Shown here: piece by piece, positions 1-64,000 of the stretch
Numbering within the stretch: position 1 is the stretch's first letter
Layout: each line of letters opens with the position of its first letter
Source of the DNA: Arcobacter lacus
Lineage (GTDB): Bacteria > Campylobacterota > Campylobacteria > Campylobacterales > Arcobacteraceae
Direction: 5' to 3'
Assembly (NCBI RefSeq): GCF_003063295.1
Contig: NZ_MUXF01000001.1
Location: 62,001 to 126,000 of the forward strand
DNA length: 64,000 bases
Program-made: the position numbers and the translations under genes
The notes under the pieces: model-generated
Told to the model about the DNA's origin: nothing
What the model saw: the letters and a program-made list of their open reading frames with translations, nothing else
The model's database searches: none

Positions 1-790
1 CTTTTATAAAGTTTTCTATTTGTTTTTTATCCAAATCTTTTGGATAACGTGCTAGTAAATCTTCAACTCCAATATCTTTAAGTTGTTTTGTGAATTCTTC
101 TTTTTTTAGAATATTATTCATCGAAGGCAAAATTTTTATTTTTTCAAATTTATCTTGCATAAATTCATAAATTATTTTTATTTGTTCTTGAGAAGCTGAT
201 GGCATAGCAATAATCATCAAATCAAATTTTTGATTTTCAAATAAACTACAATATTTTTCTTTTGAATATATAGAAATACCATCAATACTTCTGTGATGTA
301 AAATTTCATCATCATCTATAAAACAAATAAGTTTGTATTCGCTACTTAAAAACTCTCTTTGAAGTTGAAGTCCAGCTTTTCCTGCTCCATATATTACTAA
401 GTTTTTTGTTTTTTTGTTTTTTCCAATTGAGTGATAATATTTGTACACGTAAACTAAAATATTTATTATAAATGTATAAAAAATCAAATCGATAAATAAA
501 AGGTTGAAAGAAATATGATAAAAATAATATAGGATAGGCATATAAATTATAAAACTTATCAATGCAAGTAAAATTTTCATCAAACCTGTTTTTGTAGATG
601 CTTTTGACCAAGAAAGTTTATAATCATCAAAAAGTAAAAATGAAAAAACAGTTCTAGTGATAATTATAGTGCTTAAAGCTATCAAAGATATATTTTTGTT
701 AATTAAAAAAGTAACTAAGTAAAGAGAAAATGTAGATATAACAATAGTTACTATAATTCCTAAAAATCGTTTATCCCATAAATAGTTCAT
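1..790 (-). CDS. pglF: UDP-GlcNAc 4,6-dehydratase, PglF/WbpM family (partial)
   Basis: This is the N-terminal 263 residues of a membrane-bound nucleotide-sugar dehydratase; the rest lies beyond position 1. Four hydrophobic segments fill roughly residues 8-120. A first Rossmann-like domain follows (GAGKAG near residue 134), and then the family signature VEDLLARYPKDLD near residue 245. The SDR catalytic domain is outside the window. PglF makes the 4-keto-6-deoxy intermediate that PglE aminates and PglD acetylates, giving UDP-N,N'-diacetylbacillosamine. It sits 3 bp downstream of the pglE stop, in the order pglC-D-E-F. WbpM, which serves FucNAc-type sugars, is the close alternative, but the adjacent pglE and pglD favour PglF. 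The start is the ATG at 790. Confidence 0.88.
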   Translation of the reverse strand, partial: MNYLWDKRFLGIIVTIVISTFSLYLVTFLINKNISLIALSTIIITRTVFSFLLFDDYKLSWSKASTKTGLMKILLALISFIIYMPILYYFYHISFNLLFIDLIFYTFIINILVYVYKYYHSIGKNKKTKNLVIYGAGKAGLQLQREFLSSEYKLICFIDDDEILHHRSIDGISIYSKEKYCSLFENQKFDLMIIAMPSASQEQIKIIYEFMQDKFEKIKILPSMNNILKKEEFTKQLKDIGVEDLLARYPKDLDKKQIENFIK

Positions 791-793
791 AAA

Positions 794-2491
<1,698 letters not shown>

Positions 2492-2495
<4 letters not shown>

Positions 2496-3088
2496 TTTTT
2501 ACTTCCCGTAAATTTTTCCATAGTAGCACTTGTATTTGAGCTAATATCACTTCTTTTTATAACTTTTAAAAAAGTCATCCAAATTATTTTCATATCAAGC
2601 CAAAAAGATTGATTTTCAACATACCAAACATCATAATTAAATTTTTGTTCCCATGATATAGCATTTCTTCCATTTACTTGAGCCCAACCTGTAATTCCTG
2701 GTGAGACATTATGCCTTTTTTTTTGTGTTTCATCATATAAGTCAAGATATTCTATCAAAAGTGGTCTAGGTCCTACAAAGCTCATCTCTCCTTTTAAAAC
2801 ATTAAAAAGTTGAGGAAGTTCATCTAAACTAGTACTTCTTATAAACTTCCCTATTCCTATAAGTCTTTGATCATCTGGAAGTAGATTTCCGTCTTTATCT
2901 TTCTCATTTGTCATAGTTCTAAACTTATAGATTCCAAATATCTTTTCATCTTTTCCTGGTCGTTTTTGTCTAAAGAGTATTGGACTTCCCATCTTCAACA
3001 ATATAAGTAAACTCACTACTATATAAACAGGTGAAAAGATTATTATCAAAAATAGTGCTAAGGTTTTGTCAAATAGTATTTTAAGCAT
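2492..3088 (-). CDS. pglC: diNAcBac-1-phosphate polyprenol phosphoglycosyltransferase PglC
   Basis: This small monotopic phosphoglycosyltransferase transfers diNAcBac-1-P from UDP to undecaprenyl phosphate and so starts the glycan. One re-entrant hydrophobic N-terminal segment (residues 8-30) is followed by the family core: [46 protein letters not shown] and [14 protein letters not shown]. About 198 residues is the normal PglC length, with none of the N-terminal membrane helices of WbaP-type enzymes. I chose the ATG at 3088, which has AGGA six bases upstream; an in-frame ATG at 3106 is poorly spaced. It overlaps the preceding glycosyltransferase by 8 bp. A run of nine A's in the coding strand (2716-2724) encodes part of the KK pair. 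Confidence 0.9.
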
Positions 3089-4292
3089 TTTTCTTCCTAA
3101 TTTCATCTTCTAATAACTTTTCAAATTTATCTACTAAAATTTCAATAGAATAATTGTCTTCAACATATTTTCTTATTTTTTGTCCTATTGCATCTCTTTT
3201 TTCTTGAGATAAGTTATAAATTTCCAAAATAGTTTTTTGTAAAACTTCAACATCATCAGGAGCTATACTATAACCTGCACTTGCATCTTTTATTGGATTG
3301 TTTTTTGAATTACCTGCAAAAATAATAACTCTTCCACTAGCCATATAATCAAACAGCTTATTTAAACTTATGCCAAACTTATATATAGGGCTATCTTTTA
3401 AACTCAAAAAAACTACATCACTATTTTGTAAAATATTTGTCACTTCATTTTTTGGCACTGAATTTTCTATACTTACATTTAAAAGATTATTTTCTTTCAT
3501 GAAAGCTTTTAACTTTTCTTTTTCGGCACCTTCTCCAACTATCCTAAAATATATGTTTTCATTATCTTTTAACTTTTTTGCAACATCTAGAATAATTTGA
3601 AGATTATTTGCTACTCCTATTGCACCTGTGTAGCTTATTATAAACTTGTTACTTTTTTCTTTTGGAGTATATTTTATATTCGATAAATCAACACCATTTG
3701 ATATCCAAATAAACTTTTCCTTCTCAACGAATTTACCTATATAATCATAAGCATAAGGAAGATTTGAGATAATCTTATCAGCTTTTTTATACAAATATCT
3801 TTCAAGCGATCCAAGTAACATAATAAAAGGATGCCATTTTGATATCCCCATGTCTATTAAAGTTTGAGGCCAAAGATCTCTTACTTCCATAATAAAAGGA
3901 GTTTTATATCTACATGATAATTTATAAGCACTCCAAACTGCAAAAAGATGAACAGAAGATCCTAAAATAATATCTGGTTTAACTAAATTTAATTTAGGTA
4001 TATATTTTAAAACCTTGTAAGTGTAAGAAATCATATTTTTCACTCTACTTATTCCATTTCCAAAATAAGCTGGAGTTTTGATCCAAATAAAATCTATACC
4101 AACTATTTTCTCACATAAATAATCTTTGTTTTTATAATCTTTCATATCTTTATACTTTGAGTAATGAAAGCTAGAAGCTACAATAGTAACCGTATGACCT
4201 CTTTTAATGAGTTCTTTTGCAAAATCATAGTGTCTAGTCCCACCACTCATGTCGGGAGTTAAAGCATGATGGTTAAATATCCAAATATTCAT
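3081..4292 (-). CDS. GT4 glycosyltransferase, WbuB-like
   Basis: This 403-residue GT-B-fold retaining glycosyltransferase probably adds one sugar of the O-unit on the cytoplasmic face. The N-terminal acceptor domain starts with [22 protein letters not shown], typical of WbuB-like GT4 proteins. The nucleotide-sugar domain carries [25 protein letters not shown] and [15 protein letters not shown]. No membrane anchor is obvious beyond a short hydrophobic stretch. It lies 1 bp downstream of the next GT4 gene and overlaps pglC. Donor and acceptor cannot be read from sequence; N-acetylated 6-deoxyhexosamines or uronic acids are candidates given the locus. Confidence 0.82.
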
Positions 4293-4293
4293 A

Positions 4294-5403
4294 TCAAATT
4301 AATCTTTCATATATTTTAAATAATTTTTTTTCTTCAACATCCCAATTATATTTTTCAAGAATAGCTTTTTTACCATTTTGTCCCATTTGTTCAGCTTCTT
4401 TGGGATGAGAAACAATATATTCTATAGCTTCTGCTATCTCTTTTGGTTCAAGTGGGTTTACACATATTCCACAATTATTTCCTTCAACTATTTCTTTCCA
4501 AAGAATAATATCTGAAGATATTACAGGTAATCCAGCTACCATATATTCAAACATTTTTACAGGTAAAGCATCTAAATAATTTATTATTGGATGAAGTGTT
4601 ACAAGCCCTGCCTTAGATTTTTTATATAATTCTGCAATGTCCTCTCTTCCTAAAAATCCAAGTTCATTTACTTTTTGCCATCCATCGTAGTTTTTTACTT
4701 CTTTTTCTACAGTTTTTTCACTAAAAGAACCTGCTAAATTTAACCTAATATTATTTGTATGTTCCATAGCTTTTACTACTTCTTTTATACCTCGTATTTG
4801 TGCTATTCCGCCTACATAACAAACTTCATCTTTTTTTTCATTCCAAGGAGTATCATTTGAAAGTTCTCCTAAGATTGGAAAGTTATTTATATCTATACTA
4901 TTTTTATTTATCTTTAAAAATTTATCTTTTATATATGGAGTTGCTGTAATAATATAGTCAAACTTTTTACAAGCATATTTTTCATATATTTCAAAACTTT
5001 TAGAAAGCAAATTTTTGGCAGTTTTATTTAAATATGGTTTCCCTAAAAGTTGTTTTGGTAAATCTTCATGAGCATCAAATATCACTTTTTTACCCATTTT
5101 CTTAAGCTTCAATCCTATAGGTATAAGTTCTGGATCATGAAGATGATATATATCACTATTTAATTGAACTGCTTTTTGAAAAACCTTTTTTACAGTTTTT
5201 GTCATACGAGATATTCTACCACCAGTTTTTGCACCAACATCAAAAATATTTACATTGTTTTTAATTTCATCACCTTTACCATCAGCTACTACTAAACTAA
5301 CTTTATAAGCTTCATTTTTTGATAAAGAACTACACATTTTTAAAAATATTCTTGTATCATATCTAGCATGTGCTGATGTTAGATGAGTTATTTTAGTTTG
5401 CAT
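4294..5403 (-). CDS. GT4 glycosyltransferase
   Basis: This 369-residue GT4-type glycosyltransferase is one of three in the locus. The N-terminal domain includes [16 protein letters not shown] and [17 protein letters not shown]. That HDPEL pattern is common in O-antigen and exopolysaccharide GT4 enzymes. The C-terminal domain has [19 protein letters not shown], a donor-site region near [18 protein letters not shown], and ends with a typical helix ([19 protein letters not shown]). It abuts hisF2 (sharing one base) and is 1 bp upstream of the WbuB-like gene, so it is co-transcribed. Specificity is unknown. The amidino uronic acid made by neighbouring genes is a plausible donor, by context only. 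Confidence 0.8.
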
Positions 5404-6170
5404 TATTTATTTCCTAATAATTCTTGAATCTTTTGATATGGAGGATAGCTAATAAGTACACCTTTAAGTGGTCCTTGATACACAAACATACTTCCACAAG
5501 CTACAGCATCTACTTTTGAATTTTCAAAAACATCTTTTATATGATTTAGATTTCCAGCTCCTCCAAGAGCTATTATTGGTACTTTTGTATTTTCTTTTAT
5601 TTCTTTTAAAAGTTCAATATCATACCCTTTCATAATTCCATCATTATCACAAGAGTTTATCACTATTTCGCCAGCACCTAAAGACTCTACTTGTTTTATA
5701 AAATCAATATGATTCAACTTAGTGTTTTTTTTACCATTATTTATAAAAACTTTCTTATTCCCCCAAAAATCTTTTTTTATATCTATTGTTACTATTACTG
5801 ATTGATTTCCAAATATACTAGATGCTTCTTTTATAAGATTTGGATTGATTACAGCTTGACTGCTTAGAGATATTTTTTCAACTCCTAGAGCATATATTTT
5901 TTTCATTTGTTCTATATTTTTCACTCCACCACCATAACAAAGTGGCATAAAACATTCACTTGCAATGTCTTCTATCATTTTATAATTTGGTTCTTTATTT
6001 TCTACACTTGCATCGATGTCTATAAACATCAATTCATCTACTTCTTTTTCATTAAATATCTTAATAGCATTTATAGGATCACCTATATATGTAGGTTTTT
6101 TAAATTTTTCAGTTTTATAAAGTCCACCTTTATGTAAAAGTAGACAAGGGATTACTCTTTTTTGTAGCAT
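5403..6170 (-). CDS. hisF2: HisF-like ammonia-channelling subunit for sugar amidotransfer
   Basis: This 255-residue TIM barrel is homologous to imidazole glycerol phosphate synthase HisF. It begins [16 protein letters not shown], where true HisF proteins have PCLDVKDG, so the first catalytic aspartate (Asp11) is Leu. The second (VTIDIKKD region) remains. Together with its place beside hisH2 and wbpG, this argues against histidine synthesis. In P. aeruginosa O5 the HisH2/HisF2 pair is proposed to pass glutamine-derived ammonia to WbpG for amidino-sugar formation. C-terminal phosphate-binding loops ([18 protein letters not shown]) are kept. It overlaps hisH2 by one base. Confidence 0.87.
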
Positions 6171-6775
6171 TACATCTCTCCAAAGTTTTTGAGTAGTTGC
6201 ATACCAAATTTATGACTTTTTTCTGGATGAAACTGTACACCATAAATATTATCTTTATAGATACTACAAGTAAAAGTTTGTCCATAATTTGCTGTTGCTA
6301 AAATATTTTTTTCATTATTACAAACCACATGATATGAATGTACGAAATAAAATCTATTATCTTCCAAATTTTTAAAAATATCATTTGTATTTGTAGGATT
6401 TATTTTATTCCAACCCATATGAGGAATAGATAAACTCTTATCCTCTAAATCAAACTTGATAGTTTGTGCATCTATCCATCCAAGACCTTTTTCTTTTCCT
6501 TCTTCACTTGAGTTTGTCAAAAGTTGCATCCCAAGACAAATACCTAAAATAGGTTTTTTATTTTCTAATACCTCTTTTTCTAAAGTTTCAAAAAATGGTG
6601 CATTTTTTAAACTATTTATACCATGGTCAAAAGAACCAACACCAGGTAAGAGATATTTATCAGCATTTTTTATAGTTTCAATATCTGATGTGATGATGGA
6701 TTCAACTCCCACTTTTTTAAACATATTATAAATAGATTTTAGATTTCCTATTCCATAATCAAGTATTGCTATCAT
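6170..6775 (-). CDS. hisH2: HisH-like glutamine amidotransferase for sugar amidotransfer
   Basis: This 201-residue class I glutamine amidotransferase would hydrolyse glutamine and deliver ammonia through HisF2 to WbpG. The start MIAILDYGIGNLKSIYNMF is HisH-like. The nucleophile elbow is LGICLGMQLL (Cys near residue 80), and the His-Glu pair is in GVQFHPEKSH near the C-terminus, so the triad is complete. It lies 8 bp downstream of wbpG and overlaps hisF2. No other his genes are nearby, which supports a sugar role rather than histidine synthesis. Confidence 0.88.
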   Translation of the reverse strand: MIAILDYGIGNLKSIYNMFKKVGVESIITSDIETIKNADKYLLPGVGSFDHGINSLKNAPFFETLEKEVLENKKPILGICLGMQLLTNSSEEGKEKGLGWIDAQTIKFDLEDKSLSIPHMGWNKINPTNTNDIFKNLEDNRFYFVHSYHVVCNNEKNILATANYGQTFTCSIYKDNIYGVQFHPEKSHKFGMQLLKNFGEM

Positions 6776-6783
6776 TTTTTACC

Positions 6784-7932
6784 TTACGAATAATTTGAGA
6801 TTTTTCTACCAAGTAGTTTTGATACAAAATTTTGAACTTTTTTCATTCTATTATATTTTTCTGTCATATTAGGGAAATCACTATATTTATGTGATGGCAT
6901 TTGAAGAATATTTTCAAACTCTTCATTGCTAACTCCAAGCTTTTTAGCTATATACTCTTTATCTTCTTTTAACTCTTTTTCATCATACAATGGTTTATCA
7001 AGTTCTTTTAACGCTTCTTCTCTACTCATTTGCCCTGCTACAATAAGACTAGCTAAATGAGGTTTTCTTTTATCATAACCAAACTTCATAGGTAGCCAAT
7101 AATTTTGGAAAAATTTAGTAAATACTGATTCTCCATGTTTTCTAGCATACTCTTTATAACCTATTTTATCTTTTAATTCTTGTAATGCTTCACTTTTTAT
7201 ATATGGCATAAAGTTTAGAGGTCTTATAGTCTTCATTTTTTTGATAAATGGATAATATAAATATAGTTCATAGAAACCTATTGTTTTATAATTTTTTAGT
7301 TTTTTAGTGCCAAATTTATTATGAATAGCGTGTAAATTATCTGCATCCATAGCACTCCAATGCCAAGCTTTTGGGAATATGCTCTCAGTTGCTAAATTTC
7401 CACCACTTATTACATAATTTATTCCATACTTTGTAGCAAAATGATAAAGTGAAGCAAAAAAAGCATGGTCTTGTGGTACATCTTGATTTGCTATAGCTGA
7501 TTTTAAATATGCTAACTGTAAATCTCTCATCTCTTCCCAATCTATTACTATTGTATGTAAATGCCATCCACAATAATTTACAATATTTTCTATATTTTGC
7601 ACAGCTAATTCACTGTTCCATCCACCATCTACATGAACAACTAAAGGTCTAATACCAGCTTCATAAAGTTTTAATGCAAGATATGAACTATCAACTCCCC
7701 CACTAAGACCTAAAATACAATCATAATGTTTATGAACATTTTCTTTTTTCATTTTTTCATATATAGCCTGAAGTTTTTTAGCACCTTCATCATTTGGAAA
7801 CCATCTTTTTGATGTAAATTCATCAAACTCTCTACAGTGATTACAAACCCCTTTTTCATCAAAGTTAATTTCTGGATCAGTTGTGTCCATTACACATTTT
7901 GTACATATTTGATATTGTTTTTTATTGTTCAT
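6784..7932 (-). CDS. wbpG: N-acetyl sugar amidotransferase, WbpG/PseA family
   Basis: This 382-residue enzyme is predicted to turn an N-acetyl group of an activated sugar into an acetamidino group. The N-terminus has paired cysteines (CTKCVMDTTDP and GVCNHC, residues 9-38) that probably bind zinc. The PP-loop ATP site LGLSGGVDSSYLALKL follows at about residue 74. These two features define the family. PseA of Campylobacter acts on pseudaminic acid, but no pse genes are here. wbpABDE are, so a 2,3-diacetamido uronic acid as in P. aeruginosa O5 is the better substrate guess. It overlaps the upstream GT4 gene by 11 bp. Confidence 0.87.
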   Translation of the reverse strand: MNNKKQYQICTKCVMDTTDPEINFDEKGVCNHCREFDEFTSKRWFPNDEGAKKLQAIYEKMKKENVHKHYDCILGLSGGVDSSYLALKLYEAGIRPLVVHVDGGWNSELAVQNIENIVNYCGWHLHTIVIDWEEMRDLQLAYLKSAIANQDVPQDHAFFASLYHFATKYGINYVISGGNLATESIFPKAWHWSAMDADNLHAIHNKFGTKKLKNYKTIGFYELYLYYPFIKKMKTIRPLNFMPYIKSEALQELKDKIGYKEYARKHGESVFTKFFQNYWLPMKFGYDKRKPHLASLIVAGQMSREEALKELDKPLYDEKELKEDKEYIAKKLGVSNEEFENILQMPSHKYSDFPNMTEKYNRMKKVQNFVSKLLGRKISNYS

Positions 7933-9085
7933 TATTTATTCCTACTTCATAATATTTCATAGCATTTTTTATAAAAGCATTTTTTCCAAATTTCTCTTCT
8001 ACATCACCTCTAAGTTTTTCTTTATCATATTTACTAGCATTTTTATACATAGTCATCATAGCATCTTCTAGTTGTAGTTGATTTTCTACATTTATCAAAA
8101 TTCCATTTTGTTTATTTACTATATCTTCAGGTCCACCACATTTTGTAGCAATAAGTGGTAATCCACATGCTAAAGCTTCTATAAGGACTACTCCAAAAGT
8201 TTCAAAATTACTTGATAATACAAAACAATTTGACTTCATCATTTCATCTCTTACTTTTTCTTGTGATATTCGACCTAAAAAATTAACTTGTTTTTGAATA
8301 TCTAACTTTTTAACTAAACTTTCTAAATATTTTTTCATATATCCACTTCCAGCAATATTTAGATATATATTATGATTTAATTTTGCTATTTTTTCAAAGC
8401 TTTTAATTAATAATTCTTGATTTTTATTTTTATCAAGACTAGCAATATGCAAAAAAATAAAATTTTTAGATATCTTATTTTGAAATTTTTTTTGAAAGAA
8501 AAAATCATCTACTATATTTGGTAATAAATCTATGTTAGTTTTAGTATATTCTTTTAAAATATTATTAAAACTAGAACTAACTGCTGTAACTTTTAATGCA
8601 TTTTTTGCTACATTTCCAATTGATTTAATTTTTTCATTTGATATCTTATTTTGTACAAAAGCTGAGCTATGCTCTGTAACAATATATTTTATTCCATACT
8701 TATCTTTTAAAAATTCAGCAATTACTCCTGCATATAAAAAATTATGTGCGTGAATAATATCTGGCATTCCAAACTCTTCTATATATTTACTGTATAGTTT
8801 ATCAGCCATTTGTACATAATTATTTTTTAAAATTTTGAATGGTATGTATCTGTGAGGAAAATATAATTGTTTATATTTTCTTTTAATATTTATATTTCCT
8901 TTTTTTTCTTCTTTTTTATAAATATATTTACTAACTAAATATCTAGGAGTAATATATCCAACAGAAAGTACACCTATTTGATGTTTATCATTACTTAATG
9001 CATTTGCTTGATGATATTGAAAAATACCTCCTAAAGGTTGTGTTTGAGTTATAAAATGTTCAGATGAAATTATTAATATATGCAT
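7922..9085 (-). CDS. GT4 glycosyltransferase (WbpH-like position)
   Basis: This 387-residue GT4 glycosyltransferase has a clear EX7E motif in ETFGVVLIEALACGLPLIAT near residue 296. The N-terminal domain includes MHILIISSEHFITQTQPLGG and IIHAHNFLYAGVIAEFL; the donor domain includes LHIASLDKNKNQELLIKSF and LNIAGSGYMKKYLESL. It overlaps the polymerase gene by 13 bp upstream and wbpG by 11 bp downstream. Its place directly before wbpG/hisH2/hisF2 recalls P. aeruginosa wbpH, which also flanks that trio. That is a positional argument, not proof of the same linkage. Confidence 0.82.
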   Translation of the reverse strand: MHILIISSEHFITQTQPLGGIFQYHQANALSNDKHQIGVLSVGYITPRYLVSKYIYKKEEKKGNINIKRKYKQLYFPHRYIPFKILKNNYVQMADKLYSKYIEEFGMPDIIHAHNFLYAGVIAEFLKDKYGIKYIVTEHSSAFVQNKISNEKIKSIGNVAKNALKVTAVSSSFNNILKEYTKTNIDLLPNIVDDFFFQKKFQNKISKNFIFLHIASLDKNKNQELLIKSFEKIAKLNHNIYLNIAGSGYMKKYLESLVKKLDIQKQVNFLGRISQEKVRDEMMKSNCFVLSSNFETFGVVLIEALACGLPLIATKCGGPEDIVNKQNGILINVENQLQLEDAMMTMYKNASKYDKEKLRGDVEEKFGKNAFIKNAMKYYEVGINNEQ

Positions 9086-10329
9086 TTTTTAGCCTTGTTA
9101 TAATTAAATAATCTAATGCTTAAAACCATTAATAGTACAAATGGTAAAAAAGATTGATATCCTGTAATAAAATTATTAGTTAGCATAACTACAAAACCGG
9201 TAATACAAGAAGCTAAAAGTGTGAAATAATATATCTTTAAATTGATATCAGAACCTTTTTCCATTTGTTTTTTAAAAAAAAATGGATAAAAAAGTAAACT
9301 TATAGATGCAATCACTCCAAATAAACCAAATCTACTTATCAAAGATAACCACTCACTATCCATAGTCATATCTACAAAATAAGATTTAGCAATACCATAT
9401 CCAAAAATTGGTGAATTTAAAAAAGATTGATAAGCTATCTGAGCATTTTCTAATCTAACTAAAATAGAATTATTTTCACCTTCAAAAAGTAATTGAATAC
9501 CAATAAAAACATAACTAAAAAGGGGGAATAACACAACTATACCTAAGCTAATAACTATCAGTAAAAATATCTTTTTAGTCCAATACCCTTTAAGGGTAAA
9601 AAAGATAAAAATTAATGAGAATACTGTACCAATCAATATAGTTCTTGACTGAGTAAAAAATAAAACTGTAAATAAAAGTAAAAATAGTACTAAATATCTT
9701 TTCCTATTTGTAAATAAAAAACTAAAAAAGTTAAATAAAATAAAATAAGCAACAATTATTGCACCATCATTTGGACCACTTCCCGTGACTGTGATTCTTC
9801 TTATACTATGTTCTATAGCTACATATATTTGACTTTCTGAAGTATAAAATAAAGAAAAGTATTTACCTACTCCAAAAGGATCAAAATATTCTAAATAACC
9901 AACAAGTATGATATAAAAAGAGCCATAATAAAATATTTTAAAAGTCATATCTAAAAGCTTTACGACAGGAACATATCCTAATAAAATGGCAAATAAAAGA
10001 ATTTTACAATACCTAATAAATTCATTTATATCACCACTATTAAATGGTACATTCATAACTAAATAACCATAAAGGATAGAAATCATCACTGAAAATAAAA
10101 ATAATAAAATTGGAATAATATATTTTTCTACTACTATATATTTAGTATGTAATATCAAAATAGGAATACATAATAAAATCAAAATATCGTCTATTCTTAT
10201 ACCTAATCTACCAATATCTATAGGTATAAAGAAAAATATTGAAAGTAAAATTATCAATATAATAATATTTATATTATTTAAACTATTTTTTAAAAATAAA
10301 TGTATATTTAAATATATCTTATTTGTCAT
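9073..10329 (-). CDS. wzy: O-antigen polymerase/ligase-like membrane protein (probable Wzy)
   Basis: This 418-residue protein has about ten or eleven predicted membrane helices and a larger non-hydrophobic loop near residues 260-330. That loop includes LVRLENAQIAYQSFLNSPIFGYGIA, split here for reading as LVRLENAQIAYQSF then LNSPIFGYGIA; the NSPIFGYG pattern is typical of the Wzy_C/O-antigen ligase family. A Wzy polymerase joins repeat units at the periplasmic face. WaaL ligases share the fold. The position between wzx, glycosyltransferases and the wzz-headed operon favours the polymerase. It overlaps the kinase gene by 11 bp. Confidence 0.78.
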   Translation of the reverse strand: MTNKIYLNIHLFLKNSLNNINIIILIILLSIFFFIPIDIGRLGIRIDDILILLCIPILILHTKYIVVEKYIIPILLFLFSVMISILYGYLVMNVPFNSGDINEFIRYCKILLFAILLGYVPVVKLLDMTFKIFYYGSFYIILVGYLEYFDPFGVGKYFSLFYTSESQIYVAIEHSIRRITVTGSGPNDGAIIVAYFILFNFFSFLFTNRKRYLVLFLLLFTVLFFTQSRTILIGTVFSLIFIFFTLKGYWTKKIFLLIVISLGIVVLFPLFSYVFIGIQLLFEGENNSILVRLENAQIAYQSFLNSPIFGYGIAKSYFVDMTMDSEWLSLISRFGLFGVIASISLLFYPFFFKKQMEKGSDINLKIYYFTLLASCITGFVVMLTNNFITGYQSFLPFVLLMVLSIRLFNYNKAKKCIY

Positions 10330-11176
10330 TTAATAAACTCTTAAAGTTGTCATAATAATTCTTATCTAGCTGTATTTTGAAATTATGTTCTTGTGATACC
10401 CTATATTTAATATATAGAAATAATTTATTTTTATCAATTACAGAATTATCAATCATTTGCTTGATACATTCAAAAAAAGATACTTTCAATTTTCTAGATT
10501 TTTTGTCAACTTCAAAGTGCAGTAAATCAAATCCAGCAATTCCTTCCATTACAAACCTGTCAAGATCTATTAAAACTATTTTTTTGCTCTTAGTCTGCAT
10601 AATATTATTTTCAGTTAAATCTCCATGCATGGGACAAGACTTAATTTCTGTATCTTCAAAAAAAACATTTTCTATCCCGCAAATTTTATTCACCTCATAA
10701 AGATTATAAAATAATTTATCTTTTATTGAAGATAATTTAATTTTTTTTGACTTTGCATTAAAATATTCTAATATTTTTTTTACTTCATTGTTTGATAGAG
10801 TTGTATTTTCTAAATTATCCATTTCATAGTATTTGTCAACTATATCTAATTTATAATCTACCAAAGTATTAAACTCTGAATTTTTTAATATTAAATAATT
10901 ATCATAATTCTTTTTTAATGATTCTTTAGAAACATCTCCAAGAGGAATCTTAATCACTTTATTCGTATAAAAAAGAATCAAACTACCAGTTGAAGAAATG
11001 GAAAATTTATGAAATCCTTTTAACCTTTTTAATAAAATAAATAATTCTCTATTTAAGTATTTTTTATCTACATACAAATTTCTTTTTGATAATAAAAAAA
11101 TCAATATATAAATTATAAATGGATTTTTTAACTGGAATAATAATTTCATAATTATTTTTTTTATAGTTAGTTTCAT
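10319..11176 (-). CDS. APH/lipopolysaccharide-kinase-like protein of unknown substrate
   Basis: This 285-residue protein has the fold signature of aminoglycoside-phosphotransferase/LPS-kinase enzymes. The catalytic loop is CPMHGDLTENNIM (around residue 188) and the metal-binding aspartate is in IVLIDLDRFVMEG (about residue 205). The N-terminal lobe is divergent, with an early hydrophobic stretch (residues 10-30) that may attach it to the membrane. It could phosphorylate a sugar, a polyol or the lipid-linked glycan. It overlaps the nucleotidyltransferase-kinase fusion by 4 bp, so the two probably act together. I do not recognise a named family and the substrate is unknown. Confidence 0.65.
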   Translation of the reverse strand: MKLTIKKIIMKLLFQLKNPFIIYILIFLLSKRNLYVDKKYLNRELFILLKRLKGFHKFSISSTGSLILFYTNKVIKIPLGDVSKESLKKNYDNYLILKNSEFNTLVDYKLDIVDKYYEMDNLENTTLSNNEVKKILEYFNAKSKKIKLSSIKDKLFYNLYEVNKICGIENVFFEDTEIKSCPMHGDLTENNIMQTKSKKIVLIDLDRFVMEGIAGFDLLHFEVDKKSRKLKVSFFECIKQMIDNSVIDKNKLFLYIKYRVSQEHNFKIQLDKNYYDNFKSLLNDK

Positions 11177-12486
11177 CTTTTTAAATCCAACATAAGACTT
11201 ATTATTTCATCATATATTATATTTTGGCTTTGATCAGCATTAATTACTTTCACTTTATCTACTTTATACATGTATTCTTTATAAACTTTATTCACTTCAA
11301 GCATTTTTTCAAATGAATAATCTTGTTTTCTATTGTATGCGATTTCAGGACTTACATCAAGAAAAATTGTTAATTCAGGTTTTTTCCACATTTTAACACC
11401 AAAGATTTTTTGATATATTCTTTTAATTAATGGTTTTTTATTATTCTTTTCTTTATTTTGAATTCTACCTATTTCATCATCATAAATATATCTATCTGCA
11501 AGCACTATATTTCCAAATTGAATATAGTATAAAGCAATGAGAATTCTTAATTGTCTATCAACTAAAGACAATGTTCCTAATAAAAATTTAAAAAACTTCT
11601 TTTTAACTTCTTTTTTTAGTAATCTTTGTAATCCTGGTATCCAATATTCATTATTTCCAAAATATACTTTTTTAATTCCAGTATTTTTAAAAAATTCTAA
11701 ATTTTCTATATACCCAACTGTAGTACTTTTACCAGCTCCATCTACTCCAACAAAAGCAACTAAAAATCCTTTATTTCTTATTTTGTAAGATGGATATTTC
11801 AGTTTTTTTTGAATCCCTTTTATTTTGCCCAAAAGGAGTTTATATTTTTGCTTAGATGATAATTCACTATTATTTTTAACATTTTTAAGAACTTGCATCA
11901 AATATTTTTCTTTTAACTCTTGCCAACTTCGAAATTTTAAAATATCTTGAGAAATAACATTCCAATCTAAAGAAATTTCTTCTTTTAATATTCTTAAAAT
12001 ATAACCATTTTCAATTTTATGTATTTTTATTAACTCTTGTAATTCTATAAGATCTTCTTCTCTCTCGCTCAAAGATGCAACTCTCATAATAAACATTAAA
12101 GGAATATAATCTGCTAAATCTAGAATTTTTACCCTGTCATATTTCATTCTATAAGAAAGCTTATCTACTTCAATAGAAAAATTATACGGTTTATAAGGTT
12201 TAGGTCCAAACTGTACTTGTACATTTACATCCAGCATTACAAATTTATGTGTAACTTTATCTATTCCCATATAATAATAAGGCTTCTCTTTTTTTTGTAC
12301 TTTAAAAAAATTATTATTTAGTACAATAGAATCAAAACTGTCTATATCATTTTCATCTAATAATATATCTATGTCACCTCTTCCACCATTTAAATCTTCA
12401 TCTAAATGATTTAAACTTTTATAAACAATATAAGCTATTCCACTATCATTTAATTGATCAAATAAATTTTTATATATTTCTAACAT
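11173..12486 (-). CDS. Nucleotidyltransferase-like/thymidylate-kinase-like fusion protein
   Basis: This 437-residue protein has two parts. Residues 1 to about 200 resemble a minimal nucleotidyltransferase domain, with GGRGDIDILLDENDIDSF near residue 34 giving the DxD metal motif. Residues 240-437 form a P-loop kinase of the thymidylate kinase type: FVGVDGAGKSTTVGYIENL, the DRY motif in VLADRYIYDD, and KPELTIFLDVSPEIAYNRK before a lid. It is embedded between wzx and the APH-like kinase with overlaps on both sides (7 and 4 bp). TMK-like proteins occur in other O-antigen loci but I know no proven activity. A role in phosphorylating or activating a sugar or alditol is inference only. Confidence 0.7.
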   Translation of the reverse strand: MLEIYKNLFDQLNDSGIAYIVYKSLNHLDEDLNGGRGDIDILLDENDIDSFDSIVLNNNFFKVQKKEKPYYYMGIDKVTHKFVMLDVNVQVQFGPKPYKPYNFSIEVDKLSYRMKYDRVKILDLADYIPLMFIMRVASLSEREEDLIELQELIKIHKIENGYILRILKEEISLDWNVISQDILKFRSWQELKEKYLMQVLKNVKNNSELSSKQKYKLLLGKIKGIQKKLKYPSYKIRNKGFLVAFVGVDGAGKSTTVGYIENLEFFKNTGIKKVYFGNNEYWIPGLQRLLKKEVKKKFFKFLLGTLSLVDRQLRILIALYYIQFGNIVLADRYIYDDEIGRIQNKEKNNKKPLIKRIYQKIFGVKMWKKPELTIFLDVSPEIAYNRKQDYSFEKMLEVNKVYKEYMYKVDKVKVINADQSQNIIYDEIISLMLDLKR

Positions 12487-13721
12487 TTAATACCTTTTTT
12501 AACGAATTCATATGAACGATATAGTTTAAAGACTATCACCAAGCTATTTGAGATACTCATTATAATTAGTCCAAATACTATATTATCTATAAGCAAACCC
12601 AAAAAAAGAGAGGCTATTGCTGTTAGTGTAATTAAAACACTTAAAATAAAATTCTCTATCTGCTTTTCATAGTATAAATAAGTAGTTGTAGTAAAAAGAT
12701 TGCTTAAAAATTTCATATATAACAATGGTAAAAGAATTTGAGAATAAACACCAGCAACAAGCCACTCTTCTCCAAATACAAATCCAAAAAGAGGTTCTAA
12801 AAAGAACCATAATAAAATAAATGGAGGTAAAAGCATTGCATTTATTTTAATAAATTTCATCTTATAAAATTTTTGTTTATTTTTTTCTATTGAAAAAGAC
12901 TGATAAAAAACTTGGAAGAATGAAGAACTTATTATTGATATTGGTGATGCAACAACCCTATTTGCAAGAGAATAAAAACCAGCAATGTTTAGCGTAAAAA
13001 AAGAACTAATAATAACTACGGGAAGTTGTGCTGTTGCTGTGCTAAAAAATGATTGTATCATAGTAATTTTAGGAAATTTTATATATCTTTTTGATAATGC
13101 CAAAACTTTTACTTTTTCAAAATTTTGAAATAAAACTCCTATCTTTACTTTTTTAATTAAAAAAGCTACAACAATCGCTTGTGCTATAAATTGACTAATT
13201 ATTAAACCATCTTTACCAAAATCCTGTATACCAAAAACAATACTTGAAGTTCCATTTGTTAAACTTTGTGTAACTTTATTCATTGATAAAGTTTTATATT
13301 GTTTTTTTCTATTTAGCCAATAATTAAAAGTTTGATAACAACCAATTAAAAAAACTGAAAAAGGAATTAAGTATAGAAAATGTCCAAGAGAATTTTTGCC
13401 TAATAAACCTTGAAAAAAATCAAAAAATATAAAAATTATACAAAAAATAATAGAACTAAATATTGTATTTATTAATAAAGATAATCCAACAATATTTATA
13501 GCATTTTTTTCATATTTTGGAAGCATTATGGCTAAATCATACTGTCCATTTGTAAAAACTGCCAATAATGAAATTATAGCAATATAGAATGCAAATATTC
13601 CAAAATCTTCTGGTGTATATATACGAGTAAGTATCGGACTTATTGCAATAGGAATAATTTGTGCAATCGTAGTGCCTGTCATAAGTGTCAAAACATTTTT
13701 TACAAAATCATTATTATTCAT
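12480..13721 (-). CDS. wzx: O-unit flippase Wzx (polysaccharide transporter)
   Basis: This protein of about 413 residues has some twelve membrane helices and belongs to the MOP/PST flippase family. It would move undecaprenyl-linked repeat units to the periplasm. The N-terminus (LTGTTIAQIIPIAISPILTR, then IYTPEDFGIFAFY) is characteristic of Wzx/RfbX. I chose the ATG at 13721, which begins one base after the acyltransferase stop and has GATGGA seven bases upstream; in-frame starts at 13733 and 13736 lack a ribosome-binding site. It overlaps the downstream fusion gene by 7 bp. Confidence 0.86.
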   Translation of the reverse strand: MNNNDFVKNVLTLMTGTTIAQIIPIAISPILTRIYTPEDFGIFAFYIAIISLLAVFTNGQYDLAIMLPKYEKNAINIVGLSLLINTIFSSIIFCIIFIFFDFFQGLLGKNSLGHFLYLIPFSVFLIGCYQTFNYWLNRKKQYKTLSMNKVTQSLTNGTSSIVFGIQDFGKDGLIISQFIAQAIVVAFLIKKVKIGVLFQNFEKVKVLALSKRYIKFPKITMIQSFFSTATAQLPVVIISSFFTLNIAGFYSLANRVVASPISIISSSFFQVFYQSFSIEKNKQKFYKMKFIKINAMLLPPFILLWFFLEPLFGFVFGEEWLVAGVYSQILLPLLYMKFLSNLFTTTTYLYYEKQIENFILSVLITLTAIASLFLGLLIDNIVFGLIIMSISNSLVIVFKLYRSYEFVKKGIKC

Positions 13722-13722
13722 T

Positions 13723-15723
13723 CTAATTTCCATCAAAAATAATATTCTGAATATATCTAGATAATAATTTTGAACCTTCTTGACTTAAATGATCATCATC
13801 AAGATACAATAATTTATTATTTATAATACCATAGCACCATTTTTCATCACAAAATAATTTTTCAGTATCAATTACATTTACATTTTGATACTTTTTGTAC
13901 AACTCAAAAATTAATTTTCTATATTCTTCATTTCTATCAAAATAGTCAATATAATTAATTTTACAACTTTTTGTAAATATATTAAAAGGTCTTTTTAAGC
14001 AATGTATTGGATTAAATCCTAATTCAGGATGTTCTAAAAGATAATAGAAACTATATTTTTGTGAATTAAAATATCTCATTAATAAATTATGTGAATTTAT
14101 CCATTTCGATTTGTGTTCTTCTAAGGTAGATGTTCCTTCATATTTTTTTAATATTAAATCATTGCTATTATCAATATCTCCAAATCCTTTTAAATACATA
14201 TTTTTAGGACCTCTTTCTACAAAAATTACTTTATCAATATAAAATTTCTTATTTTCTAATAACTTATAAGTATTAGCAATATCTTTTTTACATTTTTCTT
14301 TAGCTTTTTCTGTTTTTCCTGAGTAAGTATCTATTAAAGGAGAACAACCATCTTGAGCTAATAGCAATACCCCCCCCCCATCTTTTTGACTCATATAATA
14401 ATTAGATAACCCATCATATATGGCTAATGCATGGCTATCACCAATAATTACCATATATTTTTTAGTTATATCATCTGAAGTTGCTTTTATATAATTATTT
14501 GTTGGCTTATATCCTAAAATTTTTGTTACTAAAGATATCCCTAAATCATTTTGGGCAGGAGTTCTTATAAACTGTTTTTCAAAACTTTCATTTGATTCAA
14601 GATGACTTCTATTTGATAGTCCATTCTTTTTTGATATATAATCTCCTACAAATCCTAAAATTAAAACTACAATACATAATTTAAAAACAAAAATATAACT
14701 ACTTTTTACTCTAGCATAAATTTCTATATATCTATATGTAAAATATGATAAAAGCACAGATAAAAAAATAAGTAATAGTCCAATTGAAATATCTAGTTTT
14801 ACTCCAAATATATGAGTAAAACTTATCAAAACATAATGCCATAAATATAATGGAAAACTAATTAGACCTATAAATACTAAAGTATTATTTGAAAACATCG
14901 TTCTTGATTTATCATAAGATATACTAAGTATTAATAAACCACTAAAAAATACAATTAAAAAAGTTTTATATGTATTAAAAGAACTATTATTATATGAAAG
15001 AACAATAGAAATAAAAAAAAACAAGTATATTAAATATTTATATTTATTTAATATATAAAATATATTTTTATATTTATAAGAAACTATAAATACTAAACCA
15101 CCAAAAGCTAATTCCCATGCACGAGATAAAGTATGATAAAATTTATCAAATTCAGTTATTAAAGGTAAAGAAAAAAGTATTAAAAATAGTATGGATAATG
15201 AAATAACTATATTTACTCTTGTTTTATATAAAAATATTAGAAGTAGTGGCCAAAATATGTAAAACTGTTCTTCAATTGCCAATGACCAAAAATGTAAAAG
15301 TGGTTTTAAAGATGCAGATTCATCCCAATATCCAACTTCTTTTATGAGTCTAAAATTTTCATAAAAAAGTGCAGATGATTTTATATGCTGTCCAAGTTGT
15401 TCAAACTCACTTGGAAACATAAATAAATACCCAATAAGTAATGTAGTAGTTAAAACTACTATTAATGCAGGAAATATTCTTCGTATACGATTTCTATAAA
15501 ACTCTTTTAAAGAAAAACTGTTTGATTCTAGTTTTGTATATATTATTTGTGTTATCAAATATCCAGATAATACAAAAAATATATCAACTCCTACATATCC
15601 AAATGAAAAATATTTTGGCCATATATGAAATAGAAGAACAAGAGATATTGCTATACCTCTTAATCCATCTATTGAAGAGTTATACTTTAGACTATGGTTA
15701 ACTATTGGAATAAAAGTTTTCAA
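13723..15723 (-). CDS. OafA-type O-acyltransferase with SGNH domain; poly-G contingency gene
   Basis: This 666-residue protein has an N-terminal acyltransferase-3 membrane domain (SSIDGLRGIAISLVLLFHIW at residues 16-35, FFVLSGYLIT) with about ten helices to residue 360. A periplasmic SGNH hydrolase-like domain follows, with GDSH at residues 428-431 and DDDH in LYLDDDHLSQEGSKLL near the C-terminus. It should O-acetylate the glycan. The coding strand holds ten consecutive G's (14370-14379, residues 449-452). In this sequence the frame is open. With nine G's a stop follows three codons later, and with eleven G's about 24 codons later. It occupies the place of wbpC (also an acyltransferase) in the O5-like order. 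Confidence 0.9.
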   Translation of the reverse strand: MKTFIPIVNHSLKYNSSIDGLRGIAISLVLLFHIWPKYFSFGYVGVDIFFVLSGYLITQIIYTKLESNSFSLKEFYRNRIRRIFPALIVVLTTTLLIGYLFMFPSEFEQLGQHIKSSALFYENFRLIKEVGYWDESASLKPLLHFWSLAIEEQFYIFWPLLLIFLYKTRVNIVISLSILFLILFSLPLITEFDKFYHTLSRAWELAFGGLVFIVSYKYKNIFYILNKYKYLIYLFFFISIVLSYNNSSFNTYKTFLIVFFSGLLILSISYDKSRTMFSNNTLVFIGLISFPLYLWHYVLISFTHIFGVKLDISIGLLLIFLSVLLSYFTYRYIEIYARVKSSYIFVFKLCIVVLILGFVGDYISKKNGLSNRSHLESNESFEKQFIRTPAQNDLGISLVTKILGYKPTNNYIKATSDDITKKYMVIIGDSHALAIYDGLSNYYMSQKDGGGVLLLAQDGCSPLIDTYSGKTEKAKEKCKKDIANTYKLLENKKFYIDKVIFVERGPKNMYLKGFGDIDNSNDLILKKYEGTSTLEEHKSKWINSHNLLMRYFNSQKYSFYYLLEHPELGFNPIHCLKRPFNIFTKSCKINYIDYFDRNEEYRKLIFELYKKYQNVNVIDTEKLFCDEKWCYGIINNKLLYLDDDHLSQEGSKLLSRYIQNIIFDGN

Positions 15724-15725
15724 TT

Positions 15726-16814
15726 TTATAAATTCTTTACGATATATGCAATTTCTTCATCTGTTACATAAGGATTCATAGGTAAACTCATAATTTCCTC
15801 TGATACTATCTCAGAAATAGGAAAATCACCTTTTTTATATCCAAGATATTTAAAACACTCTTGAAGATGAAGTGGCATTGGATAGTGAACTGCTGTTGGA
15901 ATTCCAGCTTCTTTTAATCTATTTTGAACTTCATCTCTATTTTTTACTCTTATTGAGTATTGAGCCCAAGCTGATATTGCTTTTTTATCCACAAAAGGAA
16001 GTACTAATCCTGATTTATTTTCTAAAGCTTTTGTATATTTAGAAGCTACTTCAGCTCTTTTTGCCAAGTCTTTTGGATAATATTTTAGTTTTACATTAAG
16101 CACAGCTGCTTGTATAGTATCGAGTCTTCCACCCATACCAATATATTTATGATGATATCTTTTTGATTGACCATGAAGTCGTAAACTTTTCATTTTATTT
16201 GCTATTTCTTCATCATTTGTGAAAACAGCTCCTCCATCACCATAACAACCTAATGGTTTTGCAGGGAAAAATGAAGTTGTTGAAATATCAGCAAGTGCAG
16301 AATCTGTAATGCCATCATAAGTAGAACCAAAACTTTGTGCACCATCTATAATTACTTTTAAGTTATACTTTTGGGCTATTTGGTTTACTTTATCCATATC
16401 AGCAGGTTGTCCATAAAGTGATACAGGAATGATAGCTTTTGTTTTTGAAGTGATTTTTTCTTCTATTAAATCAGGATTAATATTATAAGTTTTTTCATCA
16501 ATATCTACAAATACAGGAATTGCACCTAAAAATGCTATCATTTCAGCCGTTGCTATAAAAGTAAAAGGCGTAGTTATCACTTCATCACCTGGTTTTATAT
16601 CAAGTGCCATCATAGCAATAAGTAATGCATCTGTTCCATTACTACAAGATACAGCGTATTTTGCACCAGTAAATTCTTCAAGACTTTTTTCAAGTTCTTG
16701 TACTTCATTTCCCATGATAAAGTTGCAATTTCTTGCCACTTTTAAAATAGCATTTTCTATTTCATCTTTGTATAATTCATGTTGATATTGTAAGTTTGCA
16801 AAATCTATCTTCAT
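15726..16814 (-). CDS. wbpE: UDP-2-acetamido-3-oxo-glucuronate aminotransferase WbpE/WlbC
   Basis: This 362-residue DegT-family PLP enzyme would aminate C3 of UDP-3-keto-GlcNAcA. It opens MKIDFANLQYQHELYKDEIE, and the PLP lysine lies in TTSFFPAKPLGCYGDGGAVF near residue 185; both are typical of WbpE/WlbC. The family reaction consumes glutamate and is coupled to the oxidation by WbpB. wbpD (acetyltransferase) and wbpB (dehydrogenase) lie immediately upstream in the same operon, with 2-bp and 4-bp gaps. It differs clearly from the pglE aminotransferase in the same locus. Confidence 0.9.
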   Translation of the reverse strand: MKIDFANLQYQHELYKDEIENAILKVARNCNFIMGNEVQELEKSLEEFTGAKYAVSCSNGTDALLIAMMALDIKPGDEVITTPFTFIATAEMIAFLGAIPVFVDIDEKTYNINPDLIEEKITSKTKAIIPVSLYGQPADMDKVNQIAQKYNLKVIIDGAQSFGSTYDGITDSALADISTTSFFPAKPLGCYGDGGAVFTNDEEIANKMKSLRLHGQSKRYHHKYIGMGGRLDTIQAAVLNVKLKYYPKDLAKRAEVASKYTKALENKSGLVLPFVDKKAISAWAQYSIRVKNRDEVQNRLKEAGIPTAVHYPMPLHLQECFKYLGYKKGDFPISEIVSEEIMSLPMNPYVTDEEIAYIVKNL

Positions 16815-16816
16815 TT

Positions 16817-17395
16817 TTACTCTTCTATTAAAATTAAATTATTATTTTGGATTTTATATTTACTATTATCAAAAGTATCAACTGCTTCATCATATTCATC
16901 AAATTTCAGTGTATTTCCAGCTTTTGATACCCATCCAATTTGCTTTGCAGGAACTCCAACCATAAGTGCATACGGTTTTACATCCTTATTTACAACAGCT
17001 CCTGAACCAATTAATGCAAATTCTCCAATAGTTACACCACAAACAACAGTAGCATTTGCTCCAATGCTACAGCCTTTTTTAAGAACTGTTTTTTTGAATT
17101 CTTCACGTCGAACTATAAAAGCTCTTGGATTTATAACATTTGTAAATACCATAGAAGGGCCAAGAAAAACATCATCTTCTACTTCAACACCTTCATAAAT
17201 AGAAATATTATTTTGAACCTTTACACCATTTCCTATATTTACTTTTGGTCCAACTACACAATTCTGCCCAAATGAACAATTATTCCCAATATTTGAACCA
17301 CTTAAAATATGCGAAAAATGCCAGATTTTCGTATTTTCACCTATAGTTACATTTTCATCAACATAGCAAGATTCATGTGCAAAAAAAGAAGCCAT
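16817..17395 (-). CDS. wbpD: UDP-GlcNAc3NA N-acetyltransferase WbpD/WlbB
   Basis: This 192-residue left-handed beta-helix acetyltransferase would N-acetylate the 3-amino group of UDP-2-acetamido-3-amino-2,3-dideoxy-glucuronate. It opens with [20 protein letters not shown], followed by hexapeptide repeats and the loop [20 protein letters not shown] that is typical of WbpD/WlbB. The end of the helix ([17 protein letters not shown]) is also family-like. Its length matches WbpD. It lies 2 bp upstream of wbpE and 4 bp downstream of wbpB. Its product would be the substrate for WbpG-dependent amidino formation, perhaps after 2-epimerisation. Confidence 0.9.
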
Positions 17396-17399
17396 AACT

Positions 17400-18368
17400 T
17401 TAACCTAATATTTTTTTACAAAAAGGATGATAGTCTCCTACTAGTCCAATAGGATTAAGTTTTCTTATTTCAGAAACTATATTGATTGAATTTCTAGCTT
17501 CTTTTAATCCAAAACCTTCACCATTTAATATATGTTGGTAACTTTTTGTATGTAAATCAGTAAAACCATCACTAAATTCAAACTCCTCACCATCAACTGT
17601 TATACTTCTAAATGTTCTTTTTCCTGTAGCTTTTATTTCATCTGGAATATAATCATAATTCACTGATAAAAACCATCTAACATTAGCATTTTTTAGTTTC
17701 ATATAACCAGCATTTGCATCTGCTTGTTTTAAATGAACAAGATTTTCTTCTATTGGACCAAATATCCAAGATAACATATCAAAAAAATGAACTCCAATAT
17801 TTGAAGCTATTCCACCAGATTTTGATTCATCACCTTTCCACGATACAAAATACCATTTTCCACGGCTTGTTAAATATGTCAAATCAATATCATATATTTT
17901 ATTTGGATTTTTTTCTAACTCTTTAGAAATTTTTTCTTTTAATGCAATTATAGAGTCATGAAGTCTTAACTGCAATATATTATAAACTTTTTTGCCAGTC
18001 TCTTTTTCAATTATTTCAAGCTGATCTATATTATGAGGATTTAAAACTAAAGGTTTTTCGCAAATTGCATGAGCTCCACTTTTTAATGCAAATCTTATAT
18101 GACTATCATGCAAGTAATTTGGAGTAGTAATAGCCATATATTCTATTTTTTTATTTCCATCTCTATGCCATTTATCAACAAATCTGTCAAATCTTTCAAA
18201 TTCTGTAAAAAAAGAAGCTTCTGGAAAATTACTATCCATAATACCAATACCATCATAAGGATCAAGTGCTGCTACAAGTTCATTACCTGTATCTTTAATA
18301 GCTTTCATATGTCTTGGTGCAATATAACCACTTGCCCCAATAAGTGCAAAATTTTTTTTATTTGGCAT
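17400..18368 (-). CDS. wbpB: UDP-GlcNAcA 3-dehydrogenase WbpB/WlbA (Gfo/Idh/MocA family)
   Basis: This 322-residue NAD-dependent oxidoreductase would oxidise C3 of UDP-N-acetylglucosaminuronate. The N-terminal Rossmann fold starts [20 protein letters not shown], where the IAPRHM segment is typical of WlbA/WbpB. The Gfo/Idh/MocA signature is [13 protein letters not shown] near residue 98. The C-terminal domain has [15 protein letters not shown]. Length is as expected. It lies 2 bp downstream of wbpA and 4 bp upstream of wbpD, so the four pathway enzymes are contiguous and probably translated from one message. Confidence 0.9.
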
Positions 18369-18370
18369 CT

Positions 18371-19615
18371 TTATAATCTCCCATCTGTTTCATCTAAAAT
18401 AGATTTAATATCAAATACTACATTATTATCTGTTTTAAGTTTTAATTCTTTAAATTCATTGTGAGCTACAGCTAAAACTATCGCTTCATATTTAGCTATA
18501 TTTAACTCTTTTATTAGTTTTAAATTATATTCATGTTCCACTTCTTTTGCATCTGCCCATGGATCATAAATATCTATATTACATCCAAACTCTTGTAGTT
18601 CTTCTATTACATCTATTACTCTACTATTTCTTATATCTGGACAATTTTCTTTAAAAGTAATTCCAAGTACTAGAACATTTGAACCTTCTATTTTATGACC
18701 TTTTTTTATCATTAATTTTATTACTTGATTAGCTACATAGATTCCCATATTATCATTTAGTCTTCTTCCTGCTAGTATGATTTCAGGGTTATAACCTATA
18801 CTTTGAGCTTTATGAGTAAGATAGTATGGATCTACACCGATACAATGTCCTCCAACTAATCCCGGTCTAAATGGCAAAAAATTCCATTTAGTTCCAGCTG
18901 CTGCTAAAACATCATTTGTATTGATACCAAGTTTATTAAAAATAATTGCTAGTTCATTTACAAAAGCTATATTTATATCTCTTTGAGAGTTTTCTATAAC
19001 TTTTGCAGCTTCTGCAACTTTTATTGTAGGTGCTAGATGAGTACCAGCTGTTATGATACTTGCATATAATTCATTTACTTTTTTACCAATTTCAGGAGTA
19101 CTTCCTGAAGTTACTTTAAGTATTTTAGTAACAGTATGCTCTTTATCCCCTGGATTGATTCTTTCTGGGCTATATCCACAGAAGAAATCAACATTAAATT
19201 TTAAATTTGAGAATTTCTCAAGCACAGGAACACAGTCTTCTTCTGTTGCACCTGGATAAACTGTTGATTCATAAATAACTATATCATCTTTTTTAAGAAC
19301 TTTTCCTACTGTTTCGCTAGCTTTTATTAAAGGAGTTAAGTCAGGTCTTTTGTTTTTGTCTATTGGCGTTGGAACGGTTACAATATAAATATTACACTCT
19401 TTTATATCATTTATATCTAATGAAAATTTCATACCATTTTTTATTGCTTCTTTTACTTGATTTTCTGTTAGTTCTAATGTTCTATCATATCCACTTGAAA
19501 GTTCATCTATTCTCCATTTTGATATATCAAAACCTACTACTTCATATTTACTACTAAAAGCATGAGCTAAAGGAAGCCCAACATATCCAAGACCAATTAC
19601 ACAAATTTTACTCAT
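18371..19615 (-). CDS. wbpA: UDP-N-acetylglucosamine 6-dehydrogenase WbpA/TviB
   Basis: This 414-residue UDP-sugar dehydrogenase oxidises C6 of UDP-GlcNAc twice to give the uronic acid. Visible features are the N-terminal NAD site [16 protein letters not shown], the [14 protein letters not shown] segment of the WbpA/WbpO/TviB group, the catalytic cysteine in [19 protein letters not shown] near residue 262, and the C-terminal [17 protein letters not shown]-GalNAc-specific WbpO enzymes look alike; the linked wbpBDE favours UDP-GlcNAc. It overlaps the upstream epimerase gene by 4 bp. A second, E. coli Ugd-like dehydrogenase is encoded two genes upstream. Confidence 0.9.
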
Positions 19616-20703
19616 TTTATTTTATTTCCTTTCTTATCATATCCAAAAAATTCCAAATACCAATCTACAAACTTATTTATACCATCTTGTATAGCTGTAG
19701 CTGGTTTATAACCCAAATTTTGAACTAAATCACTGACATCAGCATAAGTTGCTGGAACATCTCCTGCTTGTATTGGCATCATATTTTTTTCTATAATTTT
19801 ACCTAATTTATTTTCAATAGCATTTATAAAATCCATAAGTTTAACAGGATTATTATTTCCTATATTATAGATTTTGTATGGAGCCGATGAAGTCGAAGTC
19901 TCTCCTGTTTTTCCATTCCAATTTTTGTCAGATTTTGCAGGATTATCTATAACTCTTATTACACCTTCAACAATATCATCTATATAAGTAAAATCTCTTA
20001 GCATTTCACCATTATTAAACACATCTATTTTATTTCCTTCTAATGCCGCTTTTGTAAATAAAAATAGTGCCATATCAGGTCTTCCCCATGGTCCATAAAC
20101 AGTAAAAAATCTCAAACCCGTTGTAGATATCCCAAAAAGATGGCTATAAGTGTGAGCCATAAGTTCATTTGATTTTTTACTAGCTGCGTAAAGACTAATA
20201 GGATGATCTACATTGTGATTTGTTGAAAAAGGAAGTTCTTCATTTAGTCCATAAACAGATGAACTACTTGCATAAGATAAATTTTTTACATTATTATGTC
20301 GACAGGCTTCTAAAATATTCATAAATCCTATAATATTACTATCCATATATGCATCAGGATTTGTTAAACTATATCTTACTCCTGCTTGAGCTGCTAAGTT
20401 ACAAACCGCATCGAACTTTTCTGTTTCAAAAAGTTTCATCATAGAATTTTTATCTTCAAGATTTATTTTGATAAATTTATAATTAGGATTTGTTATAGAA
20501 GTTATTAGTTTTCCATAAGGTATATTTTTACCATCTTCTATGTTATTTATTATCCCACCTCTTTGAAGTCTTCCATACTTTACATTTTGGTCGTAGTAAT
20601 CGTTTATATTATCAAGTCCTACTACTTCATCTCCTCTTTCAAGTAATTTTATAGCCAAATGACTTCCTATAAATCCCGCTGTTCCTGTAACTAATATCTT
20701 CAA
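19612..20703 (-). CDS. UDP-glucuronate 4-epimerase (Gla/WbnF-type)
   Basis: This 363-residue extended SDR enzyme would interconvert UDP-GlcA and UDP-GalA. It has the NAD motif [13 protein letters not shown] at the start, [13 protein letters not shown], the catalytic Tyr-Lys in [15 protein letters not shown], and [18 protein letters not shown]. The last is typical of bacterial UDP-glucuronate epimerases (CapI, LspL, WbnF, Gla). Its length is slightly over the usual 335. Its substrate would come from the Ugd-like dehydrogenase 10 bp upstream. The pairing suggests GalA (or GlcA) in the repeat unit. Confidence 0.88.
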
Positions 20704-20713
20704 TTATTTCCCC

Positions 20714-21907
20714 TTAATCATTTCCAAAAATATCTCTAGTATAAACTTTGTCTTCTACATCTTTTAAAATATCACTTAGTCTATTTGCTACTATGACATC
20801 TGATATCTTTTTAAACTCACTTAAATCTTTTATCACTTTTGAGTTAAAGAAAGTATCTTCATCTAATACAGGCTCATATACTACTACTTCTATACCTTTT
20901 GCTTTTATTCTTTTCATTATTCCTTGTATTGCAGAACTTCTAAAATTATCACTTCCAGTTTTCATCACAAGTCTATAAATACCTACAATTTTTGGATTTT
21001 TTCTAATAATACTATCTGCTATAAAATCTTTTCTTGTAGAGTTCGATTTTACAATAGCTTCTATTAGATTACTTGGTACCTCACTATAATTTGCTAAAAG
21101 TTGTTTAGTATCTTTTGGAAGACAATATCCTCCATACCCAAAACTAGGATTGTTATAATGCGTTCCTATTCTTGGATCAAGTCCTACACCATCAATTATC
21201 TGTTTTGTATCAAGATCGTGTGTTTGTGCATAAGAGTCAAGTTCATTAAAATATGCAACTCTCATAGCAAGATAAGTATTTGAAAATAGTTTTATAGCTT
21301 CAGCTTCAGTTGAATCTGTAAATAATACTGGAATATCTTTTTTTATAGCACCTTGTTCTAATAATTTTGCAAAAGTTTCAGCTCTTTTTGATTGTTCGCC
21401 TACAATTATTCTACTTGGATACAAGTTATCATATAAAGCTTTTCCTTCTCGTAAAAATTCTGGTGAAAAGATAATATTAGAAGTTTCAAATTTTTCTCTT
21501 ACTTCTTTTGTATATCCAACTGGTACAGTTGATTTGATAACCATTGTAGCATTTGGATTTATTTCAAGTACATCTTTTATAACTGCTTCAACAGATTTTG
21601 TATTAAAATAATTAGTCTTTTCATCATAGTCTGTTGGTGTTGCGATAATTATAAAATCAGCGTCATTATAAGCTTCATTTTTATCCAAAGTTGCTTTAAA
21701 ATTTATATTTTCTTTTTTTAAATACTCTTCTATTTCTTTATCTTCTATTGGTGATATTTTATTATTTAGCATTTCAACTTTTTGTGGAACTATATCAAGT
21801 GCTATTACTTCATTGTGTTGAGATAGAAGTAAGCCATTTGATAAACCTACATATCCTGTTCCTGCTATTGCTATTTTATATTTTATATTTTGTTCATTTT
21901 TAGTCAT
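20714..21907 (-). CDS. ugd: UDP-glucose 6-dehydrogenase
   Basis: This 397-residue enzyme of the E. coli Ugd type oxidises UDP-glucose to UDP-glucuronate. The NAD site is [15 protein letters not shown], followed by [19 protein letters not shown]. The catalytic cysteine is in [17 protein letters not shown] near residue 261, and the third domain contains [19 protein letters not shown]. It shares a base with the end of wzz and is followed 10 bp later by the UDP-GlcA epimerase. It is distinct from wbpA, so the locus makes two different uronic acids. Confidence 0.92.
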
Positions 21908-22488
21908 TATTTTATTTCTTCTTTCTTCAAAGTTCTTATAAATTGCATAAAAAATACTAAAAATATTGATAGTATAAATCCTGTCACAAAAGCAGCAGTT
22001 ATAATAAGAGATTTTTTAGGTTTATTTATAGGCTCATTTGAGATTATTATATCACCAATCTGTTTTGTCATAATAGCACTTTCATAAAAACTTATCAGTT
22101 TTTTATGTTTTTCAAGAACAAAACCTTTAACTCTTGTTAAAGTTTCACTTATAACATTTTTATCTATATTATCAAAAGTAATTTCTATAAGATTAAAAGT
22201 ATTTTTAGGAATATTCGAGTTTACTTTAAATTCAAGGTTTAGAATATATGCTAAGTCAGTAACTTTTTCAATACTCATAGGAGCAAAATTTTTATCTTGT
22301 ATTTGTCCTATTTCCAAATACATTTTACCCTGATAAATAGGAATAGGATTTTTTAATAAGACATAAATTAAAGCAATAAAAGTTACCATAGAGGTAAATA
22401 CTAAAATAAATATTTTATGTTTCCAGAGAGTTTTAAATAACTCTCTTAAATCTATTTCATCTTCTTGTAAATATTTTTCGTTCTGCAT
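21907..22488 (-). CDS. wzz: Short Wzz-type chain-length determinant
   Basis: This 193-residue protein has two membrane segments (about 31-51 and 162-184) around a periplasmic domain, the architecture of polysaccharide co-polymerases that set O-antigen length with Wzy. It begins with a soluble leader ([18 protein letters not shown]), the usual Wzz start. The second helix is preceded by the proline-bearing NEPINKPKK segment. It is short: typical Wzz proteins exceed 300 residues because of an extended coiled coil, most of which is missing here. It is the first gene of the minus-strand glycan operon. Confidence 0.8.
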
Positions 22489-22514
22489 ATTTTTCCCATT
22501 GAAATTATCTTTTT

Positions 22515-22520
22515 ATTTTA
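22515..22520 (-). promoter_or_regulatory. Possible -10 element for the glycan operon
   Basis: TAAAAT on the minus strand lies 27 bases before the wzz ATG and just past the dnaB hairpin. A GGGA ribosome-binding site follows. No convincing -35 is visible, which is common in Campylobacterota promoters. Readthrough from dnaB is the alternative. Confidence 0.3.
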
Positions 22521-22531
22521 CTACAAATCAA

Positions 22532-22558
22532 CTTATAATTATTAGAAATAATTATAAG
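22532..22558. terminator. Hairpin at the end of dnaB
   Basis: A perfect 12-bp inverted repeat (CTTATAATTATT / AATAATTATAAG) with a 3-base loop overlaps the dnaB stop codon and precedes the wzz operon. The stem is all but two A/T pairs and the following T-run is broken, so termination may be partial. Confidence 0.5.
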
Positions 22559-23994
22559 ATATTCGGTATATCAATATTTGTTTCTTTTTCTATATCTGCT
22601 ACATTTTCAAAAATAACTTCTATTGGAGCAGCACCATGTTCATTCTCTTTATCCAAAAATTTAGTTAAATTTTTGTGGAAATCAAGTTTTACAGTACCTA
22701 TAGGTCCATTTCTTTGTTTTCCTATTATTATTTCAGCTTCTTCTATTGGTTTATTTATAAATTTTGATTTATAATCTTCACCTTTATCTTTTGCTTCTTT
22801 CTCTTTTCTTGCTTCATCTCTTTCTTTATAAACATCATCTCTATAAACAAACATGATAATATCAGCATCTTGTTCTATTGCTCCAGATTCTCTTAAGTCA
22901 CTTAACATTGGTCTTTTATCGGGTCTGCTTTCAAGTCCACGATTTAGTTGAGATAAAGCAATAATAGGGATTTTAAGTTCCCTTGCTAGCATCTTAAGAC
23001 CTCTTGAGATATCAGAAACTTCTTGATGTCTATCTTTTGTACCAATTCCTTGCATAAGTTGAAGATAATCGATAATTACAAGTTTTATATTATTATCTTC
23101 ATTTTGAGCAAGTTTTCTCACTCTTGCTCGAAGTTGATTAATATTTACACTTCCACCATCATCAACAAAAAGTTTTTTTGTATTTAAGTTATCAAAAGCT
23201 GAACTCAAATTTGACCATTGAGCATCATCCATATCACCTTTTCTTAAGTTTTGTAATGGAATAGAAGTTTTAACAGATAACATCCTAAGCATTAGTTGCT
23301 CTGCTGGCATCTCAAGAGAGAAAAATATTACACCTTTTCCTCTTTCTACATTTTTTAGTGCCATATTTAAAACAAGTGCCGTTTTTCCCATCGCAGGACG
23401 CGCTGCAATTATTACTAAATCTCCTTCATTAAAACCTGTTGTTCTTCTATCAAGTGCATCAAAACCTGTTGTTTCACCAATTAAGTGTTTATTACCAAGT
23501 TTTTTCATCTTTTCAATATAAGATAGAGTTGAATGAGTAATTGATTGCATATCTTTTAATTCAGAAGTTGCACTATCAGTTGAGATTTTATATAACTCAC
23601 CTTGAATAGTATCTAGTGCTTCATTTGCACTTACTTCATCTTCAATAGCAACTTTTTTTATAGTTGTTGCCAATGAAGCTAGTTCTCTTTTAACTGAACT
23701 ATCTTTTATTTCTCTTACATAAGCTAAAGTGTTTGTAATTGGATTTGCAGATAGTATTTCAAGAAGTATAGAATCATCTACATCTTTTGAATTTACTTTA
23801 TTTCTAATAAAATCTTCGTCAATTGGCATACCTTCGTCATGAAGTTTAACCATTACTTCAAAGATTTTTTTATGTGCAGGTAGATAAAAATCTTTTGGTT
23901 TTAAAATTCCTAAAATATCTTCTAACTCTTCAGGATTAAAAAAAATCGAACTTAAAACAGCTCTTTCTATATTTATACTATAAACACTATCCAT
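22552..23994 (-). CDS. dnaB: Replicative DNA helicase DnaB
   Basis: This protein of about 480 residues is the hexameric replication-fork helicase. The N-terminal primase-interacting domain covers residues 1-100 (NIERAVLSSIFFNPEELEDI). The RecA-like motor has Walker A ARPAMGKTALVLNMA near residue 210, LFVDDGGSVNINQLRAR, Walker B LVIIDYLQLM, and SQLNRGLESRPDKRPMLSDL. I use the ATG at 23994, preceded by GGAG; a TTG four codons upstream overlaps that ribosome-binding site and is unlikely. The gene stands alone, 62 bp after the diguanylate cyclase start region. Confidence 0.95.
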   Translation of the reverse strand: MDSVYSINIERAVLSSIFFNPEELEDILGILKPKDFYLPAHKKIFEVMVKLHDEGMPIDEDFIRNKVNSKDVDDSILLEILSANPITNTLAYVREIKDSSVKRELASLATTIKKVAIEDEVSANEALDTIQGELYKISTDSATSELKDMQSITHSTLSYIEKMKKLGNKHLIGETTGFDALDRRTTGFNEGDLVIIAARPAMGKTALVLNMALKNVERGKGVIFFSLEMPAEQLMLRMLSVKTSIPLQNLRKGDMDDAQWSNLSSAFDNLNTKKLFVDDGGSVNINQLRARVRKLAQNEDNNIKLVIIDYLQLMQGIGTKDRHQEVSDISRGLKMLARELKIPIIALSQLNRGLESRPDKRPMLSDLRESGAIEQDADIIMFVYRDDVYKERDEARKEKEAKDKGEDYKSKFINKPIEEAEIIIGKQRNGPIGTVKLDFHKNLTKFLDKENEHGAAPIEVIFENVADIEKETNIDIPNIL

Positions 23995-24021
23995 TTTTAC
24001 TCCCAATAATAAAAGATGGAT

Positions 24022-24027
24022 ATTTTA
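24022..24027 (-). promoter_or_regulatory. Possible -10 element for dnaB
   Basis: TAAAAT on the minus strand (in GGCTAAAATATCC) lies 28 bases upstream of the dnaB ATG, at a suitable distance for a short leader. The -35 region is not recognisable. Confidence 0.33.
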
Positions 24028-24056
24028 GCCAAAACTAAGTTAGGGATAAATAAATA

Positions 24057-25358
24057 TCAACAAATAGTATTTCTTCCGCTATTTTTTGCTTCATATAGCT
24101 TTTTATCAACCAATGAAATAGTATTTTCAAAGTTTTTAAAATAACTATTATTTCCATTTTCTGGATAAATTTCTATCATTCCTATACTAATAGTTGTTGA
24201 GATTTTATTTTCGTCCAAGTTTAAAACAAAATCAGCAATATCTTCTCTAATTTTATTTAAAATATCTTTTGCCTTTTTTGTATTTATTGCAGGAAGAATT
24301 ATCATAAATTCTTCACCACCATATCTTATGATTATATCTGAAGTTCTTAGATGTTTTTTTGCAATATGGACAAAATTTTTTAACATCTTATCACCAGCTA
24401 AATGTCCAAAAGTATCATTTATATTTTTAAAGTGGTCAAAATCACACATAGCAATAACAAAAGGTTCAAAAGTTGCAAATGAGATTTCTAATTGATTTTG
24501 ATACAACTGACTTAATTTTTGTCTATTTAAAGCTCCAGTTAATGGATCTTTTGAAGCTTCTAAGTTTATCAAAGTGTTATCAATCAAGGCAAGTTCTGTA
24601 CCTAAAGATAAAGATAACATTTCACACTTTTCTAAATAAATCAAAATAATATGATTATTGCCCTGCGTTTCAATAAGACAATTTTTAATCTGTTTTGCAA
24701 AAAAATGTAAATTTTCATGAAGTTTAGAAATATTTTTATATTTTGAACTATTTTTTATGATTTCTAAACCTTCTTTATTTAGCCATTTTCCAAAAGTACA
24801 TAAAGAGTGATCTATCTCAGGAAAAATATTTATATCTGATGAAACAATAGATTTACATAGATTTTCCAACCACTCTAAATGCATTTTATAATAATAAACT
24901 ATATTGTTTTTTGCTATTCCACTTAGATTAGATAAACTAAAACTATTTTTTTTATTTAAGTCTGTTATATACTTGTTTAAATATGTCTTAGCTATCATAT
25001 CTTCAAAAATCATATGCAACTTATATAGTTGCATAAGTTCATCTCGTACATCTTTATATAGTAGTTTTTGTAAGATAATTTTTTTAAGATTTATAAGTTC
25101 ATATGTTAACATGATATAAGGTATATCCAACTTTATATTGTAATCGATTAGATCCTTATAAACTAAAGTTGCATTTTTTATATCACCATTGCAAATATAT
25201 CTGATAACCAAAGTAAAAAAAGATTCTATTTTTTGTGATTCTTCATCTTCTATTTTTCTAAAATTTATAATATATTTTCTCAAAAATTCATCAATTATTA
25301 TCTCTTCTTCATCTTTTAAAAATTTTTGAAAATTTGATATATCTAAGATAGAATCCAT
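24057..25358 (-). CDS. Diguanylate cyclase with CZB zinc-binding domain (DgcZ-like)
   Basis: This 433-residue cytoplasmic protein would make cyclic di-GMP. The C-terminal GGDEF domain has DPLTGALNRQ, the active-site GGEEF at 347-351 and an I-site RTSD at 338-341, exactly five residues upstream, so product inhibition is likely. The middle region matches a chemoreceptor zinc-binding (CZB) domain: H160, C187 in CTFGKW, H214 and H218. This is the three-His/one-Cys set found in E. coli DgcZ, where zinc inhibits the enzyme. Residues 1-140 form an additional helical domain that I do not recognise and that DgcZ lacks. It ends one base into ispG's stop region, so it is co-transcribed with ispG. Confidence 0.88.
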   Translation of the reverse strand: MDSILDISNFQKFLKDEEEIIIDEFLRKYIINFRKIEDEESQKIESFFTLVIRYICNGDIKNATLVYKDLIDYNIKLDIPYIMLTYELINLKKIILQKLLYKDVRDELMQLYKLHMIFEDMIAKTYLNKYITDLNKKNSFSLSNLSGIAKNNIVYYYKMHLEWLENLCKSIVSSDINIFPEIDHSLCTFGKWLNKEGLEIIKNSSKYKNISKLHENLHFFAKQIKNCLIETQGNNHIILIYLEKCEMLSLSLGTELALIDNTLINLEASKDPLTGALNRQKLSQLYQNQLEISFATFEPFVIAMCDFDHFKNINDTFGHLAGDKMLKNFVHIAKKHLRTSDIIIRYGGEEFMIILPAINTKKAKDILNKIREDIADFVLNLDENKISTTISIGMIEIYPENGNNSYFKNFENTISLVDKKLYEAKNSGRNTIC

Positions 25359-26419
25359 TAACTTCTCTTTTTGGCCTCAAATTCAACTTCTTCAATAAAT
25401 TTATTTATTAAAGCTTCGCCAGAAAGTTTTTCTATAATTTCACCTTTTTTCATCACTAATCCACTACCTTTTCCAAAAGCTATTGCAACATCTGCACTTT
25501 TAGCTTCTCCAATAGCATTTACAACACATCCCATAACTGAAACATCAAGTGGAGTTTTTATATGTGCTGTTCTTTTTTCTATTTCAGATACTGCACTTAC
25601 TAAATCAGCTTCTATTCTTCCACATGTTGGACAAGAAATAATATTTAAACCCTCTTTTGCAATTCCAACATCTTTAAGTATTGCTCGCCCCACTTTTATC
25701 TCTTCTTCTAACTCACCTGTCATAGAAACTCTTAAAGTATCACCTATTCCATCAAGTAACAAAGCACCTAATGCAATAGAAGATTTTATAGTTGAATGAA
25801 ATTGTGTTCCAGCTTCAGTAACTCCTAAATGGAAAGGATAATTATTCATAGGTCTTAATTTTCTATAAGCTTCAACAGTTCTTTGAACATCACTTGCTTT
25901 TAGTGAAACTTTAATATCTGTAAATCCTAAATCTTCAAGATATTTGATATTATAATCTGCACTTGCAACCATACCTTCTGGTGTTTGTCCATATTTATCT
26001 TCAAACTCTTTTTCAAGTGACCCTGAATTTACTCCAATTCTAATAGGTATATTTCGCTGTTGACAAGCACGAACAACTTCTTGAACTCTTTTTTTATCAC
26101 CAATATTTCCTGGATTTATTCTTATACAATCCACAACTTCAGCAGCAATTAAAGCTAGTTTATAATGAAAATGTATATCTGCTACAAGTGGTAATTGAAC
26201 TTGGGATTTTATCTCTTTTAATGCATCGGCAGCTTCCTTATTTGGAACTGCAACTCTTACTATATCAGCACCAGCAAAATGTAATCTTGTGATTTGATCA
26301 ACTGTTGCTTTCACATCTGATGTTTTTGAATATGTCATTGATTGTACTGGAATTGGTGCATCACCACCAATAGGAATATTTCCTACATATATTTGTTTTG
26401 TTGGATATCTTTTTATCAT
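25358..26419 (-). CDS. ispG: 4-hydroxy-3-methylbut-2-enyl diphosphate synthase IspG
   Basis: This 353-residue iron-sulfur enzyme performs the penultimate step of the MEP isoprenoid pathway, converting MEcPP to HMBPP. It starts with a TIM-barrel domain ([31 protein letters not shown]). The [4Fe-4S] cysteines are in [10 protein letters not shown] near residue 263 and [14 protein letters not shown] near residue 305. Length matches the bacterial form. It is the first gene of a two-gene unit with the diguanylate cyclase; a start ATG at 26419 is followed by the basic [11 protein letters not shown] opening seen in IspG. Confidence 0.95.
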
Positions 26420-26492
26420 AAGTGAAATTTTATCGACATAAATATTAATTTAATATGAAAACTTTTTAATAAAAAAAAAAGATGTTATTTTA

Positions 26493-26498
26493 TATAAT
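26493..26498 (+). promoter_or_regulatory. Probable -10 element for the histidine kinase gene
   Basis: A consensus TATAAT lies 37 bases upstream of the kinase ATG. It is preceded by an A10 run (26471-26480) that sits where an upstream or -35-proximal element would be. The -35 is not conserved. Confidence 0.5.
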
Positions 26499-26534
26499 CG
26501 TTTAATTTCAAATATAAAAATAAGTTACTGTTTT

Positions 26535-28610
26535 ATGCAATCAAAGAAAAATATTTATATGATAATTTTGTTATTTTTATTTGTTACATTTATGATTATA
26601 GTTGGAACGTACTATTATATAACTACCAAACAAAAAAATCTTTTAACCTCAATTTATAATACAACTAATAAGAACATCATTAAAACTACTGAAAGTTTAA
26701 TTGAAGATAAACAGAATACAACTTTGGCTATTGCTTTAGCCTTAACTAAAAATGATAACTTATACAAATTTATGAAAGATGAAAAATATGAAAAATTAAA
26801 TTATCAAAAAATAGTTGATGAGATTGCTCAAAACTCTAAATATAAAAATGTTTGGATACAAATAGTAGATAAAAGTGGAAATAGCATCTATCGTTCTTGG
26901 ACAGATAAAAAAGGTGATAATTTACTTTTTAGAAAAGATTTAAAAAATACTTTAACAATTCAATCCATTTCAACTTCAATTAGTGTCGGTATATTTAACC
27001 TTACATTAAAAGCACGAGCACCAATCTATGACAATGAAAATAATTTTCAAGGAGCATTAGAAGTAATAACTCATTTTAATTCAATAACAAAAGATTTGAA
27101 AGATAATAATATCGAATCACTTGTAATTACTGAAAAAAAATATAAAGATACTATAAAATTCCCTTATACAAATATATTTATTGATGATTATTATGTAGCA
27201 AATAAAAATGCAAATATAGCATTTGTCAATTATGTAAGGAAAAATGGTGTTGAAAAATATATAAATATTTCAGATTTTACTATTGAAAATGGATATTTGA
27301 TTTCAAATTATCCTCTTTTTGACAAAAATGGTGAAAAATTAGCTTCTATAATAAATTTTTTAGATTTTAAAAATATTGATACCCAAATAATTAAATCTTT
27401 TAAAGTTCAAATTATTATGACTTCTGTTATTACTTTGATTATTTTGTTTTTTTCATTTTTAATTTATTTTTATACAATTTATTTAAAAAAGATTAAACAT
27501 CAAGAGAATAAAAAACAATCTATTTTAGATTCTCAATTAAGCATAATTGTAATTACAAATGGCAAAGAGATTATAGATGCGAATAAAAAACTTTTTGAAT
27601 TTTTTAAAGATGTATCCAATTTAAAAGAGTTTAAAGAAAAATATATCTGTATTTGTAAAGCCTTTATTGATATGAAAGACGAAAATTATATTTTTGAAAA
27701 AGATTACAACGGTAAAAACTGGGCAGAATATGTTTTAGAAAATGATAAAAAGAATTTTAGAGTTGCAATGAAAAATGAAAATAGTGAAATAAGACATTTT
27801 TCTTTAAAAACATCGAAAATAGCAAGTGAAAATTTTATAATTGCAACTTTAAGTGATATAACTCAAGATTTAGTAAAAATAGAAGAAGATAAAGAAAAAG
27901 ATAGATTTCTTTATCAACAATCAAAAATTGCAGCAATTGCAGATACATTAAAAAATGTAGCTCATCAGTGGAGACAGCCTTTAAGTGTAATCAGTACAAT
28001 TGCAAGTGGTTTAAAACTACAAAAAGAGTTAAATAATTTAGATGATTTTATGTTTAACAACTCTTGTGATGCAATAATAAACAATACTCAAAAATTATCA
28101 AATACTATTGAAAATTTTACAAATTTCTTTCCAAAAGAAGATTTAATTACTAACTTTTCATTTGTTGAAGCTTTAAAAGATACTATAAATTTCTTTGATT
28201 CAATTTTTGAAAAAAACTCTATAAAATGTCAATTTACATATGATACAGATATGGTTGTAAATTGTAATAGAAATGATTTTTCGCAAGCTATTTTAAATAT
28301 TTTAGATAATTCAGTTTATGCTTTAATTCAAAATAAAAAAGAGGAAGAAAGATTTATTTTTATTGATTTTTCAAATAAAGTTTTACAAATAAAAGATAAT
28401 GCAGAAGGTATAAATGAAGAAGATCTTCAAAAAGTATTAGAACCATATTTTACAACGAAACATCAATCATTTGGAGTAGGACTTGGTCTTTATATTGTTC
28501 AAGAATTTTTTGTAAATAATCTTAAATCTAAAATTGATATAAAAAATGTAGAATTTGAATATAAAAATATAAATTATAAGGGTACAAACTTTATAATTGA
28601 TTTCAATTAA
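26535..28610 (+). CDS. Membrane sensor histidine kinase
   Basis: This 691-residue sensor kinase has a first membrane helix at residues 8-29, a periplasmic sensor of about 255 residues (Cache-like, with VWIQIVDKSGNSIYRSWTDK), and a second helix near 288-314. A PAS-like domain spans about 330-440. The phosphoacceptor is H477 in LKNVAHQWRQPLSVI, the HWRQPL-type H-box common in Campylobacterota kinases. The ATP domain has the N-box ILNILDNSVYAL and G-boxes in KDNAEGINE and SFGVGLGLYIVQEF. No response regulator is adjacent, so it is an orphan; partner and signal are unknown. The start has only a weak ribosome-binding site. Confidence 0.88.
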   Translation: MQSKKNIYMIILLFLFVTFMIIVGTYYYITTKQKNLLTSIYNTTNKNIIKTTESLIEDKQNTTLAIALALTKNDNLYKFMKDEKYEKLNYQKIVDEIAQNSKYKNVWIQIVDKSGNSIYRSWTDKKGDNLLFRKDLKNTLTIQSISTSISVGIFNLTLKARAPIYDNENNFQGALEVITHFNSITKDLKDNNIESLVITEKKYKDTIKFPYTNIFIDDYYVANKNANIAFVNYVRKNGVEKYINISDFTIENGYLISNYPLFDKNGEKLASIINFLDFKNIDTQIIKSFKVQIIMTSVITLIILFFSFLIYFYTIYLKKIKHQENKKQSILDSQLSIIVITNGKEIIDANKKLFEFFKDVSNLKEFKEKYICICKAFIDMKDENYIFEKDYNGKNWAEYVLENDKKNFRVAMKNENSEIRHFSLKTSKIASENFIIATLSDITQDLVKIEEDKEKDRFLYQQSKIAAIADTLKNVAHQWRQPLSVISTIASGLKLQKELNNLDDFMFNNSCDAIINNTQKLSNTIENFTNFFPKEDLITNFSFVEALKDTINFFDSIFEKNSIKCQFTYDTDMVVNCNRNDFSQAILNILDNSVYALIQNKKEEERFIFIDFSNKVLQIKDNAEGINEEDLQKVLEPYFTTKHQSFGVGLGLYIVQEFFVNNLKSKIDIKNVEFEYKNINYKGTNFIIDFN

Positions 28611-28633
28611 ACTTCTATTTTGAAAAAATTCGC

Positions 28634-28639
28634 TAAAAT
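28634..28639 (+). promoter_or_regulatory. Possible -10 element for the cvpA-lysS operon
   Basis: TAAAAT in CGCTAAAATTCAC lies 33 bases before the cvpA ATG. A good AAGGA ribosome-binding site follows. No -35 hexamer at standard spacing is seen. Confidence 0.4.
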
Positions 28640-28671
28640 TCACGGATTATTGAAAAAAAAGGATTATTTTT

Positions 28672-29376
28672 ATGCAAAATATTGCAATTTTTGATTTAGT
28701 TATAATTACTATCACTCTTTTATTAGGATTAAAGGGACTTTTTAGAGGAATTATTAAAGAAATCTTTGGAATTGTAGGTATAATTGGAGCAATTTTTGTT
28801 GCTTCTAGAATCTCTACTCAAACAGGAGAATTGATAGCTCCAATTTTAGTTTTAGAAAATCAAGCTACTATTAAACTTATTGGATTTGTAATTGCGTTAG
28901 TTATTGTTTGGCTTATTGCTTATAGTGCTGGTGTTGTTGTAAGTAAAATATTTTCAGCTAGCGGATTAGGAATAATTGATAGATTTTTTGGGTTTTTATT
29001 TGGAATGGCTAAGATATTTTTAATATTTTCTGTTATTGCTTATGCACTTTACCAAGTTAATTCGTTTAGAAAAGTTATCGATGAACAGTTTAAAACTTCT
29101 ATTTTAATGCCTTACTTGCTTGATGTTGGTTCATACATTATAAAACTTGATACAACTGCTTTGACAAATAATATTGATAAAGCGATTGAAACAGTTACAG
29201 ATACTCCTTCTACTATTCAAAATACAACTCAAGAGATAAAAGAAGAAGTTGATTCAACTTTAAACAATGTTCAAGAAGTTGTTGAAGATGGTGTAAAAGA
29301 TGCAGTTGAAGAAGAAGTTAAAACAACTAAAGAAAAACTAAAAGATATTGCAAATAAAACTGAAGATAATCAATAA
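28672..29376 (+). CDS. CvpA-family membrane protein
   Basis: This 234-residue inner-membrane protein has four hydrophobic segments (about 8-28, 33-53, 67-90 and 105-125) with the CvpA opening LVIITITLLLGLKGLFRGIIKE. CvpA was named for colicin V production in E. coli and is generally linked to envelope integrity. Residues 165-234 form a soluble, acidic, probably helical tail rich in Glu, Lys, Thr and Val, longer than in minimal CvpA proteins. It is followed 12 bp later by lysS. Function in this organism cannot be refined from sequence. Confidence 0.82.
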   Translation: MQNIAIFDLVIITITLLLGLKGLFRGIIKEIFGIVGIIGAIFVASRISTQTGELIAPILVLENQATIKLIGFVIALVIVWLIAYSAGVVVSKIFSASGLGIIDRFFGFLFGMAKIFLIFSVIAYALYQVNSFRKVIDEQFKTSILMPYLLDVGSYIIKLDTTALTNNIDKAIETVTDTPSTIQNTTQEIKEEVDSTLNNVQEVVEDGVKDAVEEEVKTTKEKLKDIANKTEDNQ

Positions 29377-29388
29377 AGGATTTTAAAA

Positions 29389-30906
29389 TTGTTTGAAAAT
29401 ATATATATACAACAAAGAATAGAAAAAGCAAATAAATTAAGAGAAGATGGAATTAATCCATATTCAAATGAGAGTTCAAGAAATTGTACAATTACTAAAT
29501 TTTTAAATGTTAATAGCGATATTTTTCAATTAGAAGAAAAAAGAGATGAAAATAGAAATTATACAGTTGCTGGTAGAATCAAATTTTTTAGACTAATGGG
29601 AAAAGCAAGTTTTCTTAAAATTGAAGATGAAAGTGGAATTCTTCAAATTTATGTAGCAAGAGATAATTTACCAGAAAACTTTTACAATGAAACTTTTAAA
29701 AAAAATATTGAAGTTGGTGATATTATAGAAGTTTCTGGTTATCCATTTGTAACAGGACAAGGAGAACTTTCACTTCATGCTGATAGTTTAAAAATCCTTA
29801 CAAAAGCTATCTCTCCACTTCCTGAAAAATTCCATGGAATTCAAGATAAAGAACTAAGATATAGACAAAGATATTTAGACTTAATTATGAATAGTGAAGT
29901 GAGAAAAACTTTTCATATTAGAAGTAAAGTTATAAGTTTAACTAGAAGATTTTTTGAAAACAAAGGTTTCTTAGAAGTTGAAACTCCAATGATGCATCCA
30001 ATTGCAGGTGGAGCAAATGCTAAACCATTTGTTACTCATTTCAATGCTTTAGGTGTTGATAGATTTTTAAGAATTGCACCTGAACTTTATCTAAAAAGAT
30101 TAATAGTTGGTGGATTTGAAGCAGTTTTTGAAATCAATAGAAACTTTAGAAATGAAGGAATGGATGCTACACATAATCCTGAATTTACTTCTATTGAATT
30201 TTATTGGGCATATAAAACTTATAAAGATTTAATTATTTTAACAAAAGAGTATTTTGATTATTTATTTGAACATTTAAACTTACCAACAGTATTACCTTAT
30301 GGTGAGTTAAAAATTGATTTTAATAAATTTACAGAAATTCCACTAATTCAATCTTTATATGAAATCGGTGGTGTTCCACAAGATATAGTTGAAGACAAAG
30401 AAAAAATTCTTGCATTTTTAAAAGCAAATAATCTTGAAGCAAATGGAAATTTAAATCTTGGTCAACTTCAAGGTGAACTATTCGATGAATTTGTTGAAGC
30501 AAAACTTATAAATCCAACATTTATTACAGAATATCCAGTTGAAATTTCTCCACTTGCAAGAAGAAATGATGAAAAACCTCATTTAACTGATAGATTTGAG
30601 TTATTTATTGCTGGTAAAGAAATAGCAAATGCTTTCAGTGAGTTAAATGATCCAATAGATCAACTTCAAAGATTTGAAGGACAAATTGCTGCTAAAGAAG
30701 CTGGTGATGATGAAGCACATGAAATGGATGAAGATTTTGTAAATGCTTTATCTTATGGTATGGCTCCAACAGCTGGGCAAGGTATTGGTATTGATAGATT
30801 GGTAATGATGCTAACAAATGAACATTCGATTAGAGATGTTTTATTGTTCCCAGCAATGAAACCAATAAAACAAGAAATTGATTTATATTCAGAAGAAAAA
30901 AACTAA
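29389..30906 (+). CDS. lysS: Lysyl-tRNA synthetase, class II
   Basis: This 505-residue class II synthetase charges tRNA-Lys. An N-terminal OB-fold anticodon-binding domain ([20 protein letters not shown]) is followed by motif 2 ([20 protein letters not shown]) and motif 3 ([13 protein letters not shown]) of the catalytic domain. The start is TTG at 29389 with AAAGGA eight bases upstream; no better in-frame ATG exists nearby. It lies in a compact operon between cvpA and glyA. Confidence 0.95.
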
Positions 30907-30921
30907 TAAGAGGAATACAAA

Positions 30922-32184
30922 ATGAGTTATATAACAGAAGCGAATTTAAAAGAGGCAGATGTAGAAGTATATGATATCATAGAAGAGGAGTTAAAAAGAC
31001 AAACAACTCACTTAGAGATGATAGCAAGTGAGAATTTCACATCTCCAGCAGTAATGCAAGCAATGGGAAGTGTATTTACAAATAAATATGCAGAAGGTTA
31101 TCCATATAAAAGATATTATGGAGGATGTGAACAAGCAGATAAAGTAGAACAATTAGCAATTGATAGAGCTTGTAAAATCTTTGGTTGTAAATTTGCAAAT
31201 GTTCAACCTCATTCTGGAAGCCAAGCTAATGGTGCAGTTTATGCAGCATTAATTAAAGCTGGTGATAAAATCTTAGGTATGGATTTATCTCATGGTGGAC
31301 ATTTAACTCATGGTTCTAAACCATCATTCTCTGGACAAAACTATCAAGCATTCTATTATGGAGTAGAACTTGATGGAAGAATTAATTATGATAAAGTTCA
31401 AGAGATTGCAAAAATTACTCAACCAAAAATCATTGTTTGTGGTGCTAGCGCATATGCAAGAGAGATTGATTTTAAAAGATTTAGAGAAATAGCAGATTCA
31501 GTTGGAGCTATTTTATTTGCTGATATTGCACACATTGCAGGTCTTGTAGCAGCTGGTGAACATCCATCTCCATTTCCTCATGCTCATGTAGTTACAACTA
31601 CAACTCATAAGACTTTAAGAGGTCCAAGAGGTGGTATGATAATGACTGATGATGAAGAGATTGCTAAAAAAATAAACTCAGCTATTTTCCCAGGACTTCA
31701 AGGTGGACCACTTGTTCATGTAATAGCTGCAAAAGCAGTAGCATTTAAAGAGATACTTGATCCAAAATGGAAAGATTATGCAAAACAAGTAAAAGCAAAT
31801 GCAAGAGTGTTAGGAGAAGTTCTAACAAAAAGAGGATATGATATAGTAAGTGGTGGAACAGATAATCACTTAGTATTAGTAAGTTTTTTAAATAAACCAT
31901 TTTCAGGGAAAGATGCAGATGCAGCTTTAGGAAATGCAGGGATAACTGTAAATAAAAACACAGTACCAGGAGAAACAAGAAGTCCATTTGTAACATCAGG
32001 TATTAGAATAGGATCTCCAGCATTAACTGCTAGAGGGATGAAAGAAAAAGAGTTTGAATTAATAGCAAACAAAATTTGTGATGTATTAGATGATATAAAC
32101 AACACTAGTTTACAAGCTAAAATTAGCAAAGAGTTAGAAGAATTAGCTAACAATTTTGTTATTTACAACAACGCTACGTATTAA
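30922..32184 (+). CDS. glyA: Serine hydroxymethyltransferase
   Basis: This 420-residue PLP enzyme converts serine and tetrahydrofolate to glycine and methylene-THF. Features are [20 protein letters not shown] near the start, the [15 protein letters not shown] segment, and the PLP lysine in [17 protein letters not shown] near residue 229. Its length is standard. It is 15 bp downstream of lysS, with GAGGAA before the ATG. It supplies one-carbon units also used by folD, located 15 kb away. Confidence 0.96.
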
Positions 32185-32209
32185 AGGCTTTAACAAATAA
32201 GGATAAATT

Positions 32210-33241
32210 ATGCAAATAAAAGGTGAAGATTTTTTAAAGAAAGTTCAACTGCAACAAGAAAAAGAAGAGTTAGAACGAAAATTAACAGAACTTGATGAAT
32301 CAAGAATATCAATTAATAGCATTAACTTAGGAAATAATCTTAATAATGCATATAGAAATGTTGAAGAAGAAACTTCTTCAATTAATTTAAACAGAAATTC
32401 TATGAATAATCAACTTGAAGATGAACCTCATGATTTTGATAATATTATGTTAGAAAATCCAACTTTTGGAAATAATGGTGAAGATAATAAGAAAAAATAC
32501 CTAATTTTAGGTATTTTACTTGTTGTGTTATTTTTATTAACTATTATAATAATTCGTCTTTTAACAAGTGATTCAAAAAAAGAAGATCAATTTACATCAA
32601 ATAATAACTCTTCAGAGATGAGAACACTATCTGAAAACAGTAATGCAATTGATGCAAATTATCAAAAAATAGTTGATACAGATAGAGCAAGAAAAGAGTC
32701 AAATGAAACTATGGTTCCATTACCAAATGCTACTTCAACTGATACAAAATTAAATACAATTCAAGAAGCAAACCAAGCTAATAATACTCCTTCTGTAAAT
32801 GAAACGTACCAAGCTGAAGCAAAAAATTCTATTTCAAATCAAGAAATGGATGATACTATCAAAAAAATTGAAGAGAAAAAAGCAACTAAAAAAGATGAAG
32901 TTGTAGAAAAAGCTACAACAGCAAAAACTGAAACAAAAAAATCTATAAAAGATTTAGTTGAAGGAAATTCAACTTCATCATCAACTGCTCAAAACTTTTC
33001 ATCAGGAGCAAATGGCTATTTTGTACAAATTGGTGCTTTTTCTAAAAGACCAAGTGAAAGTTATTTAAATAGCATTACAAAAGAAGGTTTTAAATATAAA
33101 GTTATTCAAGAAGAGGTAAAGGGAACAATGTATAATAAACTTTTAATTGGTCCTTATTCATCAAGTTCAACAGCATCATCAAGTGTTTCTACAATAAAAG
33201 AAAAACTAAATGTAACAAGTGCTTTTGTAGTTAAATATTAA
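32210..33241 (+). CDS. SPOR-domain inner-membrane protein
   Basis: This 343-residue bitopic protein has a charged cytoplasmic N-terminus with a short coiled coil (residues 8-32), one membrane helix at 97-118 and a long low-complexity Ser/Thr/Asn/Lys-rich periplasmic linker. A C-terminal SPOR domain (about 268-343, from GYFVQIGAFSKRPSESYL to SAFVVKY) follows. SPOR domains bind denuded peptidoglycan glycans and often localise proteins to division sites. The architecture resembles FtsN/DedD-type proteins. It lies 25 bp after glyA and 10 bp before trpE. An exact divisome role is inference. Confidence 0.85.
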   Translation: MQIKGEDFLKKVQLQQEKEELERKLTELDESRISINSINLGNNLNNAYRNVEEETSSINLNRNSMNNQLEDEPHDFDNIMLENPTFGNNGEDNKKKYLILGILLVVLFLLTIIIIRLLTSDSKKEDQFTSNNNSSEMRTLSENSNAIDANYQKIVDTDRARKESNETMVPLPNATSTDTKLNTIQEANQANNTPSVNETYQAEAKNSISNQEMDDTIKKIEEKKATKKDEVVEKATTAKTETKKSIKDLVEGNSTSSSTAQNFSSGANGYFVQIGAFSKRPSESYLNSITKEGFKYKVIQEEVKGTMYNKLLIGPYSSSSTASSSVSTIKEKLNVTSAFVVKY

Positions 33242-33251
33242 AAGAGAAATT

Positions 33252-34667
33252 ATGAATTTTTATAGCAAAGAGCTTTTTTTAGACCAATTCACTCCCGTTT
33301 CAATTTATGAAAAAGTAAAATCACTTTACAAAGATGAAATTACTTTTTTATTCGAAAGTACTATAAATTCAAGTGCAACAGAAGGAAATTATTCTTATAT
33401 AATAATTGGTGATAGAGAAAGAATTTGGTATGAAAATGAAACTTGTTATTTCAAAAATGAAGAAGGTAAAATCGAGACTGTCGAGTCAAATCCTTTAAGA
33501 TTTTTACAAAAATATTATAAGAATTTTGATAAACAAATCTATAAAGAACAAGCATCAAAATTAGGTATTGGATTAATTGATGGATTTATTGGTAATGTCG
33601 GTTATGATATGGCAAAAGAGTTTGAACCAAAATTAAATGCTTATATGAAAAACTTAAAAGATCAAATCAATATTCCAGATTTAGATTTAATTCGTCCAAA
33701 TATTCTTTTAGCATTTTCACATAAAACATCAAAACTTGTAATTCTCACATCTGTTGAATCAAAAAAAGATGAATTAAAAACAATTGAAGATTTATTAATT
33801 GGCTCTTACAACTATTTACCAATTAAAAAAGCTACTATTTTGGATGAAGGAAAATTTAACTTTACAAAAGAAGAATTTTTTGAAAAAGTTGCTAAATCAA
33901 AAGAGATGATAAAAGCTGGTGATATCTTCCAAATTCTGATTTCAAATAGATTTATTCAAAAAGCAATTGTTGATAATCTTAGTTTTTATAGAGTTTTAAG
34001 AAGTAAAAATCCAAGTCCATATTTATACTTATTGGAATATGAAGATTTCTGTATTGCAGGAAGTTCACCAGAAGTTATGGTAAGACTTATCGATGGTCAT
34101 CTTCTTTTAAGACCAATAGCTGGTACAAGAAAAAGAGGAAAAACTCTAGAAAAAGATTTACAAATGGAAAATGAGTTATCAAGTGATGTAAAAGAAAAAG
34201 CTGAACATTTAATGCTTGTTGACTTAGGAAGAAATGATGTAGGAAGAGTTGCTCGTCCTGGAACTGTAAAAGTAACTGATTTAATGAGAGTTGAAAGATA
34301 TTCACATGTAATGCACATGGTTTCTGATGTTGAAGCAATAATTGATGATAAATACGATATGTTTGATTTATTTATGGCAACATTTACTGCTGGAACTATG
34401 ACAGGAGCGCCAAAAATCAGAGCTATGGAATTAATTGCTTATTATGAAGGGGTAAAACGAAGTTTTTATTCTGGAAGTATCGCTTATTTTGGATTTGATG
34501 GAAATATGGATAGTGCAATTACGATTAGAACAACTATGATTACAAAAGATAGTGTGATTTTCCAAGCAGGAGCTGGAGTTGTTGCTGATTCAATACCAGA
34601 ACTTGAATATTTAGAAGTTCAAAATAAATTGGCTGCAAATATTGCGACATTAAAAGATTTATCATAA
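33252..34667 (+). CDS. trpE: Anthranilate synthase component I
   Basis: This 471-residue chorismate-using enzyme makes anthranilate for tryptophan synthesis using ammonia from a TrpG partner. Conserved blocks are AGDIFQILISNRF, PSPYLYLLEYEDFCIAGSSP, the PIAGTRKRGKT segment, DLGRNDVGRVARPGTVKV and TAGTMTGAPKIRAMELI. No trpG or other trp genes are adjacent, so the pathway is dispersed. PabB (aminodeoxychorismate synthase) is the related alternative. Full length and motifs favour TrpE. It is followed 9 bp later by pdxJ. Confidence 0.88.
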   Translation: MNFYSKELFLDQFTPVSIYEKVKSLYKDEITFLFESTINSSATEGNYSYIIIGDRERIWYENETCYFKNEEGKIETVESNPLRFLQKYYKNFDKQIYKEQASKLGIGLIDGFIGNVGYDMAKEFEPKLNAYMKNLKDQINIPDLDLIRPNILLAFSHKTSKLVILTSVESKKDELKTIEDLLIGSYNYLPIKKATILDEGKFNFTKEEFFEKVAKSKEMIKAGDIFQILISNRFIQKAIVDNLSFYRVLRSKNPSPYLYLLEYEDFCIAGSSPEVMVRLIDGHLLLRPIAGTRKRGKTLEKDLQMENELSSDVKEKAEHLMLVDLGRNDVGRVARPGTVKVTDLMRVERYSHVMHMVSDVEAIIDDKYDMFDLFMATFTAGTMTGAPKIRAMELIAYYEGVKRSFYSGSIAYFGFDGNMDSAITIRTTMITKDSVIFQAGAGVVADSIPELEYLEVQNKLAANIATLKDLS

Positions 34668-34676
34668 AGGATTACT

Positions 34677-35462
34677 TTGTTACTTGGTGTAAATATTGAT
34701 CATATCGCTGTTTTAAGAGAAGCTAGAAAAATAAATGATCCAAATCCATTAGACGCTTTAAGTATTTGTAAACTAAGTGGTGCAGAACAAATAACAATTC
34801 ATTTAAGAGAAGATAGACGTCATATTCATGATAATGATGCAAAAGCAATTATAGAACAATCATCCCTTCCAGTAAATTTAGAATGTTCAATAAATAGTGA
34901 TATTATTGATATTGTTTGTAAATTAAAACCTTCAAGAGCAACTTTAGTTCCTGAAAATAGAAATGAAGTAACAACAGAAGGTGGTCTTGATATAAAAGGA
35001 AACTTTGAAAAACTTCAAAAAGTAATAGATAAACTTCATGCAAATGAAATTGAAGTTTCACTTTTCATTGACCCAAAAGATGAAATAATTGAACTTTCAA
35101 AAGAACTTGAAGTTGAATGGATAGAGCTTCATACAGGAACATTTGCTAATATTTATGCGATGCTTTATTCAAATTTAGCTTCAACTCACCACTGCATAAA
35201 AGAGTTAGAATTAAATAAAAGTGAACTAAAAACAAAACTTTCTAAATCAATAAAACAGATAGAAACTTCTTCAAAATTTGCAAAAAAGTTAGGACTTAAA
35301 GTCGCTGCTGGTCATGGGCTAAATTATCAAAATGTTACACTTATTTCAAAAATTCCTGAGATTGAAGAGTTAAATATTGGTCAAAGTATTATCGCTCGTT
35401 CAGTATTTACAGGTTTAAAACAAGCTATTATTGATATGAAAGAGTTAATAAAAAATGATTAA
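34677..35462 (+). CDS. pdxJ: Pyridoxine 5'-phosphate synthase PdxJ
   Basis: This 261-residue TIM barrel condenses 1-deoxyxylulose 5-phosphate with the aminoacetone phosphate product of PdxA to give pyridoxine 5'-phosphate. It begins LLGVNIDHIAVLREARKIND, contains ITIHLREDRRHIHDND and LPVNLECS, and closes with AAGHGLNYQNVTLI and LNIGQSIIARSVF. The start is TTG at 34677 with AAAGG six bases upstream. It overlaps pdxA by 8 bp. Both enzymes of the branch are thus made together. Confidence 0.95.
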   Translation: MLLGVNIDHIAVLREARKINDPNPLDALSICKLSGAEQITIHLREDRRHIHDNDAKAIIEQSSLPVNLECSINSDIIDIVCKLKPSRATLVPENRNEVTTEGGLDIKGNFEKLQKVIDKLHANEIEVSLFIDPKDEIIELSKELEVEWIELHTGTFANIYAMLYSNLASTHHCIKELELNKSELKTKLSKSIKQIETSSKFAKKLGLKVAAGHGLNYQNVTLISKIPEIEELNIGQSIIARSVFTGLKQAIIDMKELIKND

Positions 35463-36390
35463 AGAATTACCAAAAATAGCTATAAGTATTGGTGATTTAA
35501 ATGGTATTGGAATAGAAATTGCTCTAAAATGTCATAATGAAATTTCTAAAATTTGTCAACCCATTTATTGTATAAATAATAAAATGCTAACTCAAGCTTC
35601 AAACTTATTAAAAATAAAAATTCCAGAAAATTTTGAATTATTTAAAACAAAAGGTGATTTTGAAATCAAACCTGGAATAGTTTCAAAAAAATCAGGGAAA
35701 TACTCATTTAATTCTTTTATGGATGCAATAAATTTAGCTAATAAAAAAGAAGTAGATGCTATTTGTACACTTCCTATAAATAAAGAGTCTTGGAATAAAG
35801 CAGATATAAGATACAAAGGTCATACTGAAGTTTTAAGAGATTATTTTGGAAAACATGCAATTATGATGTTAGGATGTGAAAAAATGTTTGTGGCACTTTT
35901 TACTGAACACATCGCATTAAAAAAAGTTCCAAAAAAAATAAATGAAGAAGACTTAACAAAATTTTTAATTGATTTTTATAAAAATGTAAAATCTGAAAAT
36001 ATTGCTGTACTTGGATTAAATCCGCATGCAAGTGATAATGGTGTTTTAGGGGATGAAGAAGTTGAAATATTTAAAGCGATAAAAAAAGCAAATAAATATT
36101 TTCAAAAAGATATTTTCAAAGGTCCAATGGTTCCAGATACTGTTTTTTCACCACTTTCAAGAAAAAACTTTAAATATTTTGTTGCTATGTATCACGATCA
36201 AGGACTTGCTCCTTTAAAAGCTTTATATTTTGAAGAAAGCATTAATGTAAGTTTAAATTTACCTATTATTAGAACTTCTGTTGACCATGGAACAGCATTT
36301 AATATAGCTTATAAAAATGAAAATGTAAACACTCAAAGTTATATAAATGCAATAAAAGAAGCAATAAATTTAATACAAAATAAAAAATGA
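35455..36390 (+). CDS. pdxA: 4-hydroxythreonine-4-phosphate dehydrogenase PdxA
   Basis: This 311-residue NAD-dependent enzyme oxidises 4-phosphohydroxy-threonine, feeding PdxJ in the DXP-dependent vitamin B6 pathway. Features include ISIGDLNGIGIEIALK at the start, the substrate/metal histidines in KGHTEVLRDYFG, MYHDQGLAPLKAL and SVDHGTAFNIAYKN, and ALNPHASDNGVLG-like VLGLNPHASDNGVLGDEE. It overlaps pdxJ by 8 bp and the ATPase gene by 4 bp. Confidence 0.95.
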   Translation: MIKELPKIAISIGDLNGIGIEIALKCHNEISKICQPIYCINNKMLTQASNLLKIKIPENFELFKTKGDFEIKPGIVSKKSGKYSFNSFMDAINLANKKEVDAICTLPINKESWNKADIRYKGHTEVLRDYFGKHAIMMLGCEKMFVALFTEHIALKKVPKKINEEDLTKFLIDFYKNVKSENIAVLGLNPHASDNGVLGDEEVEIFKAIKKANKYFQKDIFKGPMVPDTVFSPLSRKNFKYFVAMYHDQGLAPLKALYFEESINVSLNLPIIRTSVDHGTAFNIAYKNENVNTQSYINAIKEAINLIQNKK

Positions 36391-37454
36391 ATATTTTAGA
36401 ATCTTGTTATGAAATACACTTTTCTAAAATAAATTTTATTGAAAGAAAAGTAAAAATTACAAATCCAAAAACCATACTATATGGTGCTCCAAAAACTGGT
36501 AAAAGCTTCTTAATTTATGATTTTCTATCAAATTTTAAAACTGAAGAGTATTTGTATATTGATTTTTCTGATTTAAGAAATGATGAAAATCTAACATCAC
36601 ATGACTTAGAAGAATTTATAAAAAATAACCAAATTAAAACTCTAGTTTTAGAAAATTTTGACTTCCAATTTTTAATTCCGAAATGTGAAAACATCATAAT
36701 ATCAACAACTTATCCAAAAGAGATTCAAAGTTTTGAAACTATAAATCTAACAGCTTTAGATTTTGAAGAATATTTACTTCATGATAATAAATACCAAAAT
36801 ATCACTCAAAGCTTTAATAACTATCTTAAATTTGGTAACTTACCTGAAATTACTCATTTAGATGAATACAAAAAAATCCATAGATTACAAGAAATTATAA
36901 AATTATCTTGTAAAGATGAAACAGTTTATGAAATACTAAAAATAATAATAGAAAATATTGATGAGAAGAAGTCACTTTTTCAATTATATAATTTTCTAAA
37001 AACTAAAATAAAACTTTCAAAAGATAAGTTCTATGAAGTTTGCAAAAATTTGGAAGATAATAAAACTATATATTTTTTATCAAAATACAATCAAGAAAAA
37101 TCAGCTAAAAAGATTTTTTGTTACAATTTTTCATTTTTAAAATCAGTTACTCACACAAAAAAATTTAAAAATGAATTTTCAAATATGATTTTTTTAGAAT
37201 TAATTAATAAATATGAGGATATTTATTATTTTGATAACATCGATTTTTATATAAAATCGAAAAATTTAGCCATAATATCTATTCCATTTTTTAACTCATT
37301 TTTAAATGCTTCATTAATAAAAAAGATTATAAAAAATGCACTTGAATTTAATATTGAAGAAATACAGATAATTACTATTTCAAATAATGAAAAGATTCCT
37401 GATTCAAAAATCAAAATAATTGCTACTCCTTTTTATGAATGGGCATTAAGCTAA
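36387..37454 (+). CDS. P-loop ATPase of unknown function
   Basis: This 355-residue protein has a Walker A motif TILYGAPKTGKSFLIYDF near residue 36 and a plausible Walker B in IKTLVLENFDFQ near residue 85. The layout resembles small AAA+ proteins with a C-terminal restriction-nuclease-like domain. The C-terminal third (FDNIDFYIKSKNLAIISIPF) has alternating hydrophobic strands, but I cannot confirm nuclease residues. It overlaps pdxA by 4 bp and ends before the pyrH promoter, so it is last in the lysS-pdxA operon. It is Lys/Asn/Ile-rich. No function is assigned. Confidence 0.6.
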   Translation: MNILESCYEIHFSKINFIERKVKITNPKTILYGAPKTGKSFLIYDFLSNFKTEEYLYIDFSDLRNDENLTSHDLEEFIKNNQIKTLVLENFDFQFLIPKCENIIISTTYPKEIQSFETINLTALDFEEYLLHDNKYQNITQSFNNYLKFGNLPEITHLDEYKKIHRLQEIIKLSCKDETVYEILKIIIENIDEKKSLFQLYNFLKTKIKLSKDKFYEVCKNLEDNKTIYFLSKYNQEKSAKKIFCYNFSFLKSVTHTKKFKNEFSNMIFLELINKYEDIYYFDNIDFYIKSKNLAIISIPFFNSFLNASLIKKIIKNALEFNIEEIQIITISNNEKIPDSKIKIIATPFYEWALS

Positions 37455-37477
37455 GTTTTTGTTAATACTTTTTTAGA

Positions 37478-37483
37478 TAAAAT
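37478..37483 (+). promoter_or_regulatory. Possible -10 element for pyrH-rpoZ-spoT
   Basis: TAAAAT in AGATAAAATCC lies 28 bases before the pyrH ATG, which has a GAAGGA ribosome-binding site. It falls in the only sizeable gap (56 bp) in this stretch, consistent with a new transcription unit. Confidence 0.42.
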
Positions 37484-37510
37484 CCAAAAATTATTGAAGG
37501 AAAAAAGTAG

Positions 37511-38218
<708 letters not shown>

Positions 38219-38240
38219 ATATTTAATTAAAGGAAAAATT

Positions 38241-38459
38241 ATGATTAGATTAGAAGAAAGAATTTCAAAAGCTTTAAAACAAGTTGATAATGATAGATAT
38301 GTTTTAGCAATTGCTGTAGGTCAAAGAGCAGATGAATTAAGTAAAGGTGCAAAACCACTTTTAGAGCAAAACACTCAAAAAATGAAATATACAGATATCG
38401 CAATAGATGAAATTGCTGCTGGTCTTTTAAAAATTGAAGGTTTAGTTGATAAAAAATAA
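38241..38459 (+). CDS. rpoZ: RNA polymerase omega subunit
   Basis: This 72-residue protein is the omega subunit that assists assembly of beta' in RNA polymerase. The sequence MIRLEERISKALKQVDNDRY with YVLAIAVGQRADELSKG and a short acidic C-terminus matches Campylobacterota omega. It has an AAAGGA ribosome-binding site. It lies between pyrH and spoT; the rpoZ-spoT order is common in bacteria, where omega also contributes to ppGpp sensing. Confidence 0.92.
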   Translation: MIRLEERISKALKQVDNDRYVLAIAVGQRADELSKGAKPLLEQNTQKMKYTDIAIDEIAAGLLKIEGLVDKK

Positions 38460-38492
38460 ATTTGCTAATTTAATATTTTTATCTGAAAATTT

Positions 38493-40637
38493 ATGAATCA
38501 ATTTTTTAAAGAAATTCAACATATAAACAGTGTTGAAGATGCTATAAACAAATTAAAAACTCTGATTGATATTTCACCAAAACTTTATGAAATAATAAAT
38601 TTTATAATAGAAGCACATGAAGGTCAATTTAGAAAAAGTGGTGAACCTTATTGTGTTCATCCAATATTGGTTGCCTGTGTAACTGCTAGTTTTTCAAAAG
38701 ATGAAGCAGTTATTGCAACTGCTCTACTTCATGATGTCGTAGAAGATACTGCTTATACTTTGGATTTTGTAAAAGATAAATGGGGTAGCGATATAGCTCA
38801 CATGGTTGATGGTCTTACAAAAATTGTTGAGATACGTGAACATGAATTTATAACTCCAAAAGATGCAAGTAACTCAAAAATCATCTCTTCAGCTTTAACT
38901 TTTAGAAAAATGTTAATTGCATCTATTGATGATGCAAGAGTTTTAATAGTAAAACTTTGTGATAGACTTCATAATATGCTAACTCTTAGTGTTTTACCAG
39001 ATCATAAACAAAGAAGAATAGCAGAAGAAACTCTAGTAGTTTATGTTCCTATTGCAAATAGATTAGGAATTTCAACTTTAAAAAATGAACTTGAAGATTT
39101 AGCATTTTTTTATATTTATCCTGATGAATACAAAAAAATTGATGATTTTTTAAAGCAACATGAACACTCTATGCAACTTAGCTTTAATAATTTTATAGCA
39201 ACAACAAAAAATCTTTTAGAAAAAAATGGATTTGAAGCAGACAAAATAAAAATTTACTCAAGAATAAAACACCATTACTCAATTTATTTAAAAATGCAAA
39301 GAAAAGGTATTTCTATTGATGAAGTTTTAGACCTTTTTGCTATTAGGATTTTAGTTGAAACTCCAATAGATTGTTATAAAGTTTTAGGATTTATCCATCT
39401 TGAATTTAAACCCTTAGTTTCAAGATTTAAAGATTATATTGCAACACCAAAAGAAAATGGTTATCAAACAATTCATACAACAGTGTTTTACAACTCTAAA
39501 ATTTATGAGATACAAATTCGTTCATTTGAGATGAATAGTGTTGCAGAATATGGAATTGCTGCTCATTGGCAATATAAATCTGGAGTGAAAAACTCAACAA
39601 ATCTTAATTGGTTAAAATCATTAGAATTTTCAAATGAAAATATTGAAGAGTTTTACGCTGATGCAAAAGAAAATTTATTTAATGATGAAATAATAGTATA
39701 TTCACCAAAAGGTGAAGTTTTTATCCTTCCTGTTGGTTCAACTGCTTATGACTTTGCTTTTGCAGTACATACAAATATTGGGAAAAAAGCTATTTCTTGT
39801 TATATAAATAAAATCAAAAAACCTTTATTAACTGTTTTAAAAAGTACAGATATTGTGCATATTGAGCTTGGAGAAGAAGTAGTTGTAAGATGTTCTTGGA
39901 TGGAAATGGTAAAAACTTCAAGAGCAAAAAAACAAATAAAAATACTTTGTACTCAAAGACAAAAAGAGATAGATGAATTATCAGGAAAAAATATCATAAA
40001 TACTGTTTTTTCAAGATATTATGAAAGTATTACTGATGTTTATCCAGTTGGAACTTTATATAAAGTTCCAACTGTTTTAAGCTTTTTTAAACACACAAAA
40101 TTATTGCTTGAAAAAAAGATAGCAAAAGATAAAGGTTTAATGGCTAGATTTAAAATTTTAACTAGTAAAATAAAAGAGTTTAAATTTGACAATATGCTAA
40201 TATACTCTAATTTCAGTATAAATTCTGTATCATTTGACCATTGTTGTCATCCAAAATTTGGAGATGATATTGTTGCATTTAGAAATGGTCATGAGGCCAT
40301 TATTCATCATAAAATGTGCGATAAAGCTTACAATAGAATAAAAACAAATCAACAAATGCTCTTTTGTACTTGGACTAAAAATAGTGTTTATCAGTATAAA
40401 ATGCTGATAAGTATTCCAAATACAAGAGGAGAATTGGCAAGAATTTTCACATATCTTTCTCAAAATGAATTCTATATTTTAGTAGTATCATTCGGAAGAC
40501 AAAAACATACATATATTCAATACTGTGAAATAGAGTTTGAAACAAATAAATCAAATATTGATGAAGTAAGAAAAATCGTAGAAAAAAGAGTGAAAGTTAT
40601 AGAATTCTTTTCAAAAAAAGATGCTTATAATAAATAA
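38493..40637 (+). CDS. spoT: Bifunctional (p)ppGpp synthetase/hydrolase SpoT (RSH)
   Basis: This 714-residue RelA/SpoT homologue has an N-terminal HD hydrolase domain with HPILVACVTA, ALLHDVVEDTAYT and KLCDRLHNML, so hydrolysis is likely active. The synthetase domain has YKVLGFIHLEFKPLVSRFKD and ATPKENGYQTIHTTVF. A TGS domain follows (IIVYSPKGEVFILPVGSTAYDF), and then a region ending in an ACT-like fold (LISIPNTRGELARIFTYLS). It is expected to be the organism's main stringent-response enzyme, as in Campylobacter. It follows rpoZ by 33 bp and precedes tyrS by 18 bp. Confidence 0.94.
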   Translation: MNQFFKEIQHINSVEDAINKLKTLIDISPKLYEIINFIIEAHEGQFRKSGEPYCVHPILVACVTASFSKDEAVIATALLHDVVEDTAYTLDFVKDKWGSDIAHMVDGLTKIVEIREHEFITPKDASNSKIISSALTFRKMLIASIDDARVLIVKLCDRLHNMLTLSVLPDHKQRRIAEETLVVYVPIANRLGISTLKNELEDLAFFYIYPDEYKKIDDFLKQHEHSMQLSFNNFIATTKNLLEKNGFEADKIKIYSRIKHHYSIYLKMQRKGISIDEVLDLFAIRILVETPIDCYKVLGFIHLEFKPLVSRFKDYIATPKENGYQTIHTTVFYNSKIYEIQIRSFEMNSVAEYGIAAHWQYKSGVKNSTNLNWLKSLEFSNENIEEFYADAKENLFNDEIIVYSPKGEVFILPVGSTAYDFAFAVHTNIGKKAISCYINKIKKPLLTVLKSTDIVHIELGEEVVVRCSWMEMVKTSRAKKQIKILCTQRQKEIDELSGKNIINTVFSRYYESITDVYPVGTLYKVPTVLSFFKHTKLLLEKKIAKDKGLMARFKILTSKIKEFKFDNMLIYSNFSINSVSFDHCCHPKFGDDIVAFRNGHEAIIHHKMCDKAYNRIKTNQQMLFCTWTKNSVYQYKMLISIPNTRGELARIFTYLSQNEFYILVVSFGRQKHTYIQYCEIEFETNKSNIDEVRKIVEKRVKVIEFFSKKDAYNK

Positions 40638-40655
40638 TTTAAAGGTTAAAATATA

Positions 40656-41864
40656 ATGGATAATAGAGTTTTAGAAGCATTAAATGAGATAAAAAGGGGA
40701 GTTGCTGAAATCATTGATTTTGAAGCAATAGAAAAATTAATAAAAAGATATTTTGAAACTGGTGAAAATTTTTATGTAAAAGCAGGATTCGATCCAACTG
40801 CACCAGATATTCATTTAGGACATACAGTTTTAATTCAAAAACTTGCACTTTTTCAAAAATTTGGTGGAATTGTACAATTTTTGATTGGTGATTTTACTGC
40901 AACTATTGGTGATCCAACAGGAAAAAGTGAAACTAGAAAAGTATTAAGTAGAGAACAAGTTTTAAATAATGCAGAAACTTATAAACAACAAGTATTTAAA
41001 ATTTTAGATGAAAATAAAACACAAGTAGTATTTAATAGCTCTTGGTTAAATGAGTTAGGAACTGCTGGACTTATAGCTTTAGCTTCAAATTTAACAGTTG
41101 CTAGAATGTTAGAACGAGATGATTTTTCAAAAAGATATAGTTCAAATACTCCAATAGCAGTAAGTGAATTTTTATATCCATTACTTCAAGGGTATGATTC
41201 AATTGCATTAAATTCAGATGTTGAGTTAGGTGGAACAGACCAAAAATTCAACTTATTAATGGGAAGAACTTTACAAAAAGCATATAACTCTAAAAAACAA
41301 CAAGCTGTTTTAATGATGCCAATTTTAGAAGGTTTAGATGGTGTTCAAAAGATGTCTAAATCTTTAGGTAACTATATTGGTGTTACAGATGAACCTTTTG
41401 ATATGTTTGGAAAGATTTTATCAATTTCTGATGAACTTATGTGGAGATATTTTGAATTATTATCTTCAAAATCTTTAAAAGAGATTGAAGAATTAAAAAT
41501 TAATGTAGAAAATGGTTCAAAACATCCTAAAAAAGTAAAAGAAGAACTTGCAATGGAAATTGTTGATAGATTTCATGGAGCAGGATTTGGAGAAAAAGCT
41601 AAAGATGAATTTGAAAAAGTATTTGCAAAAAAAGATATTCCAACAGAGATAGAAGAGTTTCACTTTGAAAAAGAGATTTGGATTTGTCAGGCTTTAGTTG
41701 ATTCAAAATTAGTAGATTCAACTTCTCAAGCAAGACGAGATATTAAAGCAAATGCAGTTTCTATAAATCAAGAAAAAATAAGTGATGATAAATTAATTTT
41801 AGAAAAAGGTGAATACATTTTACAAAAAGGTAAAAAAAGTTTCGCTAAGATAATAATAAAGTAA
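40656..41864 (+). CDS. tyrS: Tyrosyl-tRNA synthetase
   Basis: This 402-residue class I synthetase charges tRNA-Tyr. The HIGH-like signature is [15 protein letters not shown] near residue 43 and the KMSKS motif is in [15 protein letters not shown] near residue 232. A C-terminal S4-type RNA-binding domain (from about residue 340, [20 protein letters not shown]) is present. The type corresponds to the TyrZ-like form common in Campylobacterota. It lies 18 bp after spoT and 12 bp before the monooxygenase gene. Confidence 0.94.
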
Positions 41865-41876
41865 GAGAGGCTAATT

Positions 41877-42956
41877 GTGAAAATAGGAAAATATGAAATA
41901 AGGCATCCAATTATTCAAGGTGGAATGGGTGTAGGAATTAGTTGGGATCAGTTAGCTGGAACAGTTAGTTTAGAAGGTGGATTAGGTGTAATTTCTGCTG
42001 TTGGTACTGGTTATTATAAAAACTTAAGTGAAAAAGTACATATTACGACAAAAAAAGATAAACCTAAAGATGTAATAAATTTTTATAGTAAAGATGCTTT
42101 AAAAGAAATATTTGATAACGCAAGAAAAATTTGTGGAAAACTTCCACTTGCTGCAAATATTCTATACGCAATAAATGATTATGGAAGAGTGGTAAGAGAT
42201 GCCTGTGAAGCAGGAGCAAATATCATAATTACAGGGGCAGGAATTCCTACAAATATGCCTGAATTTACAAAAGATTTTCCAGATGTTGCATTAGTTCCAA
42301 TTGTTTCAAGTGCAAGAGCTTTAAAGCTTATTTGCAAAAAATGGCAAAGATATAATAGAATTCCTGATGCAGTAATCGTTGAAGGACCATTAAGTGGTGG
42401 GCATCAAGGTTTTAAATATGAAGATTGTTATAAAGAAGAGTTTCAATTAGAAAACATTGTTCCTCCTGTTATCGAAGAAGCAAAAAATTGGGGGAATATC
42501 CCTATAATTGCAGCTGGTGGAGTTTGGGATAAAAAAGATATTGATAAATTTTTAGCTCTTGGTTGTGTTGGTGTTCAAATGGCAACTAGATTTATTGGTA
42601 CTTTTGAATGTGATGCAGATGCAAACTTTAAAAATGTTTTATTAAATGCAAAAGAAGAAGATATTCAGCTTATGAAATCTCCTGTTGGACTTCCTGCACG
42701 AGGAGTTAGAACAAATCTACAATTCTCAATAGAAAATCATACTGCACCAAAAGTTCAATGTATTTCTAACTGTGTTGCACCTTGTAATAGAGGACATGAA
42801 GCTAAACTTGTTGGTTATTGTATAGCAGATAGATTGGGAGCAGCATACAAAGGTGATGTTGAAACTGGTTTATTTTTCTCTGGTTCAAATGGTTATAAGA
42901 TTGATAAAATAATTTCTGTAAAAGAATTAATGGAAAAATTAGTTAAGGGAGAGTAA
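41877..42956 (+). CDS. Nitronate monooxygenase family flavoprotein
   Basis: This 359-residue FMN-dependent TIM barrel belongs to the nitronate monooxygenase/2-nitropropane dioxygenase family. It begins RHPIIQGGMGVGISWDQLAG, with GAGIPTNMPEF, VEGPLSGGHQGFK (histidine of the active site) and IIAAGGVWDKKDIDKF followed by GVQMATRFIG. FabK-type enoyl-ACP reductases share the fold, and the assignment between them is not certain. A cysteine-rich stretch, CISNCVAPCNRGHEAK near residue 297, is notable. The start is GTG at 41877 after GAGAGG. It ends 4 bp before the amidase gene. Confidence 0.83.
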   Translation: MKIGKYEIRHPIIQGGMGVGISWDQLAGTVSLEGGLGVISAVGTGYYKNLSEKVHITTKKDKPKDVINFYSKDALKEIFDNARKICGKLPLAANILYAINDYGRVVRDACEAGANIIITGAGIPTNMPEFTKDFPDVALVPIVSSARALKLICKKWQRYNRIPDAVIVEGPLSGGHQGFKYEDCYKEEFQLENIVPPVIEEAKNWGNIPIIAAGGVWDKKDIDKFLALGCVGVQMATRFIGTFECDADANFKNVLLNAKEEDIQLMKSPVGLPARGVRTNLQFSIENHTAPKVQCISNCVAPCNRGHEAKLVGYCIADRLGAAYKGDVETGLFFSGSNGYKIDKIISVKELMEKLVKGE

Positions 42957-42960
42957 AGGT

Positions 42961-44400
42961 TTGAGATTTCTTTTTCTCCTAATATTTTCTTTTACTCTGC
43001 TTTTCTCAGCAACTAATGCTAGTCTTGAACAGCAGTATCGTGATGCAAAAATAGATTTTCTAAAAGCATCACTAAAAGATGATAGCGAAGAAAAAATCAA
43101 AGAACTACAAAAAATCATTGATTTAGGTAAAAAATTAAAAAAAGATACTCGTCCTGATGAAAAAAAACTTGAAGTACTAAAATCTAAACAGTTAGGTAAA
43201 CCTATTACAAAAAATAGTACTAAATCAAATCAAAGTACACAAACAAAAGCTCAAAATAAAAAAGATTCACAAAATGTTTTATACGCTATAAAATCTGTTT
43301 ATACAGAAAATAATACAGTTGTAATTGATTTTAATGTTGATATTAGCCAAAATGATGTTAAATATTTTAAACTAAATCCTACACCATTGTACAGGGATGT
43401 TTTTGATATAAGTGGATATTTTAAAGATGCTGTTAATACAAAATTGTCTTTAGATAATATTGATACCATTATTGTAGGACAAAATCAACCAAATGTTTTA
43501 AGAATTGTTTTTTCAAATAAAACAAGTCCAAACATAACATATACAATAAGTAAAAGACAAATTATAATAACAGTAAATGATGGAAAAACAACAAAAAAAC
43601 AGGCAAAACAAGAGATAAAAAGTGAGCCTAAACAAACTTCAACTCAAAATAAAACAACTTCAAAACAAACACAAGTAAGTACAGTTACTCCTCCAAAAGT
43701 TACAACACCAAAAAATAGTATAAATAAGACTATAGTTATAGATGCTGGCCATGGTGGTGATGATGTTGGTGCAGTAGGACCAAATAAAAGATATGAAAAA
43801 GTTATAAATTTAAATGTAGCAAAATATTTAGAATCAATTTTAAAACAAAGAGGTTATAAAGTATATCTTACAAGAAGTACGGATGTTTTTATTAAAGTTA
43901 TGGATAGAACAGTTTTAGCAAATGAAAAAAATGCAGACCTTTTCATCTCTATTCACACAAACTCAATGCCAAAAGAAAAAGCGAATAGCACAAGTGGTAT
44001 TGAAACATTTTTCCTAAGTCCTGCTAGAAGTGAAAGAGCAAAAAAAGTTGCTGCTTTAGAAAATAAAGATGATATTAGAGAGATGAATGAATCATCAAAA
44101 AGTGCATTTTTAGAAAGTCTTAATCGTCCAAGAATAACAGCTTCACATAAATTTGCTATAGATGTTCAATCTGGTTTATTACAAGCAGCTAGAACAAAAT
44201 ACAAAGATGTAAATGATTCAGGAGTGAAAGAAGGACCTTTTTGGGTTTTAGTTGGAGCTCAAATGCCATCAATTTTAATAGAAGTTGGATTTATTTCTCA
44301 TGCAGAAGAGAGTAGAAGACTTTATGAAAAAGACTATCAACAACTTTTAGCAAATGGTATTGCTAATGGTGTAGATTCTTACTTTTCAAAAAATCCTTAA
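42961..44400 (+). CDS. amiC: N-acetylmuramoyl-L-alanine amidase (AmiA/B/C type)
   Basis: This 479-residue exported amidase has a signal peptide (residues 1-18, MRFLFLLIFSFTLLFSAT), a charged helical segment and an AMIN-like domain about 100-195. A Gln/Thr/Lys linker (203-245) precedes the Amidase_3 zinc domain from about 257. That domain has IVIDAGHGGDDVGAVG, a glutamate near RYEKVINLNV, FISIHTNSM and the C-terminal ILIEVGFISHAEES. It cleaves peptide stems from peptidoglycan, typically at cell separation. The start is TTG at 42961. Its last 38 bases overlap the convergent NUDIX gene. Confidence 0.92.
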   Translation: MRFLFLLIFSFTLLFSATNASLEQQYRDAKIDFLKASLKDDSEEKIKELQKIIDLGKKLKKDTRPDEKKLEVLKSKQLGKPITKNSTKSNQSTQTKAQNKKDSQNVLYAIKSVYTENNTVVIDFNVDISQNDVKYFKLNPTPLYRDVFDISGYFKDAVNTKLSLDNIDTIIVGQNQPNVLRIVFSNKTSPNITYTISKRQIIITVNDGKTTKKQAKQEIKSEPKQTSTQNKTTSKQTQVSTVTPPKVTTPKNSINKTIVIDAGHGGDDVGAVGPNKRYEKVINLNVAKYLESILKQRGYKVYLTRSTDVFIKVMDRTVLANEKNADLFISIHTNSMPKEKANSTSGIETFFLSPARSERAKKVAALENKDDIREMNESSKSAFLESLNRPRITASHKFAIDVQSGLLQAARTKYKDVNDSGVKEGPFWVLVGAQMPSILIEVGFISHAEESRRLYEKDYQQLLANGIANGVDSYFSKNP

Positions 44401-44809
44401 TTTCTGTTATTAACTCTTCTTGTTTCTTTTTTAATTTAGGAAGATTATCTAAAGAAAAGAATTTTACTTTTGAATTTTCCCAAGATAAATACTGTTCTTT
44501 TAATGTATCATTTGCAAAATATTTTTCCATATTTTCTATATTTTTAAAATTTATTAACCAAACACCAACATCTTTATCATCATTTAATTGTTCAAAATAC
44601 TCTTCAAACAATGCCACGTCAACACTTATAGAACTCTCTTCAAAAAACTCTCTTTTTGCACATTCATATGCTGTTTCATTTTTAGTTTTAGTACCTTTTA
44701 AACAGCCCCATCTATCTTTACTTGCTACAGACTTACATAACAGTATTTTTATATCACTTTCATTTACGTAATAAGGAACAACGCCATAAGCTTTAACCAA
44801 AGATGCCAT
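44363..44809 (-). CDS. NUDIX hydrolase
   Basis: This 148-residue NUDIX-fold hydrolase acts on nucleoside diphosphates linked to another moiety. The NUDIX box runs from GTKTKNETAYECAKREFFEE, with E-E then SSI. Spacing fits GX5EX7REUXEEXGU, except that the usual glycine near the end is serine. The N-terminus AYGVVPYYVNESDIKILLCK is like diadenosine-polyphosphate or RppH-like NUDIX proteins, but substrate cannot be assigned. The gene overlaps the amidase 3' end by 38 bp in convergent orientation and is last in the rplY-pth-lptG unit. Confidence 0.8.
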   Translation of the reverse strand: MASLVKAYGVVPYYVNESDIKILLCKSVASKDRWGCLKGTKTKNETAYECAKREFFEESSISVDVALFEEYFEQLNDDKDVGVWLINFKNIENMEKYFANDTLKEQYLSWENSKVKFFSLDNLPKLKKKQEELITEIKDFLKSKNLHH

Positions 44810-44823
44810 ACTAATTTAGCCTT

Positions 44824-45891
44824 TTAAGAATTTATCTTTTTATCATAAAAATATATAGAGAAAACTATCCAAATAAACATAGTCAAAAGCATAGATATTT
44901 CAGGAATTATAGTTCCAGAACTTGTAAGTCTGAATATTAAAAAGAAAAATCCCCATACAATCAATGTTCCAAAAATTGAAAAAGATACAAATTTAGCCAT
45001 ATTAAAAAATCTGCTATTTAATGAAGCAAATGAATAGACTAAAATAAGAATAGGAATTACAAAAAATGGAATAACTAATTGATTATATAAAATTGTTCTT
45101 ATTTTTTGAGTATTTATTCCTTGCTCTTTCAATAAAACTAATGCTGATATTGCATCCATAATAGAAAAATCTGATTTATTTTCATAAACATTATCCAAAA
45201 TCTTTGGTTTAAATCCATCTAAAGTATGTAAAAATTTTTCATATCTAATATCAAGTTTTGAGCTATTAACATCTATATTTTCAGGTTTATTTATAACTTT
45301 TACATCAACAACATACCATTTGTCATTTTGAAAATATGCTTTTTCACCAATAATTGTTTCAACCAAATTTTCATCTTTAACTTTATAAATATGTATATTC
45401 TCAGCCTTTTTTTCTAATGGTAATAATTTTTGAAAATATACATAATAGTCATTATATTTTAAAAAAATATCACTTTTTGTATTTGAAAAATATTCATCAT
45501 TTAATATTTTTCTTTTTTGTTCATAAGAGTAAGCCAAAGGAGTCATTTGTAAAAAAATCAAAACTACCAATAAAGATATTGAAATAGTAACTACTGGCAT
45601 AAAAATATTTTTTCTTGTTGCACCAAGCGCATTAAAAGCTACAAATTCATTATTTTTAATAAATAAAACTAAAGTAATAATCCAACCAAAAACTATTGAT
45701 AAAGGTAAAGCTAAAGTTAAAGTAAAAAAACTATTATATAAAATATAAAGTAACTGTAAGTTTGCAGAAGCGGGAATATTTTTAAAATTTTGTAAATAAT
45801 CTATTCCTACAAAAAAAAGTTCTAATGAAATTAAAACTATTATAAAGTTAATTAAATATTTTTTTAAAATGTACTTGCTTAATATACTCAT
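44824..45891 (-). CDS. lptG: LPS export permease LptG/LptF (YjgP/YjgQ family)
   Basis: This 355-residue protein has three N-terminal and three C-terminal membrane helices around a periplasmic beta-jellyroll-like domain (about 120-255), the architecture of LptF/LptG. These form the inner-membrane part of the LPS transport machine with LptB. It starts ILSKYILKKYLINFIIVLIS, with FGWIITLVLFIKNNEFVAFNALGA around the first helices (a conserved coupling region). LptF and LptG are hard to separate by eye; the symbol is tentative. It lies 2 bp after pth. Confidence 0.82.
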   Translation of the reverse strand: MSILSKYILKKYLINFIIVLISLELFFVGIDYLQNFKNIPASANLQLLYILYNSFFTLTLALPLSIVFGWIITLVLFIKNNEFVAFNALGATRKNIFMPVVTISISLLVVLIFLQMTPLAYSYEQKRKILNDEYFSNTKSDIFLKYNDYYVYFQKLLPLEKKAENIHIYKVKDENLVETIIGEKAYFQNDKWYVVDVKVINKPENIDVNSSKLDIRYEKFLHTLDGFKPKILDNVYENKSDFSIMDAISALVLLKEQGINTQKIRTILYNQLVIPFFVIPILILVYSFASLNSRFFNMAKFVSFSIFGTLIVWGFFFLIFRLTSSGTIIPEISMLLTMFIWIVFSIYFYDKKINS

Positions 45892-45893
45892 GA

Positions 45894-46445
45894 TTACTTC
45901 AATGTGAATTTAGATTTTACTTCATCAATGTCAGCAGTTTTAAGTACTTCAATTGCATTTATAGTATGTTTTATTATATCTTCTAATTTATTTAACTCTT
46001 CTTTTGAAAAATCACTTAATACAAAATTTGCAACATCATCTTTATTTTGTGGCTTTCCAATACCAATTCTTACACGAATATAATCTTTTCCAATGTGAGA
46101 ATCTAAAGATTTTAAACCATTATGTCCACCATGACCACCACCAATTTTGAACTTAACTGTTCCAAATGGTAAATCTAAATCATCATGAATTACAATAATA
46201 TTTTCTAAATCAATTTTATAATACTCTTTTATACTATGAACTGCAACACCAGAATTATTCATATATGTTGTTGGTTTTGCAAAAAGGTTATAACCAGATT
46301 TAAGTAATGTTGATTGAAAGTTTGAATTATTTACGTTTGAAGTTTGTAAGTTCTTAGTCATCTCATCGACAACTAAAAAACCTACATTATGTCTTGTATA
46401 TTGATATTTTTCACCAATATTTCCAAGACCAACAATTAAATACAT
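45894..46445 (-). CDS. pth: Peptidyl-tRNA hydrolase
   Basis: This 183-residue enzyme releases tRNA from stalled peptidyl-tRNA. Signature features are LIVGLGNIGEKYQYTRHNVGF with the catalytic His, KPTTYMNNSG, VIHDDLDLPFGTVKFK with the catalytic Asp, and GGGHGGHNGLKSL. Its length is standard. It follows rplY by 8 bp on the minus strand; rplY-pth adjacency is very common in bacteria. Confidence 0.95.
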   Translation of the reverse strand: MYLIVGLGNIGEKYQYTRHNVGFLVVDEMTKNLQTSNVNNSNFQSTLLKSGYNLFAKPTTYMNNSGVAVHSIKEYYKIDLENIIVIHDDLDLPFGTVKFKIGGGHGGHNGLKSLDSHIGKDYIRVRIGIGKPQNKDDVANFVLSDFSKEELNKLEDIIKHTINAIEVLKTADIDEVKSKFTLK

Positions 46446-46453
46446 AGTTTTAA

Positions 46454-46990
46454 TTATTTAGCTTTAATAACACCAACAACTGGTACTCTTGGGTCTAAAT
46501 AACAATCTACATTTGCAGGGAATTGAATATCTCTAATTAAAATATTGTCACCTGTATCTAAATTTGTAACATCTAAAACTATTTCATTTGGTAAATTTTC
46601 AATAGTTGATTTTACAGGAATTCTTCTTGTATGAACCATTAAAAGACCTTTATTTTTAAGACCTTTTGCAGTTCCAACAGCTTTAACTGGAATAGCATAA
46701 GAAGTTTTAACTCCAGCTTGTGCAACCATTAAATCAACGTGTAATAACTCTGAAGTTAATGGACATTTTTGATACTCTTTTACTACAACTTTTAATACAT
46801 TTCCACCTAATTTAACATCAAATGCTAAAGTTTCTTTGTTTCTTAAAAATTTGATAAACTCATTTCTTTTGAATGCTGCAGCAACGTTTTCTAAACCTTT
46901 ACCATAGATATTTGCAATTAAATATCCTTCTCTTCTTAAAGTTTTAGTAGCTTGTTTTGTCATACTATCTCTGATGATACCCTCTAACAT
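46454..46990 (-). CDS. rplY: Ribosomal protein bL25 (Ctc form)
   Basis: This 178-residue protein binds 5S rRNA in the large subunit. The N-terminal L25 domain ([38 protein letters not shown]) is followed by the longer C-terminal beta domain of Ctc/TL5-type proteins ([20 protein letters not shown]). It is first in the rplY-pth-lptG-nudix unit, with AAGGAA before the ATG and a consensus -10 upstream. Confidence 0.94.
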
Positions 46991-47026
46991 AACGATTCCT
47001 TTGTTTTAATTTTAAATTGAGTCGGG

Positions 47027-47032
47027 ATTATA
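47027..47032 (-). promoter_or_regulatory. -10 element for rplY-pth-lptG
   Basis: A perfect TATAAT on the minus strand lies 37 bases before the rplY ATG, in the 147-bp gap between rplY and the divergent folD gene. Confidence 0.55.
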
Positions 47033-47094
47033 TTTAATTTTAACTAAATATTTGTTGAAGTTTTTATTTAACTATTGATTAATCCAAATTTAGA

Positions 47095-47100
47095 TATTAT
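47095..47100 (+). promoter_or_regulatory. Possible -10 element for folD-lepB-rpiB
   Basis: TATTAT in TAGATATTATATAAG lies 38 bases before the folD ATG; an overlapping TATAAG is an alternative. The ribosome-binding site is AAGGT. Confidence 0.42.
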
Positions 47101-47137
47101 ATAAGTCTCAATTAATCAAAAATATAAGGTAAATCCA

Positions 47138-48001
47138 ATGACATTATTAGATGGAAAAGCATTATCTGAAAAAATCAAAGAAGAAGTAAAATTAGAAGTT
47201 GAACAAATAGTAAAAGAAAAAGAGATAACTCCAGGACTTGCAGTTATTTTGGTAGGAAATGATCCAGCAAGTGCAACTTATGTGGCAAGCAAAGCAAAAT
47301 CATGTGAAAATGCTGGTATTTACTCAGTAGTTCATAAAATGCCAGAAACTATTTCTCAAGAAGAACTTCTTGAAACAATAGCTATGATGAATAAAAATCC
47401 AAAACTTGATGGTATTTTAGTTCAGTTACCACTTCCAAAACAAATCGATACAACTGTTGTTTTAGAAGCTATTGATCCATTAAAAGATGTTGATGGATTT
47501 CATCCATACAATGTAGGAAGAATGGTTTCAAATCTTGATGCATTTTTACCTGCAACTCCATTTGGTGTTATGAGAATGTTCGAAGAATATGGTATAGAAC
47601 TTAGTGGAAAAAATGTAGTTGTTATTGGAAGTAGCGATATTGTTGGAAAACCAATGGCTTCACTTTTAATAAACGCAAAAGCAACAGTTACAGTATGTAA
47701 TAGTAGAACAAAAGATTTAAAAGCTCATACATTAGCAGCTGATATAGTTGTAATTGCTGTTGGTGTTCCGTTCCTTTTAAAAGAAGATATGGTAAAAGAT
47801 GGTGCGATTGTAATTGATGTGGGAATTAATAGGTTAGAAACTGGTAAATTAGTTGGAGATGCTGATTTTGAAGGATTAAAAAACAAATGTTCTTTTTTAA
47901 CTCCAGTTCCAGGTGGTGTTGGTCCAATGACAATAGCAATGCTTTTAAAAAATACAATAAAAGCTTCTAAATTAAGAGAAAAAAGAGAAAATAGATGTTA
48001 A
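47138..48001 (+). CDS. folD: Bifunctional methylene-THF dehydrogenase/cyclohydrolase FolD
   Basis: This 287-residue enzyme interconverts methylene-, methenyl- and formyl-THF with NADP. It has the catalytic Tyr-Lys segment TYVASKAKSCENAGI near residue 50, VQLPLPKQID, KDVDGFHPYNVGRM, the NADP region VVIGSSDIVGKPMASLL, and PVPGGVGPMTIAMLLKNT near the C-terminus. Length is standard. It overlaps lepB by 7 bp, so the folD-lepB-rpiB unit is translationally coupled. Confidence 0.96.
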   Translation: MTLLDGKALSEKIKEEVKLEVEQIVKEKEITPGLAVILVGNDPASATYVASKAKSCENAGIYSVVHKMPETISQEELLETIAMMNKNPKLDGILVQLPLPKQIDTTVVLEAIDPLKDVDGFHPYNVGRMVSNLDAFLPATPFGVMRMFEEYGIELSGKNVVVIGSSDIVGKPMASLLINAKATVTVCNSRTKDLKAHTLAADIVVIAVGVPFLLKEDMVKDGAIVIDVGINRLETGKLVGDADFEGLKNKCSFLTPVPGGVGPMTIAMLLKNTIKASKLREKRENRC

Positions 48002-48777
48002 AAAAAGTTTATAGCTGGTCATCTTCTTGGACTGGTACAATAGTAATTGTTCTTGCAATTATCTTCTTTATTGCACAAGCATTTGTAATTCCTAGTGGAA
48101 GTATGAAAAATACGCTTTTAGTTGGAGATATGCTTTTTGTAAAAAAATTTTCTTATGGAATACCAACACCAAGAATTCCTTGGTTAGAAGTTAAAGTTCT
48201 TCCAGATTTTAATGACAATGGACATTTAATAGAAGGAGAAAGACCAAAACGTGGAGATATCGTAGTATTTAGATATCCTCATAATGAGTCAATTCACTAT
48301 GTAAAAAGAGCAGTTGCAACTGGTGGAGATATTGTTGCACTTAAAGATAAACACTTATATTTACATCCTAAAGAGGGAAATGAGTTTGTAAAAGCGAATT
48401 ATCCTGCTGAAAATATTGTAGAAATTGATGATAAACTTTGGGTTGTTGATCCATATAAAAAAGAGCATCCAGGAATTCACACAGATCCAAGTGTTACAAA
48501 CAATGGATATAACCCAAAAGAGTTATTTAATATGCATCCAATTGTTATTCCAGAAGATGAAACATTTATGATGGGTGATAATAGAGATCACTCAAATGAT
48601 TCAAGATTTTGGGGAACAGTTCCATATAAATATATAGTTGGAAAACCTTGGTTTATCTATTTTTCATGGGATGATGATTATAAAATTAGATGGGATAGAG
48701 TATTCAAATCTGTTGATAGTCTAGAAAAAAATATTGATGCAAATACTCAAATTAATCATGAAGAAGGAATCTACTAA
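47995..48777 (+). CDS. lepB: Signal peptidase I
   Basis: This 260-residue membrane protease removes signal peptides. One N-terminal membrane helix (residues 14-36) precedes the catalytic Ser in FVIPSGSMKNTLLVGDMLFV (about residue 35-40). The catalytic Lys is in HYVKRAVATGGDIVAL near residue 104, and box E (MMGDNRDHSNDSRFWG) comes later. Only one helix precedes the catalytic domain, as usual outside enterics. It overlaps folD by 7 bp and shares one base with rpiB (TAATG). Confidence 0.95.
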   Translation: MLKKVYSWSSSWTGTIVIVLAIIFFIAQAFVIPSGSMKNTLLVGDMLFVKKFSYGIPTPRIPWLEVKVLPDFNDNGHLIEGERPKRGDIVVFRYPHNESIHYVKRAVATGGDIVALKDKHLYLHPKEGNEFVKANYPAENIVEIDDKLWVVDPYKKEHPGIHTDPSVTNNGYNPKELFNMHPIVIPEDETFMMGDNRDHSNDSRFWGTVPYKYIVGKPWFIYFSWDDDYKIRWDRVFKSVDSLEKNIDANTQINHEEGIY

Positions 48778-49232
48778 TGAAATATTTCATAGGTGCAGAT
48801 CATGCAGGAATTGAGATTAAAGCTTTTGTAAAAGATTTGTTTGAGCAAAGAGGACATCAAGTAGAAGATTTAGGACCATTTAATAAAGATAGAGTTGATT
48901 ATCCAGATTATGCGTCAAAAGTTTGTAAAAAAGTTCTTGAAAATGAAGGAACTATGGGAATTCTGATTTGCGGTTCAGGTTTGGGAATGAGTATGGCTGC
49001 AAATAAATTTGATGGGATAAGAGCAGCACTTTGCCACAATGAATATAGTGCAAGAATGGCTAGAAAACACAATGATGCAAATGTTATTTGCTTAGGTGAA
49101 AGAGTAAGTGGCGAAGGTATGATTGAAGCTATTATAAAAGCTTGGGATAAAGCAGAATTTGAAGGTGGAAGACACGAAGGTCGAGTTGCTAAAATAAATG
49201 CTTTAGGAAAAATGGGAAGTTGTAGAGCATAA
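48777..49232 (+). CDS. rpiB: Ribose-5-phosphate isomerase B
   Basis: This 151-residue enzyme interconverts ribose 5-phosphate and ribulose 5-phosphate. It opens YFIGADHAGIEIKAFVKD and has the catalytic cysteine in GILICGSGLGMSMAANKF near residue 67, plus NDANVICLGERVSGE. It starts within the lepB stop (TAATG). Its 3' end is part of a strong hairpin shared with the convergent acetyltransferase gene. Confidence 0.95.
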   Translation: MKYFIGADHAGIEIKAFVKDLFEQRGHQVEDLGPFNKDRVDYPDYASKVCKKVLENEGTMGILICGSGLGMSMAANKFDGIRAALCHNEYSARMARKHNDANVICLGERVSGEGMIEAIIKAWDKAEFEGGRHEGRVAKINALGKMGSCRA

Positions 49233-49245
49233 TTTTATGCTCTAC
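49222..49245. terminator. Bidirectional hairpin between rpiB and the RimI-like gene
   Basis: A perfect 10-bp stem (GTAGAGCATA / TATGCTCTAC) with an ATTT loop overlaps the stop codons of both convergent genes. T-rich sequence follows on the plus strand. Confidence 0.7.
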
Positions 49246-49655
49246 TTTATCATCAAATATCCATCACTATCTTCGTAATAATCTTTTAAAACTTTTTTTA
49301 TTTTAAATTGATATTTTTCATATAATTTTATTGCTTTTATATTTTTTGTTTTTACCTCTAAAGAAAATTTCTTATTTTTTAATTTTTCAAAACTATATTC
49401 AAGTAATTTTGATGCAATTCCTAAACCCTGAAAATTTATATCAATAGCTAAAGAATAAAGTCTAAAATATTCTTTTCTTTCTAACCATAAAATATACCCA
49501 ACAATTTTTTCATCTTTTTCAAATATATATAAACTGTTTTTTAAAATATGATATCTAAAAGCACTTTTTGTTAATGCAAATGGATCATTTTGAAAAACTT
49601 TTTTTTCTAAATCATATAAATCTTTTAGATTTTCTTTTTTTGCTTTTTTTATCAT
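49242..49655 (-). CDS. GNAT acetyltransferase, RimI-like
   Basis: This 137-residue acetyl-CoA-dependent acyltransferase has a coenzyme-A-binding segment FQGLGIASKLLEYSF near residue 77. Its C-terminal pattern (SLEVKTKNIKAIKLYEKYQF, VLKDYYEDSDGYLM) is close to the ribosomal S18 alanine acetyltransferase RimI. Substrate cannot be confirmed; other small GNAT enzymes look similar. It overlaps the upstream DUF2156 gene by 4 bp and is probably co-translated with it. Confidence 0.72.
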   Translation of the reverse strand: MIKKAKKENLKDLYDLEKKVFQNDPFALTKSAFRYHILKNSLYIFEKDEKIVGYILWLERKEYFRLYSLAIDINFQGLGIASKLLEYSFEKLKNKKFSLEVKTKNIKAIKLYEKYQFKIKKVLKDYYEDSDGYLMIK

Positions 49656-50632
49656 TTTTGGTAAATTACATATTTAGGAACAATTTTTTTAGGTCGATAT
49701 GACATTTTTACTTTTTTAAGATTTTCAAATCCCATATCATCACCAACATTTATATATTCAACACTATATTTATCTTTTAATATTTTTGTAAATTCTCTAA
49801 AAATAAATTGAGCGCAACCTAAAACCTCAAAATCTGTTTTTTCTATAATTATGCTCGCCGTTGTTTCATTTATTTTTTCCCCAACGGTAAACCCTTTTAT
49901 CTCATCATCAATATAAATTACTAAACCAATAACATCTAAGCTATCATAATTGTTTATCAATCTTTTTACTGCAAATCTTTCATAATAAATTCCATCCATA
50001 AAAGTCTCAATTTCTTCTTTTGGCATATAAGTTGTTCTATCTTTTACCCATTTATTAAAAAGTGCTAAAACTTCTTTTCCATGTTTTTCTTTATCAAAAA
50101 TTTCTAATCTATGATTTGGATAAACTTTTCTAAATCTATTTATTTCATTTCTTTTTGATTTATATGAATCACCTTTTAAATCTATTAAATCCTCTACTTT
50201 ATAAATATAATCTACAAGCTTTTTTTCAACAATAAAATCTTTTAACATTTCATAAACTAAAGTACCCTCTTCCAAATAATCAACAAAACCTTCAAGTAAT
50301 TCTTCATGAACATACTCAATTTTTGAATAATTTCTATTGCTATTGTGTTCATTCATTATTTCAAAACATTTAATCATAGCTTCATAAGTATTCTCTTTTT
50401 TACCAATTGGGGGAAGTAACATAGTTAAAGTTCCCGAATTTAAAATAAATAAACAAAAAGTATCATTTACAATCGTATAAAATCCAGTTGCAGTTGATAA
50501 CCAAATATAATTGCCAGCAAAAGTGTAATCACTTAAATCAACATTTATTAATTTTAAATATTTATTCATTTTATCTTTTGCGCCTAAATCAAAAATTTCC
50601 AAAGTATAATTATTTATTGTCAAAGTTGACAT
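49652..50632 (-). CDS. DUF2156 (lysylphosphatidylglycerol-synthase C-terminal-like) protein
   Basis: This 326-residue cytoplasmic protein resembles the DUF2156 family, which has a GNAT-related fold and shares the catalytic domain of MprF-like lysylphosphatidylglycerol synthases. Visible family-like parts are SDYTFAGNYIWLSTATGFYT, KSKRNEINRFRKVYPNHR, and DVIGLVIYIDDEIKGFTVGE with INVGDDMGFENLKKVKMSY. No membrane helices are present, so it is not a full MprF. Substrate is unknown; aminoacyl transfer is possible. It is transcribed from a TATAAT promoter with a GGAC-type ribosome-binding site and followed by the RimI-like gene. Confidence 0.72.
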   Translation of the reverse strand: MSTLTINNYTLEIFDLGAKDKMNKYLKLINVDLSDYTFAGNYIWLSTATGFYTIVNDTFCLFILNSGTLTMLLPPIGKKENTYEAMIKCFEIMNEHNSNRNYSKIEYVHEELLEGFVDYLEEGTLVYEMLKDFIVEKKLVDYIYKVEDLIDLKGDSYKSKRNEINRFRKVYPNHRLEIFDKEKHGKEVLALFNKWVKDRTTYMPKEEIETFMDGIYYERFAVKRLINNYDSLDVIGLVIYIDDEIKGFTVGEKINETTASIIIEKTDFEVLGCAQFIFREFTKILKDKYSVEYINVGDDMGFENLKKVKMSYRPKKIVPKYVIYQK

Positions 50633-50661
50633 TTTCTTTTGTCCTTAAAAAAAATTTGAGA

Positions 50662-50667
50662 ATTATA
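50662..50667 (-). promoter_or_regulatory. -10 element for the DUF2156-RimI unit
   Basis: A consensus TATAAT on the minus strand (GGAGTATAATTCTC) lies 30 bases before the DUF2156 ATG. AAGGAC follows as ribosome-binding site. Confidence 0.55.
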
Positions 50668-50737
50668 CTCCTAATTTTTTCTTTTGTATCAAATTAGCAA
50701 ATAATTTTTTATAAGTGCCTATTTATCAATATTATGA

Positions 50738-50743
50738 GATAAT
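50738..50743 (+). promoter_or_regulatory. Possible -10 element for the small membrane ORF and HD gene
   Basis: GATAAT in ATGAGATAATC lies 26 bases upstream of the 34-codon ORF, whose ATG is preceded by AAAAGG. Confidence 0.4.
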
Positions 50744-50768
50744 CAAAACAAATTTAAAAGGCATATTT

Positions 50769-50873
50769 ATGAGTGATTGGCAAGTATATTTAATGATGTT
50801 TGTTATTGTAGGATTAATGCTACTTGGTAAAAAAATGATGTTTTTTGATGACAATAAAAAGGATAAAAATTGA
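50769..50873 (+). CDS. 34-residue single-pass membrane peptide
   Basis: This short ORF encodes MSDWQVYLMMFVIVGLMLLG followed by a Lys/Met/Phe hinge and the charged tail DDNKKDKN. Residues 6-20 are strongly hydrophobic, so it should insert as a single helix with the basic tail in the cytoplasm. The evidence for translation is the AAAAGG ribosome-binding site, a -10 element at suitable distance, and an ATTGATAA junction where its TGA overlaps the TTG start of the HD-domain gene. I know no family name. It may anchor or regulate the HD protein, which is inference from coupling. Confidence 0.6.
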   Translation: MSDWQVYLMMFVIVGLMLLGKKMMFFDDNKKDKN

Positions 50874-52099
50874 TAAATCCAAAGATTATAGATTATATTT
50901 TTTCAAGTGCTTCTATTCAAAGATGGAATGACTATCCAAGAATGGTAGATTTAGTAGAGCTTGATAAACAAGCTCATAAATTTATCATCGCATATTTTAT
51001 AGCAAAATTTGAAAATGATATAAATTTTACACACTTAATAGAAGCTGGTATTTTTGAGTTTTTAAGACGAGTAGTTGTAACTGATATAAGACCAGATGTT
51101 TTTAGAAAAGCTTTACAAAAAAAATCAAAAGAGATAAATTCGTGGGTTATTTCAAAATTAAAACCATCAATTGAAACTATTGACAATGGTGTGTTTTTAC
51201 AAAAATTTGAAGAGTTTTTAAACAATCCTGAAATTTACAAAAAAGAGAGATTTATATTAAAAGCAGCTTCATATCTTGCTACAAAATGGGAATTTTCAAT
51301 AGTTTATCAAACAAGTCAATTTTTAAGTGATATTGAAGATGTAAAAAAAAGTGTAGATGAAGAACTTGAAGATTATTATGAATTAATTGCTGTTAGAAAA
51401 ATAGCTTTAAATAAAAAACTATCAAAAATTGTAGATTTAAGTGGAAGATTAAGATTCCAAAAAAGATGGGCACAAACTCCAAGGATTCCTGAAACTTCAG
51501 TTTTAGGACATATGTTAACAGTTGCTATCTTTTCATATTTTTTTAGTCTTGAAGTAAAAGCTTGTGATAAAAGACTACAAAACAACTTCTTTACAGCTTT
51601 ATTTCACGATTTACCTGAAGCTTTAACAAGAGATATAATAAGTCCTGTAAAATACAGCGTTGATGAGTTATCTGAGATTATTGCTGAATATGAAGTTGAA
51701 AAAATAGAAGATGCTATTTTGCCAAATATCCCTGAAAATATAAGAGATGAATTTTCATATATTCTAGGTATTTATGATGGAATAAAAGAAGAATTCGCAA
51801 ATAAAATAAAAATTGATGGGAAAATAGAAATAGTTGATGATATTTCAAAATATAATATCGATAAATATGAAGCAATTGACGGTCTTGCATTAAAACAATG
51901 TGATAAACTTTCTGCTTTTGTAGAAGCTAGTTTATCTATCTCTCATGGAATAAAATCAAAAGAATTAATAAGTGGTAAAAAAGAGATTTTAAAAAGCCTA
52001 AAAGAAGTTCAAGGAGTCGATTTTAAAGCTATTGCCAGTTCAATAGATAATGAATTTGGAACAACAGGACAAACTCAAGTTAGAATGGATTTTGAATAA
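50870..52099 (+). CDS. HD-domain phosphohydrolase, YfbR-like, with long N-terminal extension
   Basis: This 409-residue protein has an HD metal-binding domain from about residue 190: RIPETSVLGHMLTVAIFSYF supplies the first His, then TALFHDLPEALTRDIISPVK gives the HD pair and the EAxTxDI segment of YfbR-type 5'-deoxynucleotidases. YfbR is only about 200 residues, so the first 180 residues are extra. The substrate could be a nucleoside monophosphate but is unproven. The start is TTG at 50870, overlapping the small membrane ORF's stop. It ends before a hairpin at 52,101. Confidence 0.78.
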   Translation: MINPKIIDYIFSSASIQRWNDYPRMVDLVELDKQAHKFIIAYFIAKFENDINFTHLIEAGIFEFLRRVVVTDIRPDVFRKALQKKSKEINSWVISKLKPSIETIDNGVFLQKFEEFLNNPEIYKKERFILKAASYLATKWEFSIVYQTSQFLSDIEDVKKSVDEELEDYYELIAVRKIALNKKLSKIVDLSGRLRFQKRWAQTPRIPETSVLGHMLTVAIFSYFFSLEVKACDKRLQNNFFTALFHDLPEALTRDIISPVKYSVDELSEIIAEYEVEKIEDAILPNIPENIRDEFSYILGIYDGIKEEFANKIKIDGKIEIVDDISKYNIDKYEAIDGLALKQCDKLSAFVEASLSISHGIKSKELISGKKEILKSLKEVQGVDFKAIASSIDNEFGTTGQTQVRMDFE

Positions 52100-52100
52100 G

Positions 52101-52122
52101 GTAAAAACAAATTAGTTTTTAC
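52101..52122. terminator. Hairpin between the HD gene and the 58-codon ORF
   Basis: GTAAAAAC / GTTTTTAC form a perfect 8-bp stem with a 6-base loop, directly after the HD-gene stop and overlapping the convergent small ORF's stop. T-rich sequence follows. Confidence 0.55.
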
Positions 52123-52295
52123 TTTATCTTTTTATCCAAATTATCTTGTATTTTTCTTCTAATTTCATGTAGATGAGCCATAACATCTTTCAAAACTCTT
52201 TTTTTTAAAAAATATTCATCTTTATTTTTATGTTTATCACATTCTTTTTCTATATTTTTTATACTTATAATCAACAAATTATAAATATTATCCAT
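52119..52295 (-). CDS. Small charged helical protein, 58 residues
   Basis: This ORF encodes MDNIYNLLIISIKNIEKECD and continues as a Lys/Glu-rich helix (YFLKKRVLKDVMAHLHEIRR) to a basic end. It has a good AAGGAA ribosome-binding site five bases before the ATG and ends in the hairpin shared with the HD gene. No membrane segment or known motif is visible; a coiled-coil or small regulatory protein is possible. Being outside any larger gene in a dense genome supports its reality. I do not recognise it. Confidence 0.5.
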   Translation of the reverse strand: MDNIYNLLIISIKNIEKECDKHKNKDEYFLKKRVLKDVMAHLHEIRRKIQDNLDKKIK

Positions 52296-52845
52296 TTTTT
52301 GTTCCTTGTGTAATATATTTCAGTACAATAAAATTATTTATTTAATTCTTTTCATTTTATATTTATAATTATAAATATGAATATTTACACTATAATAAAG
52401 AAAAATAAGAATTTATTTATTCATAATAATAATTATATGCATCATGTTATAAAAATTATTATTTATTTCGAAGTTAGTATATTATTTAAATAAAGCTTAT
52501 TTTATGGTAAATATGAGAAATATATATTAATTATTTTATATTTTACATAATTTATATTTTAAAGATATATTTATAAGAACTAAAATAAATAATATAAGTA
52601 TCTCAAATAAGAATATTTGTATTTAGCTTAAAAATAACCATTTAATATAAATTATTTATTAATATTTATTGTTTATTGTATATTTTCATTATCAATATTA
52701 TTTATTATTTACTACTTTCATTTATTTATATAAAGATACCATTTAAAAATTATTTTCTTAAGCTTATTTAATATGTTTTTAGATAGGATTCCATTCTTAT
52801 GTTTATTAATTACTTTAAATCACCTATTTTTTATCAGAACAAAAA
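52296..52845. other. 550-bp gene-free, extremely AT-rich region
   Basis: By eye about nine bases in ten are A or T, more than elsewhere in the window. I see no ORF with a ribosome-binding site, no tRNA and no sigma-54 type -24/-12 element. A 20-bp perfect palindrome of A and T occurs at 52,359-52,378, and AAGCTTATTT occurs twice (near 52,494 and 52,760). Both could be chance in such composition. It precedes the RpoN/GIY-YIG gene and may hold its control region. Confidence 0.7.
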
Positions 52846-53943
52846 ATGAAAAAAATTCCATTTTATTTACTTACAAATAAACTTTATACAATGAGTTTAA
52901 AAAATTATTTAAATTATTTAAAAAAAGATATTTTATCTAGCAGTTGGTTTAAAGAGAATTGTAAAAATAAGAATATTAGAGTAAAAGTTTTATCAAAAGA
53001 CTATTTCTCTCAAGAACCAAAAAATTGTTATTTTATATACAATAAAGAAAAAATATATTTTTATAAACTCTTTTTACTAAAGTTTGAATATCAAGAAACA
53101 ATCAAAAACAATTATCACCTAAAGCTATTAAATATAAATATAAAACATGAAACTTTATTTAATTTAGCAACATTGTTATTTTCATCACAAAAATTATTTT
53201 TAGACACAGGTCACTATCCAAATATAATTTTTTTAGATAGAAAGATATTTATAAAATCTTATATAAAAGAATATAATTCTTACTTAGATTTATCTATTTT
53301 ATCAAAGATTTTAAACAATATAAATTATGCACAAGATAGTTATATTTATAAATTAAATCATCTATTTCCTAAAAAAACTTTTATTTATTCTGTTTATATA
53401 AAAATCTTATTAAATTCAAAAAAAGTTTTAGAAAATGATTTAGAAATATCAAAACTATTATTTGAATTGTATAATATAAAAATATCAAGACGAACTGTTT
53501 GTGATATCAGAAATAAATATTTAATTCCCAGAATAAAAAGAAATGAAGAAAAAAAACTAACATTAAACTTCAATAATTTTAATAATAAAAGAAAGATTTT
53601 GAATAAAGAAAATATTTCAACTTTAGAAAATAATTTAAAAGGTGTTTATGAACTATCATCTAATGAAAAAAATTTTTATCCATTTGCAGAAAATAAAGTC
53701 ATTTATATTGGTTCATCAAATAATTTAAAAAAAAGATTAAAAACATATACTTCAAAAACCGCACATACAAATAATATTAAAAATTTTATAAAAGAAAATG
53801 AAAAAATATACTTCAGAATAATAAAAACTTTCGATTATCAAGAGTACGAAAAAGAGTTAATAGATAGATTTATAAATATTTATGGTGATTTACCAAGATT
53901 AAATACACAGAGAATTTTAAAAGAGTTTATTCCAGAAAACTAA
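52846..53943 (+). CDS. Sigma-54 (RpoN)-like protein fused to a C-terminal GIY-YIG domain
   Basis: This 365-residue protein looks like a degenerate RpoN joined to a nuclease. Residues 8-45 (LLTNKLYTMSLKNYLNYLKK) resemble RpoN region I of Campylobacterota. Residues 100-188 resemble the core-binding domain (HETLFNLATLLFSSQKLFLD, then LDLSILSKILNN ending LFPKKTF). Residues 213-229 match the RpoN box (ISRRTVCDIRNKYLIPR), preceded by the helix DLEISKLLFELYNIK. Residues 266-355 form a GIY-YIG domain: GVY 266-268, YIG 287-289, R297, E337, LN near 353. The gene has no clear ribosome-binding site, is Asn/Lys/Ile-rich and follows the AT-rich gap. Function is unknown. Domain calls are by eye; the GIY-YIG and RpoN box are the strongest. 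Confidence 0.75.
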   Translation: MKKIPFYLLTNKLYTMSLKNYLNYLKKDILSSSWFKENCKNKNIRVKVLSKDYFSQEPKNCYFIYNKEKIYFYKLFLLKFEYQETIKNNYHLKLLNINIKHETLFNLATLLFSSQKLFLDTGHYPNIIFLDRKIFIKSYIKEYNSYLDLSILSKILNNINYAQDSYIYKLNHLFPKKTFIYSVYIKILLNSKKVLENDLEISKLLFELYNIKISRRTVCDIRNKYLIPRIKRNEEKKLTLNFNNFNNKRKILNKENISTLENNLKGVYELSSNEKNFYPFAENKVIYIGSSNNLKKRLKTYTSKTAHTNNIKNFIKENEKIYFRIIKTFDYQEYEKELIDRFINIYGDLPRLNTQRILKEFIPEN

Positions 53944-53967
53944 CTATTTTTAGTTTATCTGGAATAA
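53927..53967. terminator. Strong bidirectional hairpin between the RpoN/GIY-YIG gene and copper receptor 1
   Basis: TTATTCCAGA AAACTA pairs with TAGTTT TCTGGAATAA across an 8-base loop, giving 16 pairs with a single bulged A (53,957). It overlaps the end of the RpoN/GIY-YIG gene and lies just past the convergent receptor's stop. Confidence 0.75.
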
Positions 53968-53973
53968 TAAAAT

Positions 53974-56115
53974 TTAAAATTTAGTTTTTAATTCAAACCA
54001 AAAATTTCTCCCTGGTTCATATATTCTCTCTTGAGCCATAAAAGTTGTAGCACTTGAAACATCTGAATTACTTAAGTGTTCCATATATGCTTTGTCAAAT
54101 AAGTTATCAACTCCAAAATTAAGTGAAACATTTTTATTATATTTATATCCACCATTTATAGAGAAGATTGAAGCACCTGGAGTTTCACCTTTGTCAACAC
54201 CATTCATAACTATACTTCCAGCTCCAATATCATATCTATCTTGTTTTGAAATAAATCTTGCAAGAATTCCAGCTGAATATTTTCCATTATCATACATAGC
54301 AGATATTTTACCTTCAAGAGGTGGTTGTTGTGCTAAAGGTTTATCCTCTGTATCATTTCTTCCAACAACATGTGTTAATGATCCTATAATTTTATAATCA
54401 CTTGTTATTTGGTAACTTGCACTTAATTCTCCACCATAGATAGTTGCATCAATATTATAAACTGATGTATAAGATGTTGTTCCCATACCATATGGAACAG
54501 TCATTGTATTTCCATTTTCATCAAACCATCTATTTAAAATATAGTCATCAACTTTACTATAAAACATAGAAGCTGAAGTTGTTAAATCACCACTTGTCCA
54601 ACTAGCACCAATATCAATTTGATTTGTTTTTTCAGGTTCTGGAATATCTATTGAAGTTATCGCATTTGGATTTGCTTTATTTGAATTATTTATACCTTCA
54701 AGGTTATATTTTGTTCTTTCCCAATAATCAGCAAATCTTTCAGAGTGTCCAAATCCGATATATGTTTTTAAACCATAATCTGGAATATCTTTTTCATATC
54801 TTATAAATCCACTTGGCAAAGTATCTTTATCTGTTTGATTATAATTTGGATTGTTGTAAATCAACATTCCAAGTTTTGTTCTTTTATCTGTTACTTCATG
54901 TTTATCTAATCTAAGTCCAGCAACAATTCTATTATCTTCATTTATATCAATTGTAGATTCATTAAAAAATCCAACTTGAGAAAAATCAAAATCTGTTTGT
55001 CTTGGAGCAGAAAGCATATCACTATCCGCTATTGAAGAAGATGTTTTCATCATAGCACTTCTTGTAGTATGTTCATCTTCTTTAAAATCTATACCAGATA
55101 CATTTGTCAATAAAAGAGATGGTATCTCAGTAGTAACTTTTAAGTTTCCTCCAATCGTTGTTCTATCTGGATTCATAGCAGAATATGCTTTTTTACCAGT
55201 CATGGCACTAATAGGAGCTTCTCTTAATGAATAATTATCCATGATATGATCTACATAGTTTCTATAAACTTGCATTTCAACTTTTTCTACATTTTTTGCA
55301 AGATTATATTTTATTACTTTTAATGCTATATTTTCTCTAAGTAATTTTGAAGCATCCATTGTTCTATCAGCGTATTTTGCTTCACCATCACCTTTTGAAC
55401 CTGAAATTTCAAAAGTAGTATCATCTGTAGGTGTATATCCTAAAGTAAGACTTGTATTCCATCTTGTATATTCTGAATCTACAATATCACCTTTACCATC
55501 TTTATAATCATTTGAATGTGAACGAGTTGCAATTAACTGAGCGTATCCTAAAGGTGCTCCTCCACTAATATCAATAAATTGATCACTTCTTCCAAAACTT
55601 CCTTGTTTAAAAGAAGAATATATATCATAATCTGGTGTAGAATAATATTTAGGATTTTTTTCAAATTGCACTACACCAGCAGAAAAACCAGAACCTGCTA
55701 ATACAGTTTGAGGACCTTTTGTAATAACTACACTATCGTAAGATTCAGGGAAAATATATGCAGTAGGAGGATCCATTCTTCCTCCACATCCTCCATATAC
55801 CTCTTGTCCATCTGAGAATATTCCAAGTTTAGAACCAGACATTCCTCTAAATATTGGATCTCCATCTGTTCCACCTTTTCTTTTAACAGAAAAACCTGGT
55901 ATATTTTTCAAAAAATCAGCTCCATCACTAGCTGGAATTGGTTGAATTGGATTTTTAGGGTCTGTTATAACTTTTAATGGATTGTCAGATTCAACAATAG
56001 AAACAACTTCTATTTTCTCTAAAACTGTAGTCTCTTTTTTTTCAGTAGTTTTCTCTTCTGATAAGAGTAAACTTGTACATAAAGATAAACATAAAATAAT
56101 CCTCTTTCTATTCAC
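53974..56115 (-). CDS. TonB-dependent copper receptor, OprC/NosA type (receptor 1)
   Basis: This protein of about 713 residues is an outer-membrane beta-barrel with an N-terminal signal peptide, a plug (ASDGADFLKNIPGFSVKRKG) and a C-terminal barrel ending in FWFELKTKF. The segment GGCGGRMDPPTAYIFPESYD is characteristic of the TonB-dependent copper receptor family. Counting from the GTG at 56115, C110 and M114 form CxxxM and H290 and M292 form HxM, the ligand set reported for P. aeruginosa OprC. I chose that GTG because AAGGA lies seven bases upstream; the GTG at 56130 has no site. It is its own transcription unit, bounded by hairpins. Confidence 0.88.
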   Translation of the reverse strand: MNRKRIILCLSLCTSLLLSEEKTTEKKETTVLEKIEVVSIVESDNPLKVITDPKNPIQPIPASDGADFLKNIPGFSVKRKGGTDGDPIFRGMSGSKLGIFSDGQEVYGGCGGRMDPPTAYIFPESYDSVVITKGPQTVLAGSGFSAGVVQFEKNPKYYSTPDYDIYSSFKQGSFGRSDQFIDISGGAPLGYAQLIATRSHSNDYKDGKGDIVDSEYTRWNTSLTLGYTPTDDTTFEISGSKGDGEAKYADRTMDASKLLRENIALKVIKYNLAKNVEKVEMQVYRNYVDHIMDNYSLREAPISAMTGKKAYSAMNPDRTTIGGNLKVTTEIPSLLLTNVSGIDFKEDEHTTRSAMMKTSSSIADSDMLSAPRQTDFDFSQVGFFNESTIDINEDNRIVAGLRLDKHEVTDKRTKLGMLIYNNPNYNQTDKDTLPSGFIRYEKDIPDYGLKTYIGFGHSERFADYWERTKYNLEGINNSNKANPNAITSIDIPEPEKTNQIDIGASWTSGDLTTSASMFYSKVDDYILNRWFDENGNTMTVPYGMGTTSYTSVYNIDATIYGGELSASYQITSDYKIIGSLTHVVGRNDTEDKPLAQQPPLEGKISAMYDNGKYSAGILARFISKQDRYDIGAGSIVMNGVDKGETPGASIFSINGGYKYNKNVSLNFGVDNLFDKAYMEHLSNSDVSSATTFMAQERIYEPGRNFWFELKTKF

Positions 56116-56144
56116 AATAAATTCCTTCACTAAAAATTTAATTT

Positions 56145-56150
56145 ATTTTA
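56145..56150 (-). promoter_or_regulatory. Possible -10 element for copper receptor 1
   Basis: TAAAAT on the minus strand lies 30 bases before the GTG start. The direct repeats at 56,161-56,190 would then cover the -35 region and further upstream. Confidence 0.35.
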
Positions 56151-56152
56151 GA

Positions 56153-56190
56153 AAAGAGGTGTTAATTTTCTGTTAATTTATTATTAATTT
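56153..56190 (-). promoter_or_regulatory. Direct-repeat operator upstream of copper receptor 1
   Basis: On the plus strand GTTAATTT (56,161), GTTAATTT (56,172) and ATTAATTT (56,183) recur with an exact 11-bp period. The 16-bp block AAAGAGGTGTTAATTT (56,153-56,168) is identical to one upstream of receptor 2. Repeats spaced by about one helical turn are typical of OmpR/PhoB-family regulators. The regulator is unknown. Confidence 0.6.
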
Positions 56191-56216
56191 TTATATTTTT
56201 TATTAACTAATCTAAT

Positions 56217-56253
56217 AATTTAAAATATAGCCTTAAAAGCTATATTTTAAATT
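56217..56253. terminator. Hairpin at the end of copper receptor 2
   Basis: A perfect 15-bp inverted repeat (AATTTAAAATATAGC / GCTATATTTTAAATT) with a 7-base loop overlaps the receptor 2 stop and lies upstream of the receptor 1 promoter. It should end receptor 2 transcription and separate the two genes. Confidence 0.7.
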
Positions 56254-58215
56254 TACGTATCCATATCTTCCTGGATCATTAAATAAAACTCTATCTCCAG
56301 CAACTTCAACATATGTAATATCTTGATAAGTATTTGTAGAGTTGTAAACTTTATCAAATAAATTATCAACTCCTAAAGTTACTTCAAAATGTTTAAACAG
56401 TGCTTGAGTATATTTTAAATTTACTACTGCATATCCAGCAAGTTCTTGTTCTTTTGCACTTGCATCATAACTATCCCATCTATCAACAGCAATTACTTCT
56501 GCTTTAAATTTAGATTTTGCATATTCATAATTTATTGCAAAATTTGCTTTTAATGGTGGAATTTCTGCTAAATCTTTATCATTTCCTGTATATTTCCCAT
56601 CTTTTTTACCTTTTAAGTAAGCAACTCCATAATCAAAAGATAAATCTTGCGTTAAATAATAAAATCCACTAACGTCAAATCCATAAATTTTTGCATCAAT
56701 ATTTTCAAATGAACCACTGTTATAAATATAATCTTTTAACTCTGAATAAAATATTTTTGGTTTTATAAAAAAACTTCCAATCGTTTTTTCAAATCCTAAA
56801 TCTGCTTCATAGTTTTTTGTATCTTCTAAATTCGGATTTGAAGCTGTTGTTTGTTGATAAAGTTCTCTAGCATCTGGAACTCTTGAAGATTTTCCAATAC
56901 CAGCAAAAACTTTACTTTCATCATCTATATTATATGCACCAAAAACATATCCATTTAAACTTGAATATTTATTATCATCTACATTTGGTCTTTGAGTTTC
57001 TATATCTGTATAGTCATATCTAATTCCTGCTTCTAAATCTAAAGCACCAAATGATTTTTCAATTTTTGTAAATACAGCTTTATTTGTTGTATCTGTAGAG
57101 TACATACGATTAGTATCGCTTGGCGTAGTTACACCAGTATTTATGTTTGTACTATACATACCTCCTCGCCAATTTCTAACGCTAGTATCAAGTCCAACTG
57201 TAACTAAAGAGTCTCCAACATCTAAAGAGTTTTTAACTGTTGTTCCCCAAACAGAAGTTTTTAGATGATTTGTCATATACATATTTCTCATCATAGCATT
57301 CGAATTTAAGAAAAAGTTTCTCTCTTTTGTGCTCATAGGATGATCCACTTTTGAATAATAGTAGTCTAAATCAAGCTGTTTTGATAAACTTCCTAATTCT
57401 CTAATTGTATATCCTAAAGTATAAATATCACTATCATCATAATCAGCATCCATTGGACCTGCTGGATATAAAATACCATCACTTCTATTTGCTGTATATG
57501 ATAGTCTTAAATCTTGGTCATCTGTAAGATTAAATTGAAGTTTTGATAAAACACTCTTTTTCTCAAAACCATCTAAGTCTTTATTCGTATATTGTTGTAC
57601 TTTTGGAACTCCTCTTTTTATTTGTTGTTGTAAGAAGTTATCACCATTTCCATCTTTGTATTGTTCACCTTTTTCAGTTGATGCTGAAATTAAAGCTTTT
57701 ACAAAATCATTTCCTCCACTGATTGTTGTACTAGCTTTTTTATATCCAAAACTTCCTGCATTTAGATTTATTTCCCCATTAAATCCCTCTTTTGGTTCAA
57801 CTGTATCAACTTTTACTAATCCACTTAAAGTTCCAAAGTTTTCAACATCATAAGGACCTTCAATAATTTTTACACTCTCTATATTATTTGTAACAATATG
57901 AGAAGTTGGTGGATCCATTCTATTTGGACAAGCTCCATAAATTTTTGCACCATCAATTAAAATATTGATATTATCCTTTTTTTGTCCCCTTAAAATAATG
58001 TCATTTGCTATACCATTTCTTCTTACAATAGAAATATTAGGAGAATTTTTCATCAAAGCATCAGCTAAATCTGCACTTTTTAATTCTTCATTACTAATAT
58101 CTTTTATAAGCTCTGAATTTGCTTTTTCAACTACATTTATGTCTTTTAAAGTTGTAGTTTCATTTGCACCCAATATAGCAGTTGCAATAAGAGACAAAGA
58201 GATAATTTTTTTCAT
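56233..58215 (-). CDS. TonB-dependent receptor with OprC-type copper site (receptor 2)
   Basis: This 660-residue outer-membrane receptor has a signal peptide (MKKIISLSLIATAILGANET), a plug with SADLADALMKNSPNISIVRR and ILIDGAKIYGACPNRMDPPT, and a barrel ending in YGYVNLKYSF. It is diverged from receptor 1 but shares the MDPPT segment and the ligand pattern: C96 and M100 (CxxxM) and H292 and M294 (HPM). It would import copper or a copper chelate using TonB; another metal or chelate is possible. An AGAAGGA ribosome-binding site precedes the ATG. The same operator block as receptor 1 lies 40-65 bases upstream. Confidence 0.86.
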   Translation of the reverse strand: MKKIISLSLIATAILGANETTTLKDINVVEKANSELIKDISNEELKSADLADALMKNSPNISIVRRNGIANDIILRGQKKDNINILIDGAKIYGACPNRMDPPTSHIVTNNIESVKIIEGPYDVENFGTLSGLVKVDTVEPKEGFNGEINLNAGSFGYKKASTTISGGNDFVKALISASTEKGEQYKDGNGDNFLQQQIKRGVPKVQQYTNKDLDGFEKKSVLSKLQFNLTDDQDLRLSYTANRSDGILYPAGPMDADYDDSDIYTLGYTIRELGSLSKQLDLDYYYSKVDHPMSTKERNFFLNSNAMMRNMYMTNHLKTSVWGTTVKNSLDVGDSLVTVGLDTSVRNWRGGMYSTNINTGVTTPSDTNRMYSTDTTNKAVFTKIEKSFGALDLEAGIRYDYTDIETQRPNVDDNKYSSLNGYVFGAYNIDDESKVFAGIGKSSRVPDARELYQQTTASNPNLEDTKNYEADLGFEKTIGSFFIKPKIFYSELKDYIYNSGSFENIDAKIYGFDVSGFYYLTQDLSFDYGVAYLKGKKDGKYTGNDKDLAEIPPLKANFAINYEYAKSKFKAEVIAVDRWDSYDASAKEQELAGYAVVNLKYTQALFKHFEVTLGVDNLFDKVYNSTNTYQDITYVEVAGDRVLFNDPGRYGYVNLKYSF

Positions 58216-58254
58216 AAATTTTCCTTCTACGTATAAAATTTATGTAAGTATTGC

Positions 58255-58281
58255 AAAGAGGTGTTAATTTAGTGTTAAATA
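58255..58281 (-). promoter_or_regulatory. Direct-repeat operator upstream of copper receptor 2
   Basis: AAAGAGGTGTTAATTT (58,255-58,270) is identical to the block at 56,153. GTTAATTT at 58,263 is followed 11 bp later by GTTAAATA at 58,274. The first repeat lies 48 bases from the start codon, against 46 for receptor 1, so placement is conserved. Confidence 0.6.
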
Positions 58282-58336
58282 GATATAAAAAAATTTCATA
58301 AAAGAGCGCCTTTAGAAGCTTTTTACAAAGCTTTGA

Positions 58337-58342
58337 TATAAT
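58337..58342 (+). promoter_or_regulatory. -10 element for the small membrane gene and nth
   Basis: A consensus TATAAT lies 28 bases before the ATG at 58,370. A 7-bp inverted repeat (AAGCTTT / AAAGCTT, 58,316-58,333) covers the -35 position and could be an operator. Confidence 0.55.
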
Positions 58343-58369
58343 AAAAATAAATAAAAGAGGAATAAATAT

Positions 58370-58780
58370 ATGCAAATTATTATTGGTATTGCTATTTTTA
58401 TTGTAATTATTACAGTATTAATCTACAAAATAAATGATAGATTTGAAAAAAAAGAATTCATAATTTTTTTACTAATTACTATTTTTACAACTATTGGTTT
58501 TATTTGGTATGAAAAATCTCAAGAGAGTTTTTTCCCTAAAATGTTTAAAGTAAAATATGAAAAAGAAAATAATGTTTTAATTGAAGGTTTAGAATATGAA
58601 CTTTTAAATAATAAGGTTGTTACTTCAAAAGATAAGTTTATTTATAAATTTACATATTTAGTAAAAAAAGATAATAAAGAGTTTTTATGCACAGTTAATA
58701 ATGTTGAAATAAATAAAATTCAAAAAGAGTTTATCTTTAAAGATTTCAGTAATTTAAAAGAAGAGTGTATAGAAAAATAG
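58370..58780 (+). CDS. Small membrane protein of unknown function
   Basis: This 136-residue protein has two hydrophobic segments (residues 2-19 and about 30-48) and a soluble C-terminal part of about 85 residues, rich in Lys, Glu and Phe, probably on one face of the membrane. One conserved-looking cysteine pair (C111 and C133, in EFLCTVNN and KEECIEK) could form a disulfide if the domain is periplasmic. It has a GAGGA ribosome-binding site and sits one base before nth. I do not recognise a family. Confidence 0.6.
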   Translation: MQIIIGIAIFIVIITVLIYKINDRFEKKEFIIFLLITIFTTIGFIWYEKSQESFFPKMFKVKYEKENNVLIEGLEYELLNNKVVTSKDKFIYKFTYLVKKDNKEFLCTVNNVEINKIQKEFIFKDFSNLKEECIEK

Positions 58781-58781
58781 A

Positions 58782-59426
58782 ATGAAAAAAGCAACAAAAC
58801 AAGATATAGAAATAATCAAACTAGCCTTTTTGGAACATTATAGCGAAGCTGTTACAGAGTTAAATTATACAAATGATTATGAGTTATTAATAGCAATTAT
58901 TTTAAGTGCACAATGTACAGATAAAAGAGTTAATATCATAACTCCAGCCCTATTTGAAAAATATCCAAGTGCAAAAGAGTTAGCAGTTGCCGATTTAGCT
59001 GATGTTAAAGAGTTACTAAAAAGTTGCTCTTTTTTCAATAATAAAGCAACAAATATCATAAAAATGGCACAAAGTGTTATGATGAATTATGATGGAAATA
59101 TTCCCCACAATCAAAAAGAGTTGATGAAACTAGCAGGTGTTGGAAATAAAACAGCAAATGTTTTTATGATTGAGTTTGAGGGAGCAAATGTAATGGCTGT
59201 TGATACTCATGTTTTTAGAGTTTCTCATAGATTGGGACTAAGTGATGCTAAAAATGTAACACTAACAGAAGCTGATTTGGTAAAAAAATTAAAAGGTGAT
59301 TTACATATTTTTCATCAAGCAATGGTTTTATTTGGAAGATATATTTGTAAAGCTGTAAAACCAGAATGTGACAAATGCTATTTCCCACATATTTGTAAAA
59401 GTAAAAGTGGCTTTAAACCAGCCTAA
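58782..59426 (+). CDS. nth: Endonuclease III
   Basis: This 214-residue DNA glycosylase/AP lyase removes oxidised pyrimidines. The helix-hairpin-helix is LAGVGNKTANVFMIE with the catalytic Lys near residue 120, followed by the catalytic Asp in VDTHVFRVSHRLG. The [4Fe-4S] cluster cysteines have the exact C-x6-C-x2-C-x5-C pattern (CKAVKPECDKCYFPHIC). Its length is standard. It ends inside a strong hairpin that faces uvrB. Confidence 0.95.
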   Translation: MKKATKQDIEIIKLAFLEHYSEAVTELNYTNDYELLIAIILSAQCTDKRVNIITPALFEKYPSAKELAVADLADVKELLKSCSFFNNKATNIIKMAQSVMMNYDGNIPHNQKELMKLAGVGNKTANVFMIEFEGANVMAVDTHVFRVSHRLGLSDAKNVTLTEADLVKKLKGDLHIFHQAMVLFGRYICKAVKPECDKCYFPHICKSKSGFKPA

Positions 59427-59437
59427 CTTTTACTTTT
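59397..59437. terminator. Bidirectional hairpin between nth and uvrB
   Basis: AAAAGTAAAAGT pairs with ACTTTTACTTTT as a perfect 12-bp stem, continued by an inner GGCT/AGCC pair. It overlaps the end of nth and is followed by T-rich sequence near the uvrB stop. Confidence 0.72.
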
Positions 59438-59443
59438 TTACTT

Positions 59444-61417
59444 TTACATATCCTTAATCTTAGCTATTTCATCTCTTAATCTAATTGCCTCTTCAAAGTT
59501 CAAATCACTTGCAGCTTTTTTCATCTGTTTATTTAATTCAATTAAGATTTTTTTACGTTCACTAGCTGGCATTTTTTCTAGTTTTTGTTTTTTCCAAGCT
59601 ACATCATCATACTCTTCAAGTTTTAGATTTTCATCAAGTTTTCTTTTTGTAGATTTTGGAGTGATATTGTGTTCAATATTGAAATCTTCTTGAAGTTTTC
59701 TTCTTCTATTTGTTTCATCAATTGCAAACTGCATAGAATCTGTTACTTTTTTTGCAAATAAAATAACTCTTCCATTTTCATTTCTAGCAGCTCGTCCAAT
59801 TGTTTGAATAAGTGAAGTTCTACTTCTTAAAAATCCTTCTTTATCTGCATCAAGTATTGCAACAAGTGAAGTTTCTGGGATATCCAAACCTTCTCTTAAG
59901 AGGTTAATTCCAATTAAAACATCAAAAGTTCCAAGTCTTAACTCTCTTATGATTTGATTTCTTTCAATTGCATCAATTTCAGAGTGCATATATTTTACTT
60001 TTATTCCTAAATCAGCATAATAACTTGCTAACTCTTCTGCCATTTTTTTCGTCAAAACGGTAACTAAAACTCTTTCATTTTTAGCAATTACTTTTTTTAT
60101 CTCATCGTGAAGTTTTTCAACTTGAAATTCACTATCTATAATGTCAATTATTGGATCAAGTAATCCTGTTGGTCTTATAATTTGTTCAGCAACAACAGAA
60201 CTCATTTCAAGTTCTAGTTCATTTGGTGTTGCACTTACAAATACATAATGTGGTGCTTTTTTTATAAATTCATCAAATTTTAGTGGTCTATTATCCAAAG
60301 CACTTGGAAGTCTAAATCCATATTCAACTAAAACTTCTTTTCGGCTTCTATCAGCTGCATGCATTCCTCGAAACTGTGGTAAAGATACATGAGATTCATC
60401 AACAACAAGTAAAAAATCTTTTCCCATTTGTTCAAAATAATCAAGTAATGAATAAGGAGTTTCACCAGGTTTTAATCCAGTTAAATGTCGTGCATAGTTT
60501 TCAATTCCTTTGCACATTCCTGTTCCTTCAATCATCTCTAAATCAAATTCAACTCTTTGTTTTAGTCTTTGATACTCTACTAATTTTTGTTCTTTTTGAA
60601 AAAACTCTAATCTATCATCAAGTTCTTCTTCTATTTGCTTAACAGCATTTGCTAAGTTTTCTTGTGTTACAACGAATGGATTAACTGAATAGATAATTGC
60701 TTCATTTAAATCTTTAGTTCTTGAATTTGTAATATATTCATGTTTTGAGATTGATTCAACCTCATCTCCAAAAAATTCAACTCTAATAAATTCATCTTCA
60801 AAGTAAGCAGGAAATATATCTATAACATCTCCATTTACTCTAAAATCTGCTCTATCAAAAAATTTATCATTTCTTTTATAACCCATTTCCACAAGTTTTA
60901 ATAAAAACTCTTTTTGTGAATACTCAAACCCTACTTCAATTCTTTGAACCATCGCTTTATATTCACTTGGATTTCCTAAACCATAGTTTGCAGATACTGA
61001 AGCAATAACAATTACATCATCAAAAGATAAAAGTGAAGCAGTTGCACTAAGTCTTAATCTTTCTAATTCATCATTTATTGAACTATCTTTTTCTATAAAT
61101 AAATCACTTCTTGGAATATAAGCTTCAGGTTGATAATAATCATAATAAGAAATGAAATATTCCACATGATTATTTGGGAAAAATGATTTAAATTCACTAT
61201 AAAGTTGTGCAGCCAAAGTCTTATTATGTGTCATAATAAGAGTAGGTTTTTGAGTTTTCTCAATTACTTTTGCAATTGTATATGTTTTCCCACTTCCAGT
61301 TACCCCTAAAAGCGTGTTGTATTGATTACCAGCTTTTATTGAGTTACTTAATGCTTCTATAGCTTTTGGTTGATCTCCACTTGGTTCATAATCACTTACT
61401 ACCTTAAATTTTGACAA
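59444..61417 (-). CDS. uvrB: Excinuclease ABC subunit UvrB
   Basis: This 657-residue nucleotide-excision-repair helicase-like protein receives damaged DNA from UvrA and recruits UvrC. Motifs are Walker [17 protein letters not shown], the beta-hairpin region [19 protein letters not shown] in [20 protein letters not shown], the helicase motif VI region [14 protein letters not shown], and a C-terminal UVR motif ([14 protein letters not shown]). The start is TTG at 61417 with AAAGGA upstream. It lies 3 bp after the phosphoesterase gene and shares its transcript. Confidence 0.95.
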
Positions 61418-61420
61418 ATT

Positions 61421-62125
61421 TTAATCCTTTAGCTTTTCAATAAAAAATTCATTATTTTTAAATCTTAAATACTCTTTTTGACAACAAAGAGATGCAATAT
61501 TTATATATTTTTGATTTTTAAAAATTAAAGTTTTACCTTGATGATAATGTCCTTCGATAACAATATCATCACTATAATTTTTTACTCTTTTTTCTACAAT
61601 GTTCTCGAAATTTAAAATATTATGACAAATATTTTTGTTTAATAAAGCTTGTTCAAGTTTTTTTGAAATAAAAAAATTTATATCTATAAAATTCATAAAC
61701 TTTAAAAATATACTATTTCTTATTATTTTACAAAATAGTTCATATTTCCAATCTAAAAAATTATCTCCATGGGATAAAGCAACTTTTTTTTCTTCTATTT
61801 TTGCAAAAAAAGGTTGATTCTCTCTTTTTATTACTTTTATATTTGAAAAAAGATTTTGTAGATTAAAATCGTGGTTTCCCTCTAAATAAATAATTTCTAA
61901 ATCATTAGATAATCTGTTCAAAAGATTTATAACTTCAATATTTTGTTTTATAAAATATTTACATTCACATGATAAAAAATCAAAAATATCACCCATTAAA
62001 AAAAGTTGAGAAATATTTATCTCTTTATTTTCAATTTTTTTTAATAATTGTAAAAGTTCTTGATTTTTTTGATTGAAGTGAGAATCAGCTACAAAAATAG
62101 CCTCATCTTTAATTTGAAGATTCAT
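61421..62125 (-). CDS. lpxH: UDP-2,3-diacylglucosamine hydrolase-like metallophosphoesterase
   Basis: This 234-residue calcineurin-like phosphoesterase resembles LpxH, which splits UDP-2,3-diacylglucosamine to lipid X in lipid A synthesis. Metal motifs are all present: VADSHF near the start, LMGDIFDFL, LEGNHDFNL, LSHGDNFLDWKYE and EGHYHQGKT. Region 120-175 is variable and hydrophobic, as in lipid-acting members. Campylobacterota also have other phosphoesterases of this type, so the symbol is tentative. It lies between greA and uvrB. Confidence 0.75.
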   Translation of the reverse strand: MNLQIKDEAIFVADSHFNQKNQELLQLLKKIENKEINISQLFLMGDIFDFLSCECKYFIKQNIEVINLLNRLSNDLEIIYLEGNHDFNLQNLFSNIKVIKRENQPFFAKIEEKKVALSHGDNFLDWKYELFCKIIRNSIFLKFMNFIDINFFISKKLEQALLNKNICHNILNFENIVEKRVKNYSDDIVIEGHYHQGKTLIFKNQKYINIASLCCQKEYLRFKNNEFFIEKLKD

Positions 62126-62137
62126 CGGCTATTTTCT

Positions 62138-62623
62138 TTATAAACTTATCTCTTTGTAATAAACTTTTAAGATTTCAAAAGTTTTAGCTCCACCAGGAAG
62201 TGTTGCATTTAATTCATCACCTGCTTCTTTTCCCATAAGTTGTTTTGCTAAAGGTGAATTAAAAGATATCATTCCTTTTTCAGCACTTGATTCTACTCCA
62301 CCAACTATTGTGTAAGTAAATTCTTCATCTGTATCGACATCAACTAAGTCAATAGTTGACCCAAAACTTACTCTATCATGAGGTAAAGTTGTTGGATCAA
62401 TAATAACTGCCTTTGAAATTACTGCATTTAACTCTGCAATTTGAATGTCAATTAACTTTAATTTTTCTTTTGCAGAGTGATATTCGGCATTTTCTTTTAA
62501 ATCGCCTAACTGTCTAGCTTCATCTAATGCAATTACAGTTTCAGGTCTTTCTGTTTTTTTCAAAAAATCTAATTCTGCTGTTACTTTATTATAACCTGCT
62601 AGGGTCATTGGTTCCTTTTCCAT
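62138..62623 (-). CDS. greA: Transcription elongation factor GreA
   Basis: This protein of about 161 residues rescues backtracked RNA polymerase by stimulating transcript cleavage. The N-terminal coiled coil (TAELDFLKKTERPETVIALD, ARQLGDLKENAEYHSAKEK) has the acidic tip, and the C-terminal FKBP-like domain contains VGGVESSAEKGMISFNSPLA and LMGKEAGDELNATLPGG. I use the ATG at 62623, with GGAG five bases upstream; a GTG one codon earlier is too close to that site. It lies 12 bp before the phosphoesterase gene. Confidence 0.95.
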   Translation of the reverse strand: MEKEPMTLAGYNKVTAELDFLKKTERPETVIALDEARQLGDLKENAEYHSAKEKLKLIDIQIAELNAVISKAVIIDPTTLPHDRVSFGSTIDLVDVDTDEEFTYTIVGGVESSAEKGMISFNSPLAKQLMGKEAGDELNATLPGGAKTFEILKVYYKEISL

Positions 62624-62649
62624 CACATCTCCAATAAATATATTTGTGA

Positions 62650-62655
62650 TATAAT
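62650..62655 (+). promoter_or_regulatory. -10 element for tcdA, overlapping a divergent greA -10
   Basis: TATAAT lies 31 bases before the tcdA ATG. On the other strand the same bases read as part of TATTATATC, a plausible greA -10, so the two divergent promoters share sequence in a 62-bp gap. Confidence 0.5.
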
Positions 62656-62685
62656 AGCCAAAAATTTGTAAAGAAGAAGTTTAGT

Positions 62686-63345
62686 ATGAAATATGATAGA
62701 ACAATAAAACTATTTGGACAAGAAACATTTGATAAGTTTAAAGATGTGAAATTAATACTATTTGGTGTTGGAGGAGTTGGTAGTTTTGCTCTTGATGCAC
62801 TATATAATACGGGAATTACAAATATCACTATAGTTGATTTTGATACATATGAAGATTCAAATATGAATAGACAATTAGGAAGCCACGGAAATATAGGAAG
62901 AATAAAAGTTGAAGTATTAAAAGAAAAATATCCAGAAATTACTCCAATTCATGTAAAAGTTACTCCTGAATGGATTGATAACTTCGATTTTTCATCTTAT
63001 GATTATATTTTAGATGCAATTGATGATATAAAACCTAAAGTTCATTTGATTAAAAAACATTTTACAAAAGTTATAAGTACAAGTGGAGGAGCAAAAAGAA
63101 TAGATGCTACTAAACTTGAATATATATCTATTTGGGATACTTATAACGACCAATTTATAAAAAAAGTAAGAACTGAATTAAAAAATCAAGGCTTTAAAAA
63201 GAAGTTTAAAGTTATCTTTTCATCAGAAGTTCCTTTATGTATCGAAAAAGGAAGTTTTGAAGGAGTTACTGCTTCTTTTGGTTTAATGATGGCATCTGTA
63301 ACAGTTCAAAAACTATTAAAAAAAATAAAAAAAGCTAAAGATTAG
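62686..63345 (+). CDS. tcdA: TcdA-like ThiF-family enzyme (tRNA ct6A dehydratase or related)
   Basis: This 219-residue E1-like adenylating enzyme has the nucleotide-binding loop FGVGGVGSFALDALYNTG near residue 28 and the downstream DFDTYEDSNMNRQLGSHGN, plus DAIDDIKPKVHLIKKHF. This pattern matches TcdA (YgdL/CsdL), which cyclises t6A in tRNA with ATP. Other ThiF-like proteins (ThiF, MoeB) usually carry zinc cysteine pairs, which are not obvious here. A single gene between greA and cheV, with its own promoter. The symbol is tentative. Confidence 0.78.
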   Translation: MKYDRTIKLFGQETFDKFKDVKLILFGVGGVGSFALDALYNTGITNITIVDFDTYEDSNMNRQLGSHGNIGRIKVEVLKEKYPEITPIHVKVTPEWIDNFDFSSYDYILDAIDDIKPKVHLIKKHFTKVISTSGGAKRIDATKLEYISIWDTYNDQFIKKVRTELKNQGFKKKFKVIFSSEVPLCIEKGSFEGVTASFGLMMASVTVQKLLKKIKKAKD

Positions 63346-63362
63346 TTAAAGTTTTAAAATTA

Positions 63363-63368
63363 TATAAT
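63363..63368 (+). promoter_or_regulatory. -10 element for cheV
   Basis: TATAAT in ATTATATAATAAATC lies 28 bases before the cheV ATG, followed by an AAAGGA ribosome-binding site. Confidence 0.5.
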
Positions 63369-63395
63369 AAATCACTTACACAATAAAGGATTTTC

Positions 63396-64000
63396 ATGAG
63401 CGGTATTAGTGGTAGTGTTGAACAAATGACACAAGGTCATTTGAGAAATGTTCAACAGTTAGCAGTATTTTACACTGGTCATAATAATATTTACGCAATC
63501 AATATAGCGAAAGTTAAAGCTTTTATTATAACAGAAGAAGTAGCTATAAATGATACACCTAAAGATTCCGATATAATAGCTGGAATAGCAACAATTAGAG
63601 GTGAACCTGTAACTTTAATAAATCTTGACGCTTGGCTTGGATTAAGAGCATTAGATGTTAAAGAATATAAACTAATTATTTTTTGTGAATTCAATCATAA
63701 AAAAATTGGTTTTTTAGTTAAAGATATGCTTGATATTGTTGAAAAAACAACTCAAGAATTAAGACATACAGAAGAAACAAACTCTAAAATTACATATACA
63801 ACTTATGTTAAAGTAAATAACAAAGATGAATTATGTACAGTATTTAATGCTGAACAACTTTTAAGAGACATCAAATGGACAGATGACGGAGATGATGATG
63901 TTAGAAAATATGTAGGAGAAGAACTACACTCAAATAAAGTAGTTTTAGCAGCTGAAGATTCTGGTGTTGCAAGAGAAGTTCTAACGAAATTTTTCCAAAA
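63396..64000 (+). CDS. cheV: Chemotaxis coupling protein CheV (partial)
   Basis: The first 201 codons of a CheV protein are present; the rest lies beyond the window. Residues 20-160 form a CheW-like domain (NVQQLAVFYTGHNNIYAINI, IIAGIATIRGEPVTLINLDA, WLGL, and LIIFCEFNHKKIGFLVKDML). From about residue 180 a receiver domain begins (SNKVVLAAEDSGVAREVLTK), with the acidic pair E-D in place. CheV couples chemoreceptors to CheA and can be phosphorylated on its receiver. The start has AAAGGA and a TATAAT promoter upstream. Confidence 0.9.
   Translation, partial: MSGISGSVEQMTQGHLRNVQQLAVFYTGHNNIYAINIAKVKAFIITEEVAINDTPKDSDIIAGIATIRGEPVTLINLDAWLGLRALDVKEYKLIIFCEFNHKKIGFLVKDMLDIVEKTTQELRHTEETNSKITYTTYVKVNNKDELCTVFNAEQLLRDIKWTDDGDDDVRKYVGEELHSNKVVLAAEDSGVAREVLTKFFQ

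Follow-up and report, generated by a model that had tools for sequence, protein, structure and literature searches.

The lic system (LicA, LicD; fukutin, FKRP, CpsC) combines an APH-fold kinase with a transferase of the nucleotidyltransferase (NT) fold, makes phosphodiester decorations on surface glycans and, to our knowledge, has no thymidylate kinase (TMK) part. For LicD-family NT-fold proteins, the available portion of one paper describes CDP conjugates used in capsule synthesis (PMC11666461). We analyzed two genes, A and B, in a 64,000-nucleotide stretch of Arcobacter lacus DNA (the window), and found a like pairing of a predicted APH-fold kinase with a probable NT-fold domain, LicA being the best match of the gene B model. 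Unlike the lic system, gene A had no LicD/fukutin (PF04991) hit among its Pfam matches at E <=1, and no separate CTP:phosphocholine cytidylyltransferase gene was noticed in the locus. LicD membership of gene A failed by sequence, and LicD-like chemistry was retained as an analogy.

Another described pair is PsmK/PsmN of pseudomycoidin, grouped here with PadeK relatives, in which PsmN is presumably an NTP_transf_5 member. This pair differs from genes A and B in its substrate, a lasso peptide, in its kinase, which is HprK-type and not APH-type, and in having no TMK-like part. It resembles them in that a kinase is partnered with an annotated nucleotidyltransferase: in the available part of the report, PsmK phosphorylates a residue, to which PsmN then attaches hexose (PMC9266682). 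Related lasso kinases are named HPr kinases in an excerpt of a second report (PMC7533575). A full-text literature search over titles and abstract openings, those of roseobacter biofilm-plasmid papers included, returned no description of the kinase, NT and TMK-like trio described below, and no precedent accounting for the role of the TMK part. In the portions available, thymidylate kinase is mentioned in unrelated senses in two papers (PMC4275268, PMC12445080), and an APH-like kinase is named in gene neighborhoods, without this trio, in a third (PMC12419801).

The gene pair and its predicted domains

All features of the window given below lie on the minus strand. Gene A (11173-12486; 437 aa) and gene B (10319-11176; 285 aa) are intact ORFs sharing 4 bp. 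The upstream neighbor of gene A encodes a Wzx flippase (12480..13736; PF13440, 9.5e-25) and overlaps it by 7 bp, and the downstream neighbor of gene B encodes a Wzy polymerase (9073..10329; PF04932, 1e-9), with an overlap of 11 bp. The intact ORFs and the Pfam matches of both flanks bear out the original prediction that the pair sits between wzx and wzy. Its view that the pair stands apart from the known sugar pathways also held, with a role separate from that of the acetamido/acetamidino-sugar genes of the locus.

Gene B alone scored under the Pfam cut-off for APH (PF01636; 14.7 versus 23.2 bits), and the cut-off was exceeded by the relatives at L010, L011, L013, L017 and L076. We found the APH/choline kinase signature, an HGDxxxxN loop plus D-x-[DE], in gene B. 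The catalytic loop HGDLTENN (aa 184-191; 10604..10627) has H, D and N invariant in relatives (alignment A6), and the metal-binding motif DLD (aa 204-206; 10559..10567) holds an Asp invariant in alignments A2 and A6. An HMM built without the clade of gene B detected it with E 6e-7. Foldseek placed its predicted model (pLDDT 66) nearest LicA choline kinase and APH(2'') (E 7e-5 to 7e-4, TM ~0.4). The clade-out score and, tentatively, the predicted fold support its earlier designation as an APH-like kinase. Gene B and its relatives also gave weak RIO1 matches in Pfam. A hydrophobic N-terminal stretch (11087..11143; top 19-residue hydropathy 1.82) is weak evidence of possible membrane contact.

The N-terminal part of gene A (aa 1 to ~225, an approximate boundary; 11812..12486) was delimited as an NT-like domain by a leave-clade-out HMM (E 1e-4) and by profile-profile comparison. 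With NTP_transf_5 (PF14907), hhalign gave 84-91% probability and E 7e-6 and 1e-6, against E >=0.07 for unrelated pairs. Gene A itself had no NTP_transf_5 match in Pfam at E <=1, and its relatives scored 24.0, 18.5, 21.2 and 14.2 bits, under the 31.2-bit cut-off. The probable NT fold of this half is assigned only through relatives. Its putative active-site residues are G37-D38-I39-D40 plus D86. Both Asp of the D-x-D (D38, D40; 12367..12375) are invariant across 11 aligned NT domains, and the third carboxylate, D86 (12229..12231), lies in a column of alignment A7 where Asp makes up 90% or more; the L021 member has Glu. The AlphaFold model of gene A had a mean pLDDT of 47.8 and was kept out of the fold search.

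The C-terminal part of gene A (aa 238-437; 11176..11775) is a TMK-like P-loop kinase domain. It scored 32.9 bits against Thymidylate_kin (PF02223), above the 27-bit Pfam cut-off, and E 4e-20 with a leave-clade-out HMM; its best solved-structure matches were TMKs. The Walker A motif GVDGAGKST (aa 247-255; 11722..11748) occurs in 11 of the 12 TMK-like sequences, the twelfth (L003) having ambiguous bases there, and the DRYIYDD signature (aa 331-337; 11476..11496) keeps DR[YFH] plus the Asp in all 12. With the N-terminal half read through its relatives, gene A agrees with its original description as an NT-TMK fusion.

This domain shares the P-loop, the DRY motif and sequence similarity with thymidylate kinases. 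It differs from them in lacking EPGG and SxxAY, which we take to be the TMP-recognition motifs, and in scoring 38.2 bits, below the 83.25-bit cut-off of the dTMP kinase equivalog TIGR00041 (NCBIfam). Both motifs are missing from all 12 family members and are present in the separate tmk of the same genome (119 bits). Given the absent motifs and this separate tmk, we rejected thymidylate kinase identity for gene A.

Recurrence of the kinase, NT and TMK-like parts

Overlapping genome searches within the same phylum covered 347, 347, 298, 337 and 337 genomes; G035 was not among the matches of either 337-genome search and was perhaps outside those draws. In the phylum sample alone, the kinase/TMK-like association was found in 6/6 versus 0/26 genomes (Fisher p 1.1e-6). 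We identified TMK-like domains of the gene A type at 13 polysaccharide loci that count as independent, with four Leisingera plasmids taken as one, in Campylobacterota, Pseudomonadota, Bacteroidota and Actinomycetota. The Campylobacterota label was assigned by way of the Campylobacteraceae relative L002. An APH/RIO-type kinase lies within a few genes of the TMK-like part at all 13, and an NT is recognizable at 12, the thirteenth having the motif alone. A kinase or TMK part occurred in none of 27 control Wzx-centered loci, which were picked by PF13440 only; 23 of these carry a relative of a window GT4 glycosyltransferase or sugar transferase, and up to four are perhaps not polysaccharide loci. 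The original prediction had proposed a survey of O-antigen loci for the same pair. By the contrast of 13 loci with 27 controls, the gene pair is a recurring association, beyond chance and no local oddity.

All three models (kinase, TMK and NT) had the positive loci as their training set, which predetermines how they score there; independent of model training are the clade-out test and the Streptomyces case. In the latter, a held-out Streptomyces plasmid locus located by TMK similarity alone, an APH kinase was found with one gene in between, and an NT is recognized by its motif only (BLASTP 0.006; no significant hhalign match).

The trio is laid out in four ways: NT-TMK plus kinase, separate genes, one 823-aa kinase-NT-TMK protein, and one 651-aa NT-TMK-kinase protein. 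A single Hymenobacter protein aligns collinearly with three separate L017 genes (kinase 1e-39, NT 3e-15, TMK 3e-73; E-values refer to a database of 19 sequences). At L021, a YrbL kinase (1.3e-36) is fused to NT-TMK, and this YrbL-type kinase matches neither the APH motif nor the APH model. The NT of L020 is a true NTP_transf_5 located ~5 kb away, and in control L045 an NT stands alone, with neither kinase nor TMK. The NT-TMK fusion had been described as unusual. This stands for the phylum sample, where few genomes carry it; it does not stand more widely, since the fusion recurs with the kinase in distant phyla, even as a triple-domain protein. Close relatives of gene A or B gave no match on plasmids by tblastn, close relatives of gene A gave none on phages, and three scans of viral contigs returned no match.

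Candidate roles of the three parts

The recurrence of the three parts together, split or fused, in distant sugar clusters suggests an undescribed unit for adding phosphate-bearing groups to surface sugars. Glycan phosphorylation or polyol activation, both raised originally, is the foremost class of explanation for genes A and B. Within it, we see roughly an even chance that the two genes form one three-part catalytic unit, which would attach a phosphate-containing group to the repeat unit of the surface polysaccharide ahead of its flipping by Wzx. The folds (that of the NT through relatives), the conserved catalytic residues, the co-occurrence and the fusion in two orders are read directly from sequence; from them we infer substrate, step order, product and membrane location.

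In this scheme, the APH-fold kinase would first phosphorylate either a sugar within the lipid-linked unit or a small alcohol, giving a phosphomonoester. Attachment of a nucleotidyl, glycosyl or alcohol partner by the NT domain would then yield a phosphodiester, a step modeled on PsmK/PsmN or on LicD/fukutin enzymes, which use other substrates. The TMK-like domain might phosphorylate the phosphomonoester once more, or it might re-phosphorylate the nucleotide freed by the NT step. The window genes are distant from other members (NT half, clade-out E 1e-4) and could have drifted to another substrate. More tentatively, we propose that the trio may be an undescribed APH-fold kinase/NT/TMK-like system of at least four phyla, fusible into one polypeptide, which would equip lipid-linked repeat units of surface glycans with substituents of a new class, joined through a phosphodiester or a diphosphate, often with a dedicated GT4.

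Such a GT4, with a YACEP..GSE..GW start, was found in 6/12 triad loci and in the Streptomyces locus, versus 0/27 controls. It also fits precursor supply, which we consider possible yet doubtful: a sugar or alcohol in free form would be phosphorylated by the kinase and turned into its nucleotide-activated form by the NT, with help from the TMK-like part on the nucleotide or on a second phosphate; the partner GT4 would transfer the product. The APH-fold kinases do include small-molecule kinases (choline kinase, methylthioribose kinase). However, this GT4 type is missing from the window, L002 (a 3.6-kb contig) and L003 sets, and extra sugar-biosynthesis genes common to every locus were not seen. 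We also know of no sugar nucleotide synthesis by a Pol-beta-type NT.

Decoration of the glycan was further weighed against a regulatory unit that would phosphorylate or nucleotidylate a synthesis protein (Wzz, Wzy or a glycosyltransferase). Proteins can be substrates of minimal NTs and of APH-like or RIO-like kinases, and the weak RIO1 matches of gene B and its relatives are in keeping with this. The fold of gene B is nevertheless nearest small-molecule kinases, and the other genes vary between loci, which leaves no obvious shared protein target save glycosyltransferases; we regard this role as improbable.

A WbdD-type kinase chain terminator, also put forward originally, is largely refuted and very unlikely. 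O-antigen capping by kinases exists, and in the available part of one paper the K. pneumoniae O7 terminator kinase is compared with AmiN, and WbdD-type terminators are described as combining a methyltransferase and a coiled-coil ruler with an ABC transporter that bears a carbohydrate-binding module (PMC11231755). WbdD and ORF6-O7 resemble genes A and B as kinases at work in O-antigen assembly; theirs are ABC-transporter systems, whereas this locus is of the Wzx/Wzy type, Wzt_C had 0 matches in the whole genome, and genes A and B had no methyltransferase match in Pfam. Termination would also leave the NT and TMK parts without explanation. Hardly credible is a diverged thymidylate kinase lying by chance beside two unrelated neighbors, which the Pfam family match favors and which the separate tmk, the motif losses and the repeated co-occurrence and fusion oppose.

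Phosphate substituents alter how cell surfaces are charged and recognized. Should the three parts belong to a single pathway, finding the trio in a sequence would be enough to predict a phosphate-bearing glycan, and the split, paired and fused versions of the trio would be a test set for unknown glycan chemistry. Plasmid records annotate the trio genes as 'hypothetical protein' and 'phosphotransferase', and the trio is thus readily overlooked in surface-polysaccharide loci; the TMK-like part could also be mistaken for a housekeeping enzyme when metabolic models are built.

The window locus further encodes its own GT4 glycosyltransferase (7922..9085). By eye, look-alike GT4 genes stand beside the cassette in L002 and near the cassette in L003.

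Genes A and B in the window

We confirmed the reported presence, between wzx and wzy, of gene A (11173-12486, minus strand, 437 aa), a fusion of a nucleotidyltransferase-like (NT) and a thymidylate-kinase-like (TMK) part, and gene B (10319-11176, minus strand, 285 aa), a protein of the APH/choline-kinase fold; both ORFs are intact. Gene A overlaps wzx by 7 bases and gene B by 4, and gene B overlaps wzy by 11. The 21 listed genes at 794-22488 share a single orientation, and neighbours overlap or stand apart by no more than 26 bases, indicating that one transcript is likely. This Wzx/Wzy locus encodes a sugar transferase, a NeuD/PglB-type acetyltransferase, two aminotransferases, two UDP-sugar dehydrogenases, three GT4-type enzymes, an SGNH acyltransferase and Wzz. 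It also carries an AglZ/HisF2, HisH and WbuX acetamidino set (5403-7932), from which we predict an acetamidino sugar in the polysaccharide. As established, the cluster's sugar pathways involve no such kinase or NT. G+C content is lowest (0.21-0.25) in the block 7922-15723 and 0.27-0.31 in all other listed genes but one; a low-G+C centre is the usual appearance of the exchangeable middle of such loci.

The C-terminal half of gene A matches PF02223 (32.9 bits, cut-off 27), and its closest solved structures are thymidylate kinases. A role as thymidylate kinase was rejected, since the genome has a separate tmk (119 bits, different contig) whose EPGG and SxxAY motifs are missing from 12/12 TMK-like sequences compared. 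These sequences retain Walker A and DR[YFH]..D, suggesting that the fold was kept while the nucleotide-recognition parts were altered. In the gammaproteobacterial relative (L003:8001-9362), the P-loop region consists of ambiguous bases, leaving Walker A unreadable.

The N-terminal half has no NT match of its own in Pfam, and its relatives match NTP_transf_5 with scores under the cut-off. A profile of 11 NT domains matched NTP_transf_5 proteins at 84-91% probability, clearly separate from the negatives, and both DxD aspartates of gene A are invariant in the 11-row alignment, one row being a standalone relative. The motifs HGDLTENN and DLD occur in gene B, whose N terminus is hydrophobic. Its AlphaFold model (pLDDT 66, pTM 0.61) gave LicA choline kinase (E 7e-5) and APH(2'') (3e-4) as top fold matches, with TM only near 0.4. 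A PDB search with a profile of seven gene B relatives found APH enzymes (1e-5) and choline kinases (1e-3).

Arrangements of the trio

Two MAGs, one of Campylobacteraceae (L002, 62%) and one of a gammaproteobacterium (L003, 34%), encode relatives of gene A, each adjoined by a gene B relative. The ends of the L002 contig translate to the strings MCIRDS and VSYTHLRAHETR, presumably sequencing-adapter artefacts, so its flanking genes call for caution. Searches of the phylum Campylobacterota matched 2/347, 4/347 and 2/298 genomes, six combined (G000, G035, G090, G231, G260, G362). A plasmid search returned eight records (four Leisingera, Agrobacterium leguminum, Legionella adelaidensis, Hymenobacter swuensis and Streptomyces sp.), and further plasmid queries added no record. 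All 13 independent loci were read, the four Leisingera records counting as one.

The fusion adjoins the kinase in the window, both MAGs, G090 (L016), G362 (L015) and Legionella (L013). A single gene separates them in Leisingera (L010, L012, L077, L078), where the L077 gene at the kinase position is annotated hypothetical, and they lie four genes apart in one gene run in Agrobacterium (L011). In G260 (L020), TMK adjoins the kinase and a true NTP_transf_5 (5.7e-44) lies about 5 kb off. The G035 locus (L017) has separate consecutive genes for NT, GT4, kinase and TMK. Hymenobacter (L014) encodes kinase-NT-TMK as a single 823-aa protein, along which the three separate L017 genes align in the same order, and G231 (L021) encodes NT-TMK-YrbL kinase as a single 651-aa protein in an LPS-core-like locus. 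The alignment of the split NT gene (L017:4912-5910) runs beyond NT into the TMK start of the Hymenobacter fusion and has no P-loop; this gene looks like a carrier of a decayed TMK domain, with an active second copy further down.

The weakest plasmid match, the Streptomyces record (TMK part 18% identical), was examined last. Its TMK-only gene scored E 3e-20 with a model trained without it. Upstream of it lies a gene for an APH kinase scoring 25.3 bits (cut-off 23.2), the two being separated by one GT4 gene. A 271-aa gene with GRGDLDAA may be a candidate NT (BLASTP 0.006, hhalign not significant). Thus, NT is present in 12/13 loci and by motif only in the Streptomyces locus.

The Leisingera loci are plasmid-borne with dTDP-rhamnose genes, and the L010 and L012 plasmids carry LuxR/AHL genes; in this they resemble roseobacter biofilm plasmids.

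Controls and reverse searches

A Wzx search of 150 genomes (27 positive) provided 27 control loci of 10.8-19.9 kb from 26 genomes, leaving out the window's genome. The kinase played no part in choosing the positive loci. Motif searches found the kinase in 0/27 and the TMK part in 0/27, and the model search gave no kinase match. One weak TMK model match (L037, E 8e-4) resembles guanylate kinase by eye. In the phylum sample, kinase and TMK-like part occurred together in 6/6 genomes versus 0/26 control genomes (Fisher p 1.1e-6).

The one real NT match among the controls was a standalone 217-aa protein of the same family (L045:7141-7791, minus strand; NTP_transf_5-like, 2.4e-4), in an O-antigen-like locus without kinase or TMK part and adjoined by a 241-aa protein.

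The kinase profile matched 16/337 genomes: three strong matches were known triads, all in the training set, and 13 were weak (E 4e-8 to 1e-5). The NT profile matched 5/337, four triads and the standalone NT, all in its training set. Taken together, a recurrent, fusable three-part module for surface-glycan synthesis is well supported.

Predicted function and partner genes

Since all three active sites appear intact, three reactions would be expected. We favour a phosphate-containing substituent that the repeat unit acquires before it is flipped, because most of the loci read are either of flippase/polymerase type or LPS-core-like, the N terminus of gene B is hydrophobic, and the closest two chemistries point this way. 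PsmK/PsmN (reviewed in PMC9266682) and the LicD/fukutin enzymes (PMC11666461) use an NT-annotated or NT-fold enzyme to attach a sugar or phospho-alcohol, which in PsmK/PsmN follows a kinase step. Glycan phosphodecoration by a kinase and an NT-fold enzyme would be a known kind of chemistry; a categorically new one is possible. The TMK step, the weakest element of the model, would add a second phosphate or recycle nucleotide. Full-text searches of open-licence literature, the only basis for judging the trio's novelty in print, yielded no description of it.

The main alternative is that the trio supplies a precursor to a dedicated GT4. One GT4 type, recognised by the start YACEP..GSE..GW, was found in 6/12 triad loci versus 0/27 controls (3/6 versus 0/26 in the phylum sample alone, p 0.004) and is absent from the window clade. 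A DUF1972-annotated family, named from annotation in L011 and L014, occurs in 5/12 versus 0/27. In Streptomyces, the locus includes a gene related to this GT4 and one annotated DUF1972. WbdD-type chain capping, offered in the original prediction, was not supported.

In the LPS-core-like locus L021, a Kdo/WaaP-family kinase and the YrbL kinase fused to NT-TMK occur together (1665-2408 and 5777-7732), a lead on the role of YrbL. In the cluster with the split triad, a further NTP_transf_5 gene, a true one (1e-38), accompanies a gene for an HprK-like kinase (6e-6) (L017:12552-13451 and 14399-15268, minus strand), a pairing also described for lasso peptide loci (PMC7533575).

Follow-up and report, generated by a model that had tools for sequence, protein, structure and literature searches.

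A sigma-54-like DNA reader joined to a GIY-YIG nuclease domain in Arcobacter lacus and its paired sites at bacterial sensor genes

The Arcobacter lacus DNA analyzed here (hereafter the window, 64,000 nucleotides) encodes, at 52846-53943 on the forward strand, a 365-residue protein in which a sigma-54-like DNA-reading part is joined to a GIY-YIG nuclease domain. Sequence comparisons confirm that the fusion is real and a member of a rare family, and the protein appears to represent a new type of nuclease with a defined target, or a new type of regulator, in bacterial sensing. Our best reading of the sequence data and of analogy with known systems, held with about as much confidence as doubt, is that it would be an RNA-polymerase-free, sigma-54-guided GIY-YIG nuclease working like I-TevI, that is, as a mobile nuclease and a transcriptional regulator.

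The open reading frame is real and intact, as given in a preliminary description of this DNA, and no ribosome-binding site is evident for it. Its residues are intact rather than decayed, with a dN/dS of 0.092 for the whole protein against the ortholog in a related genome (G003) and of 0.036 for the nuclease part, the most constrained. The protein, like its site described below, is under purifying selection. The dS of this gene against the G003 ortholog (about 0.64-0.78) is near that of other genes of the genome pair (0.37-0.67, a range that omits two TonB-receptor genes at ~0.1), so that inheritance looks vertical. The two TonB-receptor genes lie downstream, at 53974-58215 of the window, and their dS against G003 of only 0.09-0.11 suggests recent exchange. 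On the 5' side of the fusion gene there is indeed an AT-rich gap, which measures 746 bp (52100-52845) instead of the 550 bp first reported and is devoid of any copy of the paired site.

All parts of the protein are encoded on the forward strand. The sigma-54 part (residues 58-232; 53017-53541), delineated by profile and structure comparisons, consists of the end of the core-binding region, the extra-long helix, the HTH and the RpoN domain; the RpoN box, ISRRTVCDIRNKYLIPR, was borne out at residues 213-229 (53482-53532), with its RR retained. A low-confidence linker (residues 233-262; 53542-53631; pLDDT <60 over residues 231-250) separates this part from the GIY-YIG nuclease domain (residues 263-355; 53632-53910), which was identified by Pfam, alignment and model. 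The GIY-YIG fold and the catalytic residues (GIY, YIG, R, E, N) are present, the latter being conserved across distant phyla. The key residues are kept as initially described (Y268, Y287-I-G289, R297), except that E335 and not E337 serves as the invariant catalytic Glu; N353 is kept as well.

Taken alone, the window protein yields a significant GIY-YIG match (Pfam E 3.2e-8, residues 266-341) but a sub-threshold one to Sigma54_DBD (E 0.016, residues 192-229). The latter score would fit a chance or ordinary explanation, namely an HTH-GIY-YIG protein without a real sigma-54 link or a decaying gene; the family-level profiles, however, resolve it. Sigma54_DBD matches 18 of the 25 family members (best E 5e-13), and its curated cut-off is passed by three Arcobacteraceae relatives, one of which spans 8-157 of the 160 profile positions. 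Searched against the PDB, the family profile retrieves Aquifex RpoN (E 1.1e-12), and when it was aligned, profile to profile, with 23 RpoN, the match (E 1.7e-17) began at the extra-long helix, took in the HTH and reached the RpoN box. A structure model of the window protein (pLDDT 84, pTM 0.76) matches sigma-54 chains with Z up to 12.5 over ~206 residues, and the closest solved fold to its nuclease part is the UvrC N-terminal GIY-YIG domain (Z 9.7; I-TevI, Z 7.6); unlike UvrC, the fusion has no excision-repair context. A distant relative was modeled as well, with Z 14.1 to sigma-54 and 10.0 to GIY-YIG. Contradicted by the family-level profile, PDB and model results and by the dN/dS, the ordinary explanation is extremely improbable, and the predicted similarities are upheld, with sigma-54 homology at about residues 58-232 and the nuclease at 263-355.

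The description of the protein as a truncated RpoN with a core-binding-like middle stood in part: the DNA-contacting parts are kept but the core-binding domain is missing. Both models skip this domain, passing from about sigma-54 residue 50 to 270, and the domain search found no match to it in any of the 25 family members; because it is absent, the fusion protein is probably not a sigma factor. Likewise, the proposed region I-like start (N-terminal helices, residues 6-40; 52861-52965) superposes on region I in both models but finds no support in sequence profiles (hhalign E 0.96), so that homology of the N-terminus to region I is unsupported at the sequence level. On the sequence and model comparisons, we read the protein as all the DNA-contacting parts of sigma-54, minus the polymerase-binding part, plus a nuclease.

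The search of related genomes that had been suggested did find the same fusion: of 104 Arcobacteraceae genomes, 14 carry a relative, and among 399 Campylobacterales genomes, matches are confined to this family. Pattern and profile searches detected scattered distant relatives in Chloroflexota, Desulfobacterota (Desulfofervidaceae and Desulfobacteraceae), Stahlbacteria and Bacteroidota bins, several of them from metagenome bins of which the taxonomy may be wrong; two loci that matched the GIY-YIG part only (L059 and L060) were excluded. The phage records and viral contigs searched contained no relatives, and the single plasmid match is to Arcobacter cloacae pACLO. The check for a canonical rpoN in the genome of the window found none; the element as a substitute for canonical rpoN is ruled out because several carriers have both.

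At 10 of 11 independent Arcobacteraceae loci, the fusion gene is adjoined by a methyl-accepting chemoreceptor gene, against a chance expectation of ~2.6% per locus (binomial 1.5e-15), calculated for A. butzleri, which has 29 receptors (PMC2147049) in a total of about 2,250 genes. The statement that the gene sits alone holds for the genome of the window, where the copy has no receptor neighbor, but the G003 ortholog has one and the relatives' genes nearly always adjoin chemoreceptor or PAS-sensor genes; in distant genomes the neighbors are receptors, PAS kinases or REC-GGDEF genes. One genome (G029) contains a decayed second copy (L016 1501-2031), the site and neighboring receptor of which are still intact.

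Between the fusion gene and the receptor lies a pentamer repeat that is part of the paired site. The consensus of 30 distinct sites is TGG-N10-G(A/C)-(AAGAT)3+, with the GG-N10-GA/GC spacing typical of sigma-54; some copies in G030 have TGG-N9-TTGCA-like -24/-12 elements with GG-N10-GC spacing. Among 31 genomes of the genus, a 20-mer pattern picks out the 9 carriers of the gene and no others. The exact 18-mer of the site occurs in 14/14 carrier genomes and in 0/90 of the remaining Arcobacteraceae (Fisher 1e-17, kinship not corrected), five of these 90 having single one-mismatch matches to it. All 37 sites examined have a fixed orientation: 33 point at a receptor (truncated receptors and receptors preceded by a small leader ORF included), 3 at a REC-GGDEF gene and 1 at a kinase. 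Their distance to the first start codon is mostly 30-70 nt. The small leader ORFs that separate site and receptor in several operons (L033, L035, L036, L037, L240 and L242) encode 53-78 aa, and BLAST groups some of them together.

No copy of the paired site occurs anywhere in the window, and its genome has three, C14:48081, C14:48196 and C19:244273; two copies precede a receptor operon, and the third precedes a REC-GGDEF gene. Over 44/44 bp, one of these sites is identical to its G003 counterpart despite flanks of only about 60-65% identity; sites before REC-GGDEF genes are retained in three species with diverged flanks, and sites are also conserved at loci far from the gene. A conserved promoter site at co-functional genes, found only together with its regulator, is what defines a regulon, and this is the pattern seen here. 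A domesticated transcription regulator that simply represses or activates a chemoreceptor/c-di-GMP regulon, its nuclease domain being structural or accessory, is a possibility to be taken seriously, although we think it improbable. Such a regulator would be compatible with the fixed orientation of the 37 sites and their usual distance of 31-68 nt from the first start codon, with the conservation of remote and REC-GGDEF sites, and with the lack of canonical rpoN in the genome of the window, but not readily with the strongest constraint falling on the nuclease part, the conservation of catalytic residues over distant phyla, or the PAS-split loci described below, where the site is inside coding sequence and not in a promoter.

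In sigma-54, the RpoN box faces the -24 element, and the arginines of the box belong to the RpoN domain, by which the -24 GG is recognized (structure 2O8K). In the present family, the first two RpoN-box residues covary with the -24 dinucleotide of the adjacent site (RR with GG, xR with AG, and (S/T)V with TT). The pairing holds in 23/23 elements and 6/6 lineages, with p 7e-7 by elements but only 0.1 by lineages, the site register of two members (L046 and L198) having been picked after looking. In genus g9 (L040-L043), the arginines of the RpoN box have been lost from the copies, and the -24 GG is missing from their sites. The suggestion that the protein reads -24/-12-type DNA is thus supported both by the co-occurrence of sigma-54-spaced sites with the gene and by this covariation.

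Distant members adjoin a different repeat, RG-N10-GC-A-(GAA)6-12 with AG or GG at -24, within PAS-coding sequence (23 sites). The same DNA pattern is found in at least two protein contexts, ARIFFAEEE and VSIIFAEEE. Among 389 genomes of one class, GCA(GAA)6 occurs in 3/7 of those that carry the gene and in 1/382 of the rest (p 1.4e-5, kinship not corrected), an independent replicate of the site-gene pairing; (GAA)n as a common feature of PAS genes is ruled out (4/389 genomes). A third repeat type, (AAGC)13 (L048 1-52) and (AAGC)3 (L200 1260-1271), is next to two distant copies. In G418 (L226), there is a PAS kinase with two (GAA)9-10 tracts, and the RpoN_DBD-GIY-YIG gene was not found in that genome.

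In at least seven loci of the distant clade, the gene interrupts one and the same PAS domain at an identical position, and the downstream half restarts a few bases on, with GGAGGA at the 3' end of the element or with a start overlapping its stop codon. One genome (G116) has both a split (L070) and an intact (L076) PAS of the same type, and in another (G112) the PAS is split and the element is gone. An empty versus an occupied insertion site, the criterion for a homing endonuclease, was thus found on genome evidence in the PAS clade only; no clean case was found in Arcobacteraceae, the nearest one being a duplicated receptor in G006. A purely selfish homing gene with receptor genes as incidental targets and no host benefit would account for the split PAS genes with their stop/start coupling and for a family that is patchy, multi-copy and plasmid-borne, with decayed copies. 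This possibility is very unlikely, given the apparently vertical inheritance and purifying selection in the G000/G003 pair (G000 being the genome of the window) without an adjacent site, and the conservation of sites without the element.

Another proposal is a programmed shuffling of receptors, in which nicks or breaks before receptor genes would drive gene conversion or amplification among paralogs. In G012 arrays (L231, L232 and L233), each chemoreceptor is preceded by a site, and a 1466-bp, 100%-identical tract shared by arrays ~210 kb apart ends near the next site; in G006 a receptor copy is 99.3% identical to a chromosomal one, starting exactly at the ribosome-binding site; and the element is located on the 5' side of the site. 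The plasmid receptor of A. cloacae that adjoins the element (L039 9359-11211) and the chromosomal one (L093 1485-3337) are 99.3% identical over 1853 bp, from exactly the ribosome-binding site to about 107 bp before the stop codon. However, ordinary homology recombines receptor genes anyway, and the tract ends coincide with the loss of homology, so that shuffling appears unlikely. The G012 arrays also contain a 4195-bp tandem duplication.

Under the preferred reading, that of a sigma-54-guided nuclease resembling I-TevI, sigma-54 would have lost the RNA-polymerase-binding domain, retained the DNA-reading parts and acquired a GIY-YIG nuclease. As in sigma-54, the RpoN box would read GG/AG at -24 and the HTH would read GC/GA at -12. 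Since the nuclease is C-terminal and the RpoN box faces -24, the nuclease would be placed upstream of -24, and the fusion gene indeed lies on this side at nearly all sites in both clades (exceptions: L197, L198 and L048). Given a suitable cut site upstream of the bound motif, the DNA would be nicked or cut and the gene copied in, as in the split PAS genes; given none, the protein would stay bound and control the promoter, as at the Arcobacteraceae receptor genes. The promoter-like sites of Arcobacteraceae would then represent the operator role, and the split PAS genes the homing role. In the genome of the window, the gene now stands apart from the sites and so would act in trans, as a regulator of the chemoreceptor locus and the REC-GGDEF gene. 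I-TevI has two kinds of target: a homing site, which it cuts, and an operator that lacks a cut site, at which it acts as a repressor (PMC2988022). The sequences themselves show the fusion, its conservation, its association with sensor genes and its co-occurrence with sites that combine sigma-54 geometry and, after it, a tandem repeat of AAG type; we infer site binding and every later step, namely cutting, homing and regulation. Against this reading, up to 13 intact sites are found alongside an intact gene in G012, which makes free cutting at all sites impossible, and a mobile nuclease by itself does not explain conserved sites without a neighboring gene. The larger proposition, a cellular system in which a sigma-54-derived, polymerase-free nuclease is guided to -24/-12-plus-tandem-repeat sites and regulates and remodels the cell's own chemoreceptor and sensor genes, is put forward with considerable doubt.

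With sigma-54, the fusion shares the extra-long helix, HTH and RpoN box and the GG-N10-GC spacing of the paired site, and its N-terminal helices superpose on region I in models; unlike sigma-54, it has no core-binding domain, has gained a nuclease and persists in genomes without canonical rpoN. With I-TevI and the free-standing GIY-YIG homing endonucleases of T4-like phages (Seg family), it shares a GIY-YIG nuclease, a linker and a separate DNA reader, a position next to the presumed target stop/start coupling to neighbors and a possible double role as nuclease and repressor (PMC2988022). In contrast to these enzymes, its reader comes from sigma-54, the nuclease is C-terminal, its cutting and homing are putative, and the gene, a neighbor of sensor genes in cellular genomes, is paired with tandem-repeat sites. 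MobE of phage Aeh1, which splits nrdA, is likewise a mobile nuclease gene that divides a host gene into two translated parts (PMC2988022), but MobE is a phage HNH nuclease, whereas the fusion splits a PAS sensor, the downstream half of which gets its own ribosome-binding site and start codon. The literature searched contained no description of a GIY-YIG/RpoN fusion, nor any sigma-54 DNA reader outside transcription initiation. We know of no described use of such a reader in any other role. We regard the fusion as a probable GIY-YIG homing-type nuclease that is new in the origin of its reader and in the kind of target it would have.

If this reading is right, a promoter reader would have been recruited in evolution to direct a nuclease to its targets, by a residue-to-base code that can be tracked, and the pairing of site and protein permits direct and cheap tests. 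A. butzleri lacks RpoN and FliA, and the regulation of motility genes in the group is unexplained (PMC2147049); the fusion would be a candidate controller of chemoreceptor genes for some rpoN-less species of the Arcobacter group and would represent a new source of receptor-gene change.
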